From Bacteroidota bacterium (lineage in GTDB: Bacteria; Bacteroidota; Bacteroidia; Chitinophagales; Chitinophagaceae), in contig JAKPSI010000033.1 in NCBI GenBank assembly GCA_029555415.1, forward strand, positions 1-64,000: a stretch of DNA of 64,000 nucleotides, given 5' to 3'. Positions 1 to 64,000 of the stretch are shown in pieces. The number at the start of each line of letters is the position of its first letter. The first letter of the stretch is position 1. Both the position numbers and the translations under genes were made by a program. The notes beneath the pieces are model-generated. The model saw only the letters and a list, made by a program, of their open reading frames with translations, had not been told where the DNA came from and ran no database searches.

Positions 1-1
1 T

Positions 2-1306
2 CTTTCTGTTACCCGCGATACGCTGAAAGCGAAATGGAAGGCGGAAAAAGAACTGGTGGAAAAAGTACAGAACGCCAAAGCCGAGATCGAAAGCCTGAAA
101 CAACAGGCGGAGCGCGCCGAGCGAGAAGGGGATTATGGTAAAGTGGCTGAGATCCGTTACGGTAAAGTGAAAGAACAGGAAGCGCTGATCACGGATCTGA
201 CGAAACAGATCGAAGAGAGCGGCGAGAAAAGATTACTGAAAGAAGAAGTGGACGCGGAAGATATTGCGGAAAGCGTTGCAAAAGCGACAGGTATCCCGGT
301 CACCAAGATGCTGCAGAGCGATAAAGAGAAATTGCTGAAACTGGAAGATCACCTGCATGAAAGGGTGGTGGGACAGGAAGAAGCGATCACCGCGGTGGCG
401 GATGCCATCCGACGCAGTCGCGCCGGTTTACAGGATCCGAAGAAACCGATCGGTTCCTTCATCTTCCTGGGTACGACCGGTGTGGGTAAGACCGAACTCG
501 CGAAAGCATTGGCGGAATACCTCTTTGATGACGAGAGCATGATGACGCGTATCGACATGAGTGAATACCAGGAGAAACATACTGTTTCAAGACTGGTCGG
601 TGCACCTCCGGGCTATGTAGGCTATGATGAAGGGGGGCAGCTGACCGAATCCGTCCGCCGTAAACCTTACAGTGTCGTGTTGCTGGATGAGATCGAGAAA
701 GCGCACCCGGATGTGTGGAACGTATTGCTGCAGGTACTGGATGACGGTCGCCTGACCGATAACAAAGGCCGTGTGGTGAATTTCAAGAATACGATCATCA
801 TCATGACCAGCAATATCGGCAGTCACCTGATCATGGACGCCTTCGAAGGCATCAAAGAAAAAGATATCGAATCCGCTGCGGAAAAAGCGAAAGTGGAAGT
901 GATGAATCTGCTGCGGCAGACCATCCGCCCCGAATTCCTGAACCGTGTGGATGAGATCATCATGTTCCAGCCCTTGCTGAAAAAAGAGATCCTGGGTATC
1001 GTAAAGATCCAGCTGGGAACGCTGAAGAAACTGGTTGCTGAAAGCGGCATCGATCTCCAGTTCAGTGATTACGCGCTGGAATTCCTGGCCGAACAGGGCT
1101 TTGATCCTCAATTCGGCGCCCGTCCGTTGAAACGACTGATCCAGAAAGAGATCGTGAACCAGTTATCCAAACGGATCCTGGCCGGTGATATCGATAAGAC
1201 CAAACCGGTACTGGTGGATGTTTTTGATAATACGGTGGTGTTCAGGAATGAGCAGATCCCGTCGAATGGGAATGGAAAGGTGAAGGAGAAGAAAGTGAAC
1301 TCATGA
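2..1306 (+). CDS. clpB: ATP-dependent chaperone ClpB, C-terminal part (5' end outside window)
   Basis: This is the disaggregase of the Hsp100 family, which with DnaK pulls proteins out of aggregates. The open frame runs in from the window edge, so about 434 C-terminal residues are visible, roughly half of the usual 860. Seen in order are the end of the coiled-coil middle domain (charged helix, [17 protein letters not shown]), the second AAA+ domain with Walker A (TTGVGKTEL), Walker B ([15 protein letters not shown]), the pore loop region ([17 protein letters not shown]) and the sensor-2 motif ([11 protein letters not shown]). Walker A reads GTTGVGKT rather than the common GPTGVGKT, a mild variant. 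A clear terminator follows. Identification is secure. Confidence 0.96.
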
Positions 1307-1310
1307 TATT

Positions 1311-1340
1311 TAAGCCCGGCGGTTAACGTTGGGCTTTTTT
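1311..1340 (+). terminator. Rho-independent terminator of clpB
   Basis: An AAGCCC...GGGCTT stem followed by a run of six T residues starts 4 bp after the clpB stop codon. Confidence 0.85.
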
Positions 1341-1370
1341 ATTTATTTCAAAGTTGCGTTCATATTGGAA

Positions 1371-1403
1371 TAAGCTGCAAGTGTTAAGCTACAAGCTGCA
1401 AGG
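1371..1403. repeat. AGCTGCAAGCT-type degenerate word repeat
   Basis: Three or four imperfect copies of AAGCTRCAAG follow one another in the gap after clpB. The same word recurs near 30446, 30529 and 40192. Confidence 0.7.
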
Positions 1404-1465
1404 CCATTCTAAGTTCACTGCCTGCTACCTCTTATCTATTAAGTTTTACCTGGTAGTTCATATCT

Positions 1466-1538
1466 GCTCTCCATTATCCACTCTCAACTATCAACTATCC
1501 ACTCTCCACTATCCACTCTCCACTATCATCTATCAACA
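1466..1538. repeat. Tandem CACTATCCACTCTC word repeat
   Basis: An approximately 7-bp word (CACTATC / CACTCTC) is repeated about ten times with small changes. It ends next to the stop codon of the convergent PDZ gene. It is a low-complexity repeat with no sign of coding. Confidence 0.8.
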
Positions 1539-1540
1539 GA

Positions 1541-2977
1541 TCATTCGTCTTGATTTTGATAAAATAACTCCACGAAATATTCTCTGTTGTTCTTCAACAA
1601 CACTACTCCTAATCCCATTTTGTAGGATTTCCCATCGTCTTCTGTCGCAGTGAAGGTGAGTACATAACTGTCTTCCGGTTTAAGGCTTATGTATTGTTTC
1701 AAAGTGAATTCACCGGCTGTGGGATGATCCATACTCAGGATGTATGCCATCATGAGCCCTTTGACGTAAGTGAAGAGCTTACGGGCCTTTAGGCTGTCTT
1801 TTGTTGTATAGGTATCCCAGCTCAGACTGATCGCTTGCTCGTTTTTGCTTGTAAGATAAGTGTCATATAGCCCGGATACGAATCCGGCAAGGCCATACGG
1901 GTTCATTTTATTCTGATTGGTTATTTGCTGCGCGTCACCAAGATACATGTGCGCTACTTTCATCATTTTCCGCATATCATACAGGGAAGCTATTGTGAGG
2001 TCAGGGTTTTTATTCATTTTATCTATCTGGGGCATGAATTCATCGTAACGTTCAGAGCCATGCAGCTTTGCGCGTTTTGCCCAGTATGCTGCCAGCACCG
2101 GATCGTTGGGATATCCGGATATACGGTCAATGATATTTTCGGTCACAACTTCCTGTGCGTACAGATCGCCTGCTTCTGCGGCTGCATATAACCACATGTC
2201 TGCGGGGCTGATGACATTGTATTCAGCAAAGCGGGGAAATAAATTACAATTCCTGTCATAAAGCCGGGCCATCAGCGTATAAGCCTTTGGGTAACCTTCC
2301 TGTACCAGGGGGTCCAGATAACTATGCGCGAGATCCGCATTGGCTGTGGCTTTCAGGGCATTGATCATGTCACGGTTCCCTGGTTCGTCGGGGTGCTGAT
2401 CCATACCGCTGTATACAATATAGTATCCACTATAGATGGAAGCAAGCAGTATGCATGCTTCTGAAGAGCCTTTCGCTTTTTTAAGCCAATAGATCGCTGC
2501 ATTCAGATCCTTCCGCGCCAGCGCTTCTTTGCCGCGGGTGGTGTTACCGGTCACGGTGTCAAAATCATATAATTCTCTGGTCAGGACAATGGTCTTCTCA
2601 GTATAAAGTGGCGGCACTGCCACACTGAGTGAAACGGATGTTCCGGTTTCGCCGGAAAGCATACTGGCGATCTCTGTCAGCGGTTTATTCCAGAGGGGTT
2701 TATTGTCTATGGCAGTGATCTGCATGCCGGCACGCAGTCCGCCTTTTTCTGCTGGTGAGTTGGGTAGTATATGAACCACTTTTGCAAAGGTGAATTCCGG
2801 GTCACGCGTATCCAGTATGTATTCAAATGCAAGTCTTCCGGGTTGAGGGGAGATGCGCTTATTCGGAACTGTTGCAGGGACAGGATCTTGCGCGGAACTC
2901 AAATGAGTTAAAGTAAGCAGGAACAGCGAAAGGATCATATATAAGGCAGCACGTGACCGCAGATAGACAATGTTCAT
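1541..2977 (-). CDS. Secreted PDZ-domain protein with Sel1/TPR-like helical repeats
   Basis: The 478-residue product begins with a hydrophobic signal peptide (about residues 10-29, ending LSSAQ), so it is exported. Residues 50-135 form a PDZ domain, with the loop NSPAEKGGLRAGMQITAIDN and the downstream strand typical of PDZ modules. The remainder is helical, with Sel1-like stretches (AIYWLKKAKGSSEACILLAS, AYTLMARLYD). PDZ plus Sel1 repeats suggests a periplasmic protein-binding scaffold, but no catalytic domain is visible and the exact role is unknown. It is a single gene convergent with clpB. Confidence 0.8.
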   Translation of the reverse strand: MNIVYLRSRAALYMILSLFLLTLTHLSSAQDPVPATVPNKRISPQPGRLAFEYILDTRDPEFTFAKVVHILPNSPAEKGGLRAGMQITAIDNKPLWNKPLTEIASMLSGETGTSVSLSVAVPPLYTEKTIVLTRELYDFDTVTGNTTRGKEALARKDLNAAIYWLKKAKGSSEACILLASIYSGYYIVYSGMDQHPDEPGNRDMINALKATANADLAHSYLDPLVQEGYPKAYTLMARLYDRNCNLFPRFAEYNVISPADMWLYAAAEAGDLYAQEVVTENIIDRISGYPNDPVLAAYWAKRAKLHGSERYDEFMPQIDKMNKNPDLTIASLYDMRKMMKVAHMYLGDAQQITNQNKMNPYGLAGFVSGLYDTYLTSKNEQAISLSWDTYTTKDSLKARKLFTYVKGLMMAYILSMDHPTAGEFTLKQYISLKPEDSYVLTFTATEDDGKSYKMGLGVVLLKNNREYFVELFYQNQDE

Positions 2978-3053
2978 GATATGGGAGGATTTATAATATG
3001 CAAATCAACCGAAATCAGACCGGGTTATCAATACTCCCGGGGTAGTATCAATC

Positions 3054-3785
3054 TTATTTAAATACCCCTAAAAGGTAGTTGATCGTATTGCTGGAATTAT
3101 GCAGGAACACGGCAGGCCAGATATTGCCGGTGGCTTCGGTTACTAACCCCCAGATCAGTCCACTGATCAGCGGACCGGTCATTTGTCCAAAATGAAAATA
3201 GATATGCAGGTTATTGGTTTCAACGCCATGTACGATCCCGAAAAGGATAGAAGTCAGGATTAGCGCTGGTCCGAAATGGAGTTTGCCAATGCGGAAGGGA
3301 CGTCCGAAATACTGATTGAGGGTGAGCAGGAATAAACCCCGGAACCAGGGCTCTTCTTCCAGTCCGGGCATCGTAGCCTGATACGCGATCGTTTCAGCTG
3401 AATAATGATCGGGCAGGGGGCCTTTGTATTCCAGGTAGCGGTTGACCGCGTAATAGGCCAGCGCAATGCCAAAGAATATCCACCAGTTCTTTTTGAATGA
3501 AAAGGAGAGTCCGCTGTCTTTCCAGGAGATGCCGGATAGCCTGACACAGACCAGCATCGCGAGGATACTGGCGATCTTGCCTGTCCAGTTCCAGCGCGCT
3601 CCGGGGATGCCTATGAATTTAGGTGTGCCGGCCAGAAAAAGGATACTGATCATCACAAAAAGCATGAAGAGCAGGAGTGGCCGGATATTTTTAGGTTTAA
3701 AGATCAGGATGAACAAAACGATGAAAGGAGCCAGCATGGCGAGGTACAGCAGGCCGAGCAGTAAGGTGTCACCGATCTTTATCAT
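3054..3785 (-). CDS. CPBP-family (CAAX/Abi) intramembrane metalloprotease
   Basis: This 243-residue polytopic membrane protein has about six hydrophobic segments. It shows the conserved family motifs in order: the EExxxR motif (LEEEPWFRG, about residue 142), the second motif FGIVHG with its histidine, and the final HNSSN near the C-terminus. The glutamates and histidines are expected to bind zinc. Family members cleave prenylated or other membrane proteins, or act in bacteriocin immunity, but the substrate here cannot be told from sequence. It stands alone, divergent from the alcohol dehydrogenase. Confidence 0.85.
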   Translation of the reverse strand: MIKIGDTLLLGLLYLAMLAPFIVLFILIFKPKNIRPLLLFMLFVMISILFLAGTPKFIGIPGARWNWTGKIASILAMLVCVRLSGISWKDSGLSFSFKKNWWIFFGIALAYYAVNRYLEYKGPLPDHYSAETIAYQATMPGLEEEPWFRGLFLLTLNQYFGRPFRIGKLHFGPALILTSILFGIVHGVETNNLHIYFHFGQMTGPLISGLIWGLVTEATGNIWPAVFLHNSSNTINYLLGVFK

Positions 3786-3917
3786 TTTTCAATTTAATTA
3801 AAAAATGACAGCATATATGAAGTTTATGTGAACGGCAAACTATTTGAACCTTTGAACGGCCATTGCGTTATTTTTACTTTCCAACCTTTATTCCTTTATT
3901 TATTAAATACTGAAACA

Positions 3918-4958
3918 ATGTCAACAAAAGCTTTTGCAGCCTTCAGTGCTACGGAACCGCTGCGTGATCATACCATCACCCGGCGTGAACCCGGTGCACA
4001 CGATGTGGAGATCGAGATCCTGTATTGTGGTGTTTGCCACAGTGATATCCACCAGGTGCGCAACGAATGGCATAACGCCATGTATCCGATGGTACCCGGG
4101 CATGAGATCGTAGGACGTATCACGCGCGTAGGTGCACATGTAAAGAAATTCAAAGCCGGGGATCTGGCCGGTGTGGGTTGTCTGGTGGATAGTTGCCGGG
4201 AATGTGATGCCTGCAAGAAAGACCTCGAGCAATTCTGCCCCACTTCTGTTGGAACTTATAATGCCAAAGAACGTGATGGTAAAACGATCACTTATGGTGG
4301 TTATTCCACATCCATTGTTGTGGACGAAGCCTTTACCCTGAAAGTGAGTGATAAACTGCCACTGGATGCAGTGGCGCCGTTGCTTTGCGCTGGGATCACT
4401 ACCTACTCACCGTTGCGTCACTGGAAAGTGAGTAAAGGTCAGAAAGTGGGTATCCTGGGTTTGGGTGGCCTCGGACATATGGGAGTTAAATTCGCTTCAT
4501 CATTCGGCGCGGAGGTCACGATGCTGAGTCATTCTGCGTCCAAGGAAGCCGATGCACGCCGTCTGGGTGCGCATCATTTCGCATTGTGCAGTGATCCTGC
4601 TGTCATGAAAAGTCTGGCCGGAACATTCGATTTCATCCTTGACACGGTTTCCGCTCCGCATGATTACAACGCGTATCTCGGATTGTTGGCGGTGGATGGC
4701 AAGATGGTATGTGTGGGTGCTCCTCCGGAGCCAGCACAGGTTGCAGCTTTCAACCTGATCTTCGGGCGCAAGACACTGGCAGGTTCCCTGATCGGCGGTA
4801 TCGCTGAAACACAGGAAATGCTGGATTATTGCGCTGAACATAGTATCGTATCCGATATCGAACTGATCCCGATCCAGCAGATCAATGAAGCCTATGATCG
4901 CATCCTGAAAAGCGATGTGAAATACAGATTCGTTATCGATATGCAATCGTTGAAATAA
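3918..4958 (+). CDS. Zinc-dependent NAD(P) alcohol dehydrogenase (YahK/CAD-like)
   Basis: The product is a cytosolic medium-chain dehydrogenase of 346 residues that likely reduces aldehydes with NADPH. The ATG at 3918 is preferred over an in-frame codon 90 bp upstream because MSTKAFAAF aligns with the family N-terminus. Catalytic zinc ligands lie in CGVCHSD and GHEIVG. The structural zinc site is CRECDACKKDLEQFC, and the Rossmann motif is GLGGLGHMG. The arrangement matches the YahK / cinnamyl-alcohol-dehydrogenase-like group. The physiological substrate is not evident, and the neighbours give no pathway clue. Confidence 0.9.
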   Translation: MSTKAFAAFSATEPLRDHTITRREPGAHDVEIEILYCGVCHSDIHQVRNEWHNAMYPMVPGHEIVGRITRVGAHVKKFKAGDLAGVGCLVDSCRECDACKKDLEQFCPTSVGTYNAKERDGKTITYGGYSTSIVVDEAFTLKVSDKLPLDAVAPLLCAGITTYSPLRHWKVSKGQKVGILGLGGLGHMGVKFASSFGAEVTMLSHSASKEADARRLGAHHFALCSDPAVMKSLAGTFDFILDTVSAPHDYNAYLGLLAVDGKMVCVGAPPEPAQVAAFNLIFGRKTLAGSLIGGIAETQEMLDYCAEHSIVSDIELIPIQQINEAYDRILKSDVKYRFVIDMQSLK

Positions 4959-4975
4959 CCGTTGTTCGAACCCTC

Positions 4976-5000
4976 ATTCTATCGCCAATGGTGATAGAAT
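4976..5000. repeat. REP-like palindrome, type A, beside RAYT
   Basis: ATTCTATCGCC and GGTGATAGAAT pair around the 3-nt loop AAT, with one G-T pair. A relative occurs at 6497-6516 on the far side of the tandem array, and a degenerate one at 5722-5736. Confidence 0.75.
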
Positions 5001-5002
5001 AT

Positions 5003-5036
5003 ACATGCGGGACTACAAGTCCCGCATGTTCTTTTT
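5003..5036. terminator. REP-like palindrome, type B, acting as bidirectional terminator
   Basis: A perfect 12-bp stem (ACATGCGGGACT) with a 3-nt loop (ACA) is followed by TTCTTTTT on the plus strand. It starts 44 bp after the dehydrogenase stop and ends next to the convergent RAYT stop. A near-identical copy lies at 6520-6544. Confidence 0.75.
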
Positions 5037-5592
5037 AAAACAACGGGTCGATTTTCAGGAGGCCCTTCTTTCCTGTATAATTTTGTGCACTGCTATAAAC
5101 ATATTTTTCAGGTTCAGTTATCAATCCCGCACGTACTGGATTTAAGTGGATATAGTCAAGCTTCTGCCGGTAAAAGGATTCAGTTTGGATCTCTTCAGGA
5201 TGATTATCTCCTGTCCATACTTTGAATTCTTTGTTGCCATTATTCCTTTTGCCATGAAACCGGAAAAGATGCAATAACCAGTCACGTCTGCTCTCATTTT
5301 CTGATTGTATAGTACTGATGATCGCCTTACTGGTAAAGGACTTGAAGTCCCTGACCATATCGCTCAGGGCGTACGTTCTTGTGGTCCAGATCACGTGGAT
5401 GTGGTTGGACATGATCACATAGCCGCTGATCTTCAGCCCCTTATTTTCCTGACAAAACCTGAGACTTTCAATGATCAGCTTCCGGTAGCAGTCTCTTGAA
5501 AAAACATCGATCCAGCCTACTATTGTGAAAGTCAGGAAATGAGGTGCTGACTGATTTCGGATCTTATATCCATCTGCATATTCGTAGCTCAT
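5035..5592 (-). mobile_element. REP-associated tyrosine transposase (RAYT, Y1 HUH family), coding sequence
   Basis: The product of 185 residues belongs to the Y1 transposase superfamily, single-strand DNA nucleases related to IS200/IS605 TnpA but domesticated to act on REP palindromes. Seen are the HUH metal motif in VIMSNHIHVIW and the C-terminal block YRQKLDYIHLNPVRAGLI, which carries the expected catalytic tyrosine. The N-terminal LTFTIVGWIDVF block is also typical. The ATG at 5592 is chosen over a codon 33 bp upstream because MSYEYADGYKIRNQ fits the family start. The gene is intact and flanked by the hairpins at 4976-5029 and 5690-5736, as expected of a RAYT locus. The protein is likely functional, although its activity is inferred. 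Confidence 0.88.
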
Positions 5593-5689
5593 TTTTAGTG
5601 GCAAAATAGCATACCCAGGGGCCACACGTTCAGTATTATAACGGTAAGCTCCGGGAAAAAAAACACTAAAAAGGGTTGCTACTGGATAG

Positions 5690-5712
5690 CTGCGAAACTT
5701 TTAGTTTCGCAG
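5690..5712. repeat. REP-like palindrome, type D
   Basis: CTGCGAAACT and AGTTTCGCAG form a perfect 10-bp stem with the 3-nt loop TTT. It lies about 100 bp upstream of the RAYT start. The core CGAAACT matches the pattern CGRRRCY-N3-RGYYYCG shared with the other hairpins here. Confidence 0.75.
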
Positions 5713-5721
5713 GTTTATTCT

Positions 5722-5736
5722 ATCGGCTTTGCCGAT
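5722..5736. repeat. Short palindrome ATCGGC-TTT-GCCGAT
   Basis: A 6-bp stem with a 3-nt loop, preceded by TATTCT. It mirrors the type A hairpin at 6497-6511 (ATCGCC-AAA-GGCGAT followed by AGAAT), so the two look like inverted boundary copies. Confidence 0.6.
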
Positions 5737-5759
5737 CAGGATAATGAATTATGAATGTT

Positions 5760-5782
5760 CTTCGAAACCTCTGGTTTCGAAG
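5760..5782. repeat. Left boundary hairpin of the tandem array (type C)
   Basis: CTTCGAAACC and GGTTTCGAAG form a perfect 10-bp stem with the 3-nt loop TCT. The right arm is also the first ten bases of array unit 1. Confidence 0.75.
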
Positions 5783-6449
5783 CCAATGCTGAAAGTAAAT
5801 GGGGGTTTGAACCGGGCAGCCTATTGGAGTTTCAGATTTTGATTCAAAGAATAAAAGAAGAGCTGTTGTTTTGATGACGTTTCTTAAAATCATAGAAGCC
5901 GGATGGAGATGGATTTTCACGTTTTCAAAGAACGTTATTGTGGCTTCGAAGCCAGTGCTGAAAGTAAATAGGGATTTGAACCGGGCAGCCTATTGTAGTT
6001 TCGGATTTTGATTCAAAGAATAAAAGAAGAGCTGTTGTTTTGATGACGTTTCTTAAAATCATAGAAGCCGGATGGAGATGGATTTTCACGTTTTCAAAGA
6101 ACGTTAATATGGTTTCGAAGCCAGTGCTGAAAGTAAAGGGGGATTTAAACCGGGCAGCCTATTGTAGTTTCAGATTTTGATTCAAAGAATAAAAGAAGAG
6201 CTGTTGTTTTGATGACGTTTCTTAAAATCAAAGAAACCGGATGGAGATGGATTTTCACGTTTTCAAAGAACGTTAATATGGTTTCGAAGCCAGTGCTGAA
6301 AGTAAAGTGGGATTTGAACCGGGCAGCCTATAGTAGTTTCAGATTTTGATTCAAAGAATAAAAGAAGAGCTGTTGTTTTGATGACGTTTTTTTAAAATCA
6401 TAGAAGCCGGATGGAGATGGATTCTCACGTTTTCAAAGAACGTTATTGT
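5773..6449. repeat. Four-copy tandem array of 169-170 bp units
   Basis: Units start at 5773, 5942, 6111 and 6280, with periods of 169, 169, 169 and 170 bp. They differ by only a few bases, the last having one extra T. Each unit begins GGYTTCGAAGCC and ends CAAAGAACGTTA plus about five bases. No unit contains a convincing gene, and the short open frames are broken or inconsistent between units. The array sits directly upstream of the RAYT gene, inside its hairpins. High identity suggests recent amplification or gene conversion. The function is unknown. Confidence 0.92.
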
Positions 6450-6451
6450 GG

Positions 6452-6474
6452 CTTCGAAGCTGGAAGCTTCGAAG
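6452..6474. repeat. Right boundary hairpin of the tandem array (type C')
   Basis: CTTCGAAGCT and AGCTTCGAAG form a perfect 10-bp stem with the 3-nt loop GGA. With its flank GAAC it is the inverted counterpart of the left boundary (GTTC plus hairpin), so the array has inverted hairpin ends. Confidence 0.75.
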
Positions 6475-6496
6475 AACAAATTGAACATCTGATCAG

Positions 6497-6562
6497 ATCG
6501 CCAAAGGCGATAGAATACTCATGCGGGACTGCAAGTCCCGCATGTCACTACAAGTCCCGCAT
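6497..6562. repeat. Type A and type B REP-like palindromes right of the array
   Basis: ATCGCC-AAA-GGCGAT (6497-6511) is followed by CATGCGGGACT-GCA-AGTCCCGCATG (6520-6544), then by an extra half-copy ACAAGTCCCGCAT ending at 6562. The A-B pair has the same order and spacing as at 4976-5029 downstream of the RAYT gene. Confidence 0.75.
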
Positions 6563-6574
6563 AACACATAACAC

Positions 6575-6599
6575 AAAAGGCGCCCACCGGGCGCCTTTT
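6575..6599 (-). terminator. Terminator downstream of the 133-residue secreted protein gene
   Basis: AAAAGGCGCCC-ACC-GGGCGCCTTTT is a perfect 11-bp stem with T/A runs on both sides. It serves the minus-strand gene ending at 6623. Confidence 0.85.
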
Positions 6600-6622
6600 G
6601 CTTTGCTTGTTTTTCAGTACAA

Positions 6623-7024
6623 TTATTTCAGTTTGTTGACCAGCAGGTCATCAACCGGGCGGGGGCAGTTCAGGATCTCGTAAACTTCCTTCTTGGTCTT
6701 TGATGAGCTGATCTCAACGATCAGGGACTCAACCGGAATGTCATCCGTTGTGACCAGGAACTTACGGGTGATGTTCGTACCACTCACCTTTCCGGAGTAC
6801 AGCTGATTGCCATAAGCATCGCTGATGCGGATCGTATACTCAGCAGCTTCCTTGTTATTCAGGCTTACCATGAATAAAGGCTGATGCTGAATATTGCTGA
6901 TCAGAGTAAATTCTACTCCGGTTTTGTCGGGAACTCCGCTAGCGTGTGCAGAAGTGGTTACTGCCAGTCCGGCCATCACAAAAGCGATTACAATTGCACT
7001 GATTTTTTTCATCTCTGTTTTCAT
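6623..7024 (-). CDS. Hypothetical small secreted protein
   Basis: The 133-residue product has a signal peptide (about residues 6-28, ending TSAHASG) and a mature part of about 105 residues rich in beta strand, resembling an Ig-like or extracellular sandwich fold (YTIRISDAYGNQLYSGKVSG). A second ATG at 7012 would give 129 residues. I do not recognise a named family. Proteins of this size and pattern are common in Chitinophagaceae, but no function is assigned. It is monocistronic with its own terminator. Confidence 0.75.
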   Translation of the reverse strand: MKTEMKKISAIVIAFVMAGLAVTTSAHASGVPDKTGVEFTLISNIQHQPLFMVSLNNKEAAEYTIRISDAYGNQLYSGKVSGTNITRKFLVTTDDIPVESLIVEISSSKTKKEVYEILNCPRPVDDLLVNKLK

Positions 7025-7620
7025 AATTGGAATGTTTAGGTTAACTAAAAATTTTTACTCAAAAAGTTCATGGAGGCAATCGGGGCAAAACAATCGTGGG
7101 GTTGGCAAGGGAGGCAGCGATCGGAGTAGTGGGCAGCCCTGGGGGCTTTTCCGGCGGCCGTTCGACCGCCTTTGTGAATACAAAACTATACCCGCAGCAC
7201 CCACCATACAAATCAACTTTAAAGCCGTTCGGGTATCGCCAATAGACCAGGTCTTCAACTAAGTTGCTGATAGACAGTATCATAAGAATCAACCCTGCTA
7301 TGACGCCCAAGGCCGATTAAAGGACTTCAATCTCCTTTAAAATAAGTCCGGAAGGGCTCCTGTCAGACCCAAACCGGACATTCTGATCAGCATAATGACA
7401 TTCCGGCAGCAAAAAATGGGATGCATGCTATTGATATTCAATGTGATAGAGCCTGTTAGCAAATTGGCCTTTTCTTTGGGAGGTAGGGAATAAAAATATA
7501 TATATCTTCAGCCGGTTCCGATGCCCGCAAGGCATGGATCTTAGCCAACCAAAGCATGTCTCGGGTTGTTATATAAGGCAGGAACCAACAGATAGCAAGC
7601 ATTAAAAAGGAACAGTACTT
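7025..7620. other. 596-bp intergenic stretch with no convincing gene
   Basis: The stretch holds a minus-strand open frame at 7068-7310 starting with TTG (80 residues, first half hydrophobic, Pro-rich tail), which I do not consider proven. It also holds an imperfect GC-rich palindrome near 7150-7170 and a GGACTT...AAGTCC inverted pair near 7324-7351. An AT-rich segment (ATATATATCTTC, about 7497-7508) could belong to the promoter of the downstream DsbA-like gene. Confidence 0.5.
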
Positions 7621-8190
7621 ATGGCATTTAAAAAAGATGATGTAATCATTATCGAACCCAGAGAGATTTTTGTAGGAAAAAAAGACGCACCTGTAACACT
7701 GATGGAATTCGGTGAATATGAGAATGAGGATTGTGCAAAAGCAAACGAGATCGTAAAACAGTTACTGGAAGAATATGAAGGAAAGATCCGATTCAATTTC
7801 CGTCACTTTCCCCTTACATTGATCCACCAGCGCAGCCTCAAAGCCAGCGAATCAGCAGTTGCAGCCGCCCAGGAAGGTAAATTCTGGGAAATGCACAACG
7901 TGCTTTTCAGTAATCGTCGTAACCTCGGCACCACCAGCCTGAAACTCCACTCCAAAGAAGCAGGCGTCAAGAACAAAAAATTCCTTGATGATCTCGTGAA
8001 TGGCGTTTACGGATGGCAGGTTCAGGATGACCTGAAAGAAGGGATCGACCGTGGCGTGAAAGATCTTCCCGCATTCTTCGTGAATGGTGAACCTTTCAAA
8101 GGCAAACCCACTTTCGAGAACCTCAGTAAAATGATCGATACCGCATTACGAAAAGCAAAACGCAAACCCGCAGCCAAACAAAGGGCTTAA
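7621..8190 (+). CDS. DsbA-like thioredoxin-fold protein lacking the first active-site cysteine
   Basis: This 189-residue thioredoxin-4/DsbA-family protein has no signal peptide, so it is probably cytosolic. The N-terminal strand APVTLMEFGEYENEDCAKA aligns with the usual FGDFECPFC active site, but the first cysteine is replaced (NEDC), leaving one cysteine. The helical insertion (WEMHNVLFSNRRNL) and the cis-proline loop (DLPAFFVNG) are kept. Without a CxxC pair, a normal disulfide oxidase role is unlikely. A peroxidase-like, glutathione-linked or binding role is possible but unproven. It is a single gene with its own terminator. Confidence 0.85.
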   Translation: MAFKKDDVIIIEPREIFVGKKDAPVTLMEFGEYENEDCAKANEIVKQLLEEYEGKIRFNFRHFPLTLIHQRSLKASESAVAAAQEGKFWEMHNVLFSNRRNLGTTSLKLHSKEAGVKNKKFLDDLVNGVYGWQVQDDLKEGIDRGVKDLPAFFVNGEPFKGKPTFENLSKMIDTALRKAKRKPAAKQRA

Positions 8191-8210
8191 GGTCTTACAT
8201 TGAATATACT

Positions 8211-8245
8211 ATCCCGTCCGCCTCAGGCGCGACGGGATTTTTTTT
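8211..8245 (+). terminator. Rho-independent terminator of the DsbA-like gene
   Basis: The ATCCCGTC...GACGGGAT stem encloses an inner GCC...GGC pair and is followed by at least seven T residues. Confidence 0.88.
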
Positions 8246-8259
8246 GGTACCTTACGTCC

Positions 8260-9411
8260 ATGCCCGTAAAACACTATGACGTGATCATTGCAGGGGTGGG
8301 ATCGATGGGATCAGCCGCTGCTTACTACTGTGCCGCTGCGGGTGCAAAAGTGCTCGGACTGGAGCAATTCGGTATTCCACACGATCAGGGCGAGCATGCC
8401 GGACAAAGCCGGATCATCCGTAAAGCCTATTTCGAACATCCGGATTATGTACCGCTGCTCGACAGAGCTTATGCCAACTGGAATGATCTGGAGGTCATGG
8501 CAGGCACACCCATCTATCATGAAACAGGTTTGCTCTATCTCGGTCAGCCTGATCATCCGGTGATGAAAGGCATCGACACTGCCGCACACAAATTCCATAT
8601 TCCTCTTCGTACGCTCACCAATACATCCATCTTCCCCGCATTCAGTGTACCGGAAGGTTTTGAAATGCGTTATGAACCCCACGCTGGTTTTCTGCAACCG
8701 GAGAAAGCGGTCAGCTTGTATGTTTCAGAAGCGAGAGATCTTGGAGCGCTCATTCATGAATATGAACCCATGATCTCATGGGAACTGACACCCAACGGCG
8801 TGTCGGTCCAAACATCGCTGGCCACATACACCGCGGATAAACTCATCATCAGTGCCGGACCCTGGCTTTCCAAAGCGGTACCCGCTTTGCAAGAACAATT
8901 ACAAGTAACAAGACAGATCGTGTGCTGGGCAGAGCCTGATGAGATCGAACATTTCACCCCCGCTAAATTCAGTTGTTGGCTGATCGCTGAACCTGACCAG
9001 CCCGGTGCCCTTTATGGTTTCCCCGCGCTGGACACCACTGAATTCGGCCCACCCGCGGGATTGAAATTCGCCTGGCACCACGCCGGTGATCCCGCAGATC
9101 CGGATGCTGTGAACCGCAACGTAACTGAAAAAGAGATACGTGAACTGGTGGACAGGGTCGCGAAATATATCCCCGCCCTGAAAAATGCGAAACTGAATAC
9201 GGTCAAAACCTGCCTCTATACCAATACGCCCGATGAACATTTCATCATCGACCATCTGCCCGGTACCAAAGGCAAAGTATCCGTGGCCGGTGGCTTCAGC
9301 GGACATGGTTTCAAATTCGTTTCTGTTGTAGGAGAGATCCTTTCACAACTGGCCCTGAAGGGTAAGACAGACATGCCTGCCGAATTCCTTAGCCTGAAAA
9401 GATTCAGGTAA
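8260..9411 (+). CDS. solA: N-methyl-L-tryptophan / sarcosine oxidase family FAD enzyme
   Basis: This 383-residue flavin amine oxidase demethylates N-methyl amino acids and produces H2O2 and formaldehyde. The ATG at 8260 is chosen because MPVKHYDVIIAGVGSMGS places the FAD-binding GxGxxG motif at the correct distance, and an upstream codon would lie inside the terminator. Other landmarks are the SRIIRKAYFEHPDYV block and the covalent-flavin cysteine region KTCLYTNTPDEHFIIDHLP. Whether sarcosine or N-methyltryptophan is preferred cannot be told. The convergent TonB receptor ends 2 bp downstream. Confidence 0.88.
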   Translation: MPVKHYDVIIAGVGSMGSAAAYYCAAAGAKVLGLEQFGIPHDQGEHAGQSRIIRKAYFEHPDYVPLLDRAYANWNDLEVMAGTPIYHETGLLYLGQPDHPVMKGIDTAAHKFHIPLRTLTNTSIFPAFSVPEGFEMRYEPHAGFLQPEKAVSLYVSEARDLGALIHEYEPMISWELTPNGVSVQTSLATYTADKLIISAGPWLSKAVPALQEQLQVTRQIVCWAEPDEIEHFTPAKFSCWLIAEPDQPGALYGFPALDTTEFGPPAGLKFAWHHAGDPADPDAVNRNVTEKEIRELVDRVAKYIPALKNAKLNTVKTCLYTNTPDEHFIIDHLPGTKGKVSVAGGFSGHGFKFVSVVGEILSQLALKGKTDMPAEFLSLKRFR

Positions 9412-9413
9412 TA

Positions 9414-11840
9414 TCAATTCACTTTGTCCGCAGCATCCAGACCCATTGGATTGTTGTCTTCTTTCTTGCGGATCCCGAAGTTATACCGGAGGTTGATGCC
9501 GAAACGGCGACTGTCCGCTTTTCTTGAACCATATGCTTTCACAGCACCCTGACTGATCGTGAAATCATTCCGGTTGGTCAGCAGGATATCATTAGCACTC
9601 AGCGTGACCGTTAATTTCTGTTTGAAGAACATCCGGTTGATGCTCGCATTCAGCACACCGAATGTACTCAGCTCATAGAACTGCTGCTGCCCGCGTAAAC
9701 GAAGGAATCCGTTCATCGTGAACTGCGACAGCTTGCCCAATCGCAGCATGTGGTAAGTGAAGAAGGTCCAGCTTCCTTTTTTGAACTGCAGCGGCTGGTT
9801 ATTGTAGAGACCATCATAGAAATTATGATTGTACTGCGTTCCCAGTACGAAGAAATATTTTCCACCCGGTGGCAATGCACCCAATGCGCGGAAATACCAT
9901 TCCTTGTTCTTACCCAGGTTGTCGTAAGTGCGGTAGGCCTGGGCCTGACTGCTGTCCGACTGATAAATGACATTCGTGAAGATATCCTTCGTATCATTCA
10001 ACCCCACCGCAAGGATCGGGCGCTCATCCACACTGATATTCGCTTCGTAATTCGTGGTGAACTGGGGGCGAAGCGAAGGATTACCACGGTCCGATAAATA
10101 CGGATCGATGAACCGTGCGAATGGATTCAGTTGTTCATATACCGGACGTGTGATCGTTCTGCGGTAAACCAGATATCCCCGCAAGCCATAATTCATGATC
10201 TTTATGATGTTCCTGCTCAGATACACATAAGGGAACAGATCGCTGCGGTGGATACTGAATGAAGTGTCCCCGGGAACAAGCTGGTGCCCGGTCATGTTCG
10301 TATTCTCCAGCCGGACGCCCGCTTTCAGGACCAGGTCCTTTCCGAATGTTTTGGATCCCTGCAGATAAAGTGCATTGATATTCTCACGGTAACGGAATGT
10401 ATTGGTGCGCGATGCATCCGAACTTCTTACATTCCCGTTGACCCGGAAATATTCCGATACACTGCGGTAACCCAGTATGGATGTTTTGGCTCCGGTCTCA
10501 AGCGTGAATTTTTTGGGCATCTTCAGTTTCAGGTCGGACCGTAACGTGAAAAGATCACGGTAGTTGATATTACTGCCGTCACCGCCGGTCGCCGGAATGA
10601 CCGGAAAACTGAATGTGGTATTGAAATCCTGGTCGCCCTTGTTCTTCGTGTAATTATAGAAGATGTCATTATCCCATTCCGAGCCGATCGTATCCAGTTT
10701 CTTCTTTCCTTCCAGGCCGATCCGGTAATTCAGACTGTATCCGCTGTAATCCACTTTATTCAGATTGCTCGTCAGGTTGGCCTGCGTACTGATCTTGCTG
10801 ATATCCGTATTGTTGGTCGTATTGTTATCGAACTGCATGAGGTTGGCACTGGTGCCGAAATCAAGGTCCCATTTTCCATACGTGCGCGTCAGTCCGTATC
10901 CGCCGGACCATGTCGGTCCGGTATAGTGCGTGCCTGCGGTCTGTTTTAAAATGGAATCAGGTGCGAACGTGCGGTTCGTAGCGATGGTTTCAAAATTATT
11001 CCGTTTGCTCACACTCAGGTTGAAGTTGGAACTTTTCTTCCCGTCGTTATTGTTCAGATTGAAACTGGTGAATTTATTACTGAAGTTGCCCTGCTGGATG
11101 CCGGCACTGACACTGCCCGTCATACCCAGTTTCACCCCTTTCTTCAGTACGACATTCACGATCCCGCCGGTGCCCGACGCGTCATATTTGGCAGAAGGCG
11201 TGCGCAGGATCTCGATCTTCGCAATGGCTTGCGGCGGAAGGGTCTTCAGCAATGCGGCCACATCCGCCGCACTCATCTTCATCTCCCTTCCATTGATATA
11301 TACGGTGGCGGGGGAGAGACTACTGATGTAGATATTGCCGTCCGGATCCACGAACAAGCCCGGCGTCTTCTCGATCACTTCATACCCGTTCGAACTGCTT
11401 TCCGCGAGCGCTTCCGGTTCAATGATCGTCTTGTCATCTTCCTGCCTGATCAGTGGCTTTTTGGAACTGATGATCACATCCCTCAATGTTTTGGAACCGG
11501 CCTGCAGTACAATGACGTACTCATGCGTTTTTCCATTGAAGAAAAAGGATCTTTCTTCATCGGTATGATTGACCGCACTTACGGTGATAAGGATGGGGAG
11601 ATCTGATGGCAGCTTGAATGTGGCTTTACCATTACTGTCCGCTACCTGCGTTTCATTGAAAACAATATCATTACCGGATCGGATACGGATCGTTGCGAAT
11701 GGAACGGGCTCTTTGCGGGAAGACTGCACTTTAATGGTCAACGATCCTTTTGCCTGTGCGGCGCTCTGCATTGAGACTAGCAGGCCCATGAGGCATACGA
11801 ACATGATTTGCAGGGGGCACCGGAACGCTGATATTTTCAT
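9414..11840 (-). CDS. TonB-dependent receptor / outer-membrane beta-barrel protein
   Basis: The 808-residue outer-membrane protein has a signal peptide (SMQSAAQA), a carboxypeptidase-regulatory-like domain (about residues 35-110), a plug domain (TIIEPEALAESSSNGYEVIE to SGTGGIVNVVLKK) and a long C-terminal barrel ending LRYNFGIRKK. It resembles the outer-membrane beta-barrel group of TonB receptors lacking a SusD partner, and none is encoded nearby. The ATG at 11840 is preferred over one 57 bp upstream because a TATTTTTG promoter box lies at 11862-11869. The substrate is unknown. Confidence 0.88.
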   Translation of the reverse strand: MKISAFRCPLQIMFVCLMGLLVSMQSAAQAKGSLTIKVQSSRKEPVPFATIRIRSGNDIVFNETQVADSNGKATFKLPSDLPILITVSAVNHTDEERSFFFNGKTHEYVIVLQAGSKTLRDVIISSKKPLIRQEDDKTIIEPEALAESSSNGYEVIEKTPGLFVDPDGNIYISSLSPATVYINGREMKMSAADVAALLKTLPPQAIAKIEILRTPSAKYDASGTGGIVNVVLKKGVKLGMTGSVSAGIQQGNFSNKFTSFNLNNNDGKKSSNFNLSVSKRNNFETIATNRTFAPDSILKQTAGTHYTGPTWSGGYGLTRTYGKWDLDFGTSANLMQFDNNTTNNTDISKISTQANLTSNLNKVDYSGYSLNYRIGLEGKKKLDTIGSEWDNDIFYNYTKNKGDQDFNTTFSFPVIPATGGDGSNINYRDLFTLRSDLKLKMPKKFTLETGAKTSILGYRSVSEYFRVNGNVRSSDASRTNTFRYRENINALYLQGSKTFGKDLVLKAGVRLENTNMTGHQLVPGDTSFSIHRSDLFPYVYLSRNIIKIMNYGLRGYLVYRRTITRPVYEQLNPFARFIDPYLSDRGNPSLRPQFTTNYEANISVDERPILAVGLNDTKDIFTNVIYQSDSSQAQAYRTYDNLGKNKEWYFRALGALPPGGKYFFVLGTQYNHNFYDGLYNNQPLQFKKGSWTFFTYHMLRLGKLSQFTMNGFLRLRGQQQFYELSTFGVLNASINRMFFKQKLTVTLSANDILLTNRNDFTISQGAVKAYGSRKADSRRFGINLRYNFGIRKKEDNNPMGLDAADKVN

Positions 11841-11861
11841 GAATGGAAAGGTGGTAAGGGT

Positions 11862-11869
11862 CAAAAATA
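11862..11869 (-). promoter_or_regulatory. Candidate -7 box of the TonB receptor gene
   Basis: TATTTTTG on the minus strand matches the Bacteroidota TAnnTTTG consensus. It lies about 22 bp upstream of the chosen ATG. Confidence 0.5.
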
Positions 11870-11914
11870 AGCCGGAGGGGGCAGAACTGCGGTCCATTCA
11901 TCCTAAAAAAGGCA

Positions 11915-11947
11915 TAAAAAATCCCGGCGAACCTGAGGTTGCCGGGA
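11915..11947 (-). terminator. Terminator of the RRM-protein gene
   Basis: TCCCGGC / GCCGGGA with an inner AACC-TGA-GGTT stem forms a long hairpin. On the minus strand it is followed by a run of six T residues. It separates the RRM gene from the TonB receptor transcribed in the same direction. Confidence 0.85.
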
Positions 11948-11969
11948 CCGGTTATTTCAGACGGGTTGA

Positions 11970-12278
11970 TTACCACCTGTTGTTACCACCACCGCCATTG
12001 CCAGCGAAAGATCTTTTCGGGCCAGCGGGTCTTTCTTCACGGGGCTTAGCGACGTTTACACGGATCGCACGGCCATCTACAGTGGCGCCATCCAGTTCAG
12101 CGATAGCTTTCTGGGCAGCTGCGTCATCAGACATTTCTACGAAACCGAAACCACGGCTGCGTTGTGTGAATTTGTCTGTAATTACTTTAGCGGAAGATAC
12201 TTCGCCATATTCAGCGAAATAAGATTGTAAGTCTTCATCGGTAACGTTGAAGCTTAAATTAGATACGTAAATGTTCAT
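11970..12278 (-). CDS. RRM-type RNA-binding protein
   Basis: This single RNA-recognition-motif protein of 102 residues has RNP2 (IYVSNLSF) at the N-terminus, RNP1 (RGFGFVEM) at about residue 43, and a Gly/Asn/Arg tail (GNGGGGNNRW). Such short RRM proteins with glycine-rich tails are abundant in Bacteroidota and cyanobacteria and are thought to act as RNA chaperones or post-transcriptional regulators. An alternative ATG lies three codons upstream (12287). A promoter box at 12407 gives a 5' leader of roughly 120 nt, which would allow leader-based control (inference). Confidence 0.93.
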   Translation of the reverse strand: MNIYVSNLSFNVTDEDLQSYFAEYGEVSSAKVITDKFTQRSRGFGFVEMSDDAAAQKAIAELDGATVDGRAIRVNVAKPREERPAGPKRSFAGNGGGGNNRW

Positions 12279-12406
12279 TTGAAACATTTAAAAATGAATA
12301 AAAAACTGAGCAAAAGACGTGTAAAGAAGAATAAACAGTAGCAGAAAATGCGTAGCAGAATATCTCGTTCAATTACAAATAACTTTTAAGACTCAAATTA
12401 ACTCCG

Positions 12407-12414
12407 CAAAGATA
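12407..12414 (-). promoter_or_regulatory. Candidate -7 box of the RRM-protein gene
   Basis: TATCTTTG on the minus strand is a full match to TAnnTTTG. It implies a 5' untranslated leader of about 120 nt before the start codon at 12278. Confidence 0.55.
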
Positions 12415-12468
12415 CGCTAAAACACTGAAAGAGTTTTTTTAATTTAGTGTTAACTCAGAAAAAGCCGC

Positions 12469-12978
12469 ATGATACGCTACAAGACAACGATATACAAGTT
12501 CGGGGAAATGGGTGAAAAGACAGGCTGGACCTACATTGAAATACCCGCGGATCTTGCTGAAAAGCTGAACCCCGGCGTTCGCACCTCCTATCGTGTCAAA
12601 GGCAAATTCGATCAATATGCGTTCAAAGGGATGGCCATGATCCCCATGGGAGGTGGCAAATTCATCATTCCCCTGAAAGCAGATGTCCGCAAAGCCATGG
12701 GAAAGAACAAAGGAGCGATGTTGTCCGTTCAAATGGAACTGGATAAGGAAGGTTATGAACTGAATCCTGATTTCATGGCTTGTCTCCATGATGAACCTGC
12801 CGCTGAAAAATTCTTCGCCACACTCCCTGGTTCACACCAGCGTTATTTCAGCAGGTGGATCGAAAGCGCTAAAACAGAACCCACCCGGGTAAAAAGGATC
12901 GCAATGGCCGTATCCGCCCTTGCCCGCAAATGGGGATATGCGGAAATGATCCGTGCGCAAAAAGAAAACCGGCCATAA
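12469..12978 (+). CDS. DUF1905 / YdeI-OmpD-associated protein
   Basis: The 169-residue cytosolic protein has an N-terminal DUF1905 beta-barrel-like domain (residues 1-95; GWTYIEIPADLAEKL, GGGKFIIPLKADVRKAMGK). Its C-terminal helical part is of the YdeI/OmpD-associated (bacteriocin-protection) type (FFATLPGSHQRYFSRWIESA). The biochemical function of the family is not established. It is an independent gene whose stop codon lies inside the loop of a bidirectional terminator shared with the convergent peroxidase gene. Confidence 0.85.
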   Translation: MIRYKTTIYKFGEMGEKTGWTYIEIPADLAEKLNPGVRTSYRVKGKFDQYAFKGMAMIPMGGGKFIIPLKADVRKAMGKNKGAMLSVQMELDKEGYELNPDFMACLHDEPAAEKFFATLPGSHQRYFSRWIESAKTEPTRVKRIAMAVSALARKWGYAEMIRAQKENRP

Positions 12979-12997
12979 AGCCGGTTCCCGTATTTTT
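12967..12997. terminator. Bidirectional terminator between YdeI-like and peroxidase genes
   Basis: AACCGGC...GCCGGTT forms the stem, with the TAA stop of the plus-strand gene in the loop. It is followed by TATTTTTTATTT on the plus strand. Confidence 0.75.
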
Positions 12998-14169
12998 TAT
13001 TTGAAAGGATCAGCGTACTTCGGATCCGTGGTCATATGCGTATCGGTGAGTGTTTTCAGGAACGCGACCAGCGCCGCTTTGTCCGCAACACTCAGATTCA
13101 GCAAACGCGGATTGCCATTCGGTAATTTCAATTGCGGCGAAAGATTTGGATGTGCTTTCACACCCGTACTGTAATGTTCCACCACCTGTTCCAGCGTTGT
13201 GAACCGTCCGTCATGCATGAACGGAGCGGTCAGTTCAACATTACGCAAGGATCCGGATTTGAACTCCCCATCCATATTCGTATTGTTCGTAATGCCGCCC
13301 ACACCGCGGTCGACCGTTACCAGATCAAGTCCATTATTCTTTTCAGTGGGAGCAGTGAATGTCTCCGTTCCATGGCAACCTGCGCAACCACCGATCTGAG
13401 GTGTCAGGAATATTTCCTTACCCCTGTTCTCTTCCGCCGTGAAGTTGGAGAACGGAGCATTCGGCGGGGGGGCGGGTGCGGTAGGAAAAGCAGAACGGCC
13501 GGCATCATATTTCGACTGATGGGATTCGATCGAACGCACGAACTGTGCTACGGCTTTCGCGATCCGGCTACTGGAAATGCTGGTGTCACCAAAAGCTTTA
13601 CTGAAAAGGAAAGGATAATAGGTCAGGGACCTGACCCGGCTCTCCATTTCTGTCAGTGTCATGCCCATTTCCACATGGTCCTGGATCGGCATCAGTGCCT
13701 GATCTTCCAGTGTAGCCGCACGCTGGTCCCAGAAGTATTTACCTACAGGATAATATTGCGCATCGGTCAGCCCCATGGAATTACGGCCGGTCGATCCACC
13801 ATCAAATCCTTTACTGAGTGTGACCGGATCTGCGAATGCATTCGCCTGCTTATGGCAGGAAGCACAGGAGATGGTTTTGTTGAATGAAAGATTTTTTTCA
13901 TAGAACAAAACCCTTCCCAGCGTAGCACCCCAATCAGTTGTCGTATTCCCGTTCGGATTCTGGATCTGTGCCGTAATGGGTGGTGCGGTCAGATAGCCCG
14001 GCAAGGTCGGATTGCTGTAATTGAAAGGCGTGGAGGGGAGGTTCAATACACTCGTAACACTGGAGGGTAATGCCGGTGTCTGGGTACTATCATTCTTTTT
14101 ACAGGCCAGCAGGGTGAAAAAGGCCAGTACTGCCGTGATCACGGCATTGTTGATGGTTCGGATGTTCAT
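12997..14169 (-). CDS. Di-heme cytochrome c peroxidase / MauG-family lipoprotein
   Basis: The 390-residue protein has a lipoprotein signal (FFTLLACKK) and two c-type heme sites, CASCH (about residue 102) and CAGCH (about residue 258). The layout is that of bacterial di-heme cytochrome c peroxidases, which reduce H2O2 in the periplasm with electrons from small cytochromes. Family landmarks include LGRVLFYEKNLS, FWDQRAATLEDQ and NVELTAPFMHDGRF. MauG-type maturation enzymes look similar, so an exact activity is not claimed. It stands alone and is probably anchored to the outer face of the inner membrane or to the outer membrane. Confidence 0.9.
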   Translation of the reverse strand: MNIRTINNAVITAVLAFFTLLACKKNDSTQTPALPSSVTSVLNLPSTPFNYSNPTLPGYLTAPPITAQIQNPNGNTTTDWGATLGRVLFYEKNLSFNKTISCASCHKQANAFADPVTLSKGFDGGSTGRNSMGLTDAQYYPVGKYFWDQRAATLEDQALMPIQDHVEMGMTLTEMESRVRSLTYYPFLFSKAFGDTSISSSRIAKAVAQFVRSIESHQSKYDAGRSAFPTAPAPPPNAPFSNFTAEENRGKEIFLTPQIGGCAGCHGTETFTAPTEKNNGLDLVTVDRGVGGITNNTNMDGEFKSGSLRNVELTAPFMHDGRFTTLEQVVEHYSTGVKAHPNLSPQLKLPNGNPRLLNLSVADKAALVAFLKTLTDTHMTTDPKYADPFK

Positions 14170-14319
14170 TCGTGGTGGTTTGGTAGGTCGTCAGACCGGC
14201 GGCTAAAATAATAGTTTAAAGACCCTGTAAGAAATTCCGGCTCTTTTTTTCTGCCTGCAAAACTATATTTAACAGGCTGTTTGACTTTACCGCCCCGGAT
14301 TATTTCATTTATTTGCAAT

Positions 14320-15696
14320 ATGATAGCATCGATCCATGATTTTCAGCGGCCTTTTTTCATCGGCGTAGCCGGAACGGGCATGAGCGCCCTGGCTCAGTAC
14401 CTGAAAGGTATTGGCAAGGATGTCAGTGGCAGCGACCGTTATTTTGAAAAAGGCGAAGCCACGGATACAAGGGAAAAACTAACGGCAATGGGCATTCGCT
14501 GTCATGTTCAGAATGGCGAGGGTATCAGTGAAACAACGGATCTGATCGTCGTTTCCACTGCCATTGAAGACACGGTATTTGAAGTACAAAAGGCCAGGCA
14601 ACTGGGCATCCCCATCCTGAAACGTTCTGAATTGCTCGCGCTCATCGCCTCCAGTAAAAGAACGATCGCGGTCGGCGGTACCAGTGGTAAGAGCACCACC
14701 AGTGCCTTATTATATGATATGCTGGAACAGGGCGGACTCGAGCCGAGCATCATCAGTGGAGCCGGTCTCGTGAGCCTGATCCGCGAAGGCCTCATCGGTA
14801 ATGCAAAAGTCGGTAAGGGCGACTGGCTCGTGATCGAAGCTGATGAAAGCGATGGTTCCATCGTTCAATACAAACCGGAAGTGGGGGTGTTGCTGAATGT
14901 CGACAAGGACCATAAAGAGATCGACATATTGATGGATGTATTCGCGCAATTCCGCGCCAACAGCCAGCGTTTCATCGTCAACCGTTCTCACCCGCTGGCC
15001 GCGAAACTGTCACAGGATATCAACAATGATTTCTCTTCTTCTCCTGATCATCCGGCTGGCTATTTGTCCACCGGCTTTGGTCAACAGGGCATGCATATCT
15101 CATTTTCAGTGAATGGGGTTCCCTTCGGAATGGACGTGGCGGGCAAACATAATATGGAGAATGCGTTAGCCGCCGCTGCAGCAGCGCATCAGGCCGGTGT
15201 AAGTCTGCAGGACTGTGCCATCGCGGCCGCGAAATACCAGGGTATCTTCAGAAGGCATCAGGTGCTGGGACAAAAGAACGGAGTCTGGCTGATCGATGAT
15301 TACGCGCATAACCCCGTTAAATGTGCAGCCGCCATGGAAGCCTGTCAACCGCTTGCTTCCAAAGTCGTGGCCTGGTTCCAGCCCCATGGGTACGCACCCA
15401 CTAAATTCCTCCGCAAAGATTTTGTGAAAGAGATCTGTAGCGCATTACGTCCCGGTGATGAGATCTGGATGAGTGAGATCTTCTATGCAGGAGGTACCGC
15501 GGTAAAGGATATTTCCGCGAACGACCTGATCAATGATATCAAAGCAGAAGGGAAGAACGCGTATTTCGTGGAAGACCGTAAGCAATTCCTTGCAACGGTT
15601 CGCCCGCATCTGACCAGCGATACGGTCTTATTACTGATGGGTGCACGTGACCCGTCACTGGAAGACTTCGCGAAAAAGACCTGGGAAGAACTGTAG
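14320..15696 (+). CDS. mpl: Mur ligase family protein (MurC/Mpl-like)
   Basis: This cytosolic ATP-dependent ligase of 458 residues has the N-terminal nucleotide-binding motif GVAGTGMSALAQYL, the P-loop GGTSGKSTTSALLYD, the central region (LVIEADESDGSIV, GKHNMENALAAAAA) and the C-terminal domain (GVWLIDDYAHNPVK). It is either a second MurC-type UDP-MurNAc ligase or the recycling ligase Mpl that attaches recovered tripeptide. It lies outside any dcw cluster, which favours Mpl. The ATG at 14320 fits the family start. The end lies 2 bp from the convergent hypothetical gene. Confidence 0.78.
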   Translation: MIASIHDFQRPFFIGVAGTGMSALAQYLKGIGKDVSGSDRYFEKGEATDTREKLTAMGIRCHVQNGEGISETTDLIVVSTAIEDTVFEVQKARQLGIPILKRSELLALIASSKRTIAVGGTSGKSTTSALLYDMLEQGGLEPSIISGAGLVSLIREGLIGNAKVGKGDWLVIEADESDGSIVQYKPEVGVLLNVDKDHKEIDILMDVFAQFRANSQRFIVNRSHPLAAKLSQDINNDFSSSPDHPAGYLSTGFGQQGMHISFSVNGVPFGMDVAGKHNMENALAAAAAAHQAGVSLQDCAIAAAKYQGIFRRHQVLGQKNGVWLIDDYAHNPVKCAAAMEACQPLASKVVAWFQPHGYAPTKFLRKDFVKEICSALRPGDEIWMSEIFYAGGTAVKDISANDLINDIKAEGKNAYFVEDRKQFLATVRPHLTSDTVLLLMGARDPSLEDFAKKTWEEL

Positions 15697-15698
15697 AC

Positions 15699-16193
15699 TT
15701 ACATCGCGTATTCCACCACATGCTCCTTCGCCACCGGCAGGAACAGATACCAGCATAAGGCCATCAGCAGAAAGTGCGGCGTCTGTATATTCTTTGATGG
15801 GGCTGCAAGTTCTACATGCGCGCTGCCAGTATCCGTTTTCAAACCGCAGGTGAATAAGATCTCTTTCGGATCATGCTCTCTTGCGATCACCATCTCCGCC
15901 AGCGGATTATTACGGATACTGAATGTGAATCTTTCTTTATTGATCTCAAGTACGCCACCATCATCATGACCATTACCCAATTGACCGATGCGGATACCGT
16001 ATTCATTACAGAGAACGGTCTTGTGTTTCAGGAAGCCTTCCTTGCGGATCAGGAATACACGTCTTTCATGTGCATACTCCACGCGCGCGCTCTGTGTATA
16101 AGGGTGATAGTACAGGCAGAGTAATTCTTTTTCGTTATGCTGAAGTGAATACACTTCTTCATTACCTTTTGATGGCAGATATTCCCATTTCAT
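15699..16193 (-). CDS. Hypothetical protein with C-terminal hydrophobic segment
   Basis: This 164-residue protein of unknown family starts at the ATG at 16193 (MKWEYLP). A TTG codon seven codons upstream is less likely. It is mostly polar and predicted beta-rich, with one hydrophobic stretch (FLLMALCWYLFLPVA) near the C-terminus, so it may be tail-anchored. There is no signal peptide and no motif I recognise. It is convergent with the Mur ligase and separate from the sigma factor pair. Confidence 0.65.
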   Translation of the reverse strand: MKWEYLPSKGNEEVYSLQHNEKELLCLYYHPYTQSARVEYAHERRVFLIRKEGFLKHKTVLCNEYGIRIGQLGNGHDDGGVLEINKERFTFSIRNNPLAEMVIAREHDPKEILFTCGLKTDTGSAHVELAAPSKNIQTPHFLLMALCWYLFLPVAKEHVVEYAM

Positions 16194-16321
16194 ATAGAGT
16201 GATTTCCGGATCAAGGTAGTGAACCAGGGGCTCCGGAAAGTCAGTTAATGATTAATTAATGATACGTTCATACAGCCCCTAACGGACTGATACTCATTAA
16301 TGCCGGTTTGCGGAAAACCTG

Positions 16322-16681
16322 TTAGCGGAGGTAATGATGGATAGTGAGGTAGCTGATCAGTATCAGAAGGATCAGAATGATGATGGAAATGAAGATCCCG
16401 GGCGGCTCCTTGAATTTCATTTTCTCCCGGCGGGCTTCTTTTTTCGCTGTTTTTTTCTTCAGGTCACGGTTCAGCATTTCCACCATGTAAGAAAGCTGCT
16501 GTTTGTCGCGGAATTCCTGCAGTCCTTCCATGGCTTCACCGGCGAACTCATTCTCGAGCAGCTGCATTTCGATCTCATGCTTCTTGTCTTCCGGAAGTTT
16601 GTCCTGCAAGTAAAGCAGGAGCGTTTCCTGGTCGATGTCCGTAGAGAGATGGGATAATATGTCCTTTAAATTACCGGGCAT
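16322..16681 (-). CDS. Probable anti-sigma factor, single-pass membrane protein
   Basis: The 119-residue protein has a cytosolic helical N-terminal part (LLLYLQDKLPEDKKHEIEMQ), a Lys/Glu-rich linker and one C-terminal transmembrane helix (FISIIILILLILISYL). The start overlaps the end of the ECF sigma gene by 11 bp, indicating translational coupling. The arrangement of an ECF sigma followed by a short zinc-less membrane protein is typical for an anti-sigma factor, but no ASD zinc motif is present, so the function is inferred from context. Confidence 0.7.
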   Translation of the reverse strand: MPGNLKDILSHLSTDIDQETLLLYLQDKLPEDKKHEIEMQLLENEFAGEAMEGLQEFRDKQQLSYMVEMLNRDLKKKTAKKEARREKMKFKEPPGIFISIIILILLILISYLTIHHYLR

Positions 16682-17267
16682 TGCCGTTTTGTTTCTGTTC
16701 CTGTTCCAGTTTTTTTTCGATCAGGTTCTTCAGATTCCTTTTACCGTTCTGAATATAACTTTTGACCTGTAACATTGAATAGCCGGTCTGGTCGCTCACT
16801 TCCTGATAACTCTTCTTCTCAAGATAGAACAAAGTTACACATTGCTGTTGCTCGTCATTCAGCTCTTTGATGGAAAGCTCCATGAGCTCAAGTGTATGGT
16901 CATTCTGTACCAGCGTATTCCGGTCACTTTCATCATGGGGTGTCGCGTGTATCCTTTCACTGATCTCGACCGTCATTTTACCGGTCTTGTTCCTCAATTT
17001 CATCAGGCAGTGGTTCTTGGCTACCATGTACAGCCAGGATTTGAAGAATTCCACTTTATATTTGGGGAGTTCCTGGATCACCTTCAGGAATACCTGCTGC
17101 ACCGCATCCTTTGCCTCTTCCTCATTCTTCAGGTATTTCATGCAAACACCCAGCAGGAGCAGGGTGTACCGTTGCAGCAGCATGCCCAGCCATTCATTGT
17201 CATGGCCGTTATAATACTGCTCAAGCAGTTGCTGGTCGGTATAGTTTTGCTGATGATCGGGATTCAC
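16671..17267 (-). CDS. ECF-type RNA polymerase sigma factor
   Basis: The 198-residue protein starts with GTG. Region 2 (RYTLLLLGVCMKYLKNEEEA, DAVQQVFLKVIQEL, FFKSWLYMVAKNHCL) binds the -10-like element. Region 4 (LNDEQQQCVTLFYLEKKSYQ, SMLQVKSYIQNGKRNLKNLI) is a helix-turn-helix. The gene overlaps the membrane gene at 16322 by 11 bp, forming an ECF/anti-sigma pair. The regulon and signal are unknown. Confidence 0.9.
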   Translation of the reverse strand: MNPDHQQNYTDQQLLEQYYNGHDNEWLGMLLQRYTLLLLGVCMKYLKNEEEAKDAVQQVFLKVIQELPKYKVEFFKSWLYMVAKNHCLMKLRNKTGKMTVEISERIHATPHDESDRNTLVQNDHTLELMELSIKELNDEQQQCVTLFYLEKKSYQEVSDQTGYSMLQVKSYIQNGKRNLKNLIEKKLEQEQKQNGNAR

Positions 17268-17361
17268 AGCTGAAAAATAACAAATTAGTATTGTTATTAA
17301 GATGCACGCGCCTCCGATTTTTCATATATTTCGTTACATTTTATAACGTAAAGAACGATCC

Positions 17362-18135
17362 ATGGAATTCGCCACACTCATTGTACCGGCCGCCCCGGTC
17401 AGACGCAAGCCACGGCACAATGCGGAAATGACCAGTCAATTGCTGTTTGGGGAGCGCGTTATCATATTAAAGACCAAAAGTGACAAATGGGCGAAGGTGC
17501 GCAGCCTGCATGATCATTATGAAGGATGGATCAGTTCCTTCCTCCTGACGCCCATTACCGAAAAGGATGCTTCCGTGCTGGATCCCATTGTAGCGACCGA
17601 TCTGCTCAATACGATCTTCATCCATGAAAAAGCGATGCATATTCCGGCAGGCGCTTCTTTGCCCGGTTTCAATGGCACAGGCGGACAACTGGGTTCACTG
17701 ACCTATACATACAACGGTCATTTCGCTGATCGTTTCGCGGAGCCTGCAACGGGTGAACGCTTGCTGGAAAAAGCACTGGGTTGGCTGAACGTTCCTTATC
17801 TGTGGGGCGGGCGTACACCGCTGGGGGCCGACTGCAGCGGATTCGTGCAGGTGAATGCGAAGGTCACGGGTATCGACCTGCCGCGTGATACCTGGCAGCA
17901 GGCACAATGGGGACATACTGTAAAAAAACTGAAGGATGCCTCGCCGGGTGACCTTGTCTTTTTTGACGATAATGATACGATCGTGCATGTAGGTATACTG
18001 GTCAATAACCAGGAAGTATTGCATGAATATGGCAAAGTGCGGATCGACCCGATCGATAAGAAGGGGATCATCAATGCGGATACCGGTAAGCGCACGCACT
18101 CACTCCGTCTGATACGGAATGCCGGCCAGGACTGA
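17362..18135 (+). CDS. C40 (NlpC/P60) peptidase with bacterial SH3 domain
   Basis: The 257-residue protein carries a bacterial SH3-like N-terminal region (residues 1-70; RKPRHNAEMTSQLLFGERV, KVRSLHDHYEGWISSFLL) and a C-terminal NlpC/P60 cysteine peptidase. The catalytic cysteine is in LGADCSGFVQ, the histidine in TIVHVGIL and the third polar residue (His) in VLHEYGKVRID. It likely cleaves gamma-D-Glu-diaminopimelate links in cell-wall peptides, as dipeptidyl-peptidase VI-like enzymes do. No signal peptide is visible, suggesting cytosolic peptide recycling. Its end overlaps the convergent gene by 36 bp. Confidence 0.88.
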   Translation: MEFATLIVPAAPVRRKPRHNAEMTSQLLFGERVIILKTKSDKWAKVRSLHDHYEGWISSFLLTPITEKDASVLDPIVATDLLNTIFIHEKAMHIPAGASLPGFNGTGGQLGSLTYTYNGHFADRFAEPATGERLLEKALGWLNVPYLWGGRTPLGADCSGFVQVNAKVTGIDLPRDTWQQAQWGHTVKKLKDASPGDLVFFDDNDTIVHVGILVNNQEVLHEYGKVRIDPIDKKGIINADTGKRTHSLRLIRNAGQD

Positions 18136-18735
18136 ACGGTTCTCCATGATCTTTAACCGCAGACTCAGTGCAAATACATTCTCATGTTTTGACGTTAATT
18201 GTCCCCAGGCAACTGTCAGTGGCGAGAGGTAAGACACGGAAAAAAAATAATTCGTGACCTGACCGGCTATAACACCATCAGTTCCCATATCGGTATTATT
18301 CTTTTCGTCGAACACCGACTTGTATAACCGGTTGAAACGATTGTATTCCTTTTTCACCGCTTCAGTTCCGGCATTGCCTTCTTCCGTATAACCCAGCACC
18401 TGATAGATCAGGAAGGTATCGCGGTCGGGCAGACTGTCCGACAATTGCTGCACCTGTTCCGCCAGTATGATCTCGGTTCGGGTGGGCAGAAAGGTGAATG
18501 GATTGAAATTTTTGTAAGTGCCTTTGAAGAAGAAGAAAGAAGTGTCACTGCGTTTGATCACTTCTTTTGAAGTTAAGGCCGGGTCACTGACCAATGCGCT
18601 GATGAATTTGCTGAAGTCCTGTTCAAAGGGGCTTACTCTGTAAAAGTGTTCCGCGATATCGGGCAATTCCCGCTGTGCTTTCACACTGAAAGCACAGGTA
18701 ATGAAAAGTATGATCAGTAATGACCCTTTACGCAT
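18100..18735 (-). CDS. Hypothetical secreted protein, last gene of the phoH operon
   Basis: The 211-residue protein starts at 18735 and has a signal peptide (LLIILFITCAFSVKAQ). The mature part is mixed alpha/beta with no recognised motif. It ends the string phoH, DUF4878-like, crcB, ppa, TauE-like with gaps of 10-35 bp or less, so it is probably co-transcribed with them. Its 3' end overlaps the convergent peptidase gene by 36 bp. The function is unknown. Confidence 0.7.
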   Translation of the reverse strand: MRKGSLLIILFITCAFSVKAQRELPDIAEHFYRVSPFEQDFSKFISALVSDPALTSKEVIKRSDTSFFFFKGTYKNFNPFTFLPTRTEIILAEQVQQLSDSLPDRDTFLIYQVLGYTEEGNAGTEAVKKEYNRFNRLYKSVFDEKNNTDMGTDGVIAGQVTNYFFSVSYLSPLTVAWGQLTSKHENVFALSLRLKIMENRSVLAGIPYQTE

Positions 18736-18745
18736 GGCTTTGATT

Positions 18746-19162
18746 TCAGAAAAGGGAACGTACCCAGCGGAAGAAGAGCACATCCCAAGACAACATTTTA
18801 AGCGCGGCATACATCAGTACGATGGCGAAGATCTTCTTCAGCATTTCCTGATTGATGGACACCGCCAGCTTTCCGCCTAATACCCCGCCCACAGCGAATC
18901 CCATGGCCAGCAACCAAACGATCTTCATGTCGATCGGTGTGCCCTGCGCCTGACATTGTTTGTAATAAATGAATGCGGCGAAGATGGTAACGGGGATGGT
19001 CAGTACGATCAGTGAAGTGCCCTGCGCCTGGTGCTGGGTAAAACCCATGAAGAACACCAGTGTGGGAACCATGATGATACCGCCGCCCACGCCGACCAAT
19101 CCGCTGAGGACGCCGGCAGCAAAGCCGAGGCTCAGGATCGTGATGATCAGTTGAGTTGTCAT
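18746..19162 (-). CDS. TauE/SafE-family membrane protein, half length
   Basis: The 138-residue product has four hydrophobic segments and the family's N-terminal motif (GVLSGLVGVGGGIIMVPTLV) followed by QHQAQGTSL. The usual TauE/SafE sulfite or anion exporters are about 250 residues with two homologous halves. This protein has one half and would need to dimerise. The ATG at 19162 (MTTQLII) is used. No frameshifted second half is present downstream, because the next gene begins 10 bp later. It is probably a real short form and not a pseudogene. Confidence 0.8.
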   Translation of the reverse strand: MTTQLIITILSLGFAAGVLSGLVGVGGGIIMVPTLVFFMGFTQHQAQGTSLIVLTIPVTIFAAFIYYKQCQAQGTPIDMKIVWLLAMGFAVGGVLGGKLAVSINQEMLKKIFAIVLMYAALKMLSWDVLFFRWVRSLF

Positions 19163-19182
19163 AATATGTTTTTGACCCGGGT

Positions 19183-19731
19183 TCAAACTCCTTTAATATA
19201 GGTGTCTTTGTATAATTTGATGGAATCTTCAATGACCTTGTAAGCGATCAGTTGGTCCTGGAAGGTATCGATCTCCACTTTTTTATTCTCCAGTACTTTG
19301 TACTGTTCAAAGAAATTCTTCAGTTCAAGCAGGAAGTGCTGCGGCAATTCTTCCATCCGGTTGATATGGTTCACCGAAGGGTCGTTCGTAGCCACTGCGA
19401 TGATCTTATCATCCTCTTCGCCGTTATCGATCATCTGCATGTTGCCGATCACTGTGGCTTCCACGATGCAGAGCGCCTGAATGGACTGTGAACAGAGTAC
19501 GAGGATATCGAGCGGGTCATGGTCAAGTCCGAGTGTCTGAGGAATGAAACCGTAATTGACCGGGTACTGGAAAGAGGAGTAGATCACGCGGTCCAGTTTC
19601 AGCAGGCCGGTGGCTTTGTCCACTTCATATTTTGAACGGGACCCCTGCGGGATCTCGATCAGTGCATTCACTTTTGCGGGCGCGTTCTTTCCGTAATGCA
19701 CGCCATGCCAGGGATGTTGTACGTTCAGCAT
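19183..19731 (-). CDS. ppa: Inorganic pyrophosphatase (family I)
   Basis: This soluble 182-residue enzyme hydrolyses pyrophosphate and drives biosynthetic reactions. Landmarks are [15 protein letters not shown], the [19 protein letters not shown] block, and the metal-binding signature [10 protein letters not shown], where family I enzymes carry D-x-D-P-x-D. The N-terminal HPWHGV motif is also typical. It lies 12 bp downstream of crcB and 20 bp upstream of the TauE-like gene, within the same operon. Confidence 0.95.
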
Positions 19732-19743
19732 AATTGTAAGGTT

Positions 19744-20115
19744 TTAGCGGACCAGTTTCATACCAGCCCAGGTAGCCAGTAAGCCGAGCAGCACACTGCC
19801 GGCCATATACATAAAGAACAGGAACATTTTTTGTTCGCGGATCAGACTCACTCCTTCCAGCGTGAAGGCGGAAAAGGTGGTGAAGCCGCCACAGATGCCG
19901 GTCATGAGGAACAGTTTCCACTGTTCATTGTTATCGAAGTGACGGAACGTGATGCCCCAGAAAATTCCGATGGCCAGGCATCCCGCGATATTGACAGAGA
20001 AAGTTCCCCAGGGAAAAGCGTGGGGCCAGGTATATGCGAACCAACGCTGGCACAAAAAGCGTCCGGCACTTCCGATTGCCCCGCCCAATGCTACCAGAAG
20101 GAGGTTCCTGATCAT
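19744..20115 (-). CDS. crcB: Fluoride ion channel CrcB/Fluc
   Basis: The 123-residue membrane protein has four hydrophobic segments and the family motifs GGAIGSAGRFLCQRW, GTFSVNIAGCLAIGIFWG and GICGGFTTFSAFTLE. Fluc channels export toxic fluoride and function as dual-topology dimers. The gene overlaps the end of the upstream lipoprotein gene by 4 bp and precedes pyrophosphatase. This pairing is sensible because fluoride inhibits family I pyrophosphatases (inference). No fluoride riboswitch was seen. Confidence 0.95.
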   Translation of the reverse strand: MIRNLLLVALGGAIGSAGRFLCQRWFAYTWPHAFPWGTFSVNIAGCLAIGIFWGITFRHFDNNEQWKLFLMTGICGGFTTFSAFTLEGVSLIREQKMFLFFMYMAGSVLLGLLATWAGMKLVR

Positions 20116-20561
20116 TGCACAGCATCTATTTTACCCGGTGCGGCGGGTGCACCCGGTTTGATGAAAAGGTATTTGAGGTCGATCAGCCAGTTTCCGCCTG
20201 ACTTTACGACACGGACCGACTGATGATCGTTCCTGTATGAATTGGAGAAGGTGACCACCGTAACAGAATCATTTACGGTCTGTACATTATGGATATTGAT
20301 CGATGCGCTACGGTACTGATTCGCGGTATCTTTTGCGAACTTGTTGTAACTCCGTTCGGTCGCATTCATATATTCATTATTCATTGAATCCTGTAATAGA
20401 TAGGTCCGGGCTTTGTCGAAATTGCCGTCCAGGGCCGCACGGATGAAGCTTCTTGCCGCATCAATATCGCTTTCCGCACCAGCGGATGCGGACTTATCAG
20501 CCTGATTACAGGCAGCCGCAAAAAAAAGCAGGAATAAAAAGAGGGAAGTGGTCCTTTTCAT
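20112..20561 (-). CDS. DUF4878-like lipoprotein
   Basis: The 149-residue protein has a lipobox (FFAAACNQ) and a domain resembling the NTF2-like DUF4878 group (ARSFIRAALDGNFDKARTYL, VTVVTFSNSYRN, SGGNWLIDL). It is probably anchored to a membrane facing the periplasm. The function is not known. It overlaps crcB by 4 bp and begins 33 bp after the phoH stop, so it belongs to the phoH operon. Confidence 0.8.
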   Translation of the reverse strand: MKRTTSLFLFLLFFAAACNQADKSASAGAESDIDAARSFIRAALDGNFDKARTYLLQDSMNNEYMNATERSYNKFAKDTANQYRSASINIHNVQTVNDSVTVVTFSNSYRNDHQSVRVVKSGGNWLIDLKYLFIKPGAPAAPGKIDAVQ

Positions 20562-20594
20562 TCCTGCAAAGTAATAAATCTTTGGGCAAGGCGC

Positions 20595-21569
20595 TTATTT
20601 TCCGCCGGGGTTATCCTTTTCGTGTTCCTTATTATAGGCACGCAGGATATGCTTCACGAGGCGGTGACGAACCACATCTTCTTCATCCAGCTCGATATGT
20701 CCGATGCCATCGATATTCTGCAGGATGCGTACCGCTGTGGCCAGACCACTGCGCTGATTACGCGGCAGGTCCACCTGGGTCATATCACCGGTGATGATCG
20801 CCTTGGCATTGGCACCGATACGGGTGAGGAACATTTTCAGCTGAAGGTCGGTAGCGTTCTGCGCCTCATCCAGGATGATGTAGGCATTATCCAGCGTACG
20901 GCCGCGCATATATGCCAGCGGTGCGATCTCTATCGTACGTGTGGTCATATAATACCCGAGTTTATCGGCGGGGATCATATCATCCAGCGCGTCATACAAC
21001 GGGCGCAGATAAGGATCGATCTTTTCCTTCAGGTCGCCAGGCAGGAAACCCAGGCTTTCACCGGCTTCCACCGCGGGGCGGGTCAGGATGATCTTCTTGA
21101 CCTGTTTATTCTTCAGGGCGCGTACCGCTAATGCCACTGCGGTATAGGTCTTACCGGTACCGGCAGGTCCGATCGCGAAAACGATATCGTTCTTGTCTGA
21201 TTCCGCTACCATCTTCTTCTGATTGGCAGTGCGTGCACGGACGGATTTACCATTGGGGCCGAATACGAGCACTTCATTGGGATTGCGTTCCTTGAAGTGG
21301 TCGATCGTTTCCTGGTCATCACCACCTAAGACCTGCTCGAAATAGTTCTCACTCATGTGTCCGTTCCGTTCCAGGTAGGATACGATCAGCTGGATCTTTT
21401 CACGGGCCGTAGAGATCTGCTCCGGAGCACCGCTCAGCTTCAGCTGTGTGCCACGGGAAAGGATCTTGAGAAGCGGGAATTTCTTTTTGAGGATGTCTAA
21501 TTTGCCGTTGTTTACGCCGAAGAACTCAATAGGGTTGACGGTTTCGAGGTTAATGATCGTGTCTGTCAA
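20595..21569 (-). CDS. phoH: PhoH-family ATPase (PhoL/YbeZ type)
   Basis: The 324-residue protein has an N-terminal KH-like segment and a PhoH P-loop ATPase domain with Walker A (IGPAGTGKTYTAVALA), Walker B (NAYIILDEAQNATDLQLKMF) and the motif ITGDMTQVDLPRNQRSGL. Family members bind RNA and are linked to ribosome quality control. The start is a TTG, because the frame is closed by a TGA three codons upstream, while MTDTIINLETVNPIEFFG matches the family N-terminus. It heads a six-gene operon and has a leader of about 140 nt. Confidence 0.92.
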   Translation of the reverse strand: MTDTIINLETVNPIEFFGVNNGKLDILKKKFPLLKILSRGTQLKLSGAPEQISTAREKIQLIVSYLERNGHMSENYFEQVLGGDDQETIDHFKERNPNEVLVFGPNGKSVRARTANQKKMVAESDKNDIVFAIGPAGTGKTYTAVALAVRALKNKQVKKIILTRPAVEAGESLGFLPGDLKEKIDPYLRPLYDALDDMIPADKLGYYMTTRTIEIAPLAYMRGRTLDNAYIILDEAQNATDLQLKMFLTRIGANAKAIITGDMTQVDLPRNQRSGLATAVRILQNIDGIGHIELDEEDVVRHRLVKHILRAYNKEHEKDNPGGK

Positions 21570-21707
21570 TGCTCTTCATTTTTATGGGCCGGCTACGGAG
21601 CAGGGCCTGTTTTCATAATCCCGGTGTAAGGGTGAACCGGATTTCGTTTAGCGTCTTCCGCTTGTTGCAGAAGCCTACCCTTACTTGGCCACAATGATCG
21701 GTTTGGT
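21570..21707 (-). promoter_or_regulatory. Possible structured 5' leader of the phoH operon
   Basis: Between the promoter box and the TTG start lies a GC-rich segment in an otherwise AT-rich gap. An 8-bp pair (GTAAGGGT at 21626-21633 with ACCCTTAC at 21677-21684) encloses about 43 nt with smaller hairpins, and GGGCC words recur at 21586-21606. It matches no riboswitch, SRP or 6S core that I know. The rest of the gap to 21913 is AT-rich with no gene. Confidence 0.35.
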
Positions 21708-21713
21708 GGTATC

Positions 21714-21721
21714 CAAATTTA
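21714..21721 (-). promoter_or_regulatory. Candidate -7 box of the phoH operon
   Basis: TAAATTTG on the minus strand is a full TAnnTTTG match, and it lies about 145 bp upstream of the phoH start. Confidence 0.45.
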
Positions 21722-21900
21722 ATTAACTCAACCTCATACTTCCTATGTTTACTTATTCACAGATGTGAATACCCCCATAATAAATTTTAATTTGATAATG
21801 TTTTTTTCACTATAGCCATAATGACCATCATCATTGAAATGAATGCGGCGCGTCATTTTCAAAAATGCGTGCTGTCATTCTTCTGCCCTGTTCAGGAAGT

Positions 21901-21908
21901 TAGATTTG
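21901..21908 (+). promoter_or_regulatory. Candidate -7 box of the hemerythrin gene
   Basis: TAGATTTG matches TAnnTTTG and lies only 5 bp before the ATG at 21914. If it is used, the mRNA would be leaderless or nearly so. Confidence 0.4.
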
Positions 21909-21913
21909 GATAG

Positions 21914-22390
21914 ATGATCAAACGCCCTTCCAACGGTCAATACCCCGAATTTGAACCCTTGTTCAACGGACATTCTGACGGACTTCAGTTCGTACAACAG
22001 GTGCGGCTTTCTTTGAAGCGCGGGGTCTCTCAGGGGCGGCTGAAAGAATACTGTATCTGGTTCTGGCAGCATCATATCAAACCTCATTTTTATCAGGAAG
22101 AAAAGTTGCTGATGCCATTTCTGGACCCGAAGGATGAATATGTGCTGGCCGTTCTGGAGGATCATGAACAGATCCGGAACCTCATCGCATCCTTCACTGG
22201 CATGGTGCGGGACATGCATTTTCTGCATCTGGCCAATCTCATCGAAGCGAATATCCGGTTTGAAGAAGGCCGTTTCTTCCCTGATGCGTATATAGAAATG
22301 AAGCCGGAAATCAGAGCAGAAGTTCACCAGAAATTGCTGCAATATCCGGTTGATCCTGGAATATGGGAAGATGAATTCTGGTATGAATGA
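21914..22390 (+). CDS. Hemerythrin-like (HHE) domain protein
   Basis: The 158-residue protein carries the helical HHE cation-binding fold. Candidate di-iron ligands are His20 (NGHSDG), the HHIKPHFYQEE cluster (about residues 53-63), HEQIRN and the later EEGRFFP. Such proteins bind O2 or NO or store iron. It is cytosolic, with no signal peptide or membrane segment. The gene stands alone and is convergent with the TonB receptor, whose stop lies 11 bp away. Confidence 0.85.
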   Translation: MIKRPSNGQYPEFEPLFNGHSDGLQFVQQVRLSLKRGVSQGRLKEYCIWFWQHHIKPHFYQEEKLLMPFLDPKDEYVLAVLEDHEQIRNLIASFTGMVRDMHFLHLANLIEANIRFEEGRFFPDAYIEMKPEIRAEVHQKLLQYPVDPGIWEDEFWYE

Positions 22391-22401
22391 TCAGTCTGCG
22401 A

Positions 22402-24894
22402 TCACCATCTGGCTACGATCTTGAAATTGACCAGTCTCGGCGTTAACCGGTTCGGTAACGTAAAGATGGTATTGGAGAAGTCTTTCACCAGCAGATAAGA
22501 AATGGTATTCGCCCGGTCGATGATGTTGAATATCTCCAGCGAAGCCCATACGCTTTCGAAATTCCGGAATGGACTGTGACTGCGCCTCCTGCTCTTATCA
22601 CTGTCGATCAGCAGCGCGCTGAATCCTACATCACAACGGATATACGGATCGATGAATAAGGCGTTGCGGTATTTCACCGAACCGGGTATATTGTAAGGCA
22701 GGTTACTGCCATACAACAGGTTCAGGTATACTTTCATGTTCTTGTTGGTGGACAGATAATCCTGGAAGAACATACCGAATGTAACACGACGGTCCGTTGG
22801 TCTGCGCAGCCAGCCTTTTTCCTGCGTGGTACTGTCAGTGGGAACATTCAGTGAATCCAGCTTATATATTTTGAAAAGATCACCTTTGATGTCTTCCGCT
22901 GTTTTCATGATACCCAGACTGATCCAGCTTTCCGCATCTTTCACCAGCTCGCCGAACAAACGCATTTCTATACCTGCGGCATAAGCTTTGGCACTGTTCT
23001 CACCGAAATAACGAATGCGTACATTATCGATATCGTAGGGCACCACATTCGTCATTGTCTTATAATAGGCTTCCGTGGTCAGTCGCAGCGCCCGGCCACC
23101 CATCGCCTTGAAGTTATAATCGAAGCCCGCCACTCCCTGCCAGCTGCGTTGCGCTTTCAGTGCGGTGTTGACCGTTCCGTCAAACCTGCGCATCTCACGA
23201 TAGAAAGGAGGCTGATGATATGCGCCTGCGGAAGCGCGGAAAATGATATCCTTTGTTCCTTTCGGTTTCCAGCTGGCGCCGATGCGGGGACTGATCAGGA
23301 ACTCTTTATTGAGCGAATTGTAATTGAAGCGCAACCCGGCCTGTAATGTGGCGGCATGGGTGGAATCACCGAGCAGGATATTGTCCTGGATGTATCCGGA
23401 GAATTTATTGATGACCAGATCCGATGCGGATTCGGTGAAGGAGTTCAACGCCAGTTGTGTCGGTACATAGGGCAGACTGTAACCCGCTGAATCCTGTAAT
23501 TCCCATTCATGCAACTGATCCTTGATATGTGTACGGTCATAGTTCAACCCCCAGCGGTACGCGTTCTTACCATTGTCATACGTTCCTTTATGTGCAAAGC
23601 TCCAGTTGCCGATGTTGAGTGCGTTGCGCGCGAAGTTCTGATACAATCCCGCGCCCAGCGGATTGATGATGAGTCCGTAAGTCGGTTTGCTTTTATCAAA
23701 GTCCCGTTCACCGAACAGATAAGCACCTGAGATGTCGATGCTCTCTTTCTCGTCATTCACGAAACGCGCCGCCATCCATTTCATCTTCAGTTTGCGGTTC
23801 ACCTGATTGATGAAGGAGATGCCCGTCATCTGTGTCTGGTACTGGTCCTTCTCCTGTCCGTCAAAGAAGATGTCCACTCCGATACTCGCGCTGAAGAATG
23901 GAGAGAACACAGAACTGGTCAGCTGACTGGTTTCCGGGATCAGCGTGAATTTGGTGAGGGAGATATTGCTCAGCAATTCGGCCTGCCATTTGGGACTGAG
24001 CTGATACGTGAGCAATGCCTGGAAGTCGGAGGAGGATGGCACATAATTTCCCTTCGTATCCTGGCGGCTCAATAAATTCTTATTACTTCGGTTTCGCACG
24101 CCGAACATGTATGTGAATTTCTTATTACGACTGATGCCTTCCGCGGAGAAGCCCTGTTCCAGAATGCCGACATATGCTGAACCGCCGAAGTCCTTAGGTT
24201 TTTTGTATTGGATATCCAGCACACTGCTCATCTTGTCGCCATAGTGCGATTGGAATCCGCCATTGTAAAAACTGATGTTCTTCACCAGTTCCGGATTGAT
24301 GAAGCTCAGGCCTTCCTGTTGCCCGTTGCGAACGAGGTAGGGGCGGAAAACTTCAAAATCGTTCACGTAAATGAGATTCTCATCGTAACTGCCGCCCCGT
24401 ACGGAGTACTGGGATGTCAATTCATTATTGGAGCCAACGAATATTTTGATCAGGCTTTCCACACCGGTGATGGCAGAAGGCAGATTGATGACCGTTTTGG
24501 GATTAGGTTTGATAAGACCAGTCTCACGGCGTTCGCGCTGGTCGGTGATCACGACCTCTTTCAAGGTGTTCTCGCCTTTTTCCAAACGCACGGTGATATG
24601 TTCTTCCTCATTCTCGCTCAGCAAAAAATTGCGCTGTTCGGAACGGCGGCCGGTATAACTGAATACGATGGCGAATGCTTTATCTGCAGGGACCGTCAGC
24701 CGGAAATAGCCGGAGTCATTGGTCGTGGTGCCATTGAGTTTACCGAGAATGACAACCGATACATGGGGGAGCGGGTTCTCGTTATCATCCAGTACGACTC
24801 CTGAAACGAAAGCTTGTTTTTTTTGGGCAGAGAGAATAGCCGACACGAACAGGCAGGAAACAAAAAGGAATATGTGCCGGTACCTGATCTTCAT
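22402..24894 (-). CDS. TonB-dependent receptor with carboxypeptidase-regulatory-like domain
   Basis: The 830-residue outer-membrane receptor has a signal peptide (SAILSAQ), a CarboxypepD-regulatory-like domain (about residues 28-110; DDNENPLPHVSVVILG, NDSGYFRL), a plug domain (LIKIFVGSNNELTSQYSVRG, YNGGFQSHYGDKMSSVLDI) and a barrel ending in the aromatic strand LVNFKIVARW. The plug motif SQYSVRGGSYDENLIYVND is typical of Bacteroidota receptors of this class. No SusD-like partner is encoded nearby, so the ligand cannot be guessed. It is monocistronic. Confidence 0.92.
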   Translation of the reverse strand: MKIRYRHIFLFVSCLFVSAILSAQKKQAFVSGVVLDDNENPLPHVSVVILGKLNGTTTNDSGYFRLTVPADKAFAIVFSYTGRRSEQRNFLLSENEEEHITVRLEKGENTLKEVVITDQRERRETGLIKPNPKTVINLPSAITGVESLIKIFVGSNNELTSQYSVRGGSYDENLIYVNDFEVFRPYLVRNGQQEGLSFINPELVKNISFYNGGFQSHYGDKMSSVLDIQYKKPKDFGGSAYVGILEQGFSAEGISRNKKFTYMFGVRNRSNKNLLSRQDTKGNYVPSSSDFQALLTYQLSPKWQAELLSNISLTKFTLIPETSQLTSSVFSPFFSASIGVDIFFDGQEKDQYQTQMTGISFINQVNRKLKMKWMAARFVNDEKESIDISGAYLFGERDFDKSKPTYGLIINPLGAGLYQNFARNALNIGNWSFAHKGTYDNGKNAYRWGLNYDRTHIKDQLHEWELQDSAGYSLPYVPTQLALNSFTESASDLVINKFSGYIQDNILLGDSTHAATLQAGLRFNYNSLNKEFLISPRIGASWKPKGTKDIIFRASAGAYHQPPFYREMRRFDGTVNTALKAQRSWQGVAGFDYNFKAMGGRALRLTTEAYYKTMTNVVPYDIDNVRIRYFGENSAKAYAAGIEMRLFGELVKDAESWISLGIMKTAEDIKGDLFKIYKLDSLNVPTDSTTQEKGWLRRPTDRRVTFGMFFQDYLSTNKNMKVYLNLLYGSNLPYNIPGSVKYRNALFIDPYIRCDVGFSALLIDSDKSRRRSHSPFRNFESVWASLEIFNIIDRANTISYLLVKDFSNTIFTLPNRLTPRLVNFKIVARW

Positions 24895-24949
24895 AGAAAC
24901 ATTCGTGTTAAGATACGCATCAAATCGGGAAAATGAAAGGGGACGGAAC

Positions 24950-25597
24950 TTACAGGGCTTTCAGTTTCCGGATCATGCCAAGGGGGTCATCCGCTTTGAA
25001 AACGGTATTGCCCGCCACCAGTACATCCGCACCGGCACCAAGGATCATCGGAGCATTCTCGAGTGTAACGCCGCCATCGATCTCGATGAGTACATTCAGA
25101 CCACGGTCATCGATCATTTTGCGGAGTTGTTTGATCTTTTCAATGGTATGGGGAATGAATTTTTGTCCTCCGAATCCGGGATTCACACTCATCATACAAA
25201 CCAGGTCGATATCGCCCAGTACATCAGCCAGGTCGGAAACAGGTGTATGCGGATTGATGGCCACACCGGCTTTCATGCCCAGCGACCTGATCTGTTGGAT
25301 ATTCCTGTGCAGGTGGCGGCAGGCTTCAATATGAACGGAAAGATTATCTGCTCCCGCATTCTTGAATTGCTCTGCGAATTTCTCGGGCTCTTCGATCATC
25401 AGGTGCACATCGCAGACTTTCGTGGTCGCTTTACGGAAAAAATCGACCAGCATCGGTCCGAAACTGATATTGGGAACGAAGCGTCCGTCCATCACATCCA
25501 GATGGTACCAGTCGGCCTCAGAAATATTGAGCATTTCGCAGTCCTGTTCCAGTTTCAGGAAGTTGGCAGAGAGCAGGGAAGGGGCAATGAGCGCCAT
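24950..25597 (-). CDS. rpe: Ribulose-phosphate 3-epimerase
   Basis: This 215-residue TIM-barrel enzyme of the pentose phosphate pathway interconverts ribulose-5-P and xylulose-5-P. Motifs in order are LIAPSLLSANF, HLDVMDGRFVPNISFGP, CDVHLMIEEPEKF, VCMMSVNPGFGGQKFI and IEIDGGVTLENAP, which supply the metal ligands His and Asp. The ATG at 25597 is chosen over a TTG 21 bp upstream. The TPR lipoprotein gene lies 46 bp upstream on the same strand. Confidence 0.95.
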   Translation of the reverse strand: MALIAPSLLSANFLKLEQDCEMLNISEADWYHLDVMDGRFVPNISFGPMLVDFFRKATTKVCDVHLMIEEPEKFAEQFKNAGADNLSVHIEACRHLHRNIQQIRSLGMKAGVAINPHTPVSDLADVLGDIDLVCMMSVNPGFGGQKFIPHTIEKIKQLRKMIDDRGLNVLIEIDGGVTLENAPMILGAGADVLVAGNTVFKADDPLGMIRKLKAL

Positions 25598-25643
25598 GTT
25601 GGGAGATTTGCGGTGCAAGATACAAAGCCCCCGGGACAGGTGC

Positions 25644-26639
25644 TCAATTTTTAATGCGTGCCGCCGCGTCGCGGGCTTCCGTAAGGGTTTTATCCAATCC
25701 GTAAGCCCTTTCGTAATTCAGTTGCGCCTCTTCTTTATCGCCCTGTTTTTCCTGACAACGGCCCATCCAGTAGTAGGCGTCCGCAAAGCTGGGGGAGATG
25801 GTCATGGCGAGGTTGAAGGTCTTGTAGGCATCTTTCATATTACCCTGGTCGAATTGCAGGATCCCTTTTTCCATGTACGCATCCAGGAAATGATAATCGT
25901 GCTGGATGGCGAGGTTGAAGAAGGAAAGCGCCTGGGCCTTGTCGTTGATGTTGGCATAATACACACCGCGGAAATAGTAAGGTTCAGCGTGGATGGCCAG
26001 TGAATCGGCTTTGGCCAGTGAATCGCAAAGACTCACGGTACGCGGGTTTTTCGTTTGTGCATAGTTGTAAGCCAGCTTGTAATTCAATTCCACATCGGCA
26101 GGGTTCACAGCATAAGCCTGTTCAAGTACGTGAATGCTCCCGGTGCTGTCGCCCGTAGCATCCAGGATGTCGGCTTTCATTTTCAGGAGGTCGGTCTGGC
26201 CCGGGTCCACACTCAGCAGTTTATTACAGAGCTCGAGTGCTTCCGGATATTTATTGAGGGCCTGATAAGCGTGAATGAGATTGATCATTAAAAAAGGACT
26301 GTTGGGCATTTCCTTCAGGGCGCCGTTCAGGAAAGCAACTGCGGAATCCGGTTTGGAATCCAGCAGGATCTTGCTGATACCGAAAGCATAGCGGTCGTCC
26401 TTTTTCAGGGACCAGGCTTTCCGGAAATCGGCCAGTGCCGGTTCGGGCAGGTTATTCTTATTGAGGAGAACGGCCCGGCGGAACCAGAGCTCGTCCTGTG
26501 CGGGTTCCCTTTTGATACTGTCGGTCAAAGCCGCGTAAGGGGGCTGGGACAGGATCTCGTCGAAAGGGGAAACGCTTTCTTTATTGCCGCAGGCGGTCAG
26601 AATTAATAAAGGAATGATTATTTTTACAAGGCTTTTCAT
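25644..26639 (-). CDS. TPR-repeat lipoprotein
   Basis: The 331-residue product has a lipobox (LILTACGNK) and about seven tetratricopeptide repeats (e.g. PEPALADFRKAWSLKKDDRY, AYKTFNLAMTISPSFADAYY, EEAQLNYERAYGLD). It is probably a membrane-attached scaffold facing the periplasm. The ATG at 26639 is preferred to an upstream codon because a TAGATTTG promoter box lies at 26674-26681, past that point. The specific partner is unknown. It is likely co-transcribed with rpe. Confidence 0.85.
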   Translation of the reverse strand: MKSLVKIIIPLLILTACGNKESVSPFDEILSQPPYAALTDSIKREPAQDELWFRRAVLLNKNNLPEPALADFRKAWSLKKDDRYAFGISKILLDSKPDSAVAFLNGALKEMPNSPFLMINLIHAYQALNKYPEALELCNKLLSVDPGQTDLLKMKADILDATGDSTGSIHVLEQAYAVNPADVELNYKLAYNYAQTKNPRTVSLCDSLAKADSLAIHAEPYYFRGVYYANINDKAQALSFFNLAIQHDYHFLDAYMEKGILQFDQGNMKDAYKTFNLAMTISPSFADAYYWMGRCQEKQGDKEEAQLNYERAYGLDKTLTEARDAAARIKN

Positions 26640-26673
26640 GCTAACGGAGGTTTTTCCGGGTTGATTTTCCACG

Positions 26674-26681
26674 CAAATCTA
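26674..26681 (-). promoter_or_regulatory. Candidate -7 box of the TPR lipoprotein-rpe unit
   Basis: TAGATTTG on the minus strand matches TAnnTTTG, 35 bp upstream of the chosen ATG. Confidence 0.5.
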
Positions 26682-26738
26682 AACGATTTTACTGCTCAGG
26701 CGTGACGATTGCCTGACAAAAGGAAATTTTAACAGGAA

Positions 26739-26746
26739 TACCTTTG
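26739..26746 (+). promoter_or_regulatory. Candidate -7 box of the beta-propeller gene
   Basis: TACCTTTG matches TAnnTTTG, 22 bp upstream of the ATG at 26768. Confidence 0.55.
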
Positions 26747-26767
26747 CAAACCAACGAATACAAATCC

Positions 26768-27889
26768 ATGATGAAGAAATCCCTGCTTTTCGCTATCCCT
26801 TTTGCCGGCATTGCCGCACTGCTTTCTTTTAAAAAGAATGATGCCGCTCCCATGATCGCTCCTGCAGTGATCGAAGCCGGCCCAGGTGATACGATCCATT
26901 ACCCGGAAGAGAAACATCTGCGCAATGTGCAGCAGCTGACATTCGGTGGCGACAATGCGGAAGCATACTGGAGCTACGACAGTAAGTACATCGTGTTCCA
27001 GCGTACCAGTCCAAAGGATGGTATTCCCTGCGACCAGATCTTCTACGGAAAAGTGCCCGCTCCCGGCAAGCCGTTCGTTTATAAACCGATCAGCTCCGGT
27101 AAAGGCCGCACGACCTGTGCTTTCTTCATGAAGGATGGCAAACATATCCTTTACGCTTCCACGCATCTGGGTGCGGATACCTGTCCCCCGGTACCCGACC
27201 GCAAGAAATACGGTAACAAATACATCTGGCCGTTGTACGACAGCTATGATATTTTCATGGCCGACCTGAATGGCAAGATCGTGAAACAGCTGACGCATTC
27301 GAAAGGGTATGATGCAGAAGGAACTTTATCGCCTGACGGGAAAAAGATGATCTACACAAGTGATAAGGATGGTGACATCGAATTGTACATCATGGACCTG
27401 AAGACAGGAAAAGAGATCCGTGTAACCAATACACTGGGATATGATGGTGGCGCCTGGTTCAGTCCGGATGGCAAAAAGATCATCTGGCGTGCTTCCCGTC
27501 CGACAACGGATGCCGAAGTAAAAGAATACAAGGACTTACTGGCCGAGAATCTCGTTGCGCCAACCAATATGGAAGTTTTCGTGGCAAATGCGGATGGCAG
27601 CAATGTGCATCAGGTCACGCATTTCGGTCAGGCCAACTGGGCACCGGCTTTCTTCCGTGATTCCAAACGCATCATTTTCGCCAGCAATCAGGAATACAAA
27701 CGCGGTTTCCCGTTCAATATTTATTCTATTAATGAGGATGGCAGCAATCTCCAGAAGATCACCCACGAGAAGATCTTCGATGCCTTCCCGATGTTCAGTC
27801 CCGACGGCAAGAAGATCGTATTCTGCAGCAACCGTAATAATGGCGGCACAAGGGATACGAATGTGTTCATTGCGGATTGGGTAGAGTGA
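26768..27889 (+). CDS. TolB-like PD40 beta-propeller protein
   Basis: The 373-residue protein has an N-terminal hydrophobic signal or anchor (LLFAIPFAGIAALLSF) and repeated PD40/WD40-like blades (LSPDGKKMIYTSDKDGDIEL, FSPDGKKIIWRASR, FSPDGKKIVFCSNRNNGG). It is probably periplasmic or membrane-anchored. Such propellers resemble the TolB C-terminal domain and bind proteins or, in some cases, have peptidase-associated roles. No catalytic domain is attached here. The ATG at 26768 fits the promoter box upstream. Confidence 0.87.
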   Translation: MMKKSLLFAIPFAGIAALLSFKKNDAAPMIAPAVIEAGPGDTIHYPEEKHLRNVQQLTFGGDNAEAYWSYDSKYIVFQRTSPKDGIPCDQIFYGKVPAPGKPFVYKPISSGKGRTTCAFFMKDGKHILYASTHLGADTCPPVPDRKKYGNKYIWPLYDSYDIFMADLNGKIVKQLTHSKGYDAEGTLSPDGKKMIYTSDKDGDIELYIMDLKTGKEIRVTNTLGYDGGAWFSPDGKKIIWRASRPTTDAEVKEYKDLLAENLVAPTNMEVFVANADGSNVHQVTHFGQANWAPAFFRDSKRIIFASNQEYKRGFPFNIYSINEDGSNLQKITHEKIFDAFPMFSPDGKKIVFCSNRNNGGTRDTNVFIADWVE

Positions 27890-27890
27890 G

Positions 27891-27921
27891 AAATTTTGAA
27901 TTTTGAATTTTTAGTTTTGAA
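27891..27921. repeat. TTTTGAA-type word repeat
   Basis: Three or four imperfect copies of ATTTTGA begin right after the propeller gene. Together with the opposite-orientation copy at 28020-28051 they form an inverted pair. Confidence 0.75.
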
Positions 27922-28019
27922 TGATGGGTCGTTTATAGTTGACGGGTCCTCTTTCTATAGAAAATTACTTTGGTAATCGTACAGCATTTATCTTTACGTG
28001 TCCCGCTAATCGGGAGCGC

Positions 28020-28051
28020 ATTCAACATTCAAAATTCAACATTCAAAATTT
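28020..28051. repeat. TTCAAAA-type word repeat (inverse of 27891-27921)
   Basis: Repeated ATTCAAAATTCAAC words end 4 bp before the next start codon. They are the reverse complement of the word downstream of the previous gene. Confidence 0.75.
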
Positions 28052-28055
28052 TCTT

Positions 28056-28523
28056 ATGTATAACGGACTTCTTCACCTCCACAGCACCCTTCGCTGGGTC
28101 ATACTGATCCTTTTACTGGTAGCGTTGTTCAGGCATTTCAGCGATCGTGATAAGCCGTTCACGGCGAGTCATAATAAGACCGGATTGTTCCTGATGATCG
28201 CCTGTGATGTGATGCTGCTGCTGGGCTTGTATCAGTGGTTCAGCGGATCGCTCGGACTGAATGCGATCAAGGATTTCGGTTTCGGAGAGGTCATGAAAAC
28301 ACCGATGCTGCGCTTCTACGCTGTGGAACACCTGGCGGGTATGCTCATCGCGATCATACTGGTGCATGTGGGCCGTTCTTATGCCAAGAGGAATGTGGCG
28401 GACAGCGTGAAACATAAGCGCAGTCTGCTGTACTTCGGACTGGCATTGCTGATCATCCTGATCTCTATTCCCTGGCCGTTCAGGGAAGTAGGCATGGGCC
28501 GTCATTGGTTCCCGGGGATGTAA
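28056..28523 (+). CDS. Four-helix membrane protein, cytochrome-b-like
   Basis: The 155-residue protein has four hydrophobic helices with histidines at helix ends (LLHLHSTLRW, AVEHLAGMLIAIILVHVGRS), as in small heme-b membrane proteins. The start at 28056 is chosen because the longer frame runs through the repeat at 28020-28051. Heme binding is possible from the histidine pattern, but not demonstrated. I do not know an established function. Confidence 0.75.
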   Translation: MYNGLLHLHSTLRWVILILLLVALFRHFSDRDKPFTASHNKTGLFLMIACDVMLLLGLYQWFSGSLGLNAIKDFGFGEVMKTPMLRFYAVEHLAGMLIAIILVHVGRSYAKRNVADSVKHKRSLLYFGLALLIILISIPWPFREVGMGRHWFPGM

Positions 28524-28530
28524 TTTTTTC

Positions 28531-28568
28531 AACACAGCGTTACAGAGTGACAGAGATGCACAGAGACG
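28531..28568. repeat. ACAGAG-type word repeat
   Basis: The motif ACAGAG/ACAGCG occurs four times with 5-6 bp spacers in the gap between two convergent genes. Confidence 0.6.
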
Positions 28569-28585
28569 TTAAGATCTGTGAAGGG

Positions 28586-29080
28586 TCATCGTTTACCTAA
28601 TTCTATCACCACACAATCTTTAATGTCCGATCCGTCGATGACAAAGCGGATCAGTGTGCGCACTTTATGCCAGCCTTGTTTGCCTGCGGCTCCCGGATTC
28701 ATATGCAGACATGCCATCTTCTCATCGTACATCACTTTTAAGATATGGGAGTGGCCGCTGATGAAGAGTTGCGGACGGTGTTCAGCGATCAGGGGTTTGA
28801 CGCGGGGATTGTAGCGGGGCGGGTAGCCGCCGATATGGGTCATGAAGACCTTCACTTTTTCGCAGGTGAAGAACAGGTTCTCCGGAAAATCGGAGCGGAT
28901 CTCTTTGCCGTCGATATTGCCGTACACGCCGCGGAGAGGCTTCAGTTTGCGCAATTCATCGGCCAGGGCCAGGTCGCCGAAATCGCCCCCATGCCAGATC
29001 TCATCGCAATCTTTGAAGTGAAGCGCGACATTTTCATCCAGAAATCCGTGTGTGTCCGATATCAATCCGATCCTTGTCAT
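28586..29080 (-). CDS. Metallophosphoesterase (YfcE/MJ0936-type phosphodiesterase)
   Basis: The 164-residue calcineurin-like phosphoesterase has the metal-binding motifs ISDTHG, HGGDFGD, GNIDG, FMTHIGG and SGHSHI in the correct order, and it ends soon after, as in the short YfcE/MJ0936 group. It likely hydrolyses small phosphodiesters in the cytosol. The ATG at 29080 (MTRIGLISDTHG) is clearly the start. A longer frame would only add unrelated residues. Confidence 0.92.
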   Translation of the reverse strand: MTRIGLISDTHGFLDENVALHFKDCDEIWHGGDFGDLALADELRKLKPLRGVYGNIDGKEIRSDFPENLFFTCEKVKVFMTHIGGYPPRYNPRVKPLIAEHRPQLFISGHSHILKVMYDEKMACLHMNPGAAGKQGWHKVRTLIRFVIDGSDIKDCVVIELGKR

Positions 29081-29197
29081 TCCGGCGAATTTAATTGTAA
29101 ATTTGGTAATGCCCCTGCGCCGCAACTTTACATATTGGATCGATAAGCGAAAGTGGAAATATATTTTCCTGCTTTCCGCACTCTCTCTTTCTGTAGT

Positions 29198-29205
29198 TAG
29201 TTTTG
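29198..29205 (+). promoter_or_regulatory. Candidate -7 box upstream of hmgA
   Basis: TAGTTTTG matches TAnnTTTG, 78 bp upstream of the hmgA start. No convincing -33 box was found. Confidence 0.4.
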
Positions 29206-29249
29206 ATCATTAAGGCCATTCTGTGTACCCGGTGAACATAAGGATGTAA

Positions 29250-29280
29250 TTCAAATTTCAAAACTCAAAATTCAAAATTT
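29250..29280. repeat. TTCAAAA-type word repeat before hmgA
   Basis: TCAAATTTCAAAACTCAAAA-like words end 2 bp before the hmgA ATG. The orientation is the same as at 28020 and 41298. Confidence 0.75.
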
Positions 29281-29282
29281 CC

Positions 29283-30440
29283 ATGCCTCATTATATTCAA
29301 AGAGGACAAATTCCTCATAAACGCCACACGCAATTCCGTCAACCCGACGGTTCATTATATTCCGAACAACTCTTCTCCACCGAAGGGTTCAGTAACGACT
29401 ACTCTTTACTCTACCATTGTTATCCGCCAACAATGATCATTAAGACGGATGAACCCGTGGATGTAGCGCCGAAAGTGGCAGAGGAGAAGATGCTGAAGCA
29501 CCGCAGTTTTGAGGGATTCAAAATAAAACCGGCAGATGATTTTCTGAAAAGCCGGAAAGCCGTGCTGGTGAATGCCGATTGTCAAATCGTGCTGGCCGCA
29601 CCTACCAAAGGAACGGAAGGTTATTTCGTGAAGAATGCCGATGCCGATGAAATGATCTTCGTGCATGAAGGCACCGGTGCAGTGCATACCCAATACGGGG
29701 AGCTGACTTTCAGTCCGGGTGACTATATCGTTTTGCCCAGAGGAACGATCTATCAGATCAGTTTCAATACTGCACAAAACAGATTATTCATTGTTGAATC
29801 CTTCCATCCGCTGCGTTATCCCAAACGCTATATGAGCAAACTTGGACAACTGATGGAACACGCGCCATATTGTGAGCGCGATATCCGGGGGCCTGAGAAC
29901 CTGCAGACGATCCGTGAGAAAGGCGACTTCCTCATCCGCACCAAAAAGAAAGGGGTGGAGTACGGTTTGCATTATGCCACGCATCCCTTTGATGTAGTGG
30001 GCTGGGACGGATGCTGCTATCCCTATATCTTTTCCATTCACGATTTTGAACCCATTACCGGCCGTGTGCATCAGCCGCCCCCGGTACACCAGACTTTTGA
30101 GACAGATGCCTTCGTGGTCTGTTCTTTCTGTCCGCGTTTATACGATTACCATCCGAATGCCATTCCGGCTCCATACAACCACAGCAATATCGATAGTGAT
30201 GAAGTCCTCTATTATGCGGAAGGTGAATTCATGAGCCGCAAACATGTTACCCGCGGCATGATCACCCTTCATCCCGCAGGTATTCCCCATGGCCCGCATC
30301 CCGGGGCCGTTGAAAAAAGTATTGGGGCGAAAGAGACCAAAGAGCTCGCGGTCATGGTAGATACCTTCCGTCCGCTGATGCTGACGCAGGATGCGCTGGA
30401 GATCGAGAATCAAGATTATACAATGAGCTGGGCAGAATGA
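29283..30440 (+). CDS. hmgA: Homogentisate 1,2-dioxygenase
   Basis: The 385-residue cupin-fold iron enzyme opens the ring of homogentisate in tyrosine and phenylalanine breakdown. Family features include the N-terminal block GQIPHKRHTQFRQPDGSLY, the cupin strand FVHEGTGAVHTQYGELTFSP and the C-terminal iron-ligand region (NHSNIDSDEVLYYAEGEF, HPAGIPHGPHPGA). Length and order match bacterial HmgA. No other gene of the pathway (hppD, fahA) is in the window. Confidence 0.93.
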   Translation: MPHYIQRGQIPHKRHTQFRQPDGSLYSEQLFSTEGFSNDYSLLYHCYPPTMIIKTDEPVDVAPKVAEEKMLKHRSFEGFKIKPADDFLKSRKAVLVNADCQIVLAAPTKGTEGYFVKNADADEMIFVHEGTGAVHTQYGELTFSPGDYIVLPRGTIYQISFNTAQNRLFIVESFHPLRYPKRYMSKLGQLMEHAPYCERDIRGPENLQTIREKGDFLIRTKKKGVEYGLHYATHPFDVVGWDGCCYPYIFSIHDFEPITGRVHQPPPVHQTFETDAFVVCSFCPRLYDYHPNAIPAPYNHSNIDSDEVLYYAEGEFMSRKHVTRGMITLHPAGIPHGPHPGAVEKSIGAKETKELAVMVDTFRPLMLTQDALEIENQDYTMSWAE

Positions 30441-30445
30441 GAGAG

Positions 30446-30477
30446 AAGCTGCTAGCTATTAGCTGTTAGCTGCTAGT
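30446..30477. repeat. AGCTGCTAGCT-type word repeat
   Basis: The words AGCTGCTAGCT and AGCTGTTAGCT follow one another, beginning 5 bp after the hmgA stop. Confidence 0.7.
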
Positions 30478-30528
30478 GCATCCCGTTACCCGGGAAGGTT
30501 ATTTAAAATAGGAGCATTGGGCTACGAC

Positions 30529-30607
30529 AGCTGCGAGCTTTGAGTTGCGAGCTGTGAGAGCACGATCTGCGTATTCTGCGCTTAGATCTGCGGGATCAGC
30601 GGGAAAC
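30529..30607. repeat. AGCTGCGAGCT repeat followed by TCTGCGGGA repeat
   Basis: GAGCTTTGAGTTGCGAGCT words (to 30560) are followed by ATCTGCG / TTCTGCG / ATCTGCGGGATCAGCGGG. The second word recurs at 35345 and 39219. Confidence 0.7.
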
Positions 30608-30722
30608 GATTTCTGGAGGCAGGAAGAAGTAAAAGCCCTTCGCATACCACGCCACAACCCGCAACGCGCAACCCGGAACATCCACTTCATTTCCAGACGG
30701 TTAAATTCCTTCAAAACTTTCT

Positions 30723-30753
30723 TTTGGAAATCTGGATTCATTTTTTACCTTTA
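30723..30753 (+). promoter_or_regulatory. Candidate tetR promoter
   Basis: The -33 box TTTG (30723-30726), a 19-bp spacer and the -7 box TACCTTTA (30746-30753, one mismatch to TAnnTTTG) fit the Bacteroidota promoter pattern. The operator begins at the very next base. Confidence 0.6.
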
Positions 30754-30769
30754 TTAACCATTTGGTTAA
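30754..30769 (+). promoter_or_regulatory. Palindromic operator O1 of the TetR regulator
   Basis: TTAACCA-TT-TGGTTAA is a palindrome with 7-bp arms, placed over the expected transcription start and 2 bp before the tetR ATG. The identical arms recur at 31413-31428. Confidence 0.75.
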
Positions 30770-30771
30770 AA

Positions 30772-31398
30772 ATGTCCAAAACAGCAAAAACACCCAAAAG
30801 CCAGTTAACCGAAGAGAAGATCCTGGATGCCGCGCGGAAAATATTCGTGCAGCAGGGGATGATGGGTGCGCGGATGCAGGATATCGCCGATGAGGCGGGC
30901 ATCAACAAGGCCTTGCTGCATTATTACTTCAAGAACAAGGAGCAACTGTTTGAAATGATCTTCAAACAGGCATCCATCCGGCTTTTCCCCCGCATCAATC
31001 AGATCTTTAATTCGGATGACCCCTTATTCGTCAAAATCGAGAGTTTTTGTGCTGAGTATATCGATGTGGTCATGGAGAACCCTTACCTGCCGCTGTTTGT
31101 ACTGAATGAGATCCACCGCGATACAGAGCTCTTCATTCAGAAAATATGGGGGGAATCGAACCGCCCCAATCCCTTGAAATTGCTGATGCAGATAGAAGAG
31201 GAAGTGCAGAAAGGCACGATCCGCCGTGTCAACCCGATGCATTTGCTGATGAACATGATCTCCATGACCATGTTCCCCTTCGTGGCACGGCCCATGCTGC
31301 AGGCCAACCTGGGGATGGATGACTGGACCTTCCGCATGATGATGGAACAACGCAAGAAAGAGATACCTGATTTTATCATTCGCTCGATCAAACTATAA
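30772..31398 (+). CDS. TetR/AcrR-family transcriptional repressor of the efflux operon
   Basis: The 208-residue regulator has an N-terminal helix-turn-helix (ILDAARKIFVQQGMMGARMQ, DIADEAGINKALLHYYFKNK) and a ligand-binding C-terminal helical domain. The ATG at 30772 is chosen since a longer frame would run through the promoter and operator. It is the first gene of a seven-gene export operon. A 16-bp palindrome precedes it and another lies over the start of the second gene, so autoregulation and control of the pump are likely (inference). The inducing compound is unknown. Confidence 0.92.
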   Translation: MSKTAKTPKSQLTEEKILDAARKIFVQQGMMGARMQDIADEAGINKALLHYYFKNKEQLFEMIFKQASIRLFPRINQIFNSDDPLFVKIESFCAEYIDVVMENPYLPLFVLNEIHRDTELFIQKIWGESNRPNPLKLLMQIEEEVQKGTIRRVNPMHLLMNMISMTMFPFVARPMLQANLGMDDWTFRMMMEQRKKEIPDFIIRSIKL

Positions 31399-31412
31399 TT
31401 TTTTCACCAATA

Positions 31413-31428
31413 TTAACCATATGGTTAA
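31413..31428 (+). promoter_or_regulatory. Palindromic operator O2 overlapping the tolC start codon
   Basis: TTAACCATATGGTTAA is a perfect 16-bp palindrome that contains the ATG of the TolC gene (31421-31423). A weak promoter-like TATAATTT lies at 31394. Repressor bound here could block initiation or elongation into the pump genes. Confidence 0.75.
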
Positions 31429-32692
31429 ACGATTTATTTACGCTGCGATCCTCCTGTTTCCTTTGCTGGGATCGGCGCAGGATACCCGCCGGCTCACACT
31501 CGCGGAAGCGGATTCGCTCGCCCGCGCGCATTATCCGGTCTCAAAGCAGAAAGACCTGGTGAAGCAGACCGCGGATCTCAGCATTGAGAATTTGCAGAAA
31601 GGTTTTTTGCCACAGGTCACGGTGAGCGGACAAGCTACGTATCAGTCGGATGTCACCAAAGTGACCATCGCCCTTCCCAACGTGCACCTCGTGCCGCCGG
31701 ATAAGGATCAGTATAAACTGGTCGCGGATGTGAGCCAGTTATTATATGATGGCGGCCTCACCCGTGAGCAAAAGAACCTGCAGCAACTGAATGCCGGTGT
31801 GGAAGGACAAAAAGTGGAAGTGGAACTGTACAAACTCAGTGAACGGATCAATCAGGTCTACCTTGGTATCCTGTATCTGGATGCGCAACTGAAACAGGTT
31901 GATATTATCCGGGAAGATCTCGCAACCGGGATCAAAAAAGTGGAAGCACAGGTGCAGAACGGTGTTGCTTTTCGCTCCAACCTTAATATGCTGAAAGCAG
32001 AGTCATTGAAAAATGACCAGCGTACGATCGAACTCAGCAGTTCAAGGAAAGGGATGCTGGATGTGCTCGGTTTGTTCATCGGTCAAGCCCTCGCTACCAC
32101 CGTGCAACTTGAAATGCCCGCTGAACCGGCTACTCCGGAAACTGCAACGATCCTCCGGCCTGAAATGAAATTATTCGATCTCCAATCCGGGCTCATCGCG
32201 CAGCAGTCCAGTCTCATCCGCGCCAAGAACCTGCCGCGTGCGAGTCTGTTCGCACAAGGTGGTTATGGCAAACCCGGACTCAATATGCTCAAGAACAGTG
32301 CGGATCTTTTTTATATCGGTGGTGTTCGTTTCAATTGGGCACTCGGTAATCTCTACACAAAGAAGAAAGAAAAAGAACTGGTGGAGATCAGCAAAAAATC
32401 CGTCGCCATTCAACAGGAAACCTTTGTCTTGAATACACAGACCCAGCTCAGTCAGCAATCGGCCGAGATCAGCAAACTGCTGCAACTCATTACAGCTGAT
32501 AAGGAGATCATCGACTTACGCGCGAGTGTGAAGGAGGCGGCGAAGGCACAACTGGAAAATGGTGTCATCAGTGCCAGCGATTATGTGCGTGAAGTGAATG
32601 CGGAAGACCTGGCACGTCAATCCCTCATCACCCATCAGCTGCAGTTACTGCAGGCTCAGATCAATTATCAATCGATTTCAGGAAAAAAATAA
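31421..32692 (+). CDS. TolC-family outer-membrane efflux protein
   Basis: The 423-residue protein has a signal peptide (ILLFPLLGSAQ) and two long helical TolC halves (coiled-coil-rich; LTLAEADSLARAHYPVSKQ, KLSERINQVYLGILYLDAQL, ENGVISASDYVREVNAEDLA). It forms the outer-membrane exit duct for the ABC exporter encoded downstream. It is followed 3 bp later by the membrane-fusion gene. The start codon lies within operator O2. Confidence 0.9.
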   Translation: MVKRFIYAAILLFPLLGSAQDTRRLTLAEADSLARAHYPVSKQKDLVKQTADLSIENLQKGFLPQVTVSGQATYQSDVTKVTIALPNVHLVPPDKDQYKLVADVSQLLYDGGLTREQKNLQQLNAGVEGQKVEVELYKLSERINQVYLGILYLDAQLKQVDIIREDLATGIKKVEAQVQNGVAFRSNLNMLKAESLKNDQRTIELSSSRKGMLDVLGLFIGQALATTVQLEMPAEPATPETATILRPEMKLFDLQSGLIAQQSSLIRAKNLPRASLFAQGGYGKPGLNMLKNSADLFYIGGVRFNWALGNLYTKKKEKELVEISKKSVAIQQETFVLNTQTQLSQQSAEISKLLQLITADKEIIDLRASVKEAAKAQLENGVISASDYVREVNAEDLARQSLITHQLQLLQAQINYQSISGKK

Positions 32693-32695
32693 ATC

Positions 32696-33646
32696 ATGGT
32701 CATGAAACTAATTTCCAGAACACTCCCGGTACTCGCCATACTGGCGCTTGCATCCTGTTCCAGCAAGAATGGAAAGCACGATGCTTCGGGAACCTTTGAA
32801 GTCAATGAAGTGGTGGTCTCCTCATCTGCCAATGGTAAGATCCTTTCTTTCCAGGTGGAAGAAGGTTCGAATCTGGCGGCTGACAGTATCGTTGGCATTG
32901 TCGATCCCGCCTTACTCGGACTGCAGCGTGAAGAAGTGCAGGCAGCGCGGGAAGCGCTCAGTCAGCAGACTTTGAACGTAAATCCACAAGTCCAGTTGCT
33001 GAAGGATCAGTTAGCGGTGCAGCAATCGCAAATGGAGAATCTGTTGCATGAAAAAGGACGTGTTGTCAACCTCCTGAAACAGGATGCGGCCACCGGCAAA
33101 CAACTGGATGATCTCAATGCGCAGATCGACGTGGTGGAAAAACAAATGGCGGTGACCCGGCAACAGATCGCTGTGCAGCAGAACAACACGGGTACACAGA
33201 ACCGCGCGATCCTGAGTCAGAACAAACCTCTGGAGAAAAAAGAAGCACAGCTGAGTAATCAGCTGGATAAAACGAATATCAAGAACCCCATTAACGGAAC
33301 GGTCATCACCAAATATGCGGAACAGGGTGAGATCACTGCTGTAGGCAAAGCCCTGTACAAGATCGCGGATCTGTCAGAGATGACGCTCCGTGCTTACATC
33401 TCCGGTACACAATTACCGGAAGTGAAACTGGGACAAGTGGTGAAAGTATATATTGATGATGGTCCGGATAAATACAAGGAACTATCCGGCACCGTGACCT
33501 GGATCTCCGATAAAGCGGAATTCACACCCAAGACCATTCAAACCAAAGAAGAGCGCGCGAATCTTGTTTACGCCGTCAAGATCAAAGTACCGAATAAAGA
33601 AGGCTTGCTGAAGATCGGCATGTACGGAGAAGTTCAATTCAAATAA
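32696..33646 (+). CDS. HlyD-family membrane fusion lipoprotein
   Basis: The 316-residue periplasmic adaptor has a lipobox (LALASCSSK), a biotinyl-lipoyl-like half-motif (GKILSFQVEEGSNLAADSIV), a long coiled-coil hairpin (about residues 75-190, rich in Gln) and the returning beta domain (NPINGTVITKYAEQGEITAV). It links the ABC permeases to TolC, as in YbhG/YhiI-type systems. A second ATG at 32702 is also possible. Spacing to the flanking genes is 2-3 bp. Confidence 0.9.
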   Translation: MVMKLISRTLPVLAILALASCSSKNGKHDASGTFEVNEVVVSSSANGKILSFQVEEGSNLAADSIVGIVDPALLGLQREEVQAAREALSQQTLNVNPQVQLLKDQLAVQQSQMENLLHEKGRVVNLLKQDAATGKQLDDLNAQIDVVEKQMAVTRQQIAVQQNNTGTQNRAILSQNKPLEKKEAQLSNQLDKTNIKNPINGTVITKYAEQGEITAVGKALYKIADLSEMTLRAYISGTQLPEVKLGQVVKVYIDDGPDKYKELSGTVTWISDKAEFTPKTIQTKEERANLVYAVKIKVPNKEGLLKIGMYGEVQFK

Positions 33647-33648
33647 AC

Positions 33649-34572
33649 ATGGGAGCGGTCACCGTTGATAATATCGTCAAATTCTATGGCAAGAAAGAAG
33701 CCCGTGTCACTGCCTTGCAGGGACTGAGCTTTGATGTGCAGAAAGGTGAACTGTTCGGACTGATCGGTCCGGATGGTGCGGGCAAGACATCCCTCTTCCG
33801 TATTCTCACCACGCTTTTATTAGCAGATGCGGGCACTGCCAGTGTGGACGGATTCGATGTGGTGAAGGATTACAAAGCTATCCGCAACCGCGTAGGTTAT
33901 ATGCCCGGTCGATTCTCACTCTATCAGGATCTTTCCGTGCGCGAGAACCTGGAATTCTTCGCTACGATTTTCAACACGACCATTGAAGAGAATTATGAAC
34001 TGGTGAAGGATATCTATTCACAGATCGAACCGTTCCGTGACCGCAAGGCAGGAAAGTTATCCGGTGGTATGAAGCAGAAACTGGCGCTGAGTTGCGCGCT
34101 CATTCACCGCCCATCTGTGTTATTCCTGGATGAACCGACGACCGGTGTTGACGCCGTATCCCGCAAGGAATTCTGGGAGATGCTGGCCCATCTGAAGCAA
34201 CAGGGGATCACGATCCTGGTCTCTACACCTTATATGGATGAAGCGGCACGATGTGATCGTGTAGCATTGATGCAGGAAGGGAAGATCATGTCGGTCAATA
34301 CGCCCGCGGGTATCGTCAATGAATTCGGTCGCCCTCTACTGGCCGTGAAGAATACGAACATGCTGCAATTGCTTCAGGCGATGAAAAGTTGTGAAGGGGT
34401 GGAAGATGCTTATCCTTTCGGGGAATATCACCACGTGGTATTGAAACCCGGAGGAGAAGCTGCCGTTAAAACAATATTGGAACAAATGAAGATGCCCTAC
34501 GAGCAGCATCCGGTAACACCGGATGTGGAAGACTGCTTCATGGCACTGATGCGTAATAAAGATGGACAATAA
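33649..34572 (+). CDS. ABC transporter ATP-binding protein 1
   Basis: The 307-residue ATPase has Walker A (GLIGPDGAGKTSLFRIL), signature (KLSGGMKQKLALSCAL), Walker B (SVLFLDEPTTGVD) and an extended C-terminal domain. The Asp in GPDGAGK resembles the first half of YbhF-type exporters. It overlaps the second ATPase gene by 11 bp. The two probably form a heterodimer driving the two permeases encoded downstream, equivalent to the fused YbhF protein. Confidence 0.92.
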   Translation: MGAVTVDNIVKFYGKKEARVTALQGLSFDVQKGELFGLIGPDGAGKTSLFRILTTLLLADAGTASVDGFDVVKDYKAIRNRVGYMPGRFSLYQDLSVRENLEFFATIFNTTIEENYELVKDIYSQIEPFRDRKAGKLSGGMKQKLALSCALIHRPSVLFLDEPTTGVDAVSRKEFWEMLAHLKQQGITILVSTPYMDEAARCDRVALMQEGKIMSVNTPAGIVNEFGRPLLAVKNTNMLQLLQAMKSCEGVEDAYPFGEYHHVVLKPGGEAAVKTILEQMKMPYEQHPVTPDVEDCFMALMRNKDGQ

Positions 34573-35305
34573 CAAAGTCATAACCGCACATGAACTGACC
34601 AAACGCTTCGGTGATTTCACCGCGGTGGATAAGATCACGTTCGAGGTCACGCGCGGTGAGATCTTCGGATTCCTGGGTGCCAATGGCGCGGGCAAGACCA
34701 CGGCCATGCGGATGTTGTCGGGCTTGTCATTGCCTACGTCGGGACAAGCCACCGTAGCGGGTTTTGATGTGTACAAGCAGAACGAGCAGATCAAGAAGAA
34801 TATCGGTTACATGAGTCAGAAATTCTCTTTGTATGAGGATCTGACCGTAAAAGAGAATATCCGTTTCTATGCGGGGATCTACGGGAAGTCGGACGCATTC
34901 ATCAAAGAAAAGACCGGCTATATCCTGGATCACCTGCACATGACATCGGAAGCCAATAAGCTCGTCGGTTCACTGCCATTAGGCTGGAAACAGAAGCTGG
35001 CTTTTTCCGTCGCCATCTTCCATGAACCGCAACTGGTGTTCCTGGATGAACCGACAGGTGGTGTGGATCCGGTCACGCGCCGTGAATTCTGGCAGATGAT
35101 CTATGAAGCGGCGGAGACGGGCATCACCGTATTTGTGACCACACACTATATGGATGAAGCGGAGTACTGCAACCGGGTATCGATCATGGTCGATGGAAGG
35201 ATCGAAGCGCTGGATACGCCGGGCGGGCTGAAAAGAACATTCGGGGCCAGATCAATGGATGAGGTTTTTTTGAAACTTGCCCGTGCTGCGAAACGCAGTG
35301 AGTAG
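34562..35305 (+). CDS. ABC transporter ATP-binding protein 2
   Basis: The 247-residue ATPase has Walker A (GFLGANGAGKTTAMRML), Walker B (LVFLDEPTGGVDPVTRRE), and a degenerate signature LPLGWKQKLAFSVAIFHEP in place of LSGGQ. This matches the second half of YbhF-type exporters. In heterodimeric ABC exporters such a degenerate site is often weakly hydrolytic (family knowledge). It is translationally coupled to the upstream ATPase by an 11-bp overlap. Confidence 0.92.
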   Translation: MDNNKVITAHELTKRFGDFTAVDKITFEVTRGEIFGFLGANGAGKTTAMRMLSGLSLPTSGQATVAGFDVYKQNEQIKKNIGYMSQKFSLYEDLTVKENIRFYAGIYGKSDAFIKEKTGYILDHLHMTSEANKLVGSLPLGWKQKLAFSVAIFHEPQLVFLDEPTGGVDPVTRREFWQMIYEAAETGITVFVTTHYMDEAEYCNRVSIMVDGRIEALDTPGGLKRTFGARSMDEVFLKLARAAKRSE

Positions 35306-35344
35306 TTGATAATTGATAATGGAAAAAGGATAATAAAAGAATTG

Positions 35345-35367
35345 AATCCGCGGGATCAGCGGGAAAC
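35345..35367. repeat. TCCGCGGGATCAGCGGGA-type word repeat inside the efflux operon
   Basis: CCGCGGGATCAGCGGGAAAC ends 7 bp before the permease ATG and matches the word at 30589-30606. Confidence 0.7.
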
Positions 35368-35373
35368 AAAAAA

Positions 35374-36480
35374 ATGAAACAGTTCATCGCATTTGTCAAA
35401 AAGGAGTTCTATCACATCATCCGTGATAAGCGAACCTTATTCATCCTCCTCGGCATGCCCGTGGTACAGATCATCATCTTCGGGTTCGCGCTGACGAATG
35501 AAGTGAAGAACTCGCAGATCGTGATCCTCGACAATGCAAAGGATGCCGCTTCGGCACAACTGATCACCGAACTGGGCAGCAGCCGTTATTTCGATATTAA
35601 ACAGAACGTATACTCTTATAAAGATATTGAAGCTGCGTTCCGTGCCGGGCATATCCGAATGGCCGTTGTTTTTCCGCCGCATCTGGATGAGGACCTGAAA
35701 CATTTCAATAAAGCGCAGATCCAACTGGTTGCTGATGCATCCGATCCGAATGTGGCCACCACACTGACCACGTATGCAGGCGCGATCATCCAGGATTTCA
35801 ATAAGCGATACAACCAGGGCAGACAGCTGCCTTACACGATACAGACCGAAGTACGGATGCTCTATAATCCGCAGGGGAAGGGCGCTTACAGTTTCGTACC
35901 CGGTGTGATGGCGATGGTACTGATGCTGGTGTGCACGATGATGACCGCGATCACGATCGTCCGTGAAAAAGAAACCGGGACGATGGAAGTGATGCTGGTC
36001 TCACCCATGAAACCCATCCGGATCATCCTCGCCAAGGCGGTACCTTATTTATTATTGTCGCTCGTCAACATCACCAGCATTTTATTACTGAGTGTATATG
36101 TGCTGGAAGTACCGATCAATGGAAGTCTTGCATTGCTTGGGTTTGAAAGTATTTTATTCACATTGACCTGTCTCGCATTGGGACTACTGATCTCCGCTGC
36201 AACCGACTCACAGCAAACCGCCATGTTCATTTCACTGACGGGTATGTTCCTGCCTACGATCATGCTGAGTGGGTTCATGTTCCCGATCGAGAACATGCCT
36301 GTACCGATGCAGGTGGTATCGAACGCGGTGCCGGCAAAATGGTATTATATGATCGTGCGGGATGTGATGATCAAAGGGGCGGGGTTGGGTGCGGTCTGGA
36401 AACAGACGCTGATCCTGACGGGCATGCTGGTCTTTTTGCTGGCGATGGCATTGAAAAAATTCAAAATCCGTCTGGCATGA
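35374..36480 (+). CDS. ABC-2 type transporter permease 1
   Basis: The 368-residue inner-membrane permease has one N-terminal helix (LFILLGMPVVQIIIFGFAL), a large periplasmic domain (residues 45-175) and five helices (GVMAMVLMLVCTMMTAITIV, GTMEVMLVSPMKPIRIILAK). This is the ABC-2/YhhJ layout, and it exports a small molecule with the ATPases upstream. The gap of 68 bp to the second ATPase gene holds a word repeat. It overlaps the second permease by 4 bp (ATGA). Confidence 0.9.
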   Translation: MKQFIAFVKKEFYHIIRDKRTLFILLGMPVVQIIIFGFALTNEVKNSQIVILDNAKDAASAQLITELGSSRYFDIKQNVYSYKDIEAAFRAGHIRMAVVFPPHLDEDLKHFNKAQIQLVADASDPNVATTLTTYAGAIIQDFNKRYNQGRQLPYTIQTEVRMLYNPQGKGAYSFVPGVMAMVLMLVCTMMTAITIVREKETGTMEVMLVSPMKPIRIILAKAVPYLLLSLVNITSILLLSVYVLEVPINGSLALLGFESILFTLTCLALGLLISAATDSQQTAMFISLTGMFLPTIMLSGFMFPIENMPVPMQVVSNAVPAKWYYMIVRDVMIKGAGLGAVWKQTLILTGMLVFLLAMALKKFKIRLA

Positions 36481-37595
36481 GGACACTGAAATTTTTATTG
36501 CAGAAAGAGTTCCGGCAGATCTTCCGGAATCCGGCGATCCTTCGGATCATCTTCGTCATGCCCATGATCCAGTTGTTGATCCTGCCATTGGCCGCGGATT
36601 ATGAAGTGAAGAACATCAAACTGGCGGTGGTGGACCATGATCATTCATCGTATTCCAGGCAACTGATCTCCAAGATCACGGCCTCCGGATATTTCAAACT
36701 CGATAACTATAATGGTTCCTATAAAGAGGCGTTGCAGGAAGTAGAGAAGGATCATGCTGATCTGGTGCTGGAGATCCCGGATCATTTTGAAAAGAACCTG
36801 GTGAAGGAAGATGCCTCCACTTTGTTCATCGCCATCAATGCGATCAATGGCGTGAAAGCGGGACTGGGCAGTGCTTACCTGCAAAGTATCATCAGGGATT
36901 TCAACGGACAGGTGCGGGAAGAATGGGTACAGTTCCCGCGGTTCAGTCCGGAAACGCAGGTCATGGTCACCTCCTCCAACTGGTTCAACCCGATGATGAA
37001 CTACCGGTACTTCATGGTGCCGGGTATCCTCGTGATCCTGGTGACATTGGTGGGATCATTCCTGGCTTCCCTCAATATCGTTAAGGAGAAAGAGGTCGGT
37101 ACCATTGAACAGATCAATGTGACGCCGGTTCGCAAGTATCAGTTCATCCTCGGCAAACTGATCCCTTTCTGGTTGCTGGGTTTATTCGTATTGACATTGG
37201 GATTGGGTGTGGCGCGTTTCGCATACGGTATCATTCCTGCCGGCAGCCTTTTCACGATATACGTTTTCGCAGCGGTGTTCCTGCTGGCGGTACTCGGATT
37301 GGGATTACTGGTCTCAACATTCTGCAGCACACAACAGCAGGCCATCCTGATCTCTTTCTTCATGATGATGGTGTTCATCCTGCTCGGCGGATTGTATACG
37401 TCCATTGAAAGCATGCCTGAATGGGCGCAGTGGCTCACGAAGATCAATCCGGTCTCTTATTTCATCGATGTAATGCGGATGGTGGTGCTGAAGGGGAGCG
37501 GGCTGGCGGATATTAAAACTCATTTGCTGACTGTTTTCGGAATTGCGGTGCTGCTTAACGGTTGGGCTGTGGTTTCTTACAGGAAGAGAAGCTGA
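36477..37595 (+). CDS. ABC-2 type transporter permease 2
   Basis: The 372-residue permease is paralogous to its neighbour: N-terminal helix (RIIFVMPMIQLLILPLAADY), periplasmic domain, and the conserved segment TIEQINVTPVRKYQFILGKL. The start at 36477 overlaps the stop of permease 1 as ATGA, so a longer in-frame start would lie inside that gene and is rejected. It is the last gene of the operon, and word repeats follow. Confidence 0.9.
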   Translation: MRTLKFLLQKEFRQIFRNPAILRIIFVMPMIQLLILPLAADYEVKNIKLAVVDHDHSSYSRQLISKITASGYFKLDNYNGSYKEALQEVEKDHADLVLEIPDHFEKNLVKEDASTLFIAINAINGVKAGLGSAYLQSIIRDFNGQVREEWVQFPRFSPETQVMVTSSNWFNPMMNYRYFMVPGILVILVTLVGSFLASLNIVKEKEVGTIEQINVTPVRKYQFILGKLIPFWLLGLFVLTLGLGVARFAYGIIPAGSLFTIYVFAAVFLLAVLGLGLLVSTFCSTQQQAILISFFMMMVFILLGGLYTSIESMPEWAQWLTKINPVSYFIDVMRMVVLKGSGLADIKTHLLTVFGIAVLLNGWAVVSYRKRS

Positions 37596-37602
37596 TTGTA
37601 GA

Positions 37603-37634
37603 AGTCGGTAGTCGTTAGTCAGTAGTCGGTAGTT
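37603..37634. repeat. GTCGGTAGT-type word repeat
   Basis: Words GTCGGTAGTC, GTTAGTCAGTAGTCGGTAGT follow the last efflux gene. This is a sixth word class in the window. Confidence 0.65.
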
Positions 37635-37684
37635 CGTTCTAAGAGTATGTCGTGGAGTGATGGGCATTTTAGAAGTAGGATGAT

Positions 37685-37711
37685 AAATTTTGAATTTTGA
37701 GTTTTGAATTA
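37685..37711. repeat. TTTTGAA-type word repeat
   Basis: AATTTTGAATTTTGAGTTTTGAA lies downstream of the efflux operon, in the same orientation as at 27891 and 41247. Confidence 0.7.
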
Positions 37712-37873
37712 GTGAACGTCCGGGTGTAGTTGTATTTTACGTTTTTTGATGATCAGCGAGTAGATACATCAATTCAGCCGTCTTCCCGCCTTCCCGGCAA
37801 AACACTTTTGTGGTAAGTCATCAGAAAAGGATAAAATTTTATACCGAAATTGTGGTTCTAAACCTAATCCATT

Positions 37874-38452
37874 ATGATCAGTGATATCCGGGTCCTGAAT
37901 ACCGAGATCCTTTCCAACAATTGGTACATCCTCCGCAAAGTGACTTATGAATACCGCAAGCCCGATGGCAGCATGCATGTGCAAAGCCGGGAAGCGTACG
38001 ACCGTGGTAATGGCGCGGCGATCCTTTTATACAATAAAGAAAAGGGTACAGTGATCCTGACGCGACAGTTCAGGCTGCCTACCTATATTAACGGGAATCC
38101 GGATGGCATGCTGATCGAAGTGGCGGCGGGATTGCTGGATAAAGACAACCCGGAAGAATGTATCCGCAGAGAAACGGCTGAAGAGACCGGATATCAGGTG
38201 AAGGAAGTGAAAAAGGTATTTGATGCGTATATGTCGCCCGGCTCCGTAACCGAGGTCCTTTATTTATTCATCGCGGAATATGAGCCTTCCATGAAAACCG
38301 GTCAGGGTGGTGGCGTGGCGCACGAAGAGGAAAACATCGAAGTGCTGGAGCTGCCTTTTCTGAAGGCTGTTGAGATGATCAGATCGGGCGAGATCAGGGA
38401 TGCCAAAACGATCATGCTCATTCAGTACCTGCAATTATACGGGTCGATCTGA
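37874..38452 (+). CDS. nudK: Nudix hydrolase, GDP-mannose pyrophosphatase NudK type
   Basis: The 192-residue protein has the Nudix box GLLDKDNPEECIRRETAEET and a N-terminal domain (LSNNWYILRKVTYEYRKPDG) and loop (RLPTYINGNPDGMLIEVAAG) that match NudK, which hydrolyses GDP-mannose to GMP and mannose-1-P. It is cytosolic. Other Nudix subtypes such as ADP-ribose pyrophosphatase share the box, but the loop favours NudK. Confidence 0.87.
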   Translation: MISDIRVLNTEILSNNWYILRKVTYEYRKPDGSMHVQSREAYDRGNGAAILLYNKEKGTVILTRQFRLPTYINGNPDGMLIEVAAGLLDKDNPEECIRRETAEETGYQVKEVKKVFDAYMSPGSVTEVLYLFIAEYEPSMKTGQGGGVAHEEENIEVLELPFLKAVEMIRSGEIRDAKTIMLIQYLQLYGSI

Positions 38453-38488
38453 TGATTGAAATAATAACAGGAAAGTTTATTTTAGAGT

Positions 38489-39157
38489 ATGAACGAAACT
38501 CAGGTGCCTCATCAACCACAGCATCCCAAACAGGAATTTCAGGTAGAAAGGCTTGCTTTCTTCAGTGATGCGGTTTTTGCGATCGCCATTACGCTGCTGA
38601 TCATTGAATTCAGGGTGCCTGTAATTACGAAAGACAGTACCTGGGATTCAGTATGGGAGCAGCTGGTGGAGATGAAGTACAAATTGCTGGCACTCTGTAT
38701 CAGTTTTATGCTGATCGCGAACTACTGGATCAAACACCATGCATTGTTCAAGCATATCCATAATTACAATCAGCGGATCGTCATTTCAAACATGTACATC
38801 CTGTTGCCGGTGATCTTTTTCCCGTTCAGTACGGCCTTCTTTGCAGAGTCTGTGGAAAATGAAAACGTCATGATCCTGGGACTGCGTTTATTCCTGCTCA
38901 ATCATATCGCCGCTAATATCACCCTCTTCGTTTTTTACTGGCTCACATTCGTATATCATAAAGACCTGTCGTATGGAATGGAAAGAGATGAGACGCTGAA
39001 ATTCCGGATCGAAACATTATTCCCGATGGTTTCATTCCTGATTTGCCTGGGGGCCACATTCTTCACCCGGGATATGAGGATCTTTGCCGGGATCATTATC
39101 GGTGGTCTGTTCCTTAAAAGGCTGACCGGAAGGTTCTTCGGGGTGAAAGTGCGGTAA
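38489..39157 (+). CDS. TMEM175-family potassium channel-like protein
   Basis: The 222-residue membrane protein has about six hydrophobic helices. The first carries the family motif FFSDAVFAIAITLLI. Bacterial TMEM175 proteins form tetrameric potassium channels. The motif and length (about 200) agree, with the second helical block (ANYWIKHHALFKHIHNYNQR) also being conserved. The gene lies 36 bp downstream of nudK and could share its mRNA, although no functional link is evident. Confidence 0.88.
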   Translation: MNETQVPHQPQHPKQEFQVERLAFFSDAVFAIAITLLIIEFRVPVITKDSTWDSVWEQLVEMKYKLLALCISFMLIANYWIKHHALFKHIHNYNQRIVISNMYILLPVIFFPFSTAFFAESVENENVMILGLRLFLLNHIAANITLFVFYWLTFVYHKDLSYGMERDETLKFRIETLFPMVSFLICLGATFFTRDMRIFAGIIIGGLFLKRLTGRFFGVKVR

Positions 39158-39218
39158 ACCCAGTGGTGTAAAAGTCTTTCCGGATATTAATACTCAAAGC
39201 CCACAGCTTTTCATGGCA

Positions 39219-39259
39219 TTCTGCGAAATCTGCGCAAAATCTGCGGGATCTGCGGGAAT
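39219..39259. repeat. TCTGCGGGA-type word repeat
   Basis: TTCTGCGAAATCTGCGC, AATCTGCGGGATCTGCGGGAA: four consecutive copies of about 10-11 bp precede a small hypothetical gene. Confidence 0.7.
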
Positions 39260-39303
39260 CCTCTTCTGAAATGCTTAAATTAGGTGAACTAAAAACGTTT
39301 GCC

Positions 39304-39699
39304 ATGCTTAAAATCAATGATCTGAAGTCAGGAGACATTATTATGCTGAACGATGAAGGGATCATGCGTGAGGGAACGGTGGTCGATATCAGCCATGAAG
39401 AGAATCAGGCCCTGGTCAATAACGGGATCCAGGAGTTCTGGTTCAGTCCTGCCGAAATGAGCGCCATTCCGCTCGACGAAGCACAACTATTAAGGCTGGG
39501 ATTTGAGAAAGAGGAGCTGGAAGGAGGGGTCAAGTACAAAAAAGGGGCATTCCGCCTCGTGACCCCGAAAAAAGGTGATTTCAGCAATATTGAAATGTGG
39601 TACCGGGAAGACAGGAGGCATTTTAGTGTGCCCCTGGCGGTCCATGAGCTGCAGAATCTGCACCTGGACATGAGCAAATCCTACCTCGAACTGGCCTGA
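39304..39699 (+). CDS. Hypothetical cytosolic protein upstream of infA
   Basis: The product is 131 residues from the ATG at 39304 (MLKINDLKSGDIIML). An in-frame ATG 33 bp upstream (39271) is possible. The N-terminal half resembles a small beta-barrel with the pattern DGDIxxxNDEG...EG.VV.I, and the C-terminal half is mixed. There is no signal peptide or membrane segment. I do not recognise a named family. It sits in front of the ribosomal-protein operon but has its own terminator. Confidence 0.7.
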   Translation: MLKINDLKSGDIIMLNDEGIMREGTVVDISHEENQALVNNGIQEFWFSPAEMSAIPLDEAQLLRLGFEKEELEGGVKYKKGAFRLVTPKKGDFSNIEMWYREDRRHFSVPLAVHELQNLHLDMSKSYLELA

Positions 39700-39754
39700 A
39701 AACCCGGTTTTTAGCCCAGTTCCTGACATTCAGACAGTCATTTACCCCCAAACC

Positions 39755-39785
39755 CCGAAAAATAATCGGGGTTTTTTCTTTTTTA
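39755..39785 (+). terminator. Rho-independent terminator before infA
   Basis: AACCCCGA...TCGGGGTT with a following TTTTTTC tract, 56 bp after the hypothetical gene stop. The infA promoter follows at once. Confidence 0.85.
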
Positions 39786-39798
39786 GGCATGGTTCTCC

Positions 39799-39806
39799 TA
39801 TCTTTG
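39799..39806 (+). promoter_or_regulatory. Candidate -7 box of the infA-rplQ operon
   Basis: TATCTTTG is a full TAnnTTTG match, 14 bp downstream of a terminator and 17 bp upstream of the infA ATG. Confidence 0.6.
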
Positions 39807-39822
39807 CAGCCCCAAAAATTGT

Positions 39823-40041
39823 ATGTCAAAACAACCCCTTATTAAACAGGATGGTACGATCCTCGAGGCCTTATCGAACGCAATGTTCCGGGTAAAACTG
39901 GAAAATGGCCACGAAATCCTCGCTACGATCTCTGGAAAGATGAGGATGCACTACATCAGGATCCTTCCGGGTGATAAAGTGGGAGTTGAGATGAGTCCAT
40001 ACGATCTGAGCAGGGGACGGATCATTTTCCGTTACAAATAA
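39823..40041 (+). CDS. infA: Translation initiation factor IF-1
   Basis: The 72-residue OB-fold protein binds the ribosomal A site during initiation. The sequence [20 protein letters not shown] followed by [20 protein letters not shown] and [14 protein letters not shown] is canonical. It opens the string infA, rpmJ, rpsM, rpsK, rpsD, rpoA, rplQ, the conserved end of the bacterial ribosomal-protein cluster. Confidence 0.97.
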
Positions 40042-40070
40042 TGTGAACGACAACGTTAAAAAAAACGAAT

Positions 40071-40187
40071 ATGAAAGTCAGGGCATCCATTAAAAAAAGA
40101 AGTGTAGACTGCAAGATCGTGCGTCGCAAGGGAAAGTTGTACATCATCAACAAAAAGAATCCCCGCTTCAAGCAGCGTCAGGGTTAA
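40071..40187 (+). CDS. rpmJ: 50S ribosomal protein L36
   Basis: The 38-residue frame begins ATG AAA GTC AGG ([20 protein letters not shown]) and ends NPRFKQRQG. Zinc-binding L36 has four ligands (CxxC, C, H). Here only one cysteine (Cys14) remains, and the others are Ser, Asn and Phe, so this is the zinc-free form usual in Bacteroidota. It lies 29 bp after infA. Confidence 0.95.
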
Positions 40188-40191
40188 GAGT

Positions 40192-40260
40192 GAGCTGCAA
40201 GCCTTAAGCTGTAAGCTACAAGGAACGCACACATAGCTCACAGCTCAGAGCTCGCAACTG
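40192..40260. repeat. AGCTGCAAGC-type word repeats inside the ribosomal operon
   Basis: GAGCTGCAAGCCTTAAGCTG and TAGCTCACAGCTCAGAGCTC are two adjacent runs of the same word in direct and inverted orientation, between rpmJ and rpsM. Confidence 0.75.
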
Positions 40261-40292
40261 ATTAAAGTAATTAACAAAACAAACAGAAAAAT

Positions 40293-40673
40293 ATGGCACG
40301 TATTGCCGGTGTTGACTTACCAAAAAATAAAAGAGGCGAAATCGGTCTGACCTATATCTATGGGATCGGACCTGCCACAGCGAAGTATATTCTGGACAAG
40401 AATAATATCAGCCGTGACAAGAAAGTGAACGAGTGGAATGACGATGACCTGAATGCGATCCGTACTACCATTACGGAAGAGCTGAAGGTTGAAGGTCAGC
40501 TTCGTTCTGAAGTGCAGATGAGCATCAAGCGTCTGCTTGATATCGCCTGCTACCGTGGTCTTCGCCACCGTAAAGGTCTGCCGGTACGCGGCCAGCGCAC
40601 AAAAACCAACAGCCGTACCCGTAAAGGGAAACGTAAAACGGTTGCAGGTAAAAAGAAGGCGCCGAAAAAGTAA
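40293..40673 (+). CDS. rpsM: 30S ribosomal protein S13
   Basis: The 126-residue protein starts [20 protein letters not shown]. The H2TH motif region ([16 protein letters not shown]) and the basic tail with [20 protein letters not shown] are canonical. It contacts 16S rRNA helices in the head of the small subunit and tRNA. The gap to rpsK is 161 bp and contains a hairpin. Confidence 0.98.
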
Positions 40674-40684
40674 TATTAACGGAT

Positions 40685-40710
40685 CCGGGAACTGTTTTCA
40701 GTATTCCCGG
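40685..40710 (+). promoter_or_regulatory. Intercistronic hairpin between rpsM and rpsK
   Basis: CCGGGA-ACTG-TTTT-CAGT-AT-TCCCGG forms a 10-bp hairpin with a TTTT tetraloop and a 2-nt bulge. It is followed by TTCCTTTATT, so it may be an attenuator or mRNA-processing or stability element within the operon. Confidence 0.5.
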
Positions 40711-40834
40711 TTCCTTTATTATAAGGCTTACTGCATAATGGATCAGTTACAGATCGCCTCGTAAGCCGGCGGGAGGATTGATCCAGACCCGGAAGGGTTC
40801 ATTAACAAACTAAACGACTACCTCAGTTAAGATC

Positions 40835-41245
40835 ATGGCAAAAGCACAAGTACAGGCCTCCAGCCCGAAGCAGGCCAACAAGAAAAGAGTGGTGAAAGTA
40901 GATTCTTACGGTGATGCACACATCTCCGCCACTTTCAACAACATCATCATCAGCCTTACCAACAAGACCGGCCAGGTAGTTGCCTGGAGCAGCGCGGGTA
41001 AAATGGGTTTCAAGGGTTCTAAAAAGAACACACCTTACGCAGCCCAGATGGCCTCTGCAGATGCAGCTAAAACTGCATTTGACGCGGGTCTGAAACGCGT
41101 TGACGTTTATGTGAAAGGACCCGGTGCCGGCCGCGAAAGCGCCATCCGTTCCCTGTCACAAAGCGGTATCGAAGTAGTGATGATCAAAGACGTGACCCCG
41201 CTTCCGCACAACGGTTGCCGTCCGCCGAAGAAAAGAAGAGTATAA
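40835..41245 (+). CDS. rpsK: 30S ribosomal protein S11
   Basis: The 136-residue protein has the canonical core [40 protein letters not shown] and the [13 protein letters not shown] and [13 protein letters not shown] motifs. It sits in the platform of the 30S subunit. The distance to rpsD is 196 bp and holds an inverted word repeat. Confidence 0.98.
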
Positions 41246-41246
41246 T

Positions 41247-41327
41247 AAATTTTGAATTTTGAATGCTGAATTTTGAATTTGCTCCCGGAGACTTAACTCA
41301 AAATTTAAAATTCAAAACTCAAAATTT
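41247..41327. repeat. Inverted TTTTGAA / TTCAAAA word repeat between rpsK and rpsD
   Basis: TTTTGAA words at 41247-41280 are followed after about 17 bp by TTCAAAA words at 41298-41327. They can fold into one long imperfect hairpin in the mRNA of the alpha operon. The remainder of the gap to 41441 is AT-rich with no gene. Confidence 0.75.
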
Positions 41328-41441
41328 CCGGACATATTGAGCCAATTTGGTTTCATTTACACAAAGGGTGCGCGATTAATTTTTTACGATTTTTTACCGA
41401 TCGTTGCACCGTTTCAAAAAAAATCGAAATGAATAAAAACT

Positions 41442-42047
41442 ATGGCACGTTACACTGGTCCAAAGACCAAGATCTCCCGCATTTTTGGTGAGCCTATCTT
41501 AGGCAATGGTAAATGGTTGGGTAAAACCAGCAACCCTCCGGGTATGCATGGTGAAAAACGCAAGCGTAAAACGCTCGGCGAATACGCCCTCCAGCTCCGC
41601 GAAAAACAAAAAGCAAAGTACACATATGGTGTACTCGAGAAACAATTCCGCAAAACATTTGAAGAAGCTGCACGCCGCAAAGGTGTAACCGGTGAGAACC
41701 TCATCAAGTTACTCGAAGCACGTCTGGACAATACCGTGTTCCGCATGGGTATCGCTCCTTCACGTCCGGCTGCCCGTCAGCTCGTAAGCCACAAGCACAT
41801 CGAGGTGAACGGTATCGTTATGAATGTACCTTCCTGCCAGCTGAAACCCGGTGATGTGATCACTGTGAAAGAAGGCAGCAAAACACGTACATCCATCACC
41901 AGCACAGTTCGTCCGAAAAACCCGAAGTTCACATGGGTTGACTGGAATGAAACTGAACTGAAAGGCACCTTCATCACTTATCCTGAGCGTGAAAGCGTTC
42001 CGGAGAACATCAAGGAACAGCTGATCGTCGAGTTGTACAGCAAGTAA
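41442..42047 (+). CDS. rpsD: 30S ribosomal protein S4
   Basis: The 201-residue protein starts MARYTGPKTKISRIFGEP. The S4 RNA-binding domain (VFRMGIAPSRPAARQLVSHK, HIEVNGIVMNVPSCQLKPGD) is complete. The N-terminal zinc cysteines of some S4 proteins are absent, as in the C-minus type. In many bacteria S4 represses this operon, but no S4-binding pseudoknot was recognised here. Confidence 0.98.
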   Translation: MARYTGPKTKISRIFGEPILGNGKWLGKTSNPPGMHGEKRKRKTLGEYALQLREKQKAKYTYGVLEKQFRKTFEEAARRKGVTGENLIKLLEARLDNTVFRMGIAPSRPAARQLVSHKHIEVNGIVMNVPSCQLKPGDVITVKEGSKTRTSITSTVRPKNPKFTWVDWNETELKGTFITYPERESVPENIKEQLIVELYSK

Positions 42048-42102
42048 TAGCTGCTGAACAACCTTTTTGTACGCAATCATTTAAAAACCTAAAGAATACA
42101 AT

Positions 42103-43104
42103 ATGGCCATCTTGAATTTCCAAAAACCGGACAAGATCATTCTGCAGAAAGCTACGGATTTCGAAGCTCAGTTTGAATTTCGTCCGCTTGAACCTGGTTA
42201 CGGTGTTACCATCGGTAACGCATTGCGCCGTGTATTGCTGAATTCACTCGAAGGATATGCCATCGTTGGCGTGAAGATCGAAGGCGTGGAGCATGAATTT
42301 GCTACCATGAAAGGTGTGAGTGAAGATGTGGTGGAAATTTTCCTGAACCTCAAACAGGTACGCTTCAAGAAGATCGCTGATCATGAAGTGACCAATGAAA
42401 AGATCATCCTGTCCATCAAGAATAAGACAGAATTCACAGCCGGTATGATCGGCGAAGGCACACATACCTTCCAGATCATGAACCCCGATCTGCTGATCTG
42501 CACACTTGATTCTTCTGCACGTATGGATGTTGAACTGACCATCGGTAAAGGCCGCGGTTATGTTCCTGCTGAAGATAACAAACCGAAAGATGCGCCCTTG
42601 GGCTACATTCCCATCGATTCTATCTTCACCCCCATCAAGAACGTGAAGTACAGCATCGAGAACACCCGTGTGGAACAACGCACCGACTACGAAAAGCTGA
42701 TCATGGAAGTTTCCACAGATGGTACCATCCATCCGGAAGAAGCCGTTAAACAGGCTTCACGCATCCTGATCCAGCACCTGATGATCATCACTGACGAGAA
42801 CATCACTTTCGATAACAAAGAAGAGAAGAAAGAAGACCTGGTGGACGAGCAAACACTGCAACTCCGCAAGATCCTCAAAACTCCGCTCGAAGACCTCGAC
42901 CTGTCTGTTCGTGCCTTCAACTGCCTGAAAGCAGCGAAGATCAACAGCCTGAGCGAACTCGTACAGTACGAGCAGGAAGACCTGATGAAGTTCCGCAACT
43001 TCGGACAGAAATCACTTGCTGAGATCGAGCAGGTGCTGACCGAGCGCGGACTGCATTTCGGTATGGACCTGCCGAAACTGGGCGTGGATATGAGCGAATT
43101 CTAA
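42103..43104 (+). CDS. rpoA: DNA-directed RNA polymerase subunit alpha
   Basis: The 333-residue protein has the N-terminal dimerisation domain (FEFRPLEPGYGVTIGNALRR, LLNSLEGYAIVGVKIEGVEH) and the C-terminal DNA-binding domain (LEDLDLSVRAFNCLKAAKIN, FRNFGQKSLAEIEQVLTERG). It is the polymerase assembly scaffold and recognition point for activators. It lies 55 bp after rpsD and 65 bp before rplQ. Confidence 0.98.
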   Translation: MAILNFQKPDKIILQKATDFEAQFEFRPLEPGYGVTIGNALRRVLLNSLEGYAIVGVKIEGVEHEFATMKGVSEDVVEIFLNLKQVRFKKIADHEVTNEKIILSIKNKTEFTAGMIGEGTHTFQIMNPDLLICTLDSSARMDVELTIGKGRGYVPAEDNKPKDAPLGYIPIDSIFTPIKNVKYSIENTRVEQRTDYEKLIMEVSTDGTIHPEEAVKQASRILIQHLMIITDENITFDNKEEKKEDLVDEQTLQLRKILKTPLEDLDLSVRAFNCLKAAKINSLSELVQYEQEDLMKFRNFGQKSLAEIEQVLTERGLHFGMDLPKLGVDMSEF

Positions 43105-43169
43105 TTGAAATTTTTAATCATGTAGGCCAGAATTCCTGACACGGTCTGGCCGGTATAAAACGAAAAGTC

Positions 43170-43655
43170 ATGAGACACGGAGACAAAGTCAAAAATCTAA
43201 GTCGCACGAAAGCCCACAGGGAAGCGTTGCTCAGCAACCTCGCCTGCCAGCTGTTCGAGCACAAACGTATCGTAACTACTGTAGCTAAAGCCAAAGCGCT
43301 GCGCGTTTATGTTGAGCCCCTGATCACCAAGGGCAAAACAAATACCACGCACCAGCGCCGTGTGGTATTCAGCTACCTGCAGGATAAAGCTGCTGTGACC
43401 GAACTGTTCGGACCCATCGCAGAAAAGATCGCCGGTCGTCCCGGTGGCTATACCCGCATCATTAAACTGGGCGCACGTCCCGGTGACAATGCAGAAACTG
43501 CAATGATCGAACTCGTTGACTTCAACGAGATCTATGGTAAGGGTAAAGGTGAAGCGAAAACCGCTGCTAAGAAAACACGCCGTTCCGGTGGTGCCAAGAA
43601 AAAGGCCACTGAAACTGCCGCGGGTGCTGAACCGGAAGCCAAGACTGAAGAATAA
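43170..43655 (+). CDS. rplQ: 50S ribosomal protein L17 with C-terminal extension
   Basis: The 161-residue protein has the canonical L17 core ([40 protein letters not shown]), about 120 residues, followed by a Lys/Ala/Glu-rich tail of about 40 residues ([20 protein letters not shown]). Such tails occur in other Bacteroidota L17 proteins. It is the last gene of the operon, and a strong terminator follows. Confidence 0.97.
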
Positions 43656-43675
43656 GTCTGAAACTAACGATACAC

Positions 43676-43707
43676 AAGCCCCGGCAATTTCGCCGGGGTT
43701 TTTTTAT
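43676..43707 (+). terminator. Rho-independent terminator of the infA-rplQ operon
   Basis: AGCCCCGGC-AATTT-GCCGGGGTT-type stem followed by a run of seven T residues. Confidence 0.9.
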
Positions 43708-43794
43708 GCCCGCATCCGCAGGTCATCCGCCTTTTAAAACGTATATTCATAGCACGCTTGCTGCCATCGCAACATCAACCTTAAATCGCCGATC

Positions 43795-46374
43795 ATGGAC
43801 CATCCTTCCTCCAGGGCCCTGCAGCAATTCCGTAACGAAGTGGGTATCCGCTTCCAGCTGTACAACAGTTTGTTCACCTCCCTTCCTTTTCACCGTATTG
43901 AAAAGACCGGCATCCTTTTGTCGCTATTATCCAATAACTGTGAAGAAGGATATAAACGCCGCCTCAGTCCTGTCGAGATCATCGATGAATTCTTCAGCAA
44001 GCATACCACCTATACCGGCGAAGAAGAACGCCTGAACCTGCTGTTCCGTTTCGTGCAATATGTGGAACGACAGGTCGTGCTGTTCGATGCACTGGAAGAC
44101 GCTGCATTCGGTCAGGTCAATGATCTCAATGGCGTCGGTACCCTCAAACACCTGGTATCAGAAGTACTGCAGGCGAACAAGCAGGAACAACTGGCGGAGA
44201 AACTGAAGGACTTTTCCATTCGCCTTGTACTGACCGCGCACCCCACGCAATTCTATCCAGGCCCCGTGCTCGGTATCATCAATGACCTCGCGCGCGCACT
44301 TTCTGATAACAATACCGCACTCGTCAATACCTATCTGCAGCAATTGGGTAAGACGCCATTCTTCAAGAAGAAAAAGCCTACACCATTCGATGAGGCGATC
44401 AGCCTGGTATGGTACCTCGAGAATGTGTTTTACTCGGCGGCCGGAAAGATCCTCTCTTCACTGAAGAGTCAGTTCCCCGATACCGTGGATGCAGCCAACC
44501 CCGTCATTCGTATGGGTTTCTGGCCGGGTGGCGACCGTGACGGCAATCCGTTCGTGACCAGTGAAACGACACTCCAGGTAGCCGATGCATTGCGTGGCGC
44601 GATCATCAAATGTTATTACATGGATGTACGCCGCCTCAAACGCAGGCTCACATTTGAAGGCGTGGACGTACTGCTGACGGAACTGGAAACCAAGCTATAT
44701 AACAACTTATTCATACCCGGACAAAAGACCACGCTCAGCAAAGAAGATATACTGCGTACCCTCGTGCGGATACGCGATATCATCATGCGGCAGCATAATG
44801 GACTGTTCGGTCATTTGGTCAGTAACCTGATCAGCAAGATCGAAGTGTTCGGTTTGCATTTCGCTTCGCTGGATATCAGGCAGGAAAGTACCGTTCATGG
44901 TCAACTGATCGAAACGCTGGCGGCTTTAGGTGAGGGAATACCCGCGGATTACGCGCAGCTTGATACAGCCGGAAAGATCAAAGTACTAGGGGCCGTCAGC
45001 GGAAAAGCGGATGTGGCAAAGGTTTCAGACCCGGTGGGGCAGGACATCCTCAAGACACTGGATGCGGTCAAAACGATACGTCATTTCAACGGACCGGAAG
45101 GCTGCAATCGATATATCATCAGTCAGTGTAACAGTGCGGTCAACGCCATGGAAGTATATGCCCTGTTCCGTTTGAGCGGTTGGGAGACGGAAGAGATGGA
45201 TGTGGACATCGTGCCGTTATTTGAAACGGTGGATGACCTGCAGCATGCGGCGGAAGTAATGGAAACATTATATACCGATCCCGTTTACCATGCGCATCTG
45301 AAACGCAGGAAGGGGAGACAGACGATCATGCTCGGTTTCAGTGATGGCACCAAGGATGGTGGTTACCTGATGGCCAACTGGAGTATCTATAAAGCGAAAG
45401 AGGAACTGACGCGCATCTCCCGGAAGCATCATGTGGATGTGGTATTCTTTGATGGTCGTGGCGGCCCTCCGTCACGTGGTGGTGGCAAGACGCATAAGTT
45501 CTATGCATCCATGGGTCATAATATCTCCAACAAGGAGATCCAGCTGACGATCCAGGGACAGACGGTGAGTTCCAATTTCGGGACCACGGATGCCGCGCAG
45601 TTCAATATCGAGCAATTGCTGCATGCGGGTATCTCGAATGACCTGTTCTCGAACCGGCATGTGACGATGAATAAGAAAGAAGAAGAACTGCTGCATGAAT
45701 TATCAGAAGCAGGTTTCAAAGCATACAAACAACTGAAGGACCATCCTTATCTGCCGGATTACCTGATGCAGGTGAGTCCGCTTCGGTTCTACAGTGAAAC
45801 GAATATCGGCAGTCGCCCGGTCAAGCGGGGCGGGGCTTCCGGCATTTCCCTGAAAGCCCTGCGCGCGATCCCTTTTGCGGGGTCCTGGAGTCAGCTGAAA
45901 CAGAATGTAACCGGATATTATGGTGTGGGATCGGCCCTGCGTGAAATGGAACAACAGGGTAAATTCGCGGCGTTGCAGGAATTGTACAAGGAGTCCCTGT
46001 TCTTCAAAACGTTGCTGGATAACTGTGAAATGGCGATGCTGAAATCTTATTTCCCGCTGACCGCCTTCCTGGGCGATCACAAACAGTTCGGGGAGATCTG
46101 GCATATGATCTATGCGGAGTATGAGCTGACCCGGCAATACCTCATGCGACTATCCGGCAATACGGAGCTGATGGCGGCTTATCCGGTGGAACAGTTATCG
46201 ATCCAGATGCGGGAGCGGATCGTGCTGCCATTGGCCACGATACAGCAATACGCGCTGACGAAGCTGCGTGAGATGGATGAGCAGCTGATCACACGGCCGG
46301 TAAAGGAGACGTATGAGAAGCTGGTGATGCGTTGTTCTTTCGGGATCATCAATGCGGGAAGGAATTCAGCGTAA
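43795..46374 (+). CDS. ppc: Phosphoenolpyruvate carboxylase
   Basis: The 859-residue enzyme adds bicarbonate to PEP to give oxaloacetate, replenishing the TCA cycle. Conserved blocks in order are LTAHPTQFYPGPVLGIIND (catalytic His), FWPGGDRDGNPFVTSETT, MLGFSDGTKDGGYLMANWSI, FFDGRGGPPSRGGGKTHKFY and a C-terminal FGIINAGRNSA. The TAHPTE motif of the E. coli enzyme reads TAHPTQ here. Length matches bacterial PEPC (880). It stands alone downstream of the ribosomal operon. Confidence 0.95.
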   Translation: MDHPSSRALQQFRNEVGIRFQLYNSLFTSLPFHRIEKTGILLSLLSNNCEEGYKRRLSPVEIIDEFFSKHTTYTGEEERLNLLFRFVQYVERQVVLFDALEDAAFGQVNDLNGVGTLKHLVSEVLQANKQEQLAEKLKDFSIRLVLTAHPTQFYPGPVLGIINDLARALSDNNTALVNTYLQQLGKTPFFKKKKPTPFDEAISLVWYLENVFYSAAGKILSSLKSQFPDTVDAANPVIRMGFWPGGDRDGNPFVTSETTLQVADALRGAIIKCYYMDVRRLKRRLTFEGVDVLLTELETKLYNNLFIPGQKTTLSKEDILRTLVRIRDIIMRQHNGLFGHLVSNLISKIEVFGLHFASLDIRQESTVHGQLIETLAALGEGIPADYAQLDTAGKIKVLGAVSGKADVAKVSDPVGQDILKTLDAVKTIRHFNGPEGCNRYIISQCNSAVNAMEVYALFRLSGWETEEMDVDIVPLFETVDDLQHAAEVMETLYTDPVYHAHLKRRKGRQTIMLGFSDGTKDGGYLMANWSIYKAKEELTRISRKHHVDVVFFDGRGGPPSRGGGKTHKFYASMGHNISNKEIQLTIQGQTVSSNFGTTDAAQFNIEQLLHAGISNDLFSNRHVTMNKKEEELLHELSEAGFKAYKQLKDHPYLPDYLMQVSPLRFYSETNIGSRPVKRGGASGISLKALRAIPFAGSWSQLKQNVTGYYGVGSALREMEQQGKFAALQELYKESLFFKTLLDNCEMAMLKSYFPLTAFLGDHKQFGEIWHMIYAEYELTRQYLMRLSGNTELMAAYPVEQLSIQMRERIVLPLATIQQYALTKLREMDEQLITRPVKETYEKLVMRCSFGIINAGRNSA

Positions 46375-46858
46375 GGGAAGTAATCAGAATAAAGTATTCA
46401 GTATACAGACAGTCGCAGCACAGAAGTTGCGGCTGTTTTTTTTAATATCGGATTTGGGGCTTTAGCCCCGCCTCTACGCCTTTGTTGTTGATATCACCAA
46501 CAAACAACTTTAAGCGACTTACGAATTTATTTTGCTTTGCGAGCCCCTGATGTTCATGCTGTTGGTGATAACCTGCCTTTGTTTGTAGGCGGGCCCAACT
46601 GCGGTGTGTTAAGGGCGATGTGATTCTATGACCCTATGTGGCAAACAGTGTTTTACCGGGTCCTGTTTGATCCCTATTGAAGTCTGGCCTGTTGAGAGAC
46701 CCGGTAATTAAAAAAAAAGCCCCTCTGGAAAGAGGGGCCGGCTTCGACGATTGCTTGCATCAGAAGGAAAAGTTAGCGACGGTGTAAAGCGCCGGCTTGA
46801 TTTATTTTCATGTGTGGTGTTGATCCCACTATTGGTATTTTATAAAAACGGGTCAATT
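46375..46858. other. 484-bp intergenic stretch with inverted repeats, no gene
   Basis: It contains a REP-like GGGGCT-TT-AGCCCC hairpin (46456-46469), an 11-bp inverted pair TATCACCAACA (46492-46502) / TGTTGGTGATA (46560-46570), and the terminator of the porin gene at 46709-46738. Sequence near 46740-46850 is GC-rich with GCCGGC words but has no open frame. Confidence 0.6.
46709..46738 (-). terminator. Terminator of the porin gene
   Basis: GCCCCTCT-GGAA-AGAGGGGC stem. On the minus strand it is followed by nine or more T residues. Confidence 0.88.
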
Positions 46859-47917
46859 TCAAAAATGATAAACAGCGGCCAGGATGAAGCTGGGCGCGGC
46901 TTTGGCTGTCGGATTCAGCAGATCTGATTGTGAGTAGAACATCGGTGTTTTACCAGTGTCTATCCGGAACTCCGGGATGATCGTCAGATTGTCTATTTTG
47001 ATATTCGCGGAGAGGGTACCGTCGAAGATCTGATTGTTCAATCCGGCGACACCATGTGTATCGTCAAAACGCTCTGCTCTGATGGTGAACCCGAAGTTGG
47101 AAGATGCGTCAATGTTCAGGTATACGGCAGAACCCCACCATGATTCAGCATTGGTGGCACCAACAGCTTTCACGGATTTCACTGTACCATTGAATCCTAC
47201 ATTTAAAGTACTGTTGAGCACCGCAGTGAGTACGGCATCGTATTGGTTGGTGGAATTTCCCGGGATGTCTTTTCCCCCTACGTAATTCAGGTAGAGGTTC
47301 AGCTTTGCATCCGTCGTGTTCAGGTGCAATTGACCGAGCAATGATTTTTTTGAAAAACTGGCGGTCACATTATCGGTGGGATTCGCAACGCCGATCATCA
47401 AAGCGGCATTTTTGCTCAGGGTGATATCGGCCTTCAGGCCGGTATGGAAGAAAGGGCCGTAGCTGAATATGTAATCCATGCTGTAGTTCCTGTTCAGGTA
47501 AGCATCCAGCAGTTCATAGCCCACGTGTGTGCCCCATTTACCCATGGTGAACTTGAGCTTATCGGATGCTGCCCATGAAATATAAGCCTGTTTGATGGCG
47601 GTGAGTCCGCCTTTTTCATTGTAAGAAAACTCTTCTGCACGGCGGCCAAATCCCAGGTCCACGACGGCCTCGGTTTTTCCGATCGTATAATCAGCCTTGA
47701 CGGAGGCCATTCCCAGTTCAAAGGATTTGGAAGAATTGGTGAAACTGGTCAGGTTGTTGGTATGCCCTGAATCACTGGCATTGTTAAAGTTATGTCTGTA
47801 ATAAACATCCGCTGAGCCCGTTAGTGTCAGATTCCCCTTCTTTGTGGAATCCTGTGCGAAAAGTTGAAAACAGAGTGTCAGATATACGGCTGTAGTTAGA
47901 TATTTTTTGCTTAACAT
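46859..47917 (-). CDS. Outer-membrane beta-barrel porin
   Basis: The 352-residue protein has a signal peptide (LTLCFQLFAQ), then alternating amphipathic strands ending in the aromatic C-terminal strand FILAAVYHF. It resembles the beta-barrel porin-2/OmpL-like group. Position downstream of amtB and gltBD suggests passage of a nitrogen compound (inference). It is the last gene of that set, preceded by a hairpin at 47940-47998. Confidence 0.85.
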   Translation of the reverse strand: MLSKKYLTTAVYLTLCFQLFAQDSTKKGNLTLTGSADVYYRHNFNNASDSGHTNNLTSFTNSSKSFELGMASVKADYTIGKTEAVVDLGFGRRAEEFSYNEKGGLTAIKQAYISWAASDKLKFTMGKWGTHVGYELLDAYLNRNYSMDYIFSYGPFFHTGLKADITLSKNAALMIGVANPTDNVTASFSKKSLLGQLHLNTTDAKLNLYLNYVGGKDIPGNSTNQYDAVLTAVLNSTLNVGFNGTVKSVKAVGATNAESWWGSAVYLNIDASSNFGFTIRAERFDDTHGVAGLNNQIFDGTLSANIKIDNLTIIPEFRIDTGKTPMFYSQSDLLNPTAKAAPSFILAAVYHF

Positions 47918-47939
47918 TGTTTTGCATTTTTAATGTCAG

Positions 47940-47998
47940 AAAAGGGCACGCAGGTAACAACTTTTGCGAGAAGGGGTTACCGTTACGCGGGCCTTTTT
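47940..47998 (-). promoter_or_regulatory. Intercistronic hairpin between amtB and the porin gene
   Basis: Imperfect GC-rich arms around GGTAAC...GTTACC (AAAGGGCACGCAGGTAAC against the inverted GGGCCTTTTT side) can fold into a long hairpin with T runs on both strands. It may attenuate or process the amtB-porin transcript. Confidence 0.5.
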
Positions 47999-48011
47999 CG
48001 TTTGAATATGG

Positions 48012-49403
48012 TTAGTGCGAACTCTGCACCGGTTTTTCTTCCATGGCGCCATTGTTGTGCACGAGGAGCGTACCCTGCAGGTATTTTTCATCATGCTGGC
48101 TGGCATCGAGACCGATCTCTTCTTCTTCAGAGCTTACGCGGATCGGGATCAGGAAGTTGATGAACTTGAAGATCGCGAAGGAAACCGTGAAGCTGTAACC
48201 AGCGGCGATAGCCATGGCTTTCAGCTGCGTGAAGAAGAAAGCGGCGTTACCGTAGAACAGACCGTCGTTACCCGCAGCGTTCACCGCTTTGGTAGCGAAT
48301 ACACCGGTCAGTACCATACCCACCATACCACCTAAACCATGGCAGGGGAATACGTCGAGCGTATCATCGAGTGTTGATTTCTGTTTGTAATAAACGGCCA
48401 CATTGGAAATGATGGCAGCTACGACACCGATGAAGATACTTTGCGGGATGGCTACGAAACCTGCAGCAGGAGTGATGGCTACGAGACCAACTACGGCACC
48501 GATACAGAAACCGAGTACGGAGGGTTTTTTACCGCGGAGTACATCGAAGAACATCCAGCTCAGACCTGCAGCAGCTGCGGCAGTGTTGGTGGTAGCGAAA
48601 GCGGAAACAGCAAGTGCGTTCGCACCCAGTGCAGAACCTGCGTTGAAACCGAACCAGCCGAACCAAAGCAGACCGGTACCGATCAGTACATAAGGAATGT
48701 TGGCAGGGGGGATCTCTTTCTGATCCAGGTGGGATTGTCTGCGTTTCAATACCAGGGCACCGGCAAGGGCGGCACAACCGGCGGAGATGTGTACAACAGT
48801 ACCACCGGCAAAGTCAAGGGCTCCCATTTTAAAGAGGAATCCTTCCGGATGCCAGCTCCAGTGTGCCAGGGGCGCATACACCAGTACGCTGAACAATACG
48901 ATGAATAAGATATAGGAAGTAAAACGGATCCTTTCCGCTACCGCACCTACAACGAGGCCCGGTGTGATGATCGCGAACATCAACTGGAAAAGGGAGAACA
49001 GAGATTTCGGGATCGTGGGAGCGAGACTCCAGGGTTCACCTGAATTCACACCTTTGAAGAAGAGGTGCGTCATCGGATTACCGATGATCCCGTGATACGA
49101 TTCGCCGAAGCAGAGGCTATAGCCTACTGTTACCCACAGCACACTGACCACACCCGCTGCTACTACACTTTTGATCATGGTGCTGATCACATTCTTGCGG
49201 TGTACCATTCCTCCGTAGAAGAAGGCAAGGCCGGGGGTCATCAGGAACACCAGTGCGGTTGCCACGATGATCCAGGCAATATCGGCACTGCTGTATTTGC
49301 TGACATCTGCGTAGTCAGCTACCGGTTTCACAAAAATGGCAAGGATCGCTACTGTCGCCAGGATCAAAAAGGGCGCAATCTGTTTGGCTGTTGTTTTACT
49401 CAT
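48012..49403 (-). CDS. amtB: Ammonium transporter AmtB
   Basis: The 463-residue membrane protein has about eleven helices. Motifs seen are TPGLAFFYGGMVHRKNVIST, the central pore histidine in FAGGTVVHISAGCAALAGAL, the GLLWFGWFGFNAGSAL helix and FPCHGLGGMVGMVLTGVF, whose histidine completes the twin-His pore. It moves ammonium across the inner membrane. No GlnB/GlnK gene is adjacent in the window. It lies 195 bp downstream of gltD behind its own AT-rich leader. Confidence 0.96.
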   Translation of the reverse strand: MSKTTAKQIAPFLILATVAILAIFVKPVADYADVSKYSSADIAWIIVATALVFLMTPGLAFFYGGMVHRKNVISTMIKSVVAAGVVSVLWVTVGYSLCFGESYHGIIGNPMTHLFFKGVNSGEPWSLAPTIPKSLFSLFQLMFAIITPGLVVGAVAERIRFTSYILFIVLFSVLVYAPLAHWSWHPEGFLFKMGALDFAGGTVVHISAGCAALAGALVLKRRQSHLDQKEIPPANIPYVLIGTGLLWFGWFGFNAGSALGANALAVSAFATTNTAAAAAGLSWMFFDVLRGKKPSVLGFCIGAVVGLVAITPAAGFVAIPQSIFIGVVAAIISNVAVYYKQKSTLDDTLDVFPCHGLGGMVGMVLTGVFATKAVNAAGNDGLFYGNAAFFFTQLKAMAIAAGYSFTVSFAIFKFINFLIPIRVSSEEEEIGLDASQHDEKYLQGTLLVHNNGAMEEKPVQSSH

Positions 49404-49598
49404 AATTGCTGTTTTAGATGAAATATTATAAAATAATATAATTAAATATTATTTCGCTAAAAATAGGAATATTGAGCATTAACGCCTGTTAGTTTGAATA
49501 AAAAACAGGCAAAATGTCAATAAAAACGGCAATTTGTTGAAAAAACAACAAATGATGAAAATATGCAATGTTTAACCGCCTGAATAAATCGACTGATT
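49404..49598 (-). promoter_or_regulatory. amtB upstream region with two hairpins
   Basis: ATTTGTTG-AAAAAA-CAACAAAT (49532-49553) is a perfect 8-bp hairpin, and GCCTGTT...AACAGGC lies at about 49485-49510. The rest is strongly AT-rich. No NtrC/sigma54-type motif was recognised. The region probably carries a separate amtB promoter. Confidence 0.45.
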
Positions 49599-51107
49599 TT
49601 AGCCGATCTGCAATTGGATGCAGGCATCACGTGTTTCCAGGGTGGAAGGTCCGCTCATCAGGAACTCATCCACTTTGCGTGCGCATTCACGGCCTTCGCT
49701 GATCGCCCAAACGACCAGACTCTGACCCCGGCGCATATCGCCTGCGGTGAATACTTTTTGGAGATTAGTATGATAGGTTTTTTCAGAAGCTTTGACATTG
49801 CCGCGTTCATCCAGTTCCAGATCCAGTTGCTGCAGCAGTCCCTCATGCTGGGGATGCACGAATCCCATGGCCAGCAGTGCCAGTTCGCAGGGGATCTCTC
49901 TTTCAGAACCTTCTTTCTCGGTGAATTTTGCGGGACGGCCATCCGCGGATGCGGTCCATTCCAGATCCACGATACGCAGTGCCTTCAGGTTACCCTGTTC
50001 ATCACCAACGAATGCTTTGGTGGCCACTGCCCACTGACGGTTCGCGCCTTCTTCATGTGAAGTGGAGGTCTTCAGCGTCATCGGGTAGGTTGGCCAGGGC
50101 ATATAAGATGTCCTGCTTTCCGGAGGCTTGGGCAATAATTCGAATTGAGTTACACTCGCTGCATGCTGTCGGTTGGAAGTGCCGACACAGTCGCTGCCCG
50201 TATCACCACCACCGATCACCACAATGTTCTTTCCTGCAGCGAGTATATCGAAATCAACGATATTACTTTCAATAGTTGCCTGCGCCAGCGGATCACGCTG
50301 CGCATTCCTTTTATTCTGTTGTTTGAGGAACTGCATGGCGAAGTGCACACCTTTCAGTTCACGGCCCGGTACCGGAAGATCTCGGGGAGCAGTGGAACCA
50401 CCTGCCAGCACCAGTGCGTGGTATTCACGGAAGAGATCGTTCACATTCACATTCACACCCACGTTCGCATTCAGTCTGAACACAACGCCTTCTTCTTCCA
50501 GCAATTTTACACGGCGGTCGATCACCCATTTTTCCAGTTTGAAATCAGGGATACCATAACGCAGTAAACCACCTGCCGCATCATCCCTTTCAAACACCGT
50601 AACGGAATGTCCGGCCGCGTTGAGTTGTGCTGCAGCTGCCAGTCCTGCCGGACCGGAACCGATCACCGCTACTTTTTTGCCGGTACGCAGATTGGGTTTC
50701 TGGGGTTGCACCAGTCCCTGTTCGAAAGCGATCTCGATGATATGTTTCTCGATCTCCTCGATGGTGATCGCAGGTTGATTGATGCCGAGTACACAAGCGG
50801 TCTCGCACGGCGCGGGACAGATCCTGCCCGTGAATTCAGGGAAATTATTGGTGGAACTGAGGATGCTGTACGCTTCTTTCCAGTCCTTGCGGTACACCGC
50901 GTCATTGAATTCAGGGATGACATTGCCGAGCGGGCAACCATTATGGCAAAAGGGTACCCCGCAGTTCATGCAACGAGATGCCTGCTGGTTCAGCTTTTCT
51001 TCAGAATATCTTTCCACGAATTCATTGTAGTGCTGTAAGCGTTCTTCAACCGGTCTTTTGCCGGGCAGTTCCCTGCCGAATTCCATAAAGCCTGTAGGTT
51101 TTCCCAT
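49599..51107 (-). CDS. gltD: Glutamate synthase small subunit (NADPH-GOGAT beta)
   Basis: The 502-residue protein has an N-terminal 4Fe-4S domain (CMNCGVPFCHNGCPLGNVIP) and two dinucleotide folds: FAD (GSGPAGLAAAAQLNAAG) and NADPH (GGGDTGSDCVGTSNR). It feeds electrons to the large subunit encoded just upstream (gap 29 bp), so that glutamine and 2-oxoglutarate become two glutamates. Confidence 0.97.
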   Translation of the reverse strand: MGKPTGFMEFGRELPGKRPVEERLQHYNEFVERYSEEKLNQQASRCMNCGVPFCHNGCPLGNVIPEFNDAVYRKDWKEAYSILSSTNNFPEFTGRICPAPCETACVLGINQPAITIEEIEKHIIEIAFEQGLVQPQKPNLRTGKKVAVIGSGPAGLAAAAQLNAAGHSVTVFERDDAAGGLLRYGIPDFKLEKWVIDRRVKLLEEEGVVFRLNANVGVNVNVNDLFREYHALVLAGGSTAPRDLPVPGRELKGVHFAMQFLKQQNKRNAQRDPLAQATIESNIVDFDILAAGKNIVVIGGGDTGSDCVGTSNRQHAASVTQFELLPKPPESRTSYMPWPTYPMTLKTSTSHEEGANRQWAVATKAFVGDEQGNLKALRIVDLEWTASADGRPAKFTEKEGSEREIPCELALLAMGFVHPQHEGLLQQLDLELDERGNVKASEKTYHTNLQKVFTAGDMRRGQSLVVWAISEGRECARKVDEFLMSGPSTLETRDACIQLQIG

Positions 51108-51136
51108 GTCGTCCTTATTTATCTTGCTTGCTTAGG

Positions 51137-54100
51137 TTATTTGTTCACAATGGCGGTTTGTTTGCGCAACGCCAGCGCTTTCTTATAATCGCTGGGGAAT
51201 ACTTTCACGAAGTTCTTCAGCTGATTATCAAAATCCTTCAATACAAAGGCTGCGATCGTACTGCCGGTGCAATCATGGTGTTTGCTGATCATTTCACGCA
51301 GTATGGCCGCGTCTTCCGCGTCGGGTGTTTCCAGGCCGATCATTTCCAGATTGCACTGTTCTTTGAAATTCCCTTTCACGTCATACACATAAGCGATACC
51401 ACCGCTCATACCCGCGCCGAAGTTGCGGCCGGTATCACCGAGGATCACCACGCGTCCGCCGGTCATGTATTCACAACCATGGTCACCGATGCTTTCCACC
51501 ACCACATTGGCGCCGGAGTTACGTACGCAAAAACGTTCACCTGCCTTTCCACGGATGAATGCTTCACCGGAAGTAGCGCCATAGAAAGCCACGTTTCCAA
51601 TGATGCTGTTGTCTTCCGGAACGAACTTCGATTGTTTCGGCGGATAGATGATCAGTCGCGCACCACTCAGTCCTTTACCGAAATAGTCATTCGCGTCGCC
51701 TTCCAGTTCCAGCGTCACACCATGCGTGTTGAACGCGCCGAAACTTTGTCCCGCGGTTCCATTGAAACTGAAATGTATGGTATCCTGCGGCAGTCCTTCC
51801 GCGCGGTATTTTTTGGTGATCTCATTCGACAGGATGGTGCCGATCGTGCGGTCCGTATTCTTCAAGTTGAAGGAAGCACGCACCTGTGCTCCGTTTTCAA
51901 GAGCCGGTTTCGCGGCTTCGAGTAATTTCCAGTCAAGCACCTCACTGATACCATGGTCCTGTGTTTCCGCGCAATGCAGTTTGGTATACAAAGATGTTGG
52001 TTCTTTATACAGGATCGGCGAAAGATCGAGTTTGCTGTATTTCCAGTGTGTGATGCCTTCACGCATTTCGAGCGTATCCACCTGGCCGATCATGTCTTCC
52101 ACTTTACGGAAGCCGAGTTCCGCCATGATCTCACGCAGTTCCTGTGTGATGAAGCGGAAGAAGTTCACGACATGTTCGGGATCGCCGGTGAAACGCTTGC
52201 GCAGTTCGGGATCCTGTGTCGCCACACCAACGGGACAGGTATTCAGATGACACTTGCGCATCATGATACAACCTTCCACTACGAGTGCAGCTGTGGCCAC
52301 ACCCCATTCTTCCGCACCAAGTAATGCGGCGATCGCGATATCGCGACCGGTCTTCATTTGTCCGTCGGCCTGTACAACAACACGGCTGCGGAGTTTATTC
52401 TTCACCAGGGTCTGATGTGTTTCTGCCAGACCGAGTTCCCAGGGCAGACCCGCGTGCTTGATCGAAGAAACAGGAGAGGCTCCGGTACCACCATCATGTC
52501 CGGAGATGAGGATCACATCTGATTTGGCTTTGGCCACACCGGCAGCGATGGTTCCCACACCGGCTTTGCTTACCAGTTTCACACTGATGCGGGCCGCGCG
52601 GTTCGCGTTCTTCAGGTCGAAGATCAATTGCGCCAGGTCTTCAATGGAATAAATATCGTGGTGCGGCGGGGGGGAGATGAGTCCCACACCGGGTGTTGAG
52701 TGTCTGGTTTTACCGATCCAATCATCCACTTTATGACCGGGTAATTGTCCGCCTTCACCAGGCTTTGCACCCTGCGCCATCTTGATCTGCAGTTCATCGG
52801 CTTCGGTCAGGTATAAACTGGTAACACCGAAACGCGCGCTGGCTACCTGTTTGATCGCACTGCGCATGGAGTCGCCATTTGCGAGCGGAGTGTAGCGTTG
52901 TTCATCCTCACCACCTTCTCCGGTATTACTTTTACCGCCGAGCCGGTTCATGGCGATCGCCAGTGTGGTATGCGCTTCCCAGGAAATGGAGCCGAAGCTC
53001 ATCGCGCCGGTAGCGAAACGTTTGTAAATGGATTCAGCGGATTCTACTTCATCAATGGGAACAGAGGGGCGGTTCTTACGGAACTGGAAGAGGCTGCGGA
53101 GTGTCGCTGCTTTTTCACTCTGGTCATTGACGTATTTGGTGTATTTCTTGAATTGTTCGTAATCGTTCGATCTGGTCGCGTGCTGCAGCAGATGAATGGT
53201 CGTGGGATTGAACAGATGGAACTCGCCTTTGCGTTTCCACTGATAGATACCACCTACGGGCAAACGATCGACCGGGATATTCTTCTTGCTGAACGCGAAG
53301 TAATGTTTGGCAAGTGTTTCTTTTGCGATCTCATCCAGACCCAATCCCTCAATGCGTGAAGTGGAACCGGTGAAATATTTATCGACCACATCGCGGTTCA
53401 GACCGAGTATCTCAAAGATCTGCGCACCCTGATAAGATTGCAGCGTGGAGATCCCCATTTTAGAGAATACTTTCAGGAGGCCATCCTTCACCGCTTTGAT
53501 ATAATTCTTCTTCAGTTGTTCTTCACTTTGATCCGTTTGCAGGCGGCCGGTTTCTTTCAGGTCGCGGATGGAAGACAAAGCGAGATAAGGATTGATGGCG
53601 GTTGCACCATAACCGATGAGGCATGCGAAATGATGCGTTTCCCAAACATCGCCGGCTTCAACGATGATACCCACATTGCCACGGAGTCCTTTGCGGATGA
53701 GGTGGTGATGCACGGCAGCAGTGGCGAGCAGACTGGGGATCGGCGCGTGATCGGAGTCGATGGCGCGGTCCTGCAGGATCAGTACCTCAAATCCGTCTTC
53801 CACTGCATCCACCGCGTAACGGCAGATCCTGTCGATCGCTCTTTTGAGTGAACCCGGTTTACCATCGGCGCGGAAATAACATTGTAATGTTTTGGCCTGA
53901 AATATACCGGTATCGATACTTCGGATCTTTTCAAGGTCATGATTCGTGAGCACGGGTTGTTTCAATGCCACACTGTGACAAGCCAGCGGATCTTCTTCCA
54001 GGAGGTTGCCGTTATTACCCACGAAAGTGGCGAGTGACATCACCAGTCGCTCCCGGATGGGATCGATCGGCGGGTTGGTCACCTGCGCGAATAATTGTTT

Positions 54101-55654
54101 GAAATAGGAGGTGAGGTGCTGGGGCTGATCGCTCAGTACGGCAAGCGGTACATCGGTTCCCATGGAGCCGATCGGTTCTTTGCCGTCGAGGGCCATGGGG
54201 GCGATGATCGTATCGAGGTCTTCAGTGGAATAACCGAATGCTTTTTGGTATTTGAATACCTGATCATGTTCCAGATGTGTGAACATGACGCGTGGTTCGG
54301 GTAATTCTTCCAGACGGATCTTGTATTTGTTGAGCCATTCGCCGTAGGGTTTACGGGAACAGATATCATGTTTCAGTTCATCATCGCTGATGATGCGTCC
54401 CTGTTCCATATCCACCACGAACATCTTACCGGGCTGCAGGCGGCCTTTCTCAATGATGAGGGAAGGATCGATGGGCAGTACACCTGTTTCTGATGCCATG
54501 ATCACGCGGTCATCGGAAGTGACGCAATAGCGTGAAGGACGGAGACCGTTCCGGTCGAGTGTCGCACCAATGATCTTGCCATCCGTGAAAGAGATCGAAG
54601 CGGGACCATCCCAGGGTTCCATGAATGCGGAATGGAATTCGTAGAAAGCTTTTTTCTCCGCGTCCATGTGATCGTTGCCGTCCCATGCTTCGGGGATCAG
54701 CATCATCATCACGTGGGGCAGGCTGCGGCCGGTCATGCTCAGCAGTTCGATCATATTATCGAGACAAGCAGAGTCGGATTGTTCAGTGCCGATGATGGGC
54801 AGCAGCAGTTCCATATCTTCTTTGCTGAAGAAGGGAGAGGTGAAGCCATGCTCACTCGTCTTGAGCCAGTTCAGGTTACCCTGCAGTGTGTTGATCTCAC
54901 CGTTATGCGCGATGAAACGGAATGGCTGCGCGAGTTTCCAGGACGGGAATGTATTAGTGGCGAAACGGGAATGCACCAGACCGAATGCACTCACCATTCT
55001 TTTATTGGAAAGGTCTGGGAAATAACTGCGCACCTGCATGCTGGTCAGCTGACCTTTATATACGATCGTTTTGTAGGAAAGAGACGCGATATAGAAACCG
55101 ATGGGGTCCTTCTTCACGGTATCATTCACGGTGTGCGTGGCATAGTTACGCAGCACGAAGAGTTTGCGTTCGAATTCATCGGGGTTATTGATATGGTCGG
55201 GGCAAGCGATGAAGACCTGTTCCATTTCGGGTTCCACGCGCAGGGCGGTGGGGCCGATATCTTCCGTATTGACGGGCACTTTACGGTAAGCGAGTACTTC
55301 GAGTCCGAGTTTTTCTGCGCAACGGTTGAAAATGTCGCGGCTTTCTTCCCGGAGACGGATCTCTTTGGGGAAGAAGATCATGCCGACACCATATTTGCCG
55401 AAAGAAGGCAGGTGCACACCCAGGCGCAGGCATTCGTCGAAGAAGAACTCGTGCGGCATCTGGATCATGATACCGGCGCCATCGCCTGTATTATTCTCAC
55501 AGCCACAGGCACCGCGGTGCTCCATGTTCTCCAGTACGGTCAGTGCGTCGGAAATGATGGGGTGCGATTTGCTGCCTTTGATATTGGCAACGAAACCGAT
55601 GCCACAGGCATCATGTTCAAATGAAGGATCGTATAAGCCGGTCTTGCCTGCCAT
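51137..55654 (-). CDS. gltB: Glutamate synthase large subunit (GOGAT alpha)
   Basis: The 1505-residue protein, normal for the family, begins with a short pro-sequence followed by the glutaminase nucleophile region DPSFEHDACGIGFVANIKG. Then come the central and FMN-binding domains (SGHDGGTGASPVSSIKHAGL), the 3Fe-4S cysteines in CIMMRKCHLNTCPVGVATQ and the C-terminal beta-helix domain (GAGMSGGIAYVYD). It is first in the gltB-gltD unit, with amtB and a porin following. Confidence 0.98.
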   Translation of the reverse strand: MAGKTGLYDPSFEHDACGIGFVANIKGSKSHPIISDALTVLENMEHRGACGCENNTGDGAGIMIQMPHEFFFDECLRLGVHLPSFGKYGVGMIFFPKEIRLREESRDIFNRCAEKLGLEVLAYRKVPVNTEDIGPTALRVEPEMEQVFIACPDHINNPDEFERKLFVLRNYATHTVNDTVKKDPIGFYIASLSYKTIVYKGQLTSMQVRSYFPDLSNKRMVSAFGLVHSRFATNTFPSWKLAQPFRFIAHNGEINTLQGNLNWLKTSEHGFTSPFFSKEDMELLLPIIGTEQSDSACLDNMIELLSMTGRSLPHVMMMLIPEAWDGNDHMDAEKKAFYEFHSAFMEPWDGPASISFTDGKIIGATLDRNGLRPSRYCVTSDDRVIMASETGVLPIDPSLIIEKGRLQPGKMFVVDMEQGRIISDDELKHDICSRKPYGEWLNKYKIRLEELPEPRVMFTHLEHDQVFKYQKAFGYSTEDLDTIIAPMALDGKEPIGSMGTDVPLAVLSDQPQHLTSYFKQLFAQVTNPPIDPIRERLVMSLATFVGNNGNLLEEDPLACHSVALKQPVLTNHDLEKIRSIDTGIFQAKTLQCYFRADGKPGSLKRAIDRICRYAVDAVEDGFEVLILQDRAIDSDHAPIPSLLATAAVHHHLIRKGLRGNVGIIVEAGDVWETHHFACLIGYGATAINPYLALSSIRDLKETGRLQTDQSEEQLKKNYIKAVKDGLLKVFSKMGISTLQSYQGAQIFEILGLNRDVVDKYFTGSTSRIEGLGLDEIAKETLAKHYFAFSKKNIPVDRLPVGGIYQWKRKGEFHLFNPTTIHLLQHATRSNDYEQFKKYTKYVNDQSEKAATLRSLFQFRKNRPSVPIDEVESAESIYKRFATGAMSFGSISWEAHTTLAIAMNRLGGKSNTGEGGEDEQRYTPLANGDSMRSAIKQVASARFGVTSLYLTEADELQIKMAQGAKPGEGGQLPGHKVDDWIGKTRHSTPGVGLISPPPHHDIYSIEDLAQLIFDLKNANRAARISVKLVSKAGVGTIAAGVAKAKSDVILISGHDGGTGASPVSSIKHAGLPWELGLAETHQTLVKNKLRSRVVVQADGQMKTGRDIAIAALLGAEEWGVATAALVVEGCIMMRKCHLNTCPVGVATQDPELRKRFTGDPEHVVNFFRFITQELREIMAELGFRKVEDMIGQVDTLEMREGITHWKYSKLDLSPILYKEPTSLYTKLHCAETQDHGISEVLDWKLLEAAKPALENGAQVRASFNLKNTDRTIGTILSNEITKKYRAEGLPQDTIHFSFNGTAGQSFGAFNTHGVTLELEGDANDYFGKGLSGARLIIYPPKQSKFVPEDNSIIGNVAFYGATSGEAFIRGKAGERFCVRNSGANVVVESIGDHGCEYMTGGRVVILGDTGRNFGAGMSGGIAYVYDVKGNFKEQCNLEMIGLETPDAEDAAILREMISKHHDCTGSTIAAFVLKDFDNQLKNFVKVFPSDYKKALALRKQTAIVNK

Positions 55655-55789
55655 GTTTGCAGTGTTGTTTTATGATGAAAGAATACAATCGTCGTGGCAG
55701 CAAGCAATCGTCGGAAGTTACAATATAGCTTTCAGGAGGATAGGGGATCGGCGGGGTAATTTTCCACAATCGGGGTCGACTATTCCACG

Positions 55790-57046
55790 TTAAATGAGAT
55801 AACCGAACAACTGATCGTTCTTATTGATCTCGGCATACCCGATGCCGCTGTCATTCATCTTTTTCATGAGCAATTCATAATCCGAACGGCTCTTGAGTTC
55901 GACACCTACCAGGGCGGGGCCGTTCTCTTTATTCGTCTTTTGCATGTATTCAAACCGGGTGATATCATCCGTAGGACCGAGCACATTGTTCACGAATTCA
56001 CGCAATGCACCGGGGCGTTGCGCGAAGCTGATGAGGAAATAGTGTTTCAGTCCTTCGTACTGCAGGCTTCTTTCCTTGATCTCCTGCATCCGGTCGATAT
56101 CGTTGTTGCTGCCACTGATGATACAGACCACGTTCTTCCCTTTGATCTGGTCCGTGTAATCATCCAGTGCGGCAACGGATAAGGCGCCCGCGGGTTCTAC
56201 CACGATGGCGTCCTCGTTGTACAATTTCAGGATGGTGCTGCACACTTTACCTTCATTCACGAGGTGCATTTCATCCAGCACGTCGCGGCATACAGCGAAA
56301 GTAAGTTCGCCCACACGTTTGACGGCAGCGCCGTCCACGAATCTTTCAATACTGTCGAGTGTCACCGGTTTGCCCGCTTCCAGTGCGCGTGTCATGGATG
56401 GAGCGCCTTCGGGTTCGAGGCCGATGATCTTTGTTTTAGGTGAGTAGGTCTTGAAGTAAGTACCCACGCCGGCGCTGAGTCCGCCGCCACCCACCGGTAC
56501 GAACATGAAATCGATCAGGGGCAGATCCTCGAGGATCTCTTTGCCTACGGTTCCCTGTCCTTCGATGATGCGGGCATCATCAAAAGGCGGGATGAAGGTC
56601 ATGCCATTTGCTTCTGTGTACCGCTGTGCAGCCACCGAGCAATCGTCGAATGTATCACCCACCAGTTGCACTTCGATGTTGTTTTCACCGAACATGCGTG
56701 TTTGTGTCACTTTCTGGTTGGGTGTAATGATGGGCATAAAAACCACGCCCTTTATGCCCAGTTTCTTACAACTCCATGCGAATCCCTGCGCATGATTGCC
56801 GGCGCTGGCACAGACCACTCCTTTGCGGAGTTGTTCCATGGGCAGCAGGCTCATCATGTTGTAGGCGCCGCGCAGTTTATAGCTGCGTACGACCTGCAGG
56901 TCTTCTCTTTTGAGATATACATTGCACTGGTACCGGCGTGACAGACTGGGGTTGAGTTGCAGGGGCGTGCGGGTTACCACCTGCTCCAGCCTGGCGGCCG
57001 CGCTGTTGATATCCAGTTGAATGTTATGTGTGATCATTTTTTCCAT
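55790..57046 (-). CDS. ilvA: Threonine dehydratase (biosynthetic)
   Basis: The 418-residue PLP enzyme converts threonine to 2-oxobutanoate, the first step to isoleucine. The PLP lysine lies in VVRSYKLRGAYNMM, with the glycine loop VPVGGGGLSAGVGT. A C-terminal ACT-like regulatory domain (about residues 325-418; FLISFAQRPGALREFVNNVL) is expected to sense isoleucine. It is the last gene of the ilv operon, 5 bp after ilvC. Confidence 0.95.
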   Translation of the reverse strand: MEKMITHNIQLDINSAAARLEQVVTRTPLQLNPSLSRRYQCNVYLKREDLQVVRSYKLRGAYNMMSLLPMEQLRKGVVCASAGNHAQGFAWSCKKLGIKGVVFMPIITPNQKVTQTRMFGENNIEVQLVGDTFDDCSVAAQRYTEANGMTFIPPFDDARIIEGQGTVGKEILEDLPLIDFMFVPVGGGGLSAGVGTYFKTYSPKTKIIGLEPEGAPSMTRALEAGKPVTLDSIERFVDGAAVKRVGELTFAVCRDVLDEMHLVNEGKVCSTILKLYNEDAIVVEPAGALSVAALDDYTDQIKGKNVVCIISGSNNDIDRMQEIKERSLQYEGLKHYFLISFAQRPGALREFVNNVLGPTDDITRFEYMQKTNKENGPALVGVELKSRSDYELLMKKMNDSGIGYAEINKNDQLFGYLI

Positions 57047-57051
57047 GCGGA

Positions 57052-58185
57052 TCAGCCGATCGACTCCGACTTTAATGCTTGTTTACGGAATACTTCCAGT
57101 GTGGAATTTGCGGGCTGCTCTGCTTTCGGAGCAGGGGTGGGCTGGTTCTCCGGACGCAGGCTGCGTACGGTTTTGCCGGCTTGCCACAGCTCGCTGTCGC
57201 GCAGTTCTTTCAGTTCCACTTCCAGTTTCTCACGATAGTCAGCCTTGCTGTTGCTGTCGATCGAACGTTGTGATTCTTTACCGGTAGCAACGCTTTCATA
57301 CAGGTCGTTGAACACAGGCAGGGTGGCATCACGGAATTTCTTCCACCAGTCGAGCGCACCACGTTGCGCGGTAGTAGAGCAGTTGGCATACATCCAGTCC
57401 ATACCATTCTCTGCAACGAGCGGCATGAGTGACTGCGTGAGTTCTTCAACGGTCTCATTGAATGCTTCGCTGGGGCTGTGGCCTTTGGAACGGAGCACCT
57501 GGTATTGTGCGGCGAAGATGCCCTGGATGGCGCCCATCAGTGTTCCGCGTTCGCCGGTGAGGTCAGAGTAAACTTCTTTTTTGAAATCTGTTTCGAACAG
57601 GTAGCCACTGCCGACAGCGATACCGAGCGCGATAACGCGGTCGAATGCTTTACCGGTAGCATCCTGATAGATGGCGTAAGAACTGTTCAGTCCGCGGCCT
57701 TGCAGGAACATACGGCGGAGTGAAGTGCCTGATCCTTTGGGAGCCACCAGGAATACGTCCACATCCTTCGGAGGAACGATGCCTGTTTGTTCGTTGAAGG
57801 TGACGCCAAAACCATGAGAGAAGTATAATGCTTTGCCGGGAGTGAGGTGTTTTTGTACGGTCGGCCATAATGCGATCTGTGCCGCGTCGCTCAGCAGGTA
57901 GCAGATGATGGTACCGCGTTGCAGGGCTTCTTCAATTTCAAAGAGGGTTTCTCCGGGAACGAATCCGTCACGGATCGCTTTGTCCCAGGTCTTGGAATCT
58001 TTACGTTGACCTACGATCACGTTGATACCATTGTCTTTCTGGTTCAGCGCCTGGCCCGGGCCTTGTACGCCGTAACCGATGACCGCAACGGTTTCATTTT
58101 TCAGCACCTCGCGTGCTTTGCTGAGGGGGAATTCTTCCCGTGTTACAACGTTTTCTTCCGTGCCTCCGAAATTTAACTTTGCCAT
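57052..58185 (-). CDS. ilvC: Ketol-acid reductoisomerase
   Basis: The 377-residue protein carries the NADPH motif VIGYGVQGPGQALNQ and the reductoisomerase core (SHGFGVTFNEQTGIVPPKDV, LFETDFKKEVYSDLTGERGT). The enzyme isomerises and reduces acetolactate and acetohydroxybutyrate. It is slightly longer than the class I enzyme of about 330 residues because of a C-terminal tail rich in Pro and Lys. Position 50 bp after ilvN and 5 bp before ilvA. Confidence 0.95.
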   Translation of the reverse strand: MAKLNFGGTEENVVTREEFPLSKAREVLKNETVAVIGYGVQGPGQALNQKDNGINVIVGQRKDSKTWDKAIRDGFVPGETLFEIEEALQRGTIICYLLSDAAQIALWPTVQKHLTPGKALYFSHGFGVTFNEQTGIVPPKDVDVFLVAPKGSGTSLRRMFLQGRGLNSSYAIYQDATGKAFDRVIALGIAVGSGYLFETDFKKEVYSDLTGERGTLMGAIQGIFAAQYQVLRSKGHSPSEAFNETVEELTQSLMPLVAENGMDWMYANCSTTAQRGALDWWKKFRDATLPVFNDLYESVATGKESQRSIDSNSKADYREKLEVELKELRDSELWQAGKTVRSLRPENQPTPAPKAEQPANSTLEVFRKQALKSESIG

Positions 58186-58235
58186 ACTGTATTGTTTTTG
58201 GTTGAGTTTTAAATATTGAGTGTTTGTGATTTTGA

Positions 58236-58826
58236 TTACATGGTGAAGATCTCTTCGTTCTGTCCGAGGAATTCGTTCTCGACGAGTTCTTCTCCGGGTT
58301 CCTGTCTTTCGAACTGTCTCAGTTTTTCGTGGAAGCCTTCGCTGGCCTTGATGATGGCCACGCGTGCGCTGCGTACGAATTCGATGAGTCCGAGTGGTTC
58401 GAGGAATTTCACCAGGCGGTCCGTTTCTTCACGGTGACCGGTGGTTTCGAAAATGGTGTAGTCCTTGCGGATCGCTACAGCACGTGCGCCGTATTCACGG
58501 AGCAGGCGTTCCACTTTCACTTTCTCGGCGATCTCGTCAGTAGAGACTTTATACAACGCGAGCTCCTGCCAAACGATCTCATCGCCGGTGTTGTAATAGG
58601 CTTTGAGCACTTCCACCTGCTTTTCGATCTGGCGGGCGAGTTTCTTGATCACCTCTTCGGTTTCATTCACCACGATGGTGAAGCGGTGAATGCCTTCCAC
58701 TTCACTGGGTGAAGTGTTCATGCTTTCGATATTGATCTTACGGCGGGAGAAGATGATAGCGATCCTGTTGAGGAGGCCCACCTGATTCTCTGTATACACC
58801 GTGATCGTGAATTCCTGTTTGCTCAT
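58236..58826 (-). CDS. ilvN: Acetolactate synthase small (regulatory) subunit
   Basis: The 196-residue protein has an N-terminal ACT domain (FTITVYTENQVGLLNRIAII, NIESMNTSPSEVEGIHRFTI) and a C-terminal regulatory domain (AVAIRKDYTIFETTGHREET). It confers feedback control by valine on the large subunit. It starts 6 bp after the ilvB stop. Confidence 0.95.
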   Translation of the reverse strand: MSKQEFTITVYTENQVGLLNRIAIIFSRRKINIESMNTSPSEVEGIHRFTIVVNETEEVIKKLARQIEKQVEVLKAYYNTGDEIVWQELALYKVSTDEIAEKVKVERLLREYGARAVAIRKDYTIFETTGHREETDRLVKFLEPLGLIEFVRSARVAIIKASEGFHEKLRQFERQEPGEELVENEFLGQNEEIFTM

Positions 58827-58832
58827 GATGAT

Positions 58833-60572
58833 TTATTTAAGTCTGATTTCAGAAACACTGCAACCCTGCGGAACCATCGGAAAAACGTTGTCTTCCTTGC
58901 CAACGCTGACTTCCAGCAGATAGGCGCCGTTATGGTCCAGCATCGTTTTCAGCGCTGCTTTTAATGCTTCTCGTTTATCGGTAGCGAATCCATCGATGTG
59001 ATATCCTTTGGCCACCTGTACGAAGTCCGGGCTTTCAATGTCCACGAATGAATAACGCTTCTCGTTGAACAGTTGCTGCCACTGGCGTACCATGCCGAGA
59101 AAATGGTTGTTCAGGATGAGGATCTTTATGTCCACTTTGTTTTGCATGACGGTGCCGAGTTCCTGGATGGTCATCTGGAAACCGCCATCACCGATCACAG
59201 CGATGACCTGTCTTTCCGGTGCGCCGAATTTGGCACCGATCGCGGCAGGTAAGGCGAAGCCCATCGTACCGAGTCCGCCGGATGTGATATTGCTCCGGGT
59301 CTTATTGAAATGCGCGTAGCGGCAGGCGACCATTTGGTGCTGACCAACGTCGGTCACGATCACCGCATCTCCTTTCGTCAATTCATTCAGTGCCGCGATC
59401 ACTTCAGCCATCGAAAGAACATCACCTTCCGGATTTTTTTCAGGATGGATACAGATCGCCTCTTCGTCTTTTTTGTATTTGTTGAAAGTATCCAGCCATT
59501 GCGGGTATACTTTCTGATCCACGAGTTTGGTCAGCAGCGGCAATGTTTCTTTGCAATCTCCCCAAACAGGAACAGTTGTCTTCACGTTCTTATCGATCTC
59601 CGCCGGATCGATATCCAGATGGATGACCTTTGCCTGTTTGGCATATTTATCAAGACGGCCGGTTACACGGTCATCGAAACGCATACCTACCGCGATCAGG
59701 ACATCGCATTCATTGGTAAGTACATTCGGACCGTAGTTGCCATGCATACCGAGCATACCCACATTGAGCGGGTGATCGGTGGGAAGGGCGCTGAGACCCA
59801 TGATGGTCCAGGCCGCGGGGATACCGGCCTTTTCGATGAAGCGCAGGAATTCTTTCTCCGCATTACCGAGTACCACACCTTGTCCGAAAACAACGAATGG
59901 TTTTTCCGCGGCATTGATCAGTTTCGCAGCTTCTTCCAGATATTCCTTTCTGACGATCGGCTTGGGACGATAGCTTCTGATATGATCACAGGGCGTGTAC
60001 CCTTCGTATTCAAATTTCTGCAGCTGCGCGTTCTTGGAGATGTCGATCAGCACAGGGCCGGGACGACCGCTGCGCGCGATGTAAAAGGCCTTGGCCAGCA
60101 CATGCGGCAATTCAGTGGCATCGGTCACCTGGTAATTCCATTTCGTAACAGGTGTCGTGATGTTGATCACATCCGTTTCCTGGAAAGCATCGGTACCGAG
60201 GAGGTGTGCGAACACCTGGCCGGTGATGCATACGACAGGAGTGGAGTCGATCATCGCGTCAGCGAGACCGGTTACAAGATTGGTGGCGCCGGGACCACTG
60301 GTGGTGAAGACCACACCCACGCGTCCGCTGGAACGGGCATAGCCCTGTGCGGCGTGGATAGCGCCCTGTTCATGACGGACGAGTATGTGCTGCAATTTCT
60401 CGCGGTAATCATACAGTGCATCATAAATGGGCATGATAGCACCACCGGGATATCCGAATAAGGTATCCACTTTTTCTGCCAGCAGTGCTTTTAACACGGC
60501 TTCAGAACCACTGATCGTTTCAGTCTTCGTCGGTGACGCAACCTTCTGCGGCTGTTGTAACGTGCTTTGCAT
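58833..60572 (-). CDS. ilvB: Acetolactate synthase large (catalytic) subunit
   Basis: The 579-residue TPP enzyme condenses pyruvate with pyruvate or 2-oxobutanoate. The catalytic Glu is in [20 protein letters not shown], the TPP motif in [20 protein letters not shown], and FAD-contact regions are present. The ATG at 60572 lies 53 bp inside the end of ilvD, and no internal ATG precedes the conserved [16 protein letters not shown] block, so the overlap appears genuine. Confidence 0.96.
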
Positions 60573-62199
60573 ATTTATAGAGAATTCCTTTATTGGCTTT
60601 TAATGCGGGCTGTTTCCATGCGGCTTTACGGGCAGCGATCTCCGCTTCCGTGACCTGCAGGGTCATTGTTTTCTTACTGACATCGATCTCGATCTTGTCT
60701 TCGTCTTTTACAATGCCGATGAGACCGCCATCGAATGCTTCGGGCGTTACGTGACCTACCACGAACCCGTGTGTACCACCGCTGAAGCGGCCATCCGTGA
60801 TCAATGCAACGGATTTGCCGAGACCTGCGCCGATGATGGCGGATGTGGGTTTCAGCATTTCAGGCATACCGGGTGCACCACGCGGACCCACATAACGGAT
60901 CACCACCACATCACCGGCTTTGATCTTACCGCTGTTGATGCCGTTGATCAGATCATGTTCCCCATCGAATACACGTGCCGGGCCCGTGAATTTTTCACCT
61001 TCCTTACCGGAGATCTTGGCCACACTGCCGCCTTCGGCGAGATTGCCGTAGAGGATCTGCAGGTGTCCGGTTTGTTTCAACGGATTTTCGAGCGGACGGA
61101 TGATCTGCTGTTTGTCAAAATCGAGATCAGGAACGTTCGCGAGGTTTTCTGCAATGGTCTTACCGGTAACGGTCATGCAATCACCATGCAGCAATCCTCT
61201 CTGCAGTAAATATTTCATCACGGCGGGGATACCACCATACTGATGCAGGTCCTGCATCAGGTATTTACCACTAGGCTTGAAATCGGCCAGTACCGGTACT
61301 TTATCACTGATGATCTGGAAATCATCTTGTGTAAAGGGAACATTCACACTTTTTGCCATGGCAATAAGGTGAAGCACAGCGTTGGTGCTGCCGCCGAGGA
61401 CCATGATCACGGTAACGGCATTCTCGAATGCCTTGCGGGTCATGATGTCGGAGGGCTTGATATCTTTTTCGAGCAGGAGCTTAATGGCTTTGCCTGCATC
61501 AGCACATTCTTTTTGTTTCTCTTCACTCAGTGCGGGATTAGAAGAAGAATACGGCAGACTCATGCCCAGTGCTTCGATCGCGCTGGCCATGGTGTTGGCT
61601 GTGTACATACCACCACAAGCGCCGGCGCCGGGGCAGGAGTGTTGTACGATGCCTTTGAAATCAGCTTCGCTGAGTTGTCCCGCGATCTTTTGTCCGAGTG
61701 CTTCAAAAGCGGAAACGATATTGAGGTCTTGTCCTTTATAATGTCCGGGAGCAATGGTACCCCCGTACACCATGATGGCGGGGCGGTTGAGCCTGCCCAT
61801 AGCGATGAGCGAACCCGGCATGTTCTTATCACATCCCGGAACCGCGATCAGTCCGTCATAATATTGTGCACCGCAAACAGCTTCAATGGAATCGGCGATG
61901 ATATCGCGGCTGACAAGCGAATAGCGCATGCCATCGGTACCATTACTCATGCCGTCACTTACACCAATGGTATTGAAGATGAGTCCGACGAGATCGTTCT
62001 GCCATACACCGGTCTTGATGGTTTTTGCGAGATCGTTGAGGTGCATGTTGCAGGTATTGCCATCGTAGCCCATGCTGACGATGCCTACCTGTGCTTTTTT
62101 CAGGTCTTCATCCGTGAGGCCGATACCATATAACATGGCCTGTGCGGCCGGTTGGGTCGGGTCTTGTGTGATCGTTCTGCTGTACTTGTTCAGTTCCAT
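60520..62199 (-). CDS. ilvD: Dihydroxy-acid dehydratase
   Basis: The 559-residue iron-sulfur enzyme makes the 2-keto acids for valine and isoleucine. Cluster-binding cysteines sit in [29 protein letters not shown] and [20 protein letters not shown]. The C-terminal [20 protein letters not shown] block is also diagnostic. It starts 1 bp after the ilvE stop, and its end overlaps ilvB by 53 bp. Confidence 0.97.
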
Positions 62200-62200
62200 G

Positions 62201-63115
62201 TTATGCTACGGCTAAGTTTGTGTTCAGATCCTGTTTCGAGTTGAAATCCTGTTCCATGACCTTTGCTTTATACGCGCGCTGGATCAGGGATCCGAGCGAG
62301 TTTTCCCATTGGAGGCGGAAGGGCACATCGTCGAGTGAAGCCAGTTCCACGACTTCCGCTGCGGTACCGCAATAGAAACCGCAATCGGCTCCGCGCATGT
62401 CATCCGGTGTGAAACGTGTTTCCTTTACGGGGATGTTCAGTTCATCACAGAGCTCCATAACGGTGGCACGGGTGATACCGGGAAGGATATTACCTTTCGC
62501 GGGTGTAAAGAGCACACCGCCTTTTTCATAGAATACATTGGCACCCGGGCCTTCAGCAACAAAGCCCTGATTGTCGAGCAGCAATGCTTCATCGTATCCG
62601 TTGTCTTTTGCTTCCTGACAGGCGAGGATGGAATTCACATAATGTCCGCTCACTTTCGCTTCCATATAAAAGCCACTGGGATTGGGGCGGCGGAAGGAAG
62701 AGGTCTTGACGCGCATTTTATTGGCGAGATACCCATTGGTCCATTCCCAGGCTTCAATGGCCAGGTGGGATTCAATGCCTTTGGTGAGTGACATGTTCGC
62801 GGAACAAACAACGATGGGGCGGATATAAGCGTCCGTGAAGTTGTTGCGGCGTAGTGTTTCGTAAGTAAGTTCAGTGAGTTCTTCCGTGGTGTGCGTGAAC
62901 GGCATTTTCATGACCGATGCCGAATAACGCAAGCGGTCATAATGTTCTTTGGCTTTGAAGATCTTCGTGCCGCCGTTGATGGGGTAGGAACGGATACCTT
63001 CAAATACGGAATAACCGTAGTGCAGCGACTGGCTGTACAGGTCGATATGGGCGTCCTTTGCTTTCACAAATTCGCCGTTGAAATAAATGATCGTGTTTTC
63101 GTTGTAATACATCAT
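62201..63115 (-). CDS. ilvE: Branched-chain amino acid aminotransferase
   Basis: The 304-residue fold-type IV PLP enzyme performs the last step of Ile, Leu and Val synthesis. Seen are the N-terminal [32 protein letters not shown], the PLP lysine region [14 protein letters not shown], and [20 protein letters not shown]. It starts at ATG 63115 (or the next codon) as first structural gene of the ilv operon. A terminator 23 bp upstream and a leader peptide control entry. Confidence 0.96.
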
Positions 63116-63137
63116 CGTTTTGCTGTTTAGCGGGTAT

Positions 63138-63166
63138 AAAAAAACCCGCCTCTCGGGAGGCGGGTT
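63138..63166 (-). terminator. Attenuator terminator of the ilv operon
   Basis: On the minus strand AACCCGCCTC-CCGA-GAGGCGGGTT is a perfect 10-bp stem with a 4-nt loop, followed by at least seven T residues. It lies between the leader peptide gene and ilvE. Confidence 0.92.
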
Positions 63167-63193
63167 GTTATCGTTAGTTTCTGGAATTAAACT

Positions 63194-63292
63194 TTAAGCA
63201 CCACCTCCTGATGAAGTATTGATAATAATAATGACCACCACAATAATGATTGCGGAAATAGCGGACACATTATATATCGTATTCTTCAACAT
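63194..63292 (-). CDS. ilvL: Ile/Val-rich leader peptide of the ilv operon
   Basis: The 32-codon frame starts with ATG and ends with TAA: MLKNTIYNVSAISA, then IIIVVVIIII at residues 15-24, then NTSSGGGA. Ten adjacent Ile/Val codons immediately before the terminator and the BCAA operon are the hallmark of ribosome-mediated attenuation. The end codons GGA GGT GGT carry the sequence (63201-63208) that can pair with the 5' arm of the terminator (63156-63163). When charged Ile/Val-tRNA is scarce the ribosome should stall in the run and free this segment to form the antiterminator. Gene symbol by analogy. Confidence 0.88.
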   Translation of the reverse strand: MLKNTIYNVSAISAIIIVVVIIIINTSSGGGA

Positions 63293-63308
63293 GAAGGATG
63301 TATGCTTG

Positions 63309-63316
63309 TAAATATA
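63309..63316 (-). promoter_or_regulatory. Tentative -7 box of the ilv leader transcript
   Basis: TATATTTA on the minus strand has one mismatch to TAnnTTTG and lies 16 bp upstream of the leader-peptide ATG. No clear -33 box was seen. Confidence 0.3.
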
Positions 63317-63395
63317 CACCCGCCGCGTCAAAAAAAGAACTGCAGCAAGCAATTTATTCTATAGATATACGACCGATCGTTAGGAAAATGAATTC

Positions 63396-64000
63396 CTAGA
63401 TGATGGTCGATTTTCTCAATTCAATGTTCTCTTTCTTCACAGAACCCGGGATCTTTCCGCTCACGTAATCACTGATCAGTTCACCGATCGTGGAGGTGAA
63501 ATAGAAATTCACGGGATCGATATCCTTGGTCACGAACGCATTCTGTAAGGTCCAGTTCACGGCTTCACGCACCAGATTCGCTTCTTCTTTCATTTCGAAA
63601 TGATCGAGGAGCATGGCGGCGGAGAGGATCGAACCCAGCGGATTGGCGATATCCTTGCCGGCGGCCTGCGGATAAGAACCATGGATCGGTTCGAACAACG
63701 CTACCGCTGAACCAACGGATGCGGAAGGCAGCAGACCGAGTGAACCACTAAGTACGCTGGCTTCATCACTGATGATGTCACCGAACATATTCTCGGTCAG
63801 GATGACGTCGAATTGTTTCGGATTGAGGATGATCTGCATCGCCGCGTTATCGACGAACATGTAATCAACTGCTACATCCGGGAACTGTGCGGCCGTTTCC
63901 TGCACCACTTTGCGCCAGAGACGTGATGTCTCCAGTACGTTGGCCTTATCGACCAGTGTCAGTTTCTTCCTGCGTTTCTGCGCGTATTGGAAGGCCGGCA
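63396..64000 (-). CDS. leuB: 3-isopropylmalate dehydrogenase, C-terminal part (5' end outside window)
   Basis: About 200 C-terminal residues are visible. The frame stays open to the window edge, with [18 protein letters not shown] upstream. The enzyme oxidises 3-isopropylmalate in leucine synthesis. Metal-binding aspartates are in [20 protein letters not shown], and [20 protein letters not shown] is the dehydrogenase-specific loop. Its stop lies about 100 bp upstream of the ilv leader peptide. Confidence 0.96.

Follow-up and report, generated by a model that had tools for sequence, protein, structure and literature searches.

In this Chitinophagaceae contig, ilvEDBNCA is very probably governed by a ribosome-mediated transcription attenuator in the gap between leuB and ilvE, one that responds to charged Ile- and Val-tRNA. 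We analyzed the window (the whole stretch of DNA under study, 64,000 nt) together with related loci. The predicted parts, a leader ORF and four RNA segments (Table 1), are conserved in relatives; the pairing of segment 2 with segment 3 (2:3) showed co-variation across lineages, and that of segment 1 with segment 2 (1:2) showed co-variation in Chitinophagaceae-type leaders. Attenuators of this kind are already known from E. coli, and control of such a type has been suggested earlier for Bacteroidota. Our contribution is to describe the anatomy, to trace how widely such modules occur in the phylum, and to report modules arranged in series.

In the ilvGMEDA (ilvL), trp, his, and phe attenuators of E. 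coli, a short ORF with runs of cognate codons precedes the cognate operon, and an antiterminator competes with the terminator. E. coli ilvL has 32 residues. The window's leader resembles it in its 32 codons, its cognate codons, its predicted competing antiterminator and terminator, and the cognate operon that follows.

Table 1. Predicted features of the ilv leader region and the genes downstream
Feature	Coordinates	Strand	Basis or remark
T-rich −33-like element	63331-63339	minus	Sequence; putative promoter
−7-like element TATATTTA	63309-63316	minus	Sequence; predicted RNA start near 63307
Segment 1, RNA 5′ end with start codon and codons 2-3	63284-63307	minus	Fold, swap test
Leader ORF, 32 codons plus TAA	63292-63194	minus	Sequence, reading frame, conservation in relatives
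Control codons 15-24, Ile3 Val3 Ile4	63221-63250	minus	ATC ATT ATT GTG GTG GTC ATT ATT ATT ATC; conserved
Segment 2, last leader codons	63196-63216	minus	Core GGAGGTGG at 63208-63201 is the predicted antiterminator strand
Segment 3, terminator 5′ arm	63157-63166	minus	63163-63156 predicted to pair with segment 2 core
Segment 4, terminator 3′ arm	63143-63152	minus	Stem prediction
Terminator T run, seven T	63138-63144	minus	First two bases are the last two of segment 4
ilvE, first gene under proposed control	62201-63115	minus	NCBIfam PRK06606 and ilvE_I above cut-off
ilvD, ilvB, ilvN, ilvC, ilvA	55790-62199	minus	NCBIfam ilvD, acolac_lg, acolac_sm, ilvC, THD1 above cut-offs

A leader ORF with a run of Ile and Val codons

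The leader ORF encodes the peptide MLKNTIYNVSAISAIIIVVVIIIINTSSGGGA. The original prediction had described a 32-codon ATG-to-TAA frame with ten successive Ile/Val codons at residues 15 to 24, and we found both where it placed them, with the run at 63250-63221. Further Ile or Val codons lie at positions 6, 9, and 12, and no Shine-Dalgarno-like stretch is present 5′ of the leader ATG in the window sequence. We consider that the leader exceeds chance because the run is the sole stretch of at least six consecutive Ile/Val codons in the six frames of the 64 kb and because the peptide was found again 5′ of ilvE in relatives. This predicted and conserved frame is a short ORF enriched in codons for the products of the operon.

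Codon choice within the run also differed from that in ilvE. ATT made up 83% of the Ile codons in the run, against 48% and 52% in ilvE, and GTC accounted for 29% of the Val codons in the runs of Chitinophagaceae and 62% in those of other lineages, against 4% and 6% in ilvE. Since the counts were pooled across related species, so that their p-values are not independent tests, we treat this bias as descriptive only; it fits control through particular tRNAs.

Each of the nine positions of the Ile3-Val3-Ile3 order is retained in 26 to 36 of the 36 Chitinophagaceae leaders, which is better conservation than plain codon counting requires and counts against a device that simply senses hungry codons. 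The same retention would be expected if ribosomes were arrested by the nascent peptide itself, Ile or Val serving as a co-signal, and not by slow decoding. We judge such an arrest very unlikely, given that other lineages show different residue orders, that the codon bias points to decoding, and that a small hairpin within the run could account for the order. That hairpin and the core of 2:3 were all that RNAalifold recovered from the alignment. In 30 of 36 leaders the hairpin equalled or exceeded the mean stability of its synonymous variants (mean z of −0.8), and because this is only slightly above those variants, we make no claim for it.

A predicted terminator, a putative promoter, and the ilv operon

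A predicted intrinsic terminator stands between the leader ORF and the first gene. It was originally described as a 10-bp GC-rich stem about 30 nt past the leader, with a T run and then ilvE, and this description held up, the spacing being 27 nt from the leader stop codon and the run consisting of seven T. The perfect stem (AACCCGCCTC/GAGGCGGGTT) closes a 4-nt loop and has a predicted stability of −18.2 kcal/mol.

Upstream of the leader lies a putative promoter, whose −33-like element we take to be of the Bacteroidota type. A related locus (L014) has TTTG-N20-TATCTTCG in the corresponding place, and the T residues of the −7-like element are partly conserved across 36 aligned leaders. Transcription from this promoter would begin near 63307. 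Because the 5′ end of the RNA participates in the predicted fold, we extend the feature to about that position, beyond the end at 63292 given originally.

Profile models matched all six ilv genes, in keeping with the ilvEDBNCA order and the leuB-ilvE gap of the original prediction. The best match of the gene 5′ of the leader was leuB, below the curated cut-off, and just the 200-residue end of this gene falls inside the window. On the same strand the leader is preceded by leuA, leuC, leuD, and leuB, the first three of them named by reading ORF starts.

The last leader codons as a predicted antiterminator strand

No antiterminator figured in the model from which this work started; we found one in the present analysis. 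The final leader codons, GGA GGT GG, are complementary to the 5′ arm of the terminator. In Chitinophagaceae the antiterminator GGAGGUGG pairs with CCGCCUCC, in Flavobacterium limnosediminis and its kin GAGUGAGUCAGGCU pairs with AGCCUUUCUCAUUC, and in Pedobacter GGCGCU pairs with AGCGCC, the same design despite differing sequence.

We measured 2:3 pairing on 76 modules selected without regard to that pairing. In 70 of them it ranked within the best 5% of 100 shuffles of the same module, and in 73 the duplex with the module's own arm was stronger than the mean with the arms of other groups. When strands were swapped among 21 similarity clusters, own pairs averaged −14.0 kcal/mol against −9.9 kcal/mol for cross pairs, and none of 5,000 permutations did as well. 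These comparisons show that the predicted antiterminator strand changes together with the terminator arm between lineages, as would befit an antiterminator that excludes the terminator and is excluded by it. Within the Chitinophagaceae group alone, 2:3 pairing was 90.3% intact, compared with 37.8 to 58.3% when the register was slid; the pairing is nearly invariant there, and we saw no covariation of 2:3 within this group. For the window by itself, the local 2:3 fold stood only moderately above shuffles (z of −2.2, 7 of 200 as good).

The position of the strand is equally regular. It begins a median of 9 nt past the last control codon, and if a ribosome at the stop codon is assumed to occupy positions −20 to +11, it overlaps this footprint by at least 5 nt in 75 of the 76 modules. 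By geometry alone, and with that assumed footprint, the antiterminator would be free when a ribosome stalls in the run and covered when one has reached the stop codon.

A likely protector helix in Chitinophagaceae-type leaders

The whole leader folded better than all of 200 shuffles (z of −5.2). The predicted fold joins AAGCAUACAUCCUUCAUGUUGAAG, at the 5′ end of the leader, to CUUCAUCAGGAGGUGGUGCUU, the same strand that serves as antiterminator. A swap test among 13 Chitinophagaceae-type clusters gave −18.2 for own 1:2 pairs against −14.7 for cross pairs, with none of 5,000 permutations as good; among 22 clusters of other Bacteroidota the same test gave no signal (−6.97 against −7.08, 2,974 of 5,000). 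Likewise, 1:2 pairing ranked within the best 5% of shuffles in 25 of 40 Chitinophagaceae-type leaders and in 2 of 36 others.

Counting 1:2 pairs in fixed alignment columns gave a mixed picture. The share of paired cells (55.3% against 52.3%, 0 of 500 shuffles as good) and the covariation score (1 of 500) exceeded shuffles, but pairs altered on both sides were no more frequent than in shuffles (10 against 10.4), and shifting the register by 3 gave a slightly higher covariation score. We think that this is because the register shifts between species, and we therefore used the alignment-free swap test in place of the count. Composition matters as well: shuffled 5′ ends, being pyrimidine rich, still paired with at least 5 nt of the antiterminator strand in 71% of trials, the genuine ones doing so in 40 of 40. 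The AUG was paired in 32 of 40 leaders against 69% for shuffles, which is not clearly higher, and since shuffled ends so often pair with segment 2 we stop short of claiming any specific burial of the start codon. On the strength of the swap test, the predicted 1:2 helix of Chitinophagaceae-type leaders, a counterpart of the trp-type protector, is likely real.

That the peptide is conserved at both ends (MLK... and ...GGGA) is likely due in part to this helix. This bears on whether the leader might instead encode a small hydrophobic peptide with an activity of its own, for instance at the membrane or as a regulator in trans. Such a peptide could explain the ten-residue hydrophobic core and the order of residues kept in Chitinophagaceae. 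The usual transmembrane helix is, however, longer than this core, the ends of the Chitinophagaceae peptide follow RNA pairing, and outside that group length and sequence vary, with only richness in Ile, Val, and Leu retained. We regard an acting peptide as quite improbable.

A proposed mechanism

From these comparisons we infer the promoter, termination, stalling, and the order of folding of the proposed attenuator. With Ile and Val plentiful, the ribosome would reach the stop codon and cover segment 2; the 3:4 terminator would then form and transcription would end before ilvE. If Ile-tRNA or Val-tRNA ran short, the ribosome would stall at codons 15 to 24, with segment 2 just downstream; segment 2 would pair with segment 3, no terminator would form, and the ilv genes would be transcribed. 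Were the leader left untranslated, segment 1 would pair with segment 2, the terminator would form, and the operon would be off.

Where the layout is of the trp type, segment 1 contains the control codons, and one stalled ribosome is enough to mask it. Here, in contrast, the nucleotides that would pair with the antiterminator are at the 5′ end of the RNA, the control codons lie in the loop between segments 1 and 2, and the leader's final codons supply the antiterminator strand. The segment 1 nucleotides concerned end at nucleotide +12 or earlier, mostly at the AUG, and in none of the 40 Chitinophagaceae-type leaders does the control run begin before codon 14, so that in all 40 the control codons fall outside segment 1. 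In these leaders the run starts at codons 14 to 24 (median of 16); in others the median start is codon 7.5, with a range of 4 to 29.

A ribosome held up at the control codons would leave segment 1 uncovered behind it and have segment 2 ahead. It is therefore conceivable, though we think it doubtful, that the Chitinophagaceae attenuator needs a queue of two ribosomes, one stalled in the run and a second waiting on the AUG. With a single stalled ribosome 1:2 could form, and the outcome would be termination; the second ribosome would mask segment 1 and permit 2:3, and the 14-codon spacer would provide just enough room for it. If this were true, the device would read Ile/Val-tRNA charging and the rate of leader initiation together, and some Flavobacteriales would instead stack up to three single-ribosome modules, cutting leakage. 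As an attenuator responding to charged tRNA, the short leader would make a compact sensor of Ile and Val. Since the mechanism requires ribosomes close behind RNA polymerase, such leaders could be used to test transcription-translation coupling in Bacteroidota directly.

Distribution of the module among relatives

Contigs were scanned with IlvE, which gave 80 loci, largely from Chitinophagaceae and Flavobacteriales, and the window was added as the 81st. A module was scored within 800 nt upstream of ilvE if it had an ATG ORF of 9 to 45 residues with six Ile, Val, or Leu in nine, a terminator within 60 nt, and a complementary strand of −8 kcal/mol or better. By this rule 66 of the 81 loci carried a leader-terminator module (59 with one, 4 with two, 3 with three), and the antisense strand yielded one match. 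No module was scored in the other 15, of which 9 also have no terminator within 250 nt (L006, L009, L034, L036, L037, L042, L046, L047, and L049). In a Chryseobacterium (L062), a member of Flavobacteriales (L063), a member of Crocinitomicaceae (L065), and a Flavobacterium (L071), the terminator is kept and a weak frame falls below the cut-offs. In two more, L056 and L058, the sole terminator is one that stands upstream of the module in their kin. Relatives that had lost the frame and kept the attenuator's terminator would speak against the original prediction; according to this breakdown, there is no such case among the Chitinophagaceae-like loci of the 81.

Compared by eye with L060, L056 lacks the promoter's −7 region, all of the leader, and the terminator apart from its end. 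It is either a natural attenuator-less allele or an assembly fault.

The hairpin could also be read as a plain terminator of the leu genes, with the ORF incidental to it. It does lie between leuB and ilvE, behind the leuA-C-D-B run. Yet a leu terminator would need no co-varying strand in the preceding ORF, the leader, its Ile/Val richness, the complementary strand, and the spacing recur in the 66 loci, even with unrelated sequences, and where the module is absent the terminator is mostly absent too. This alternative is hardly credible.

To cover more of the phylum, we sampled 70 ilvD loci, 30 of them automatic (the window's own genome included) and 40 from hand-chosen stretches. Module matches occurred in 28 of the 70, all on the strand of the gene and none on the opposite strand; at least two of the 28 (L089 and L143) appear spurious by eye. 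In the 30 automatic loci the upstream flanks were about 1,500 nt, so more distant leaders were missed. In family f5, which we take to be Flavobacteriaceae, a Flavobacterium ilvE query reached the cut-off in just 3 of 60 genomes, and we therefore turned to ilvD, where 19 of 40 loci carried a module, 5 of them a double one, with no antisense match. Taken together, the ilvE, ilvD, and f5 counts suggest that Bacteroidota are widely, though not universally, equipped with such leaders.

Leaders of distinct types precede ilvD in two further families, MLSTVISLVIIRVIGITYRPGKALC-like in f21 and with more leucine in f8 (examples are L108, L114, L127, and L128). Judged from these, some lineages may also sense leucine.

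Leaders for other amino acids in the same genome

Three further biosynthetic genes of this genome are preceded by a leader ORF, a terminator-like hairpin, and a T run. A His leader, MYTFNHTHHHTALPG, precedes hisG (L157:3772-3873, contig C79); a Phe/Tyr leader, MTKGYRWFYFYFFYFKMKPGLLCLKLS, precedes pheA (L158:3938-4078, contig C96); and a Trp leader, MKQVITNQQWWWHTNSSGVL, precedes trpE (L162:2615-2740, contig C128). Each has a strand complementary to the 5′ arm of its hairpin, with 8 (hisG), 0 (pheA), and 5 (trpE) of 500 shuffles as good. Counted back from the end of the stop codon, this strand starts at 7 nt in the his leader and at 19 nt in the trp leader. In the pheA leader it lies 32 to 21 nt before that point, outside the assumed footprint, which counts against the model there. 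No terminator was found upstream of leuA, and the same rule gave no leader before two homoserine dehydrogenase genes.

That the residues fit the pathway in four operons speaks strongly, and independently, for an attenuator. Together with the modules upstream of ilvE and the co-varying antiterminator, these cognate leaders bear out the Ile/Val-sensing attenuation originally proposed for the ilv genes, and they indicate that leader-peptide control of amino acid operons is widespread in Bacteroidota, if not found in every member.

We put next to no weight on an RNA that senses tRNA or a metabolite directly (a T-box or riboswitch) with no need of translation, as alternative structures are indeed present but both the run of Ile/Val codons and an antiterminator so close to the stop codon call for a ribosome. 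A T-box or other Rfam cis-regulator was also rejected by search: the 64-kb window contained no Rfam match at the gathering threshold. Nor did five further loci, including the three with the trpE, hisG, and pheA leaders.

Relation to known attenuators

Vitreschak et al. reportedly predicted, in 2004, attenuators for branched-chain, His, Thr, Trp, and Phe operons, and their abstract is said also to mention Bacteroidetes/Chlorobi. Nearer to the window in content is the ilvB-II motif of Corynebacterium ilvBNC, for which the available text describes a branched-chain-rich uORF with a terminator and an antiterminator before ilv genes, much as in the window, and a lacZ reporter that supports regulation (PMC10272879). 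As described there, it differs in belonging to Actinobacteria, in having usually 15 to 17 residues, and in preceding ilvB; we liken the two by description, not by sequence. For Streptomyces ilvB, the accessible part of one report states that altering the control codons had no effect (PMC1262725), which is a caution for all predictions of this type.

Closer in phylogeny, a study of Flavobacterium psychrophilum, from the same phylum as the window's leader, gives, in the text available, strong clues for leader-peptide attenuation before amino acid operons and names pheA and hisG 5′ elements as present in other genera (PMC9723704). As available, its main text contains no ilv word, and its section on attenuation contains no antiterminator anatomy, covariation, or serial modules. 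In Bacteroides thetaiotaomicron, sORFs resembling leader peptides are mentioned in the accessible portion of another study (PMC7366714). The Bacteroid-trp motif (RF01692), a candidate cis-regulatory RNA of Bacteroidetes named for trp, appears once, in a table, in the available main text of its source (PMC2864571), and at the gathering threshold Rfam gave no match to it in the window or in the stretches with the trpE, hisG, and pheA leaders. The available parts of three further papers describe no ilv leader of Bacteroidota (PMC4833913, PMC6429828, and PMC8305728). Our literature search as a whole, with most subscription papers outside its reach, returned no detailed description of one.

Serial modules upstream of ilvE and ilvD

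Some Flavobacteriales carry several leader-terminator modules in a row. Three precede ilvE in Flavobacterium limnosediminis (L059), Aequorivita sinensis (L061), and Myroides phaeus (L076). A Marixanthomonas (L068) has two with ATG starts and a third if a GTG start is permitted. Two modules precede ilvE in L024, L028, and a Chryseobacterium locus (L030). In L059 and L061 a promoter-like site of the Bacteroidota type precedes the first module but none of the later ones; in L068 and L076 this pattern was not found at all. A targeted literature search, judged by titles, brought up no earlier report of serial leader-peptide modules. With such arrays one could test how stacking attenuators makes a response sharper. 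Among the ilvD loci, two or three serial modules were seen in L097, L106, L124, L165, L178, and L180.
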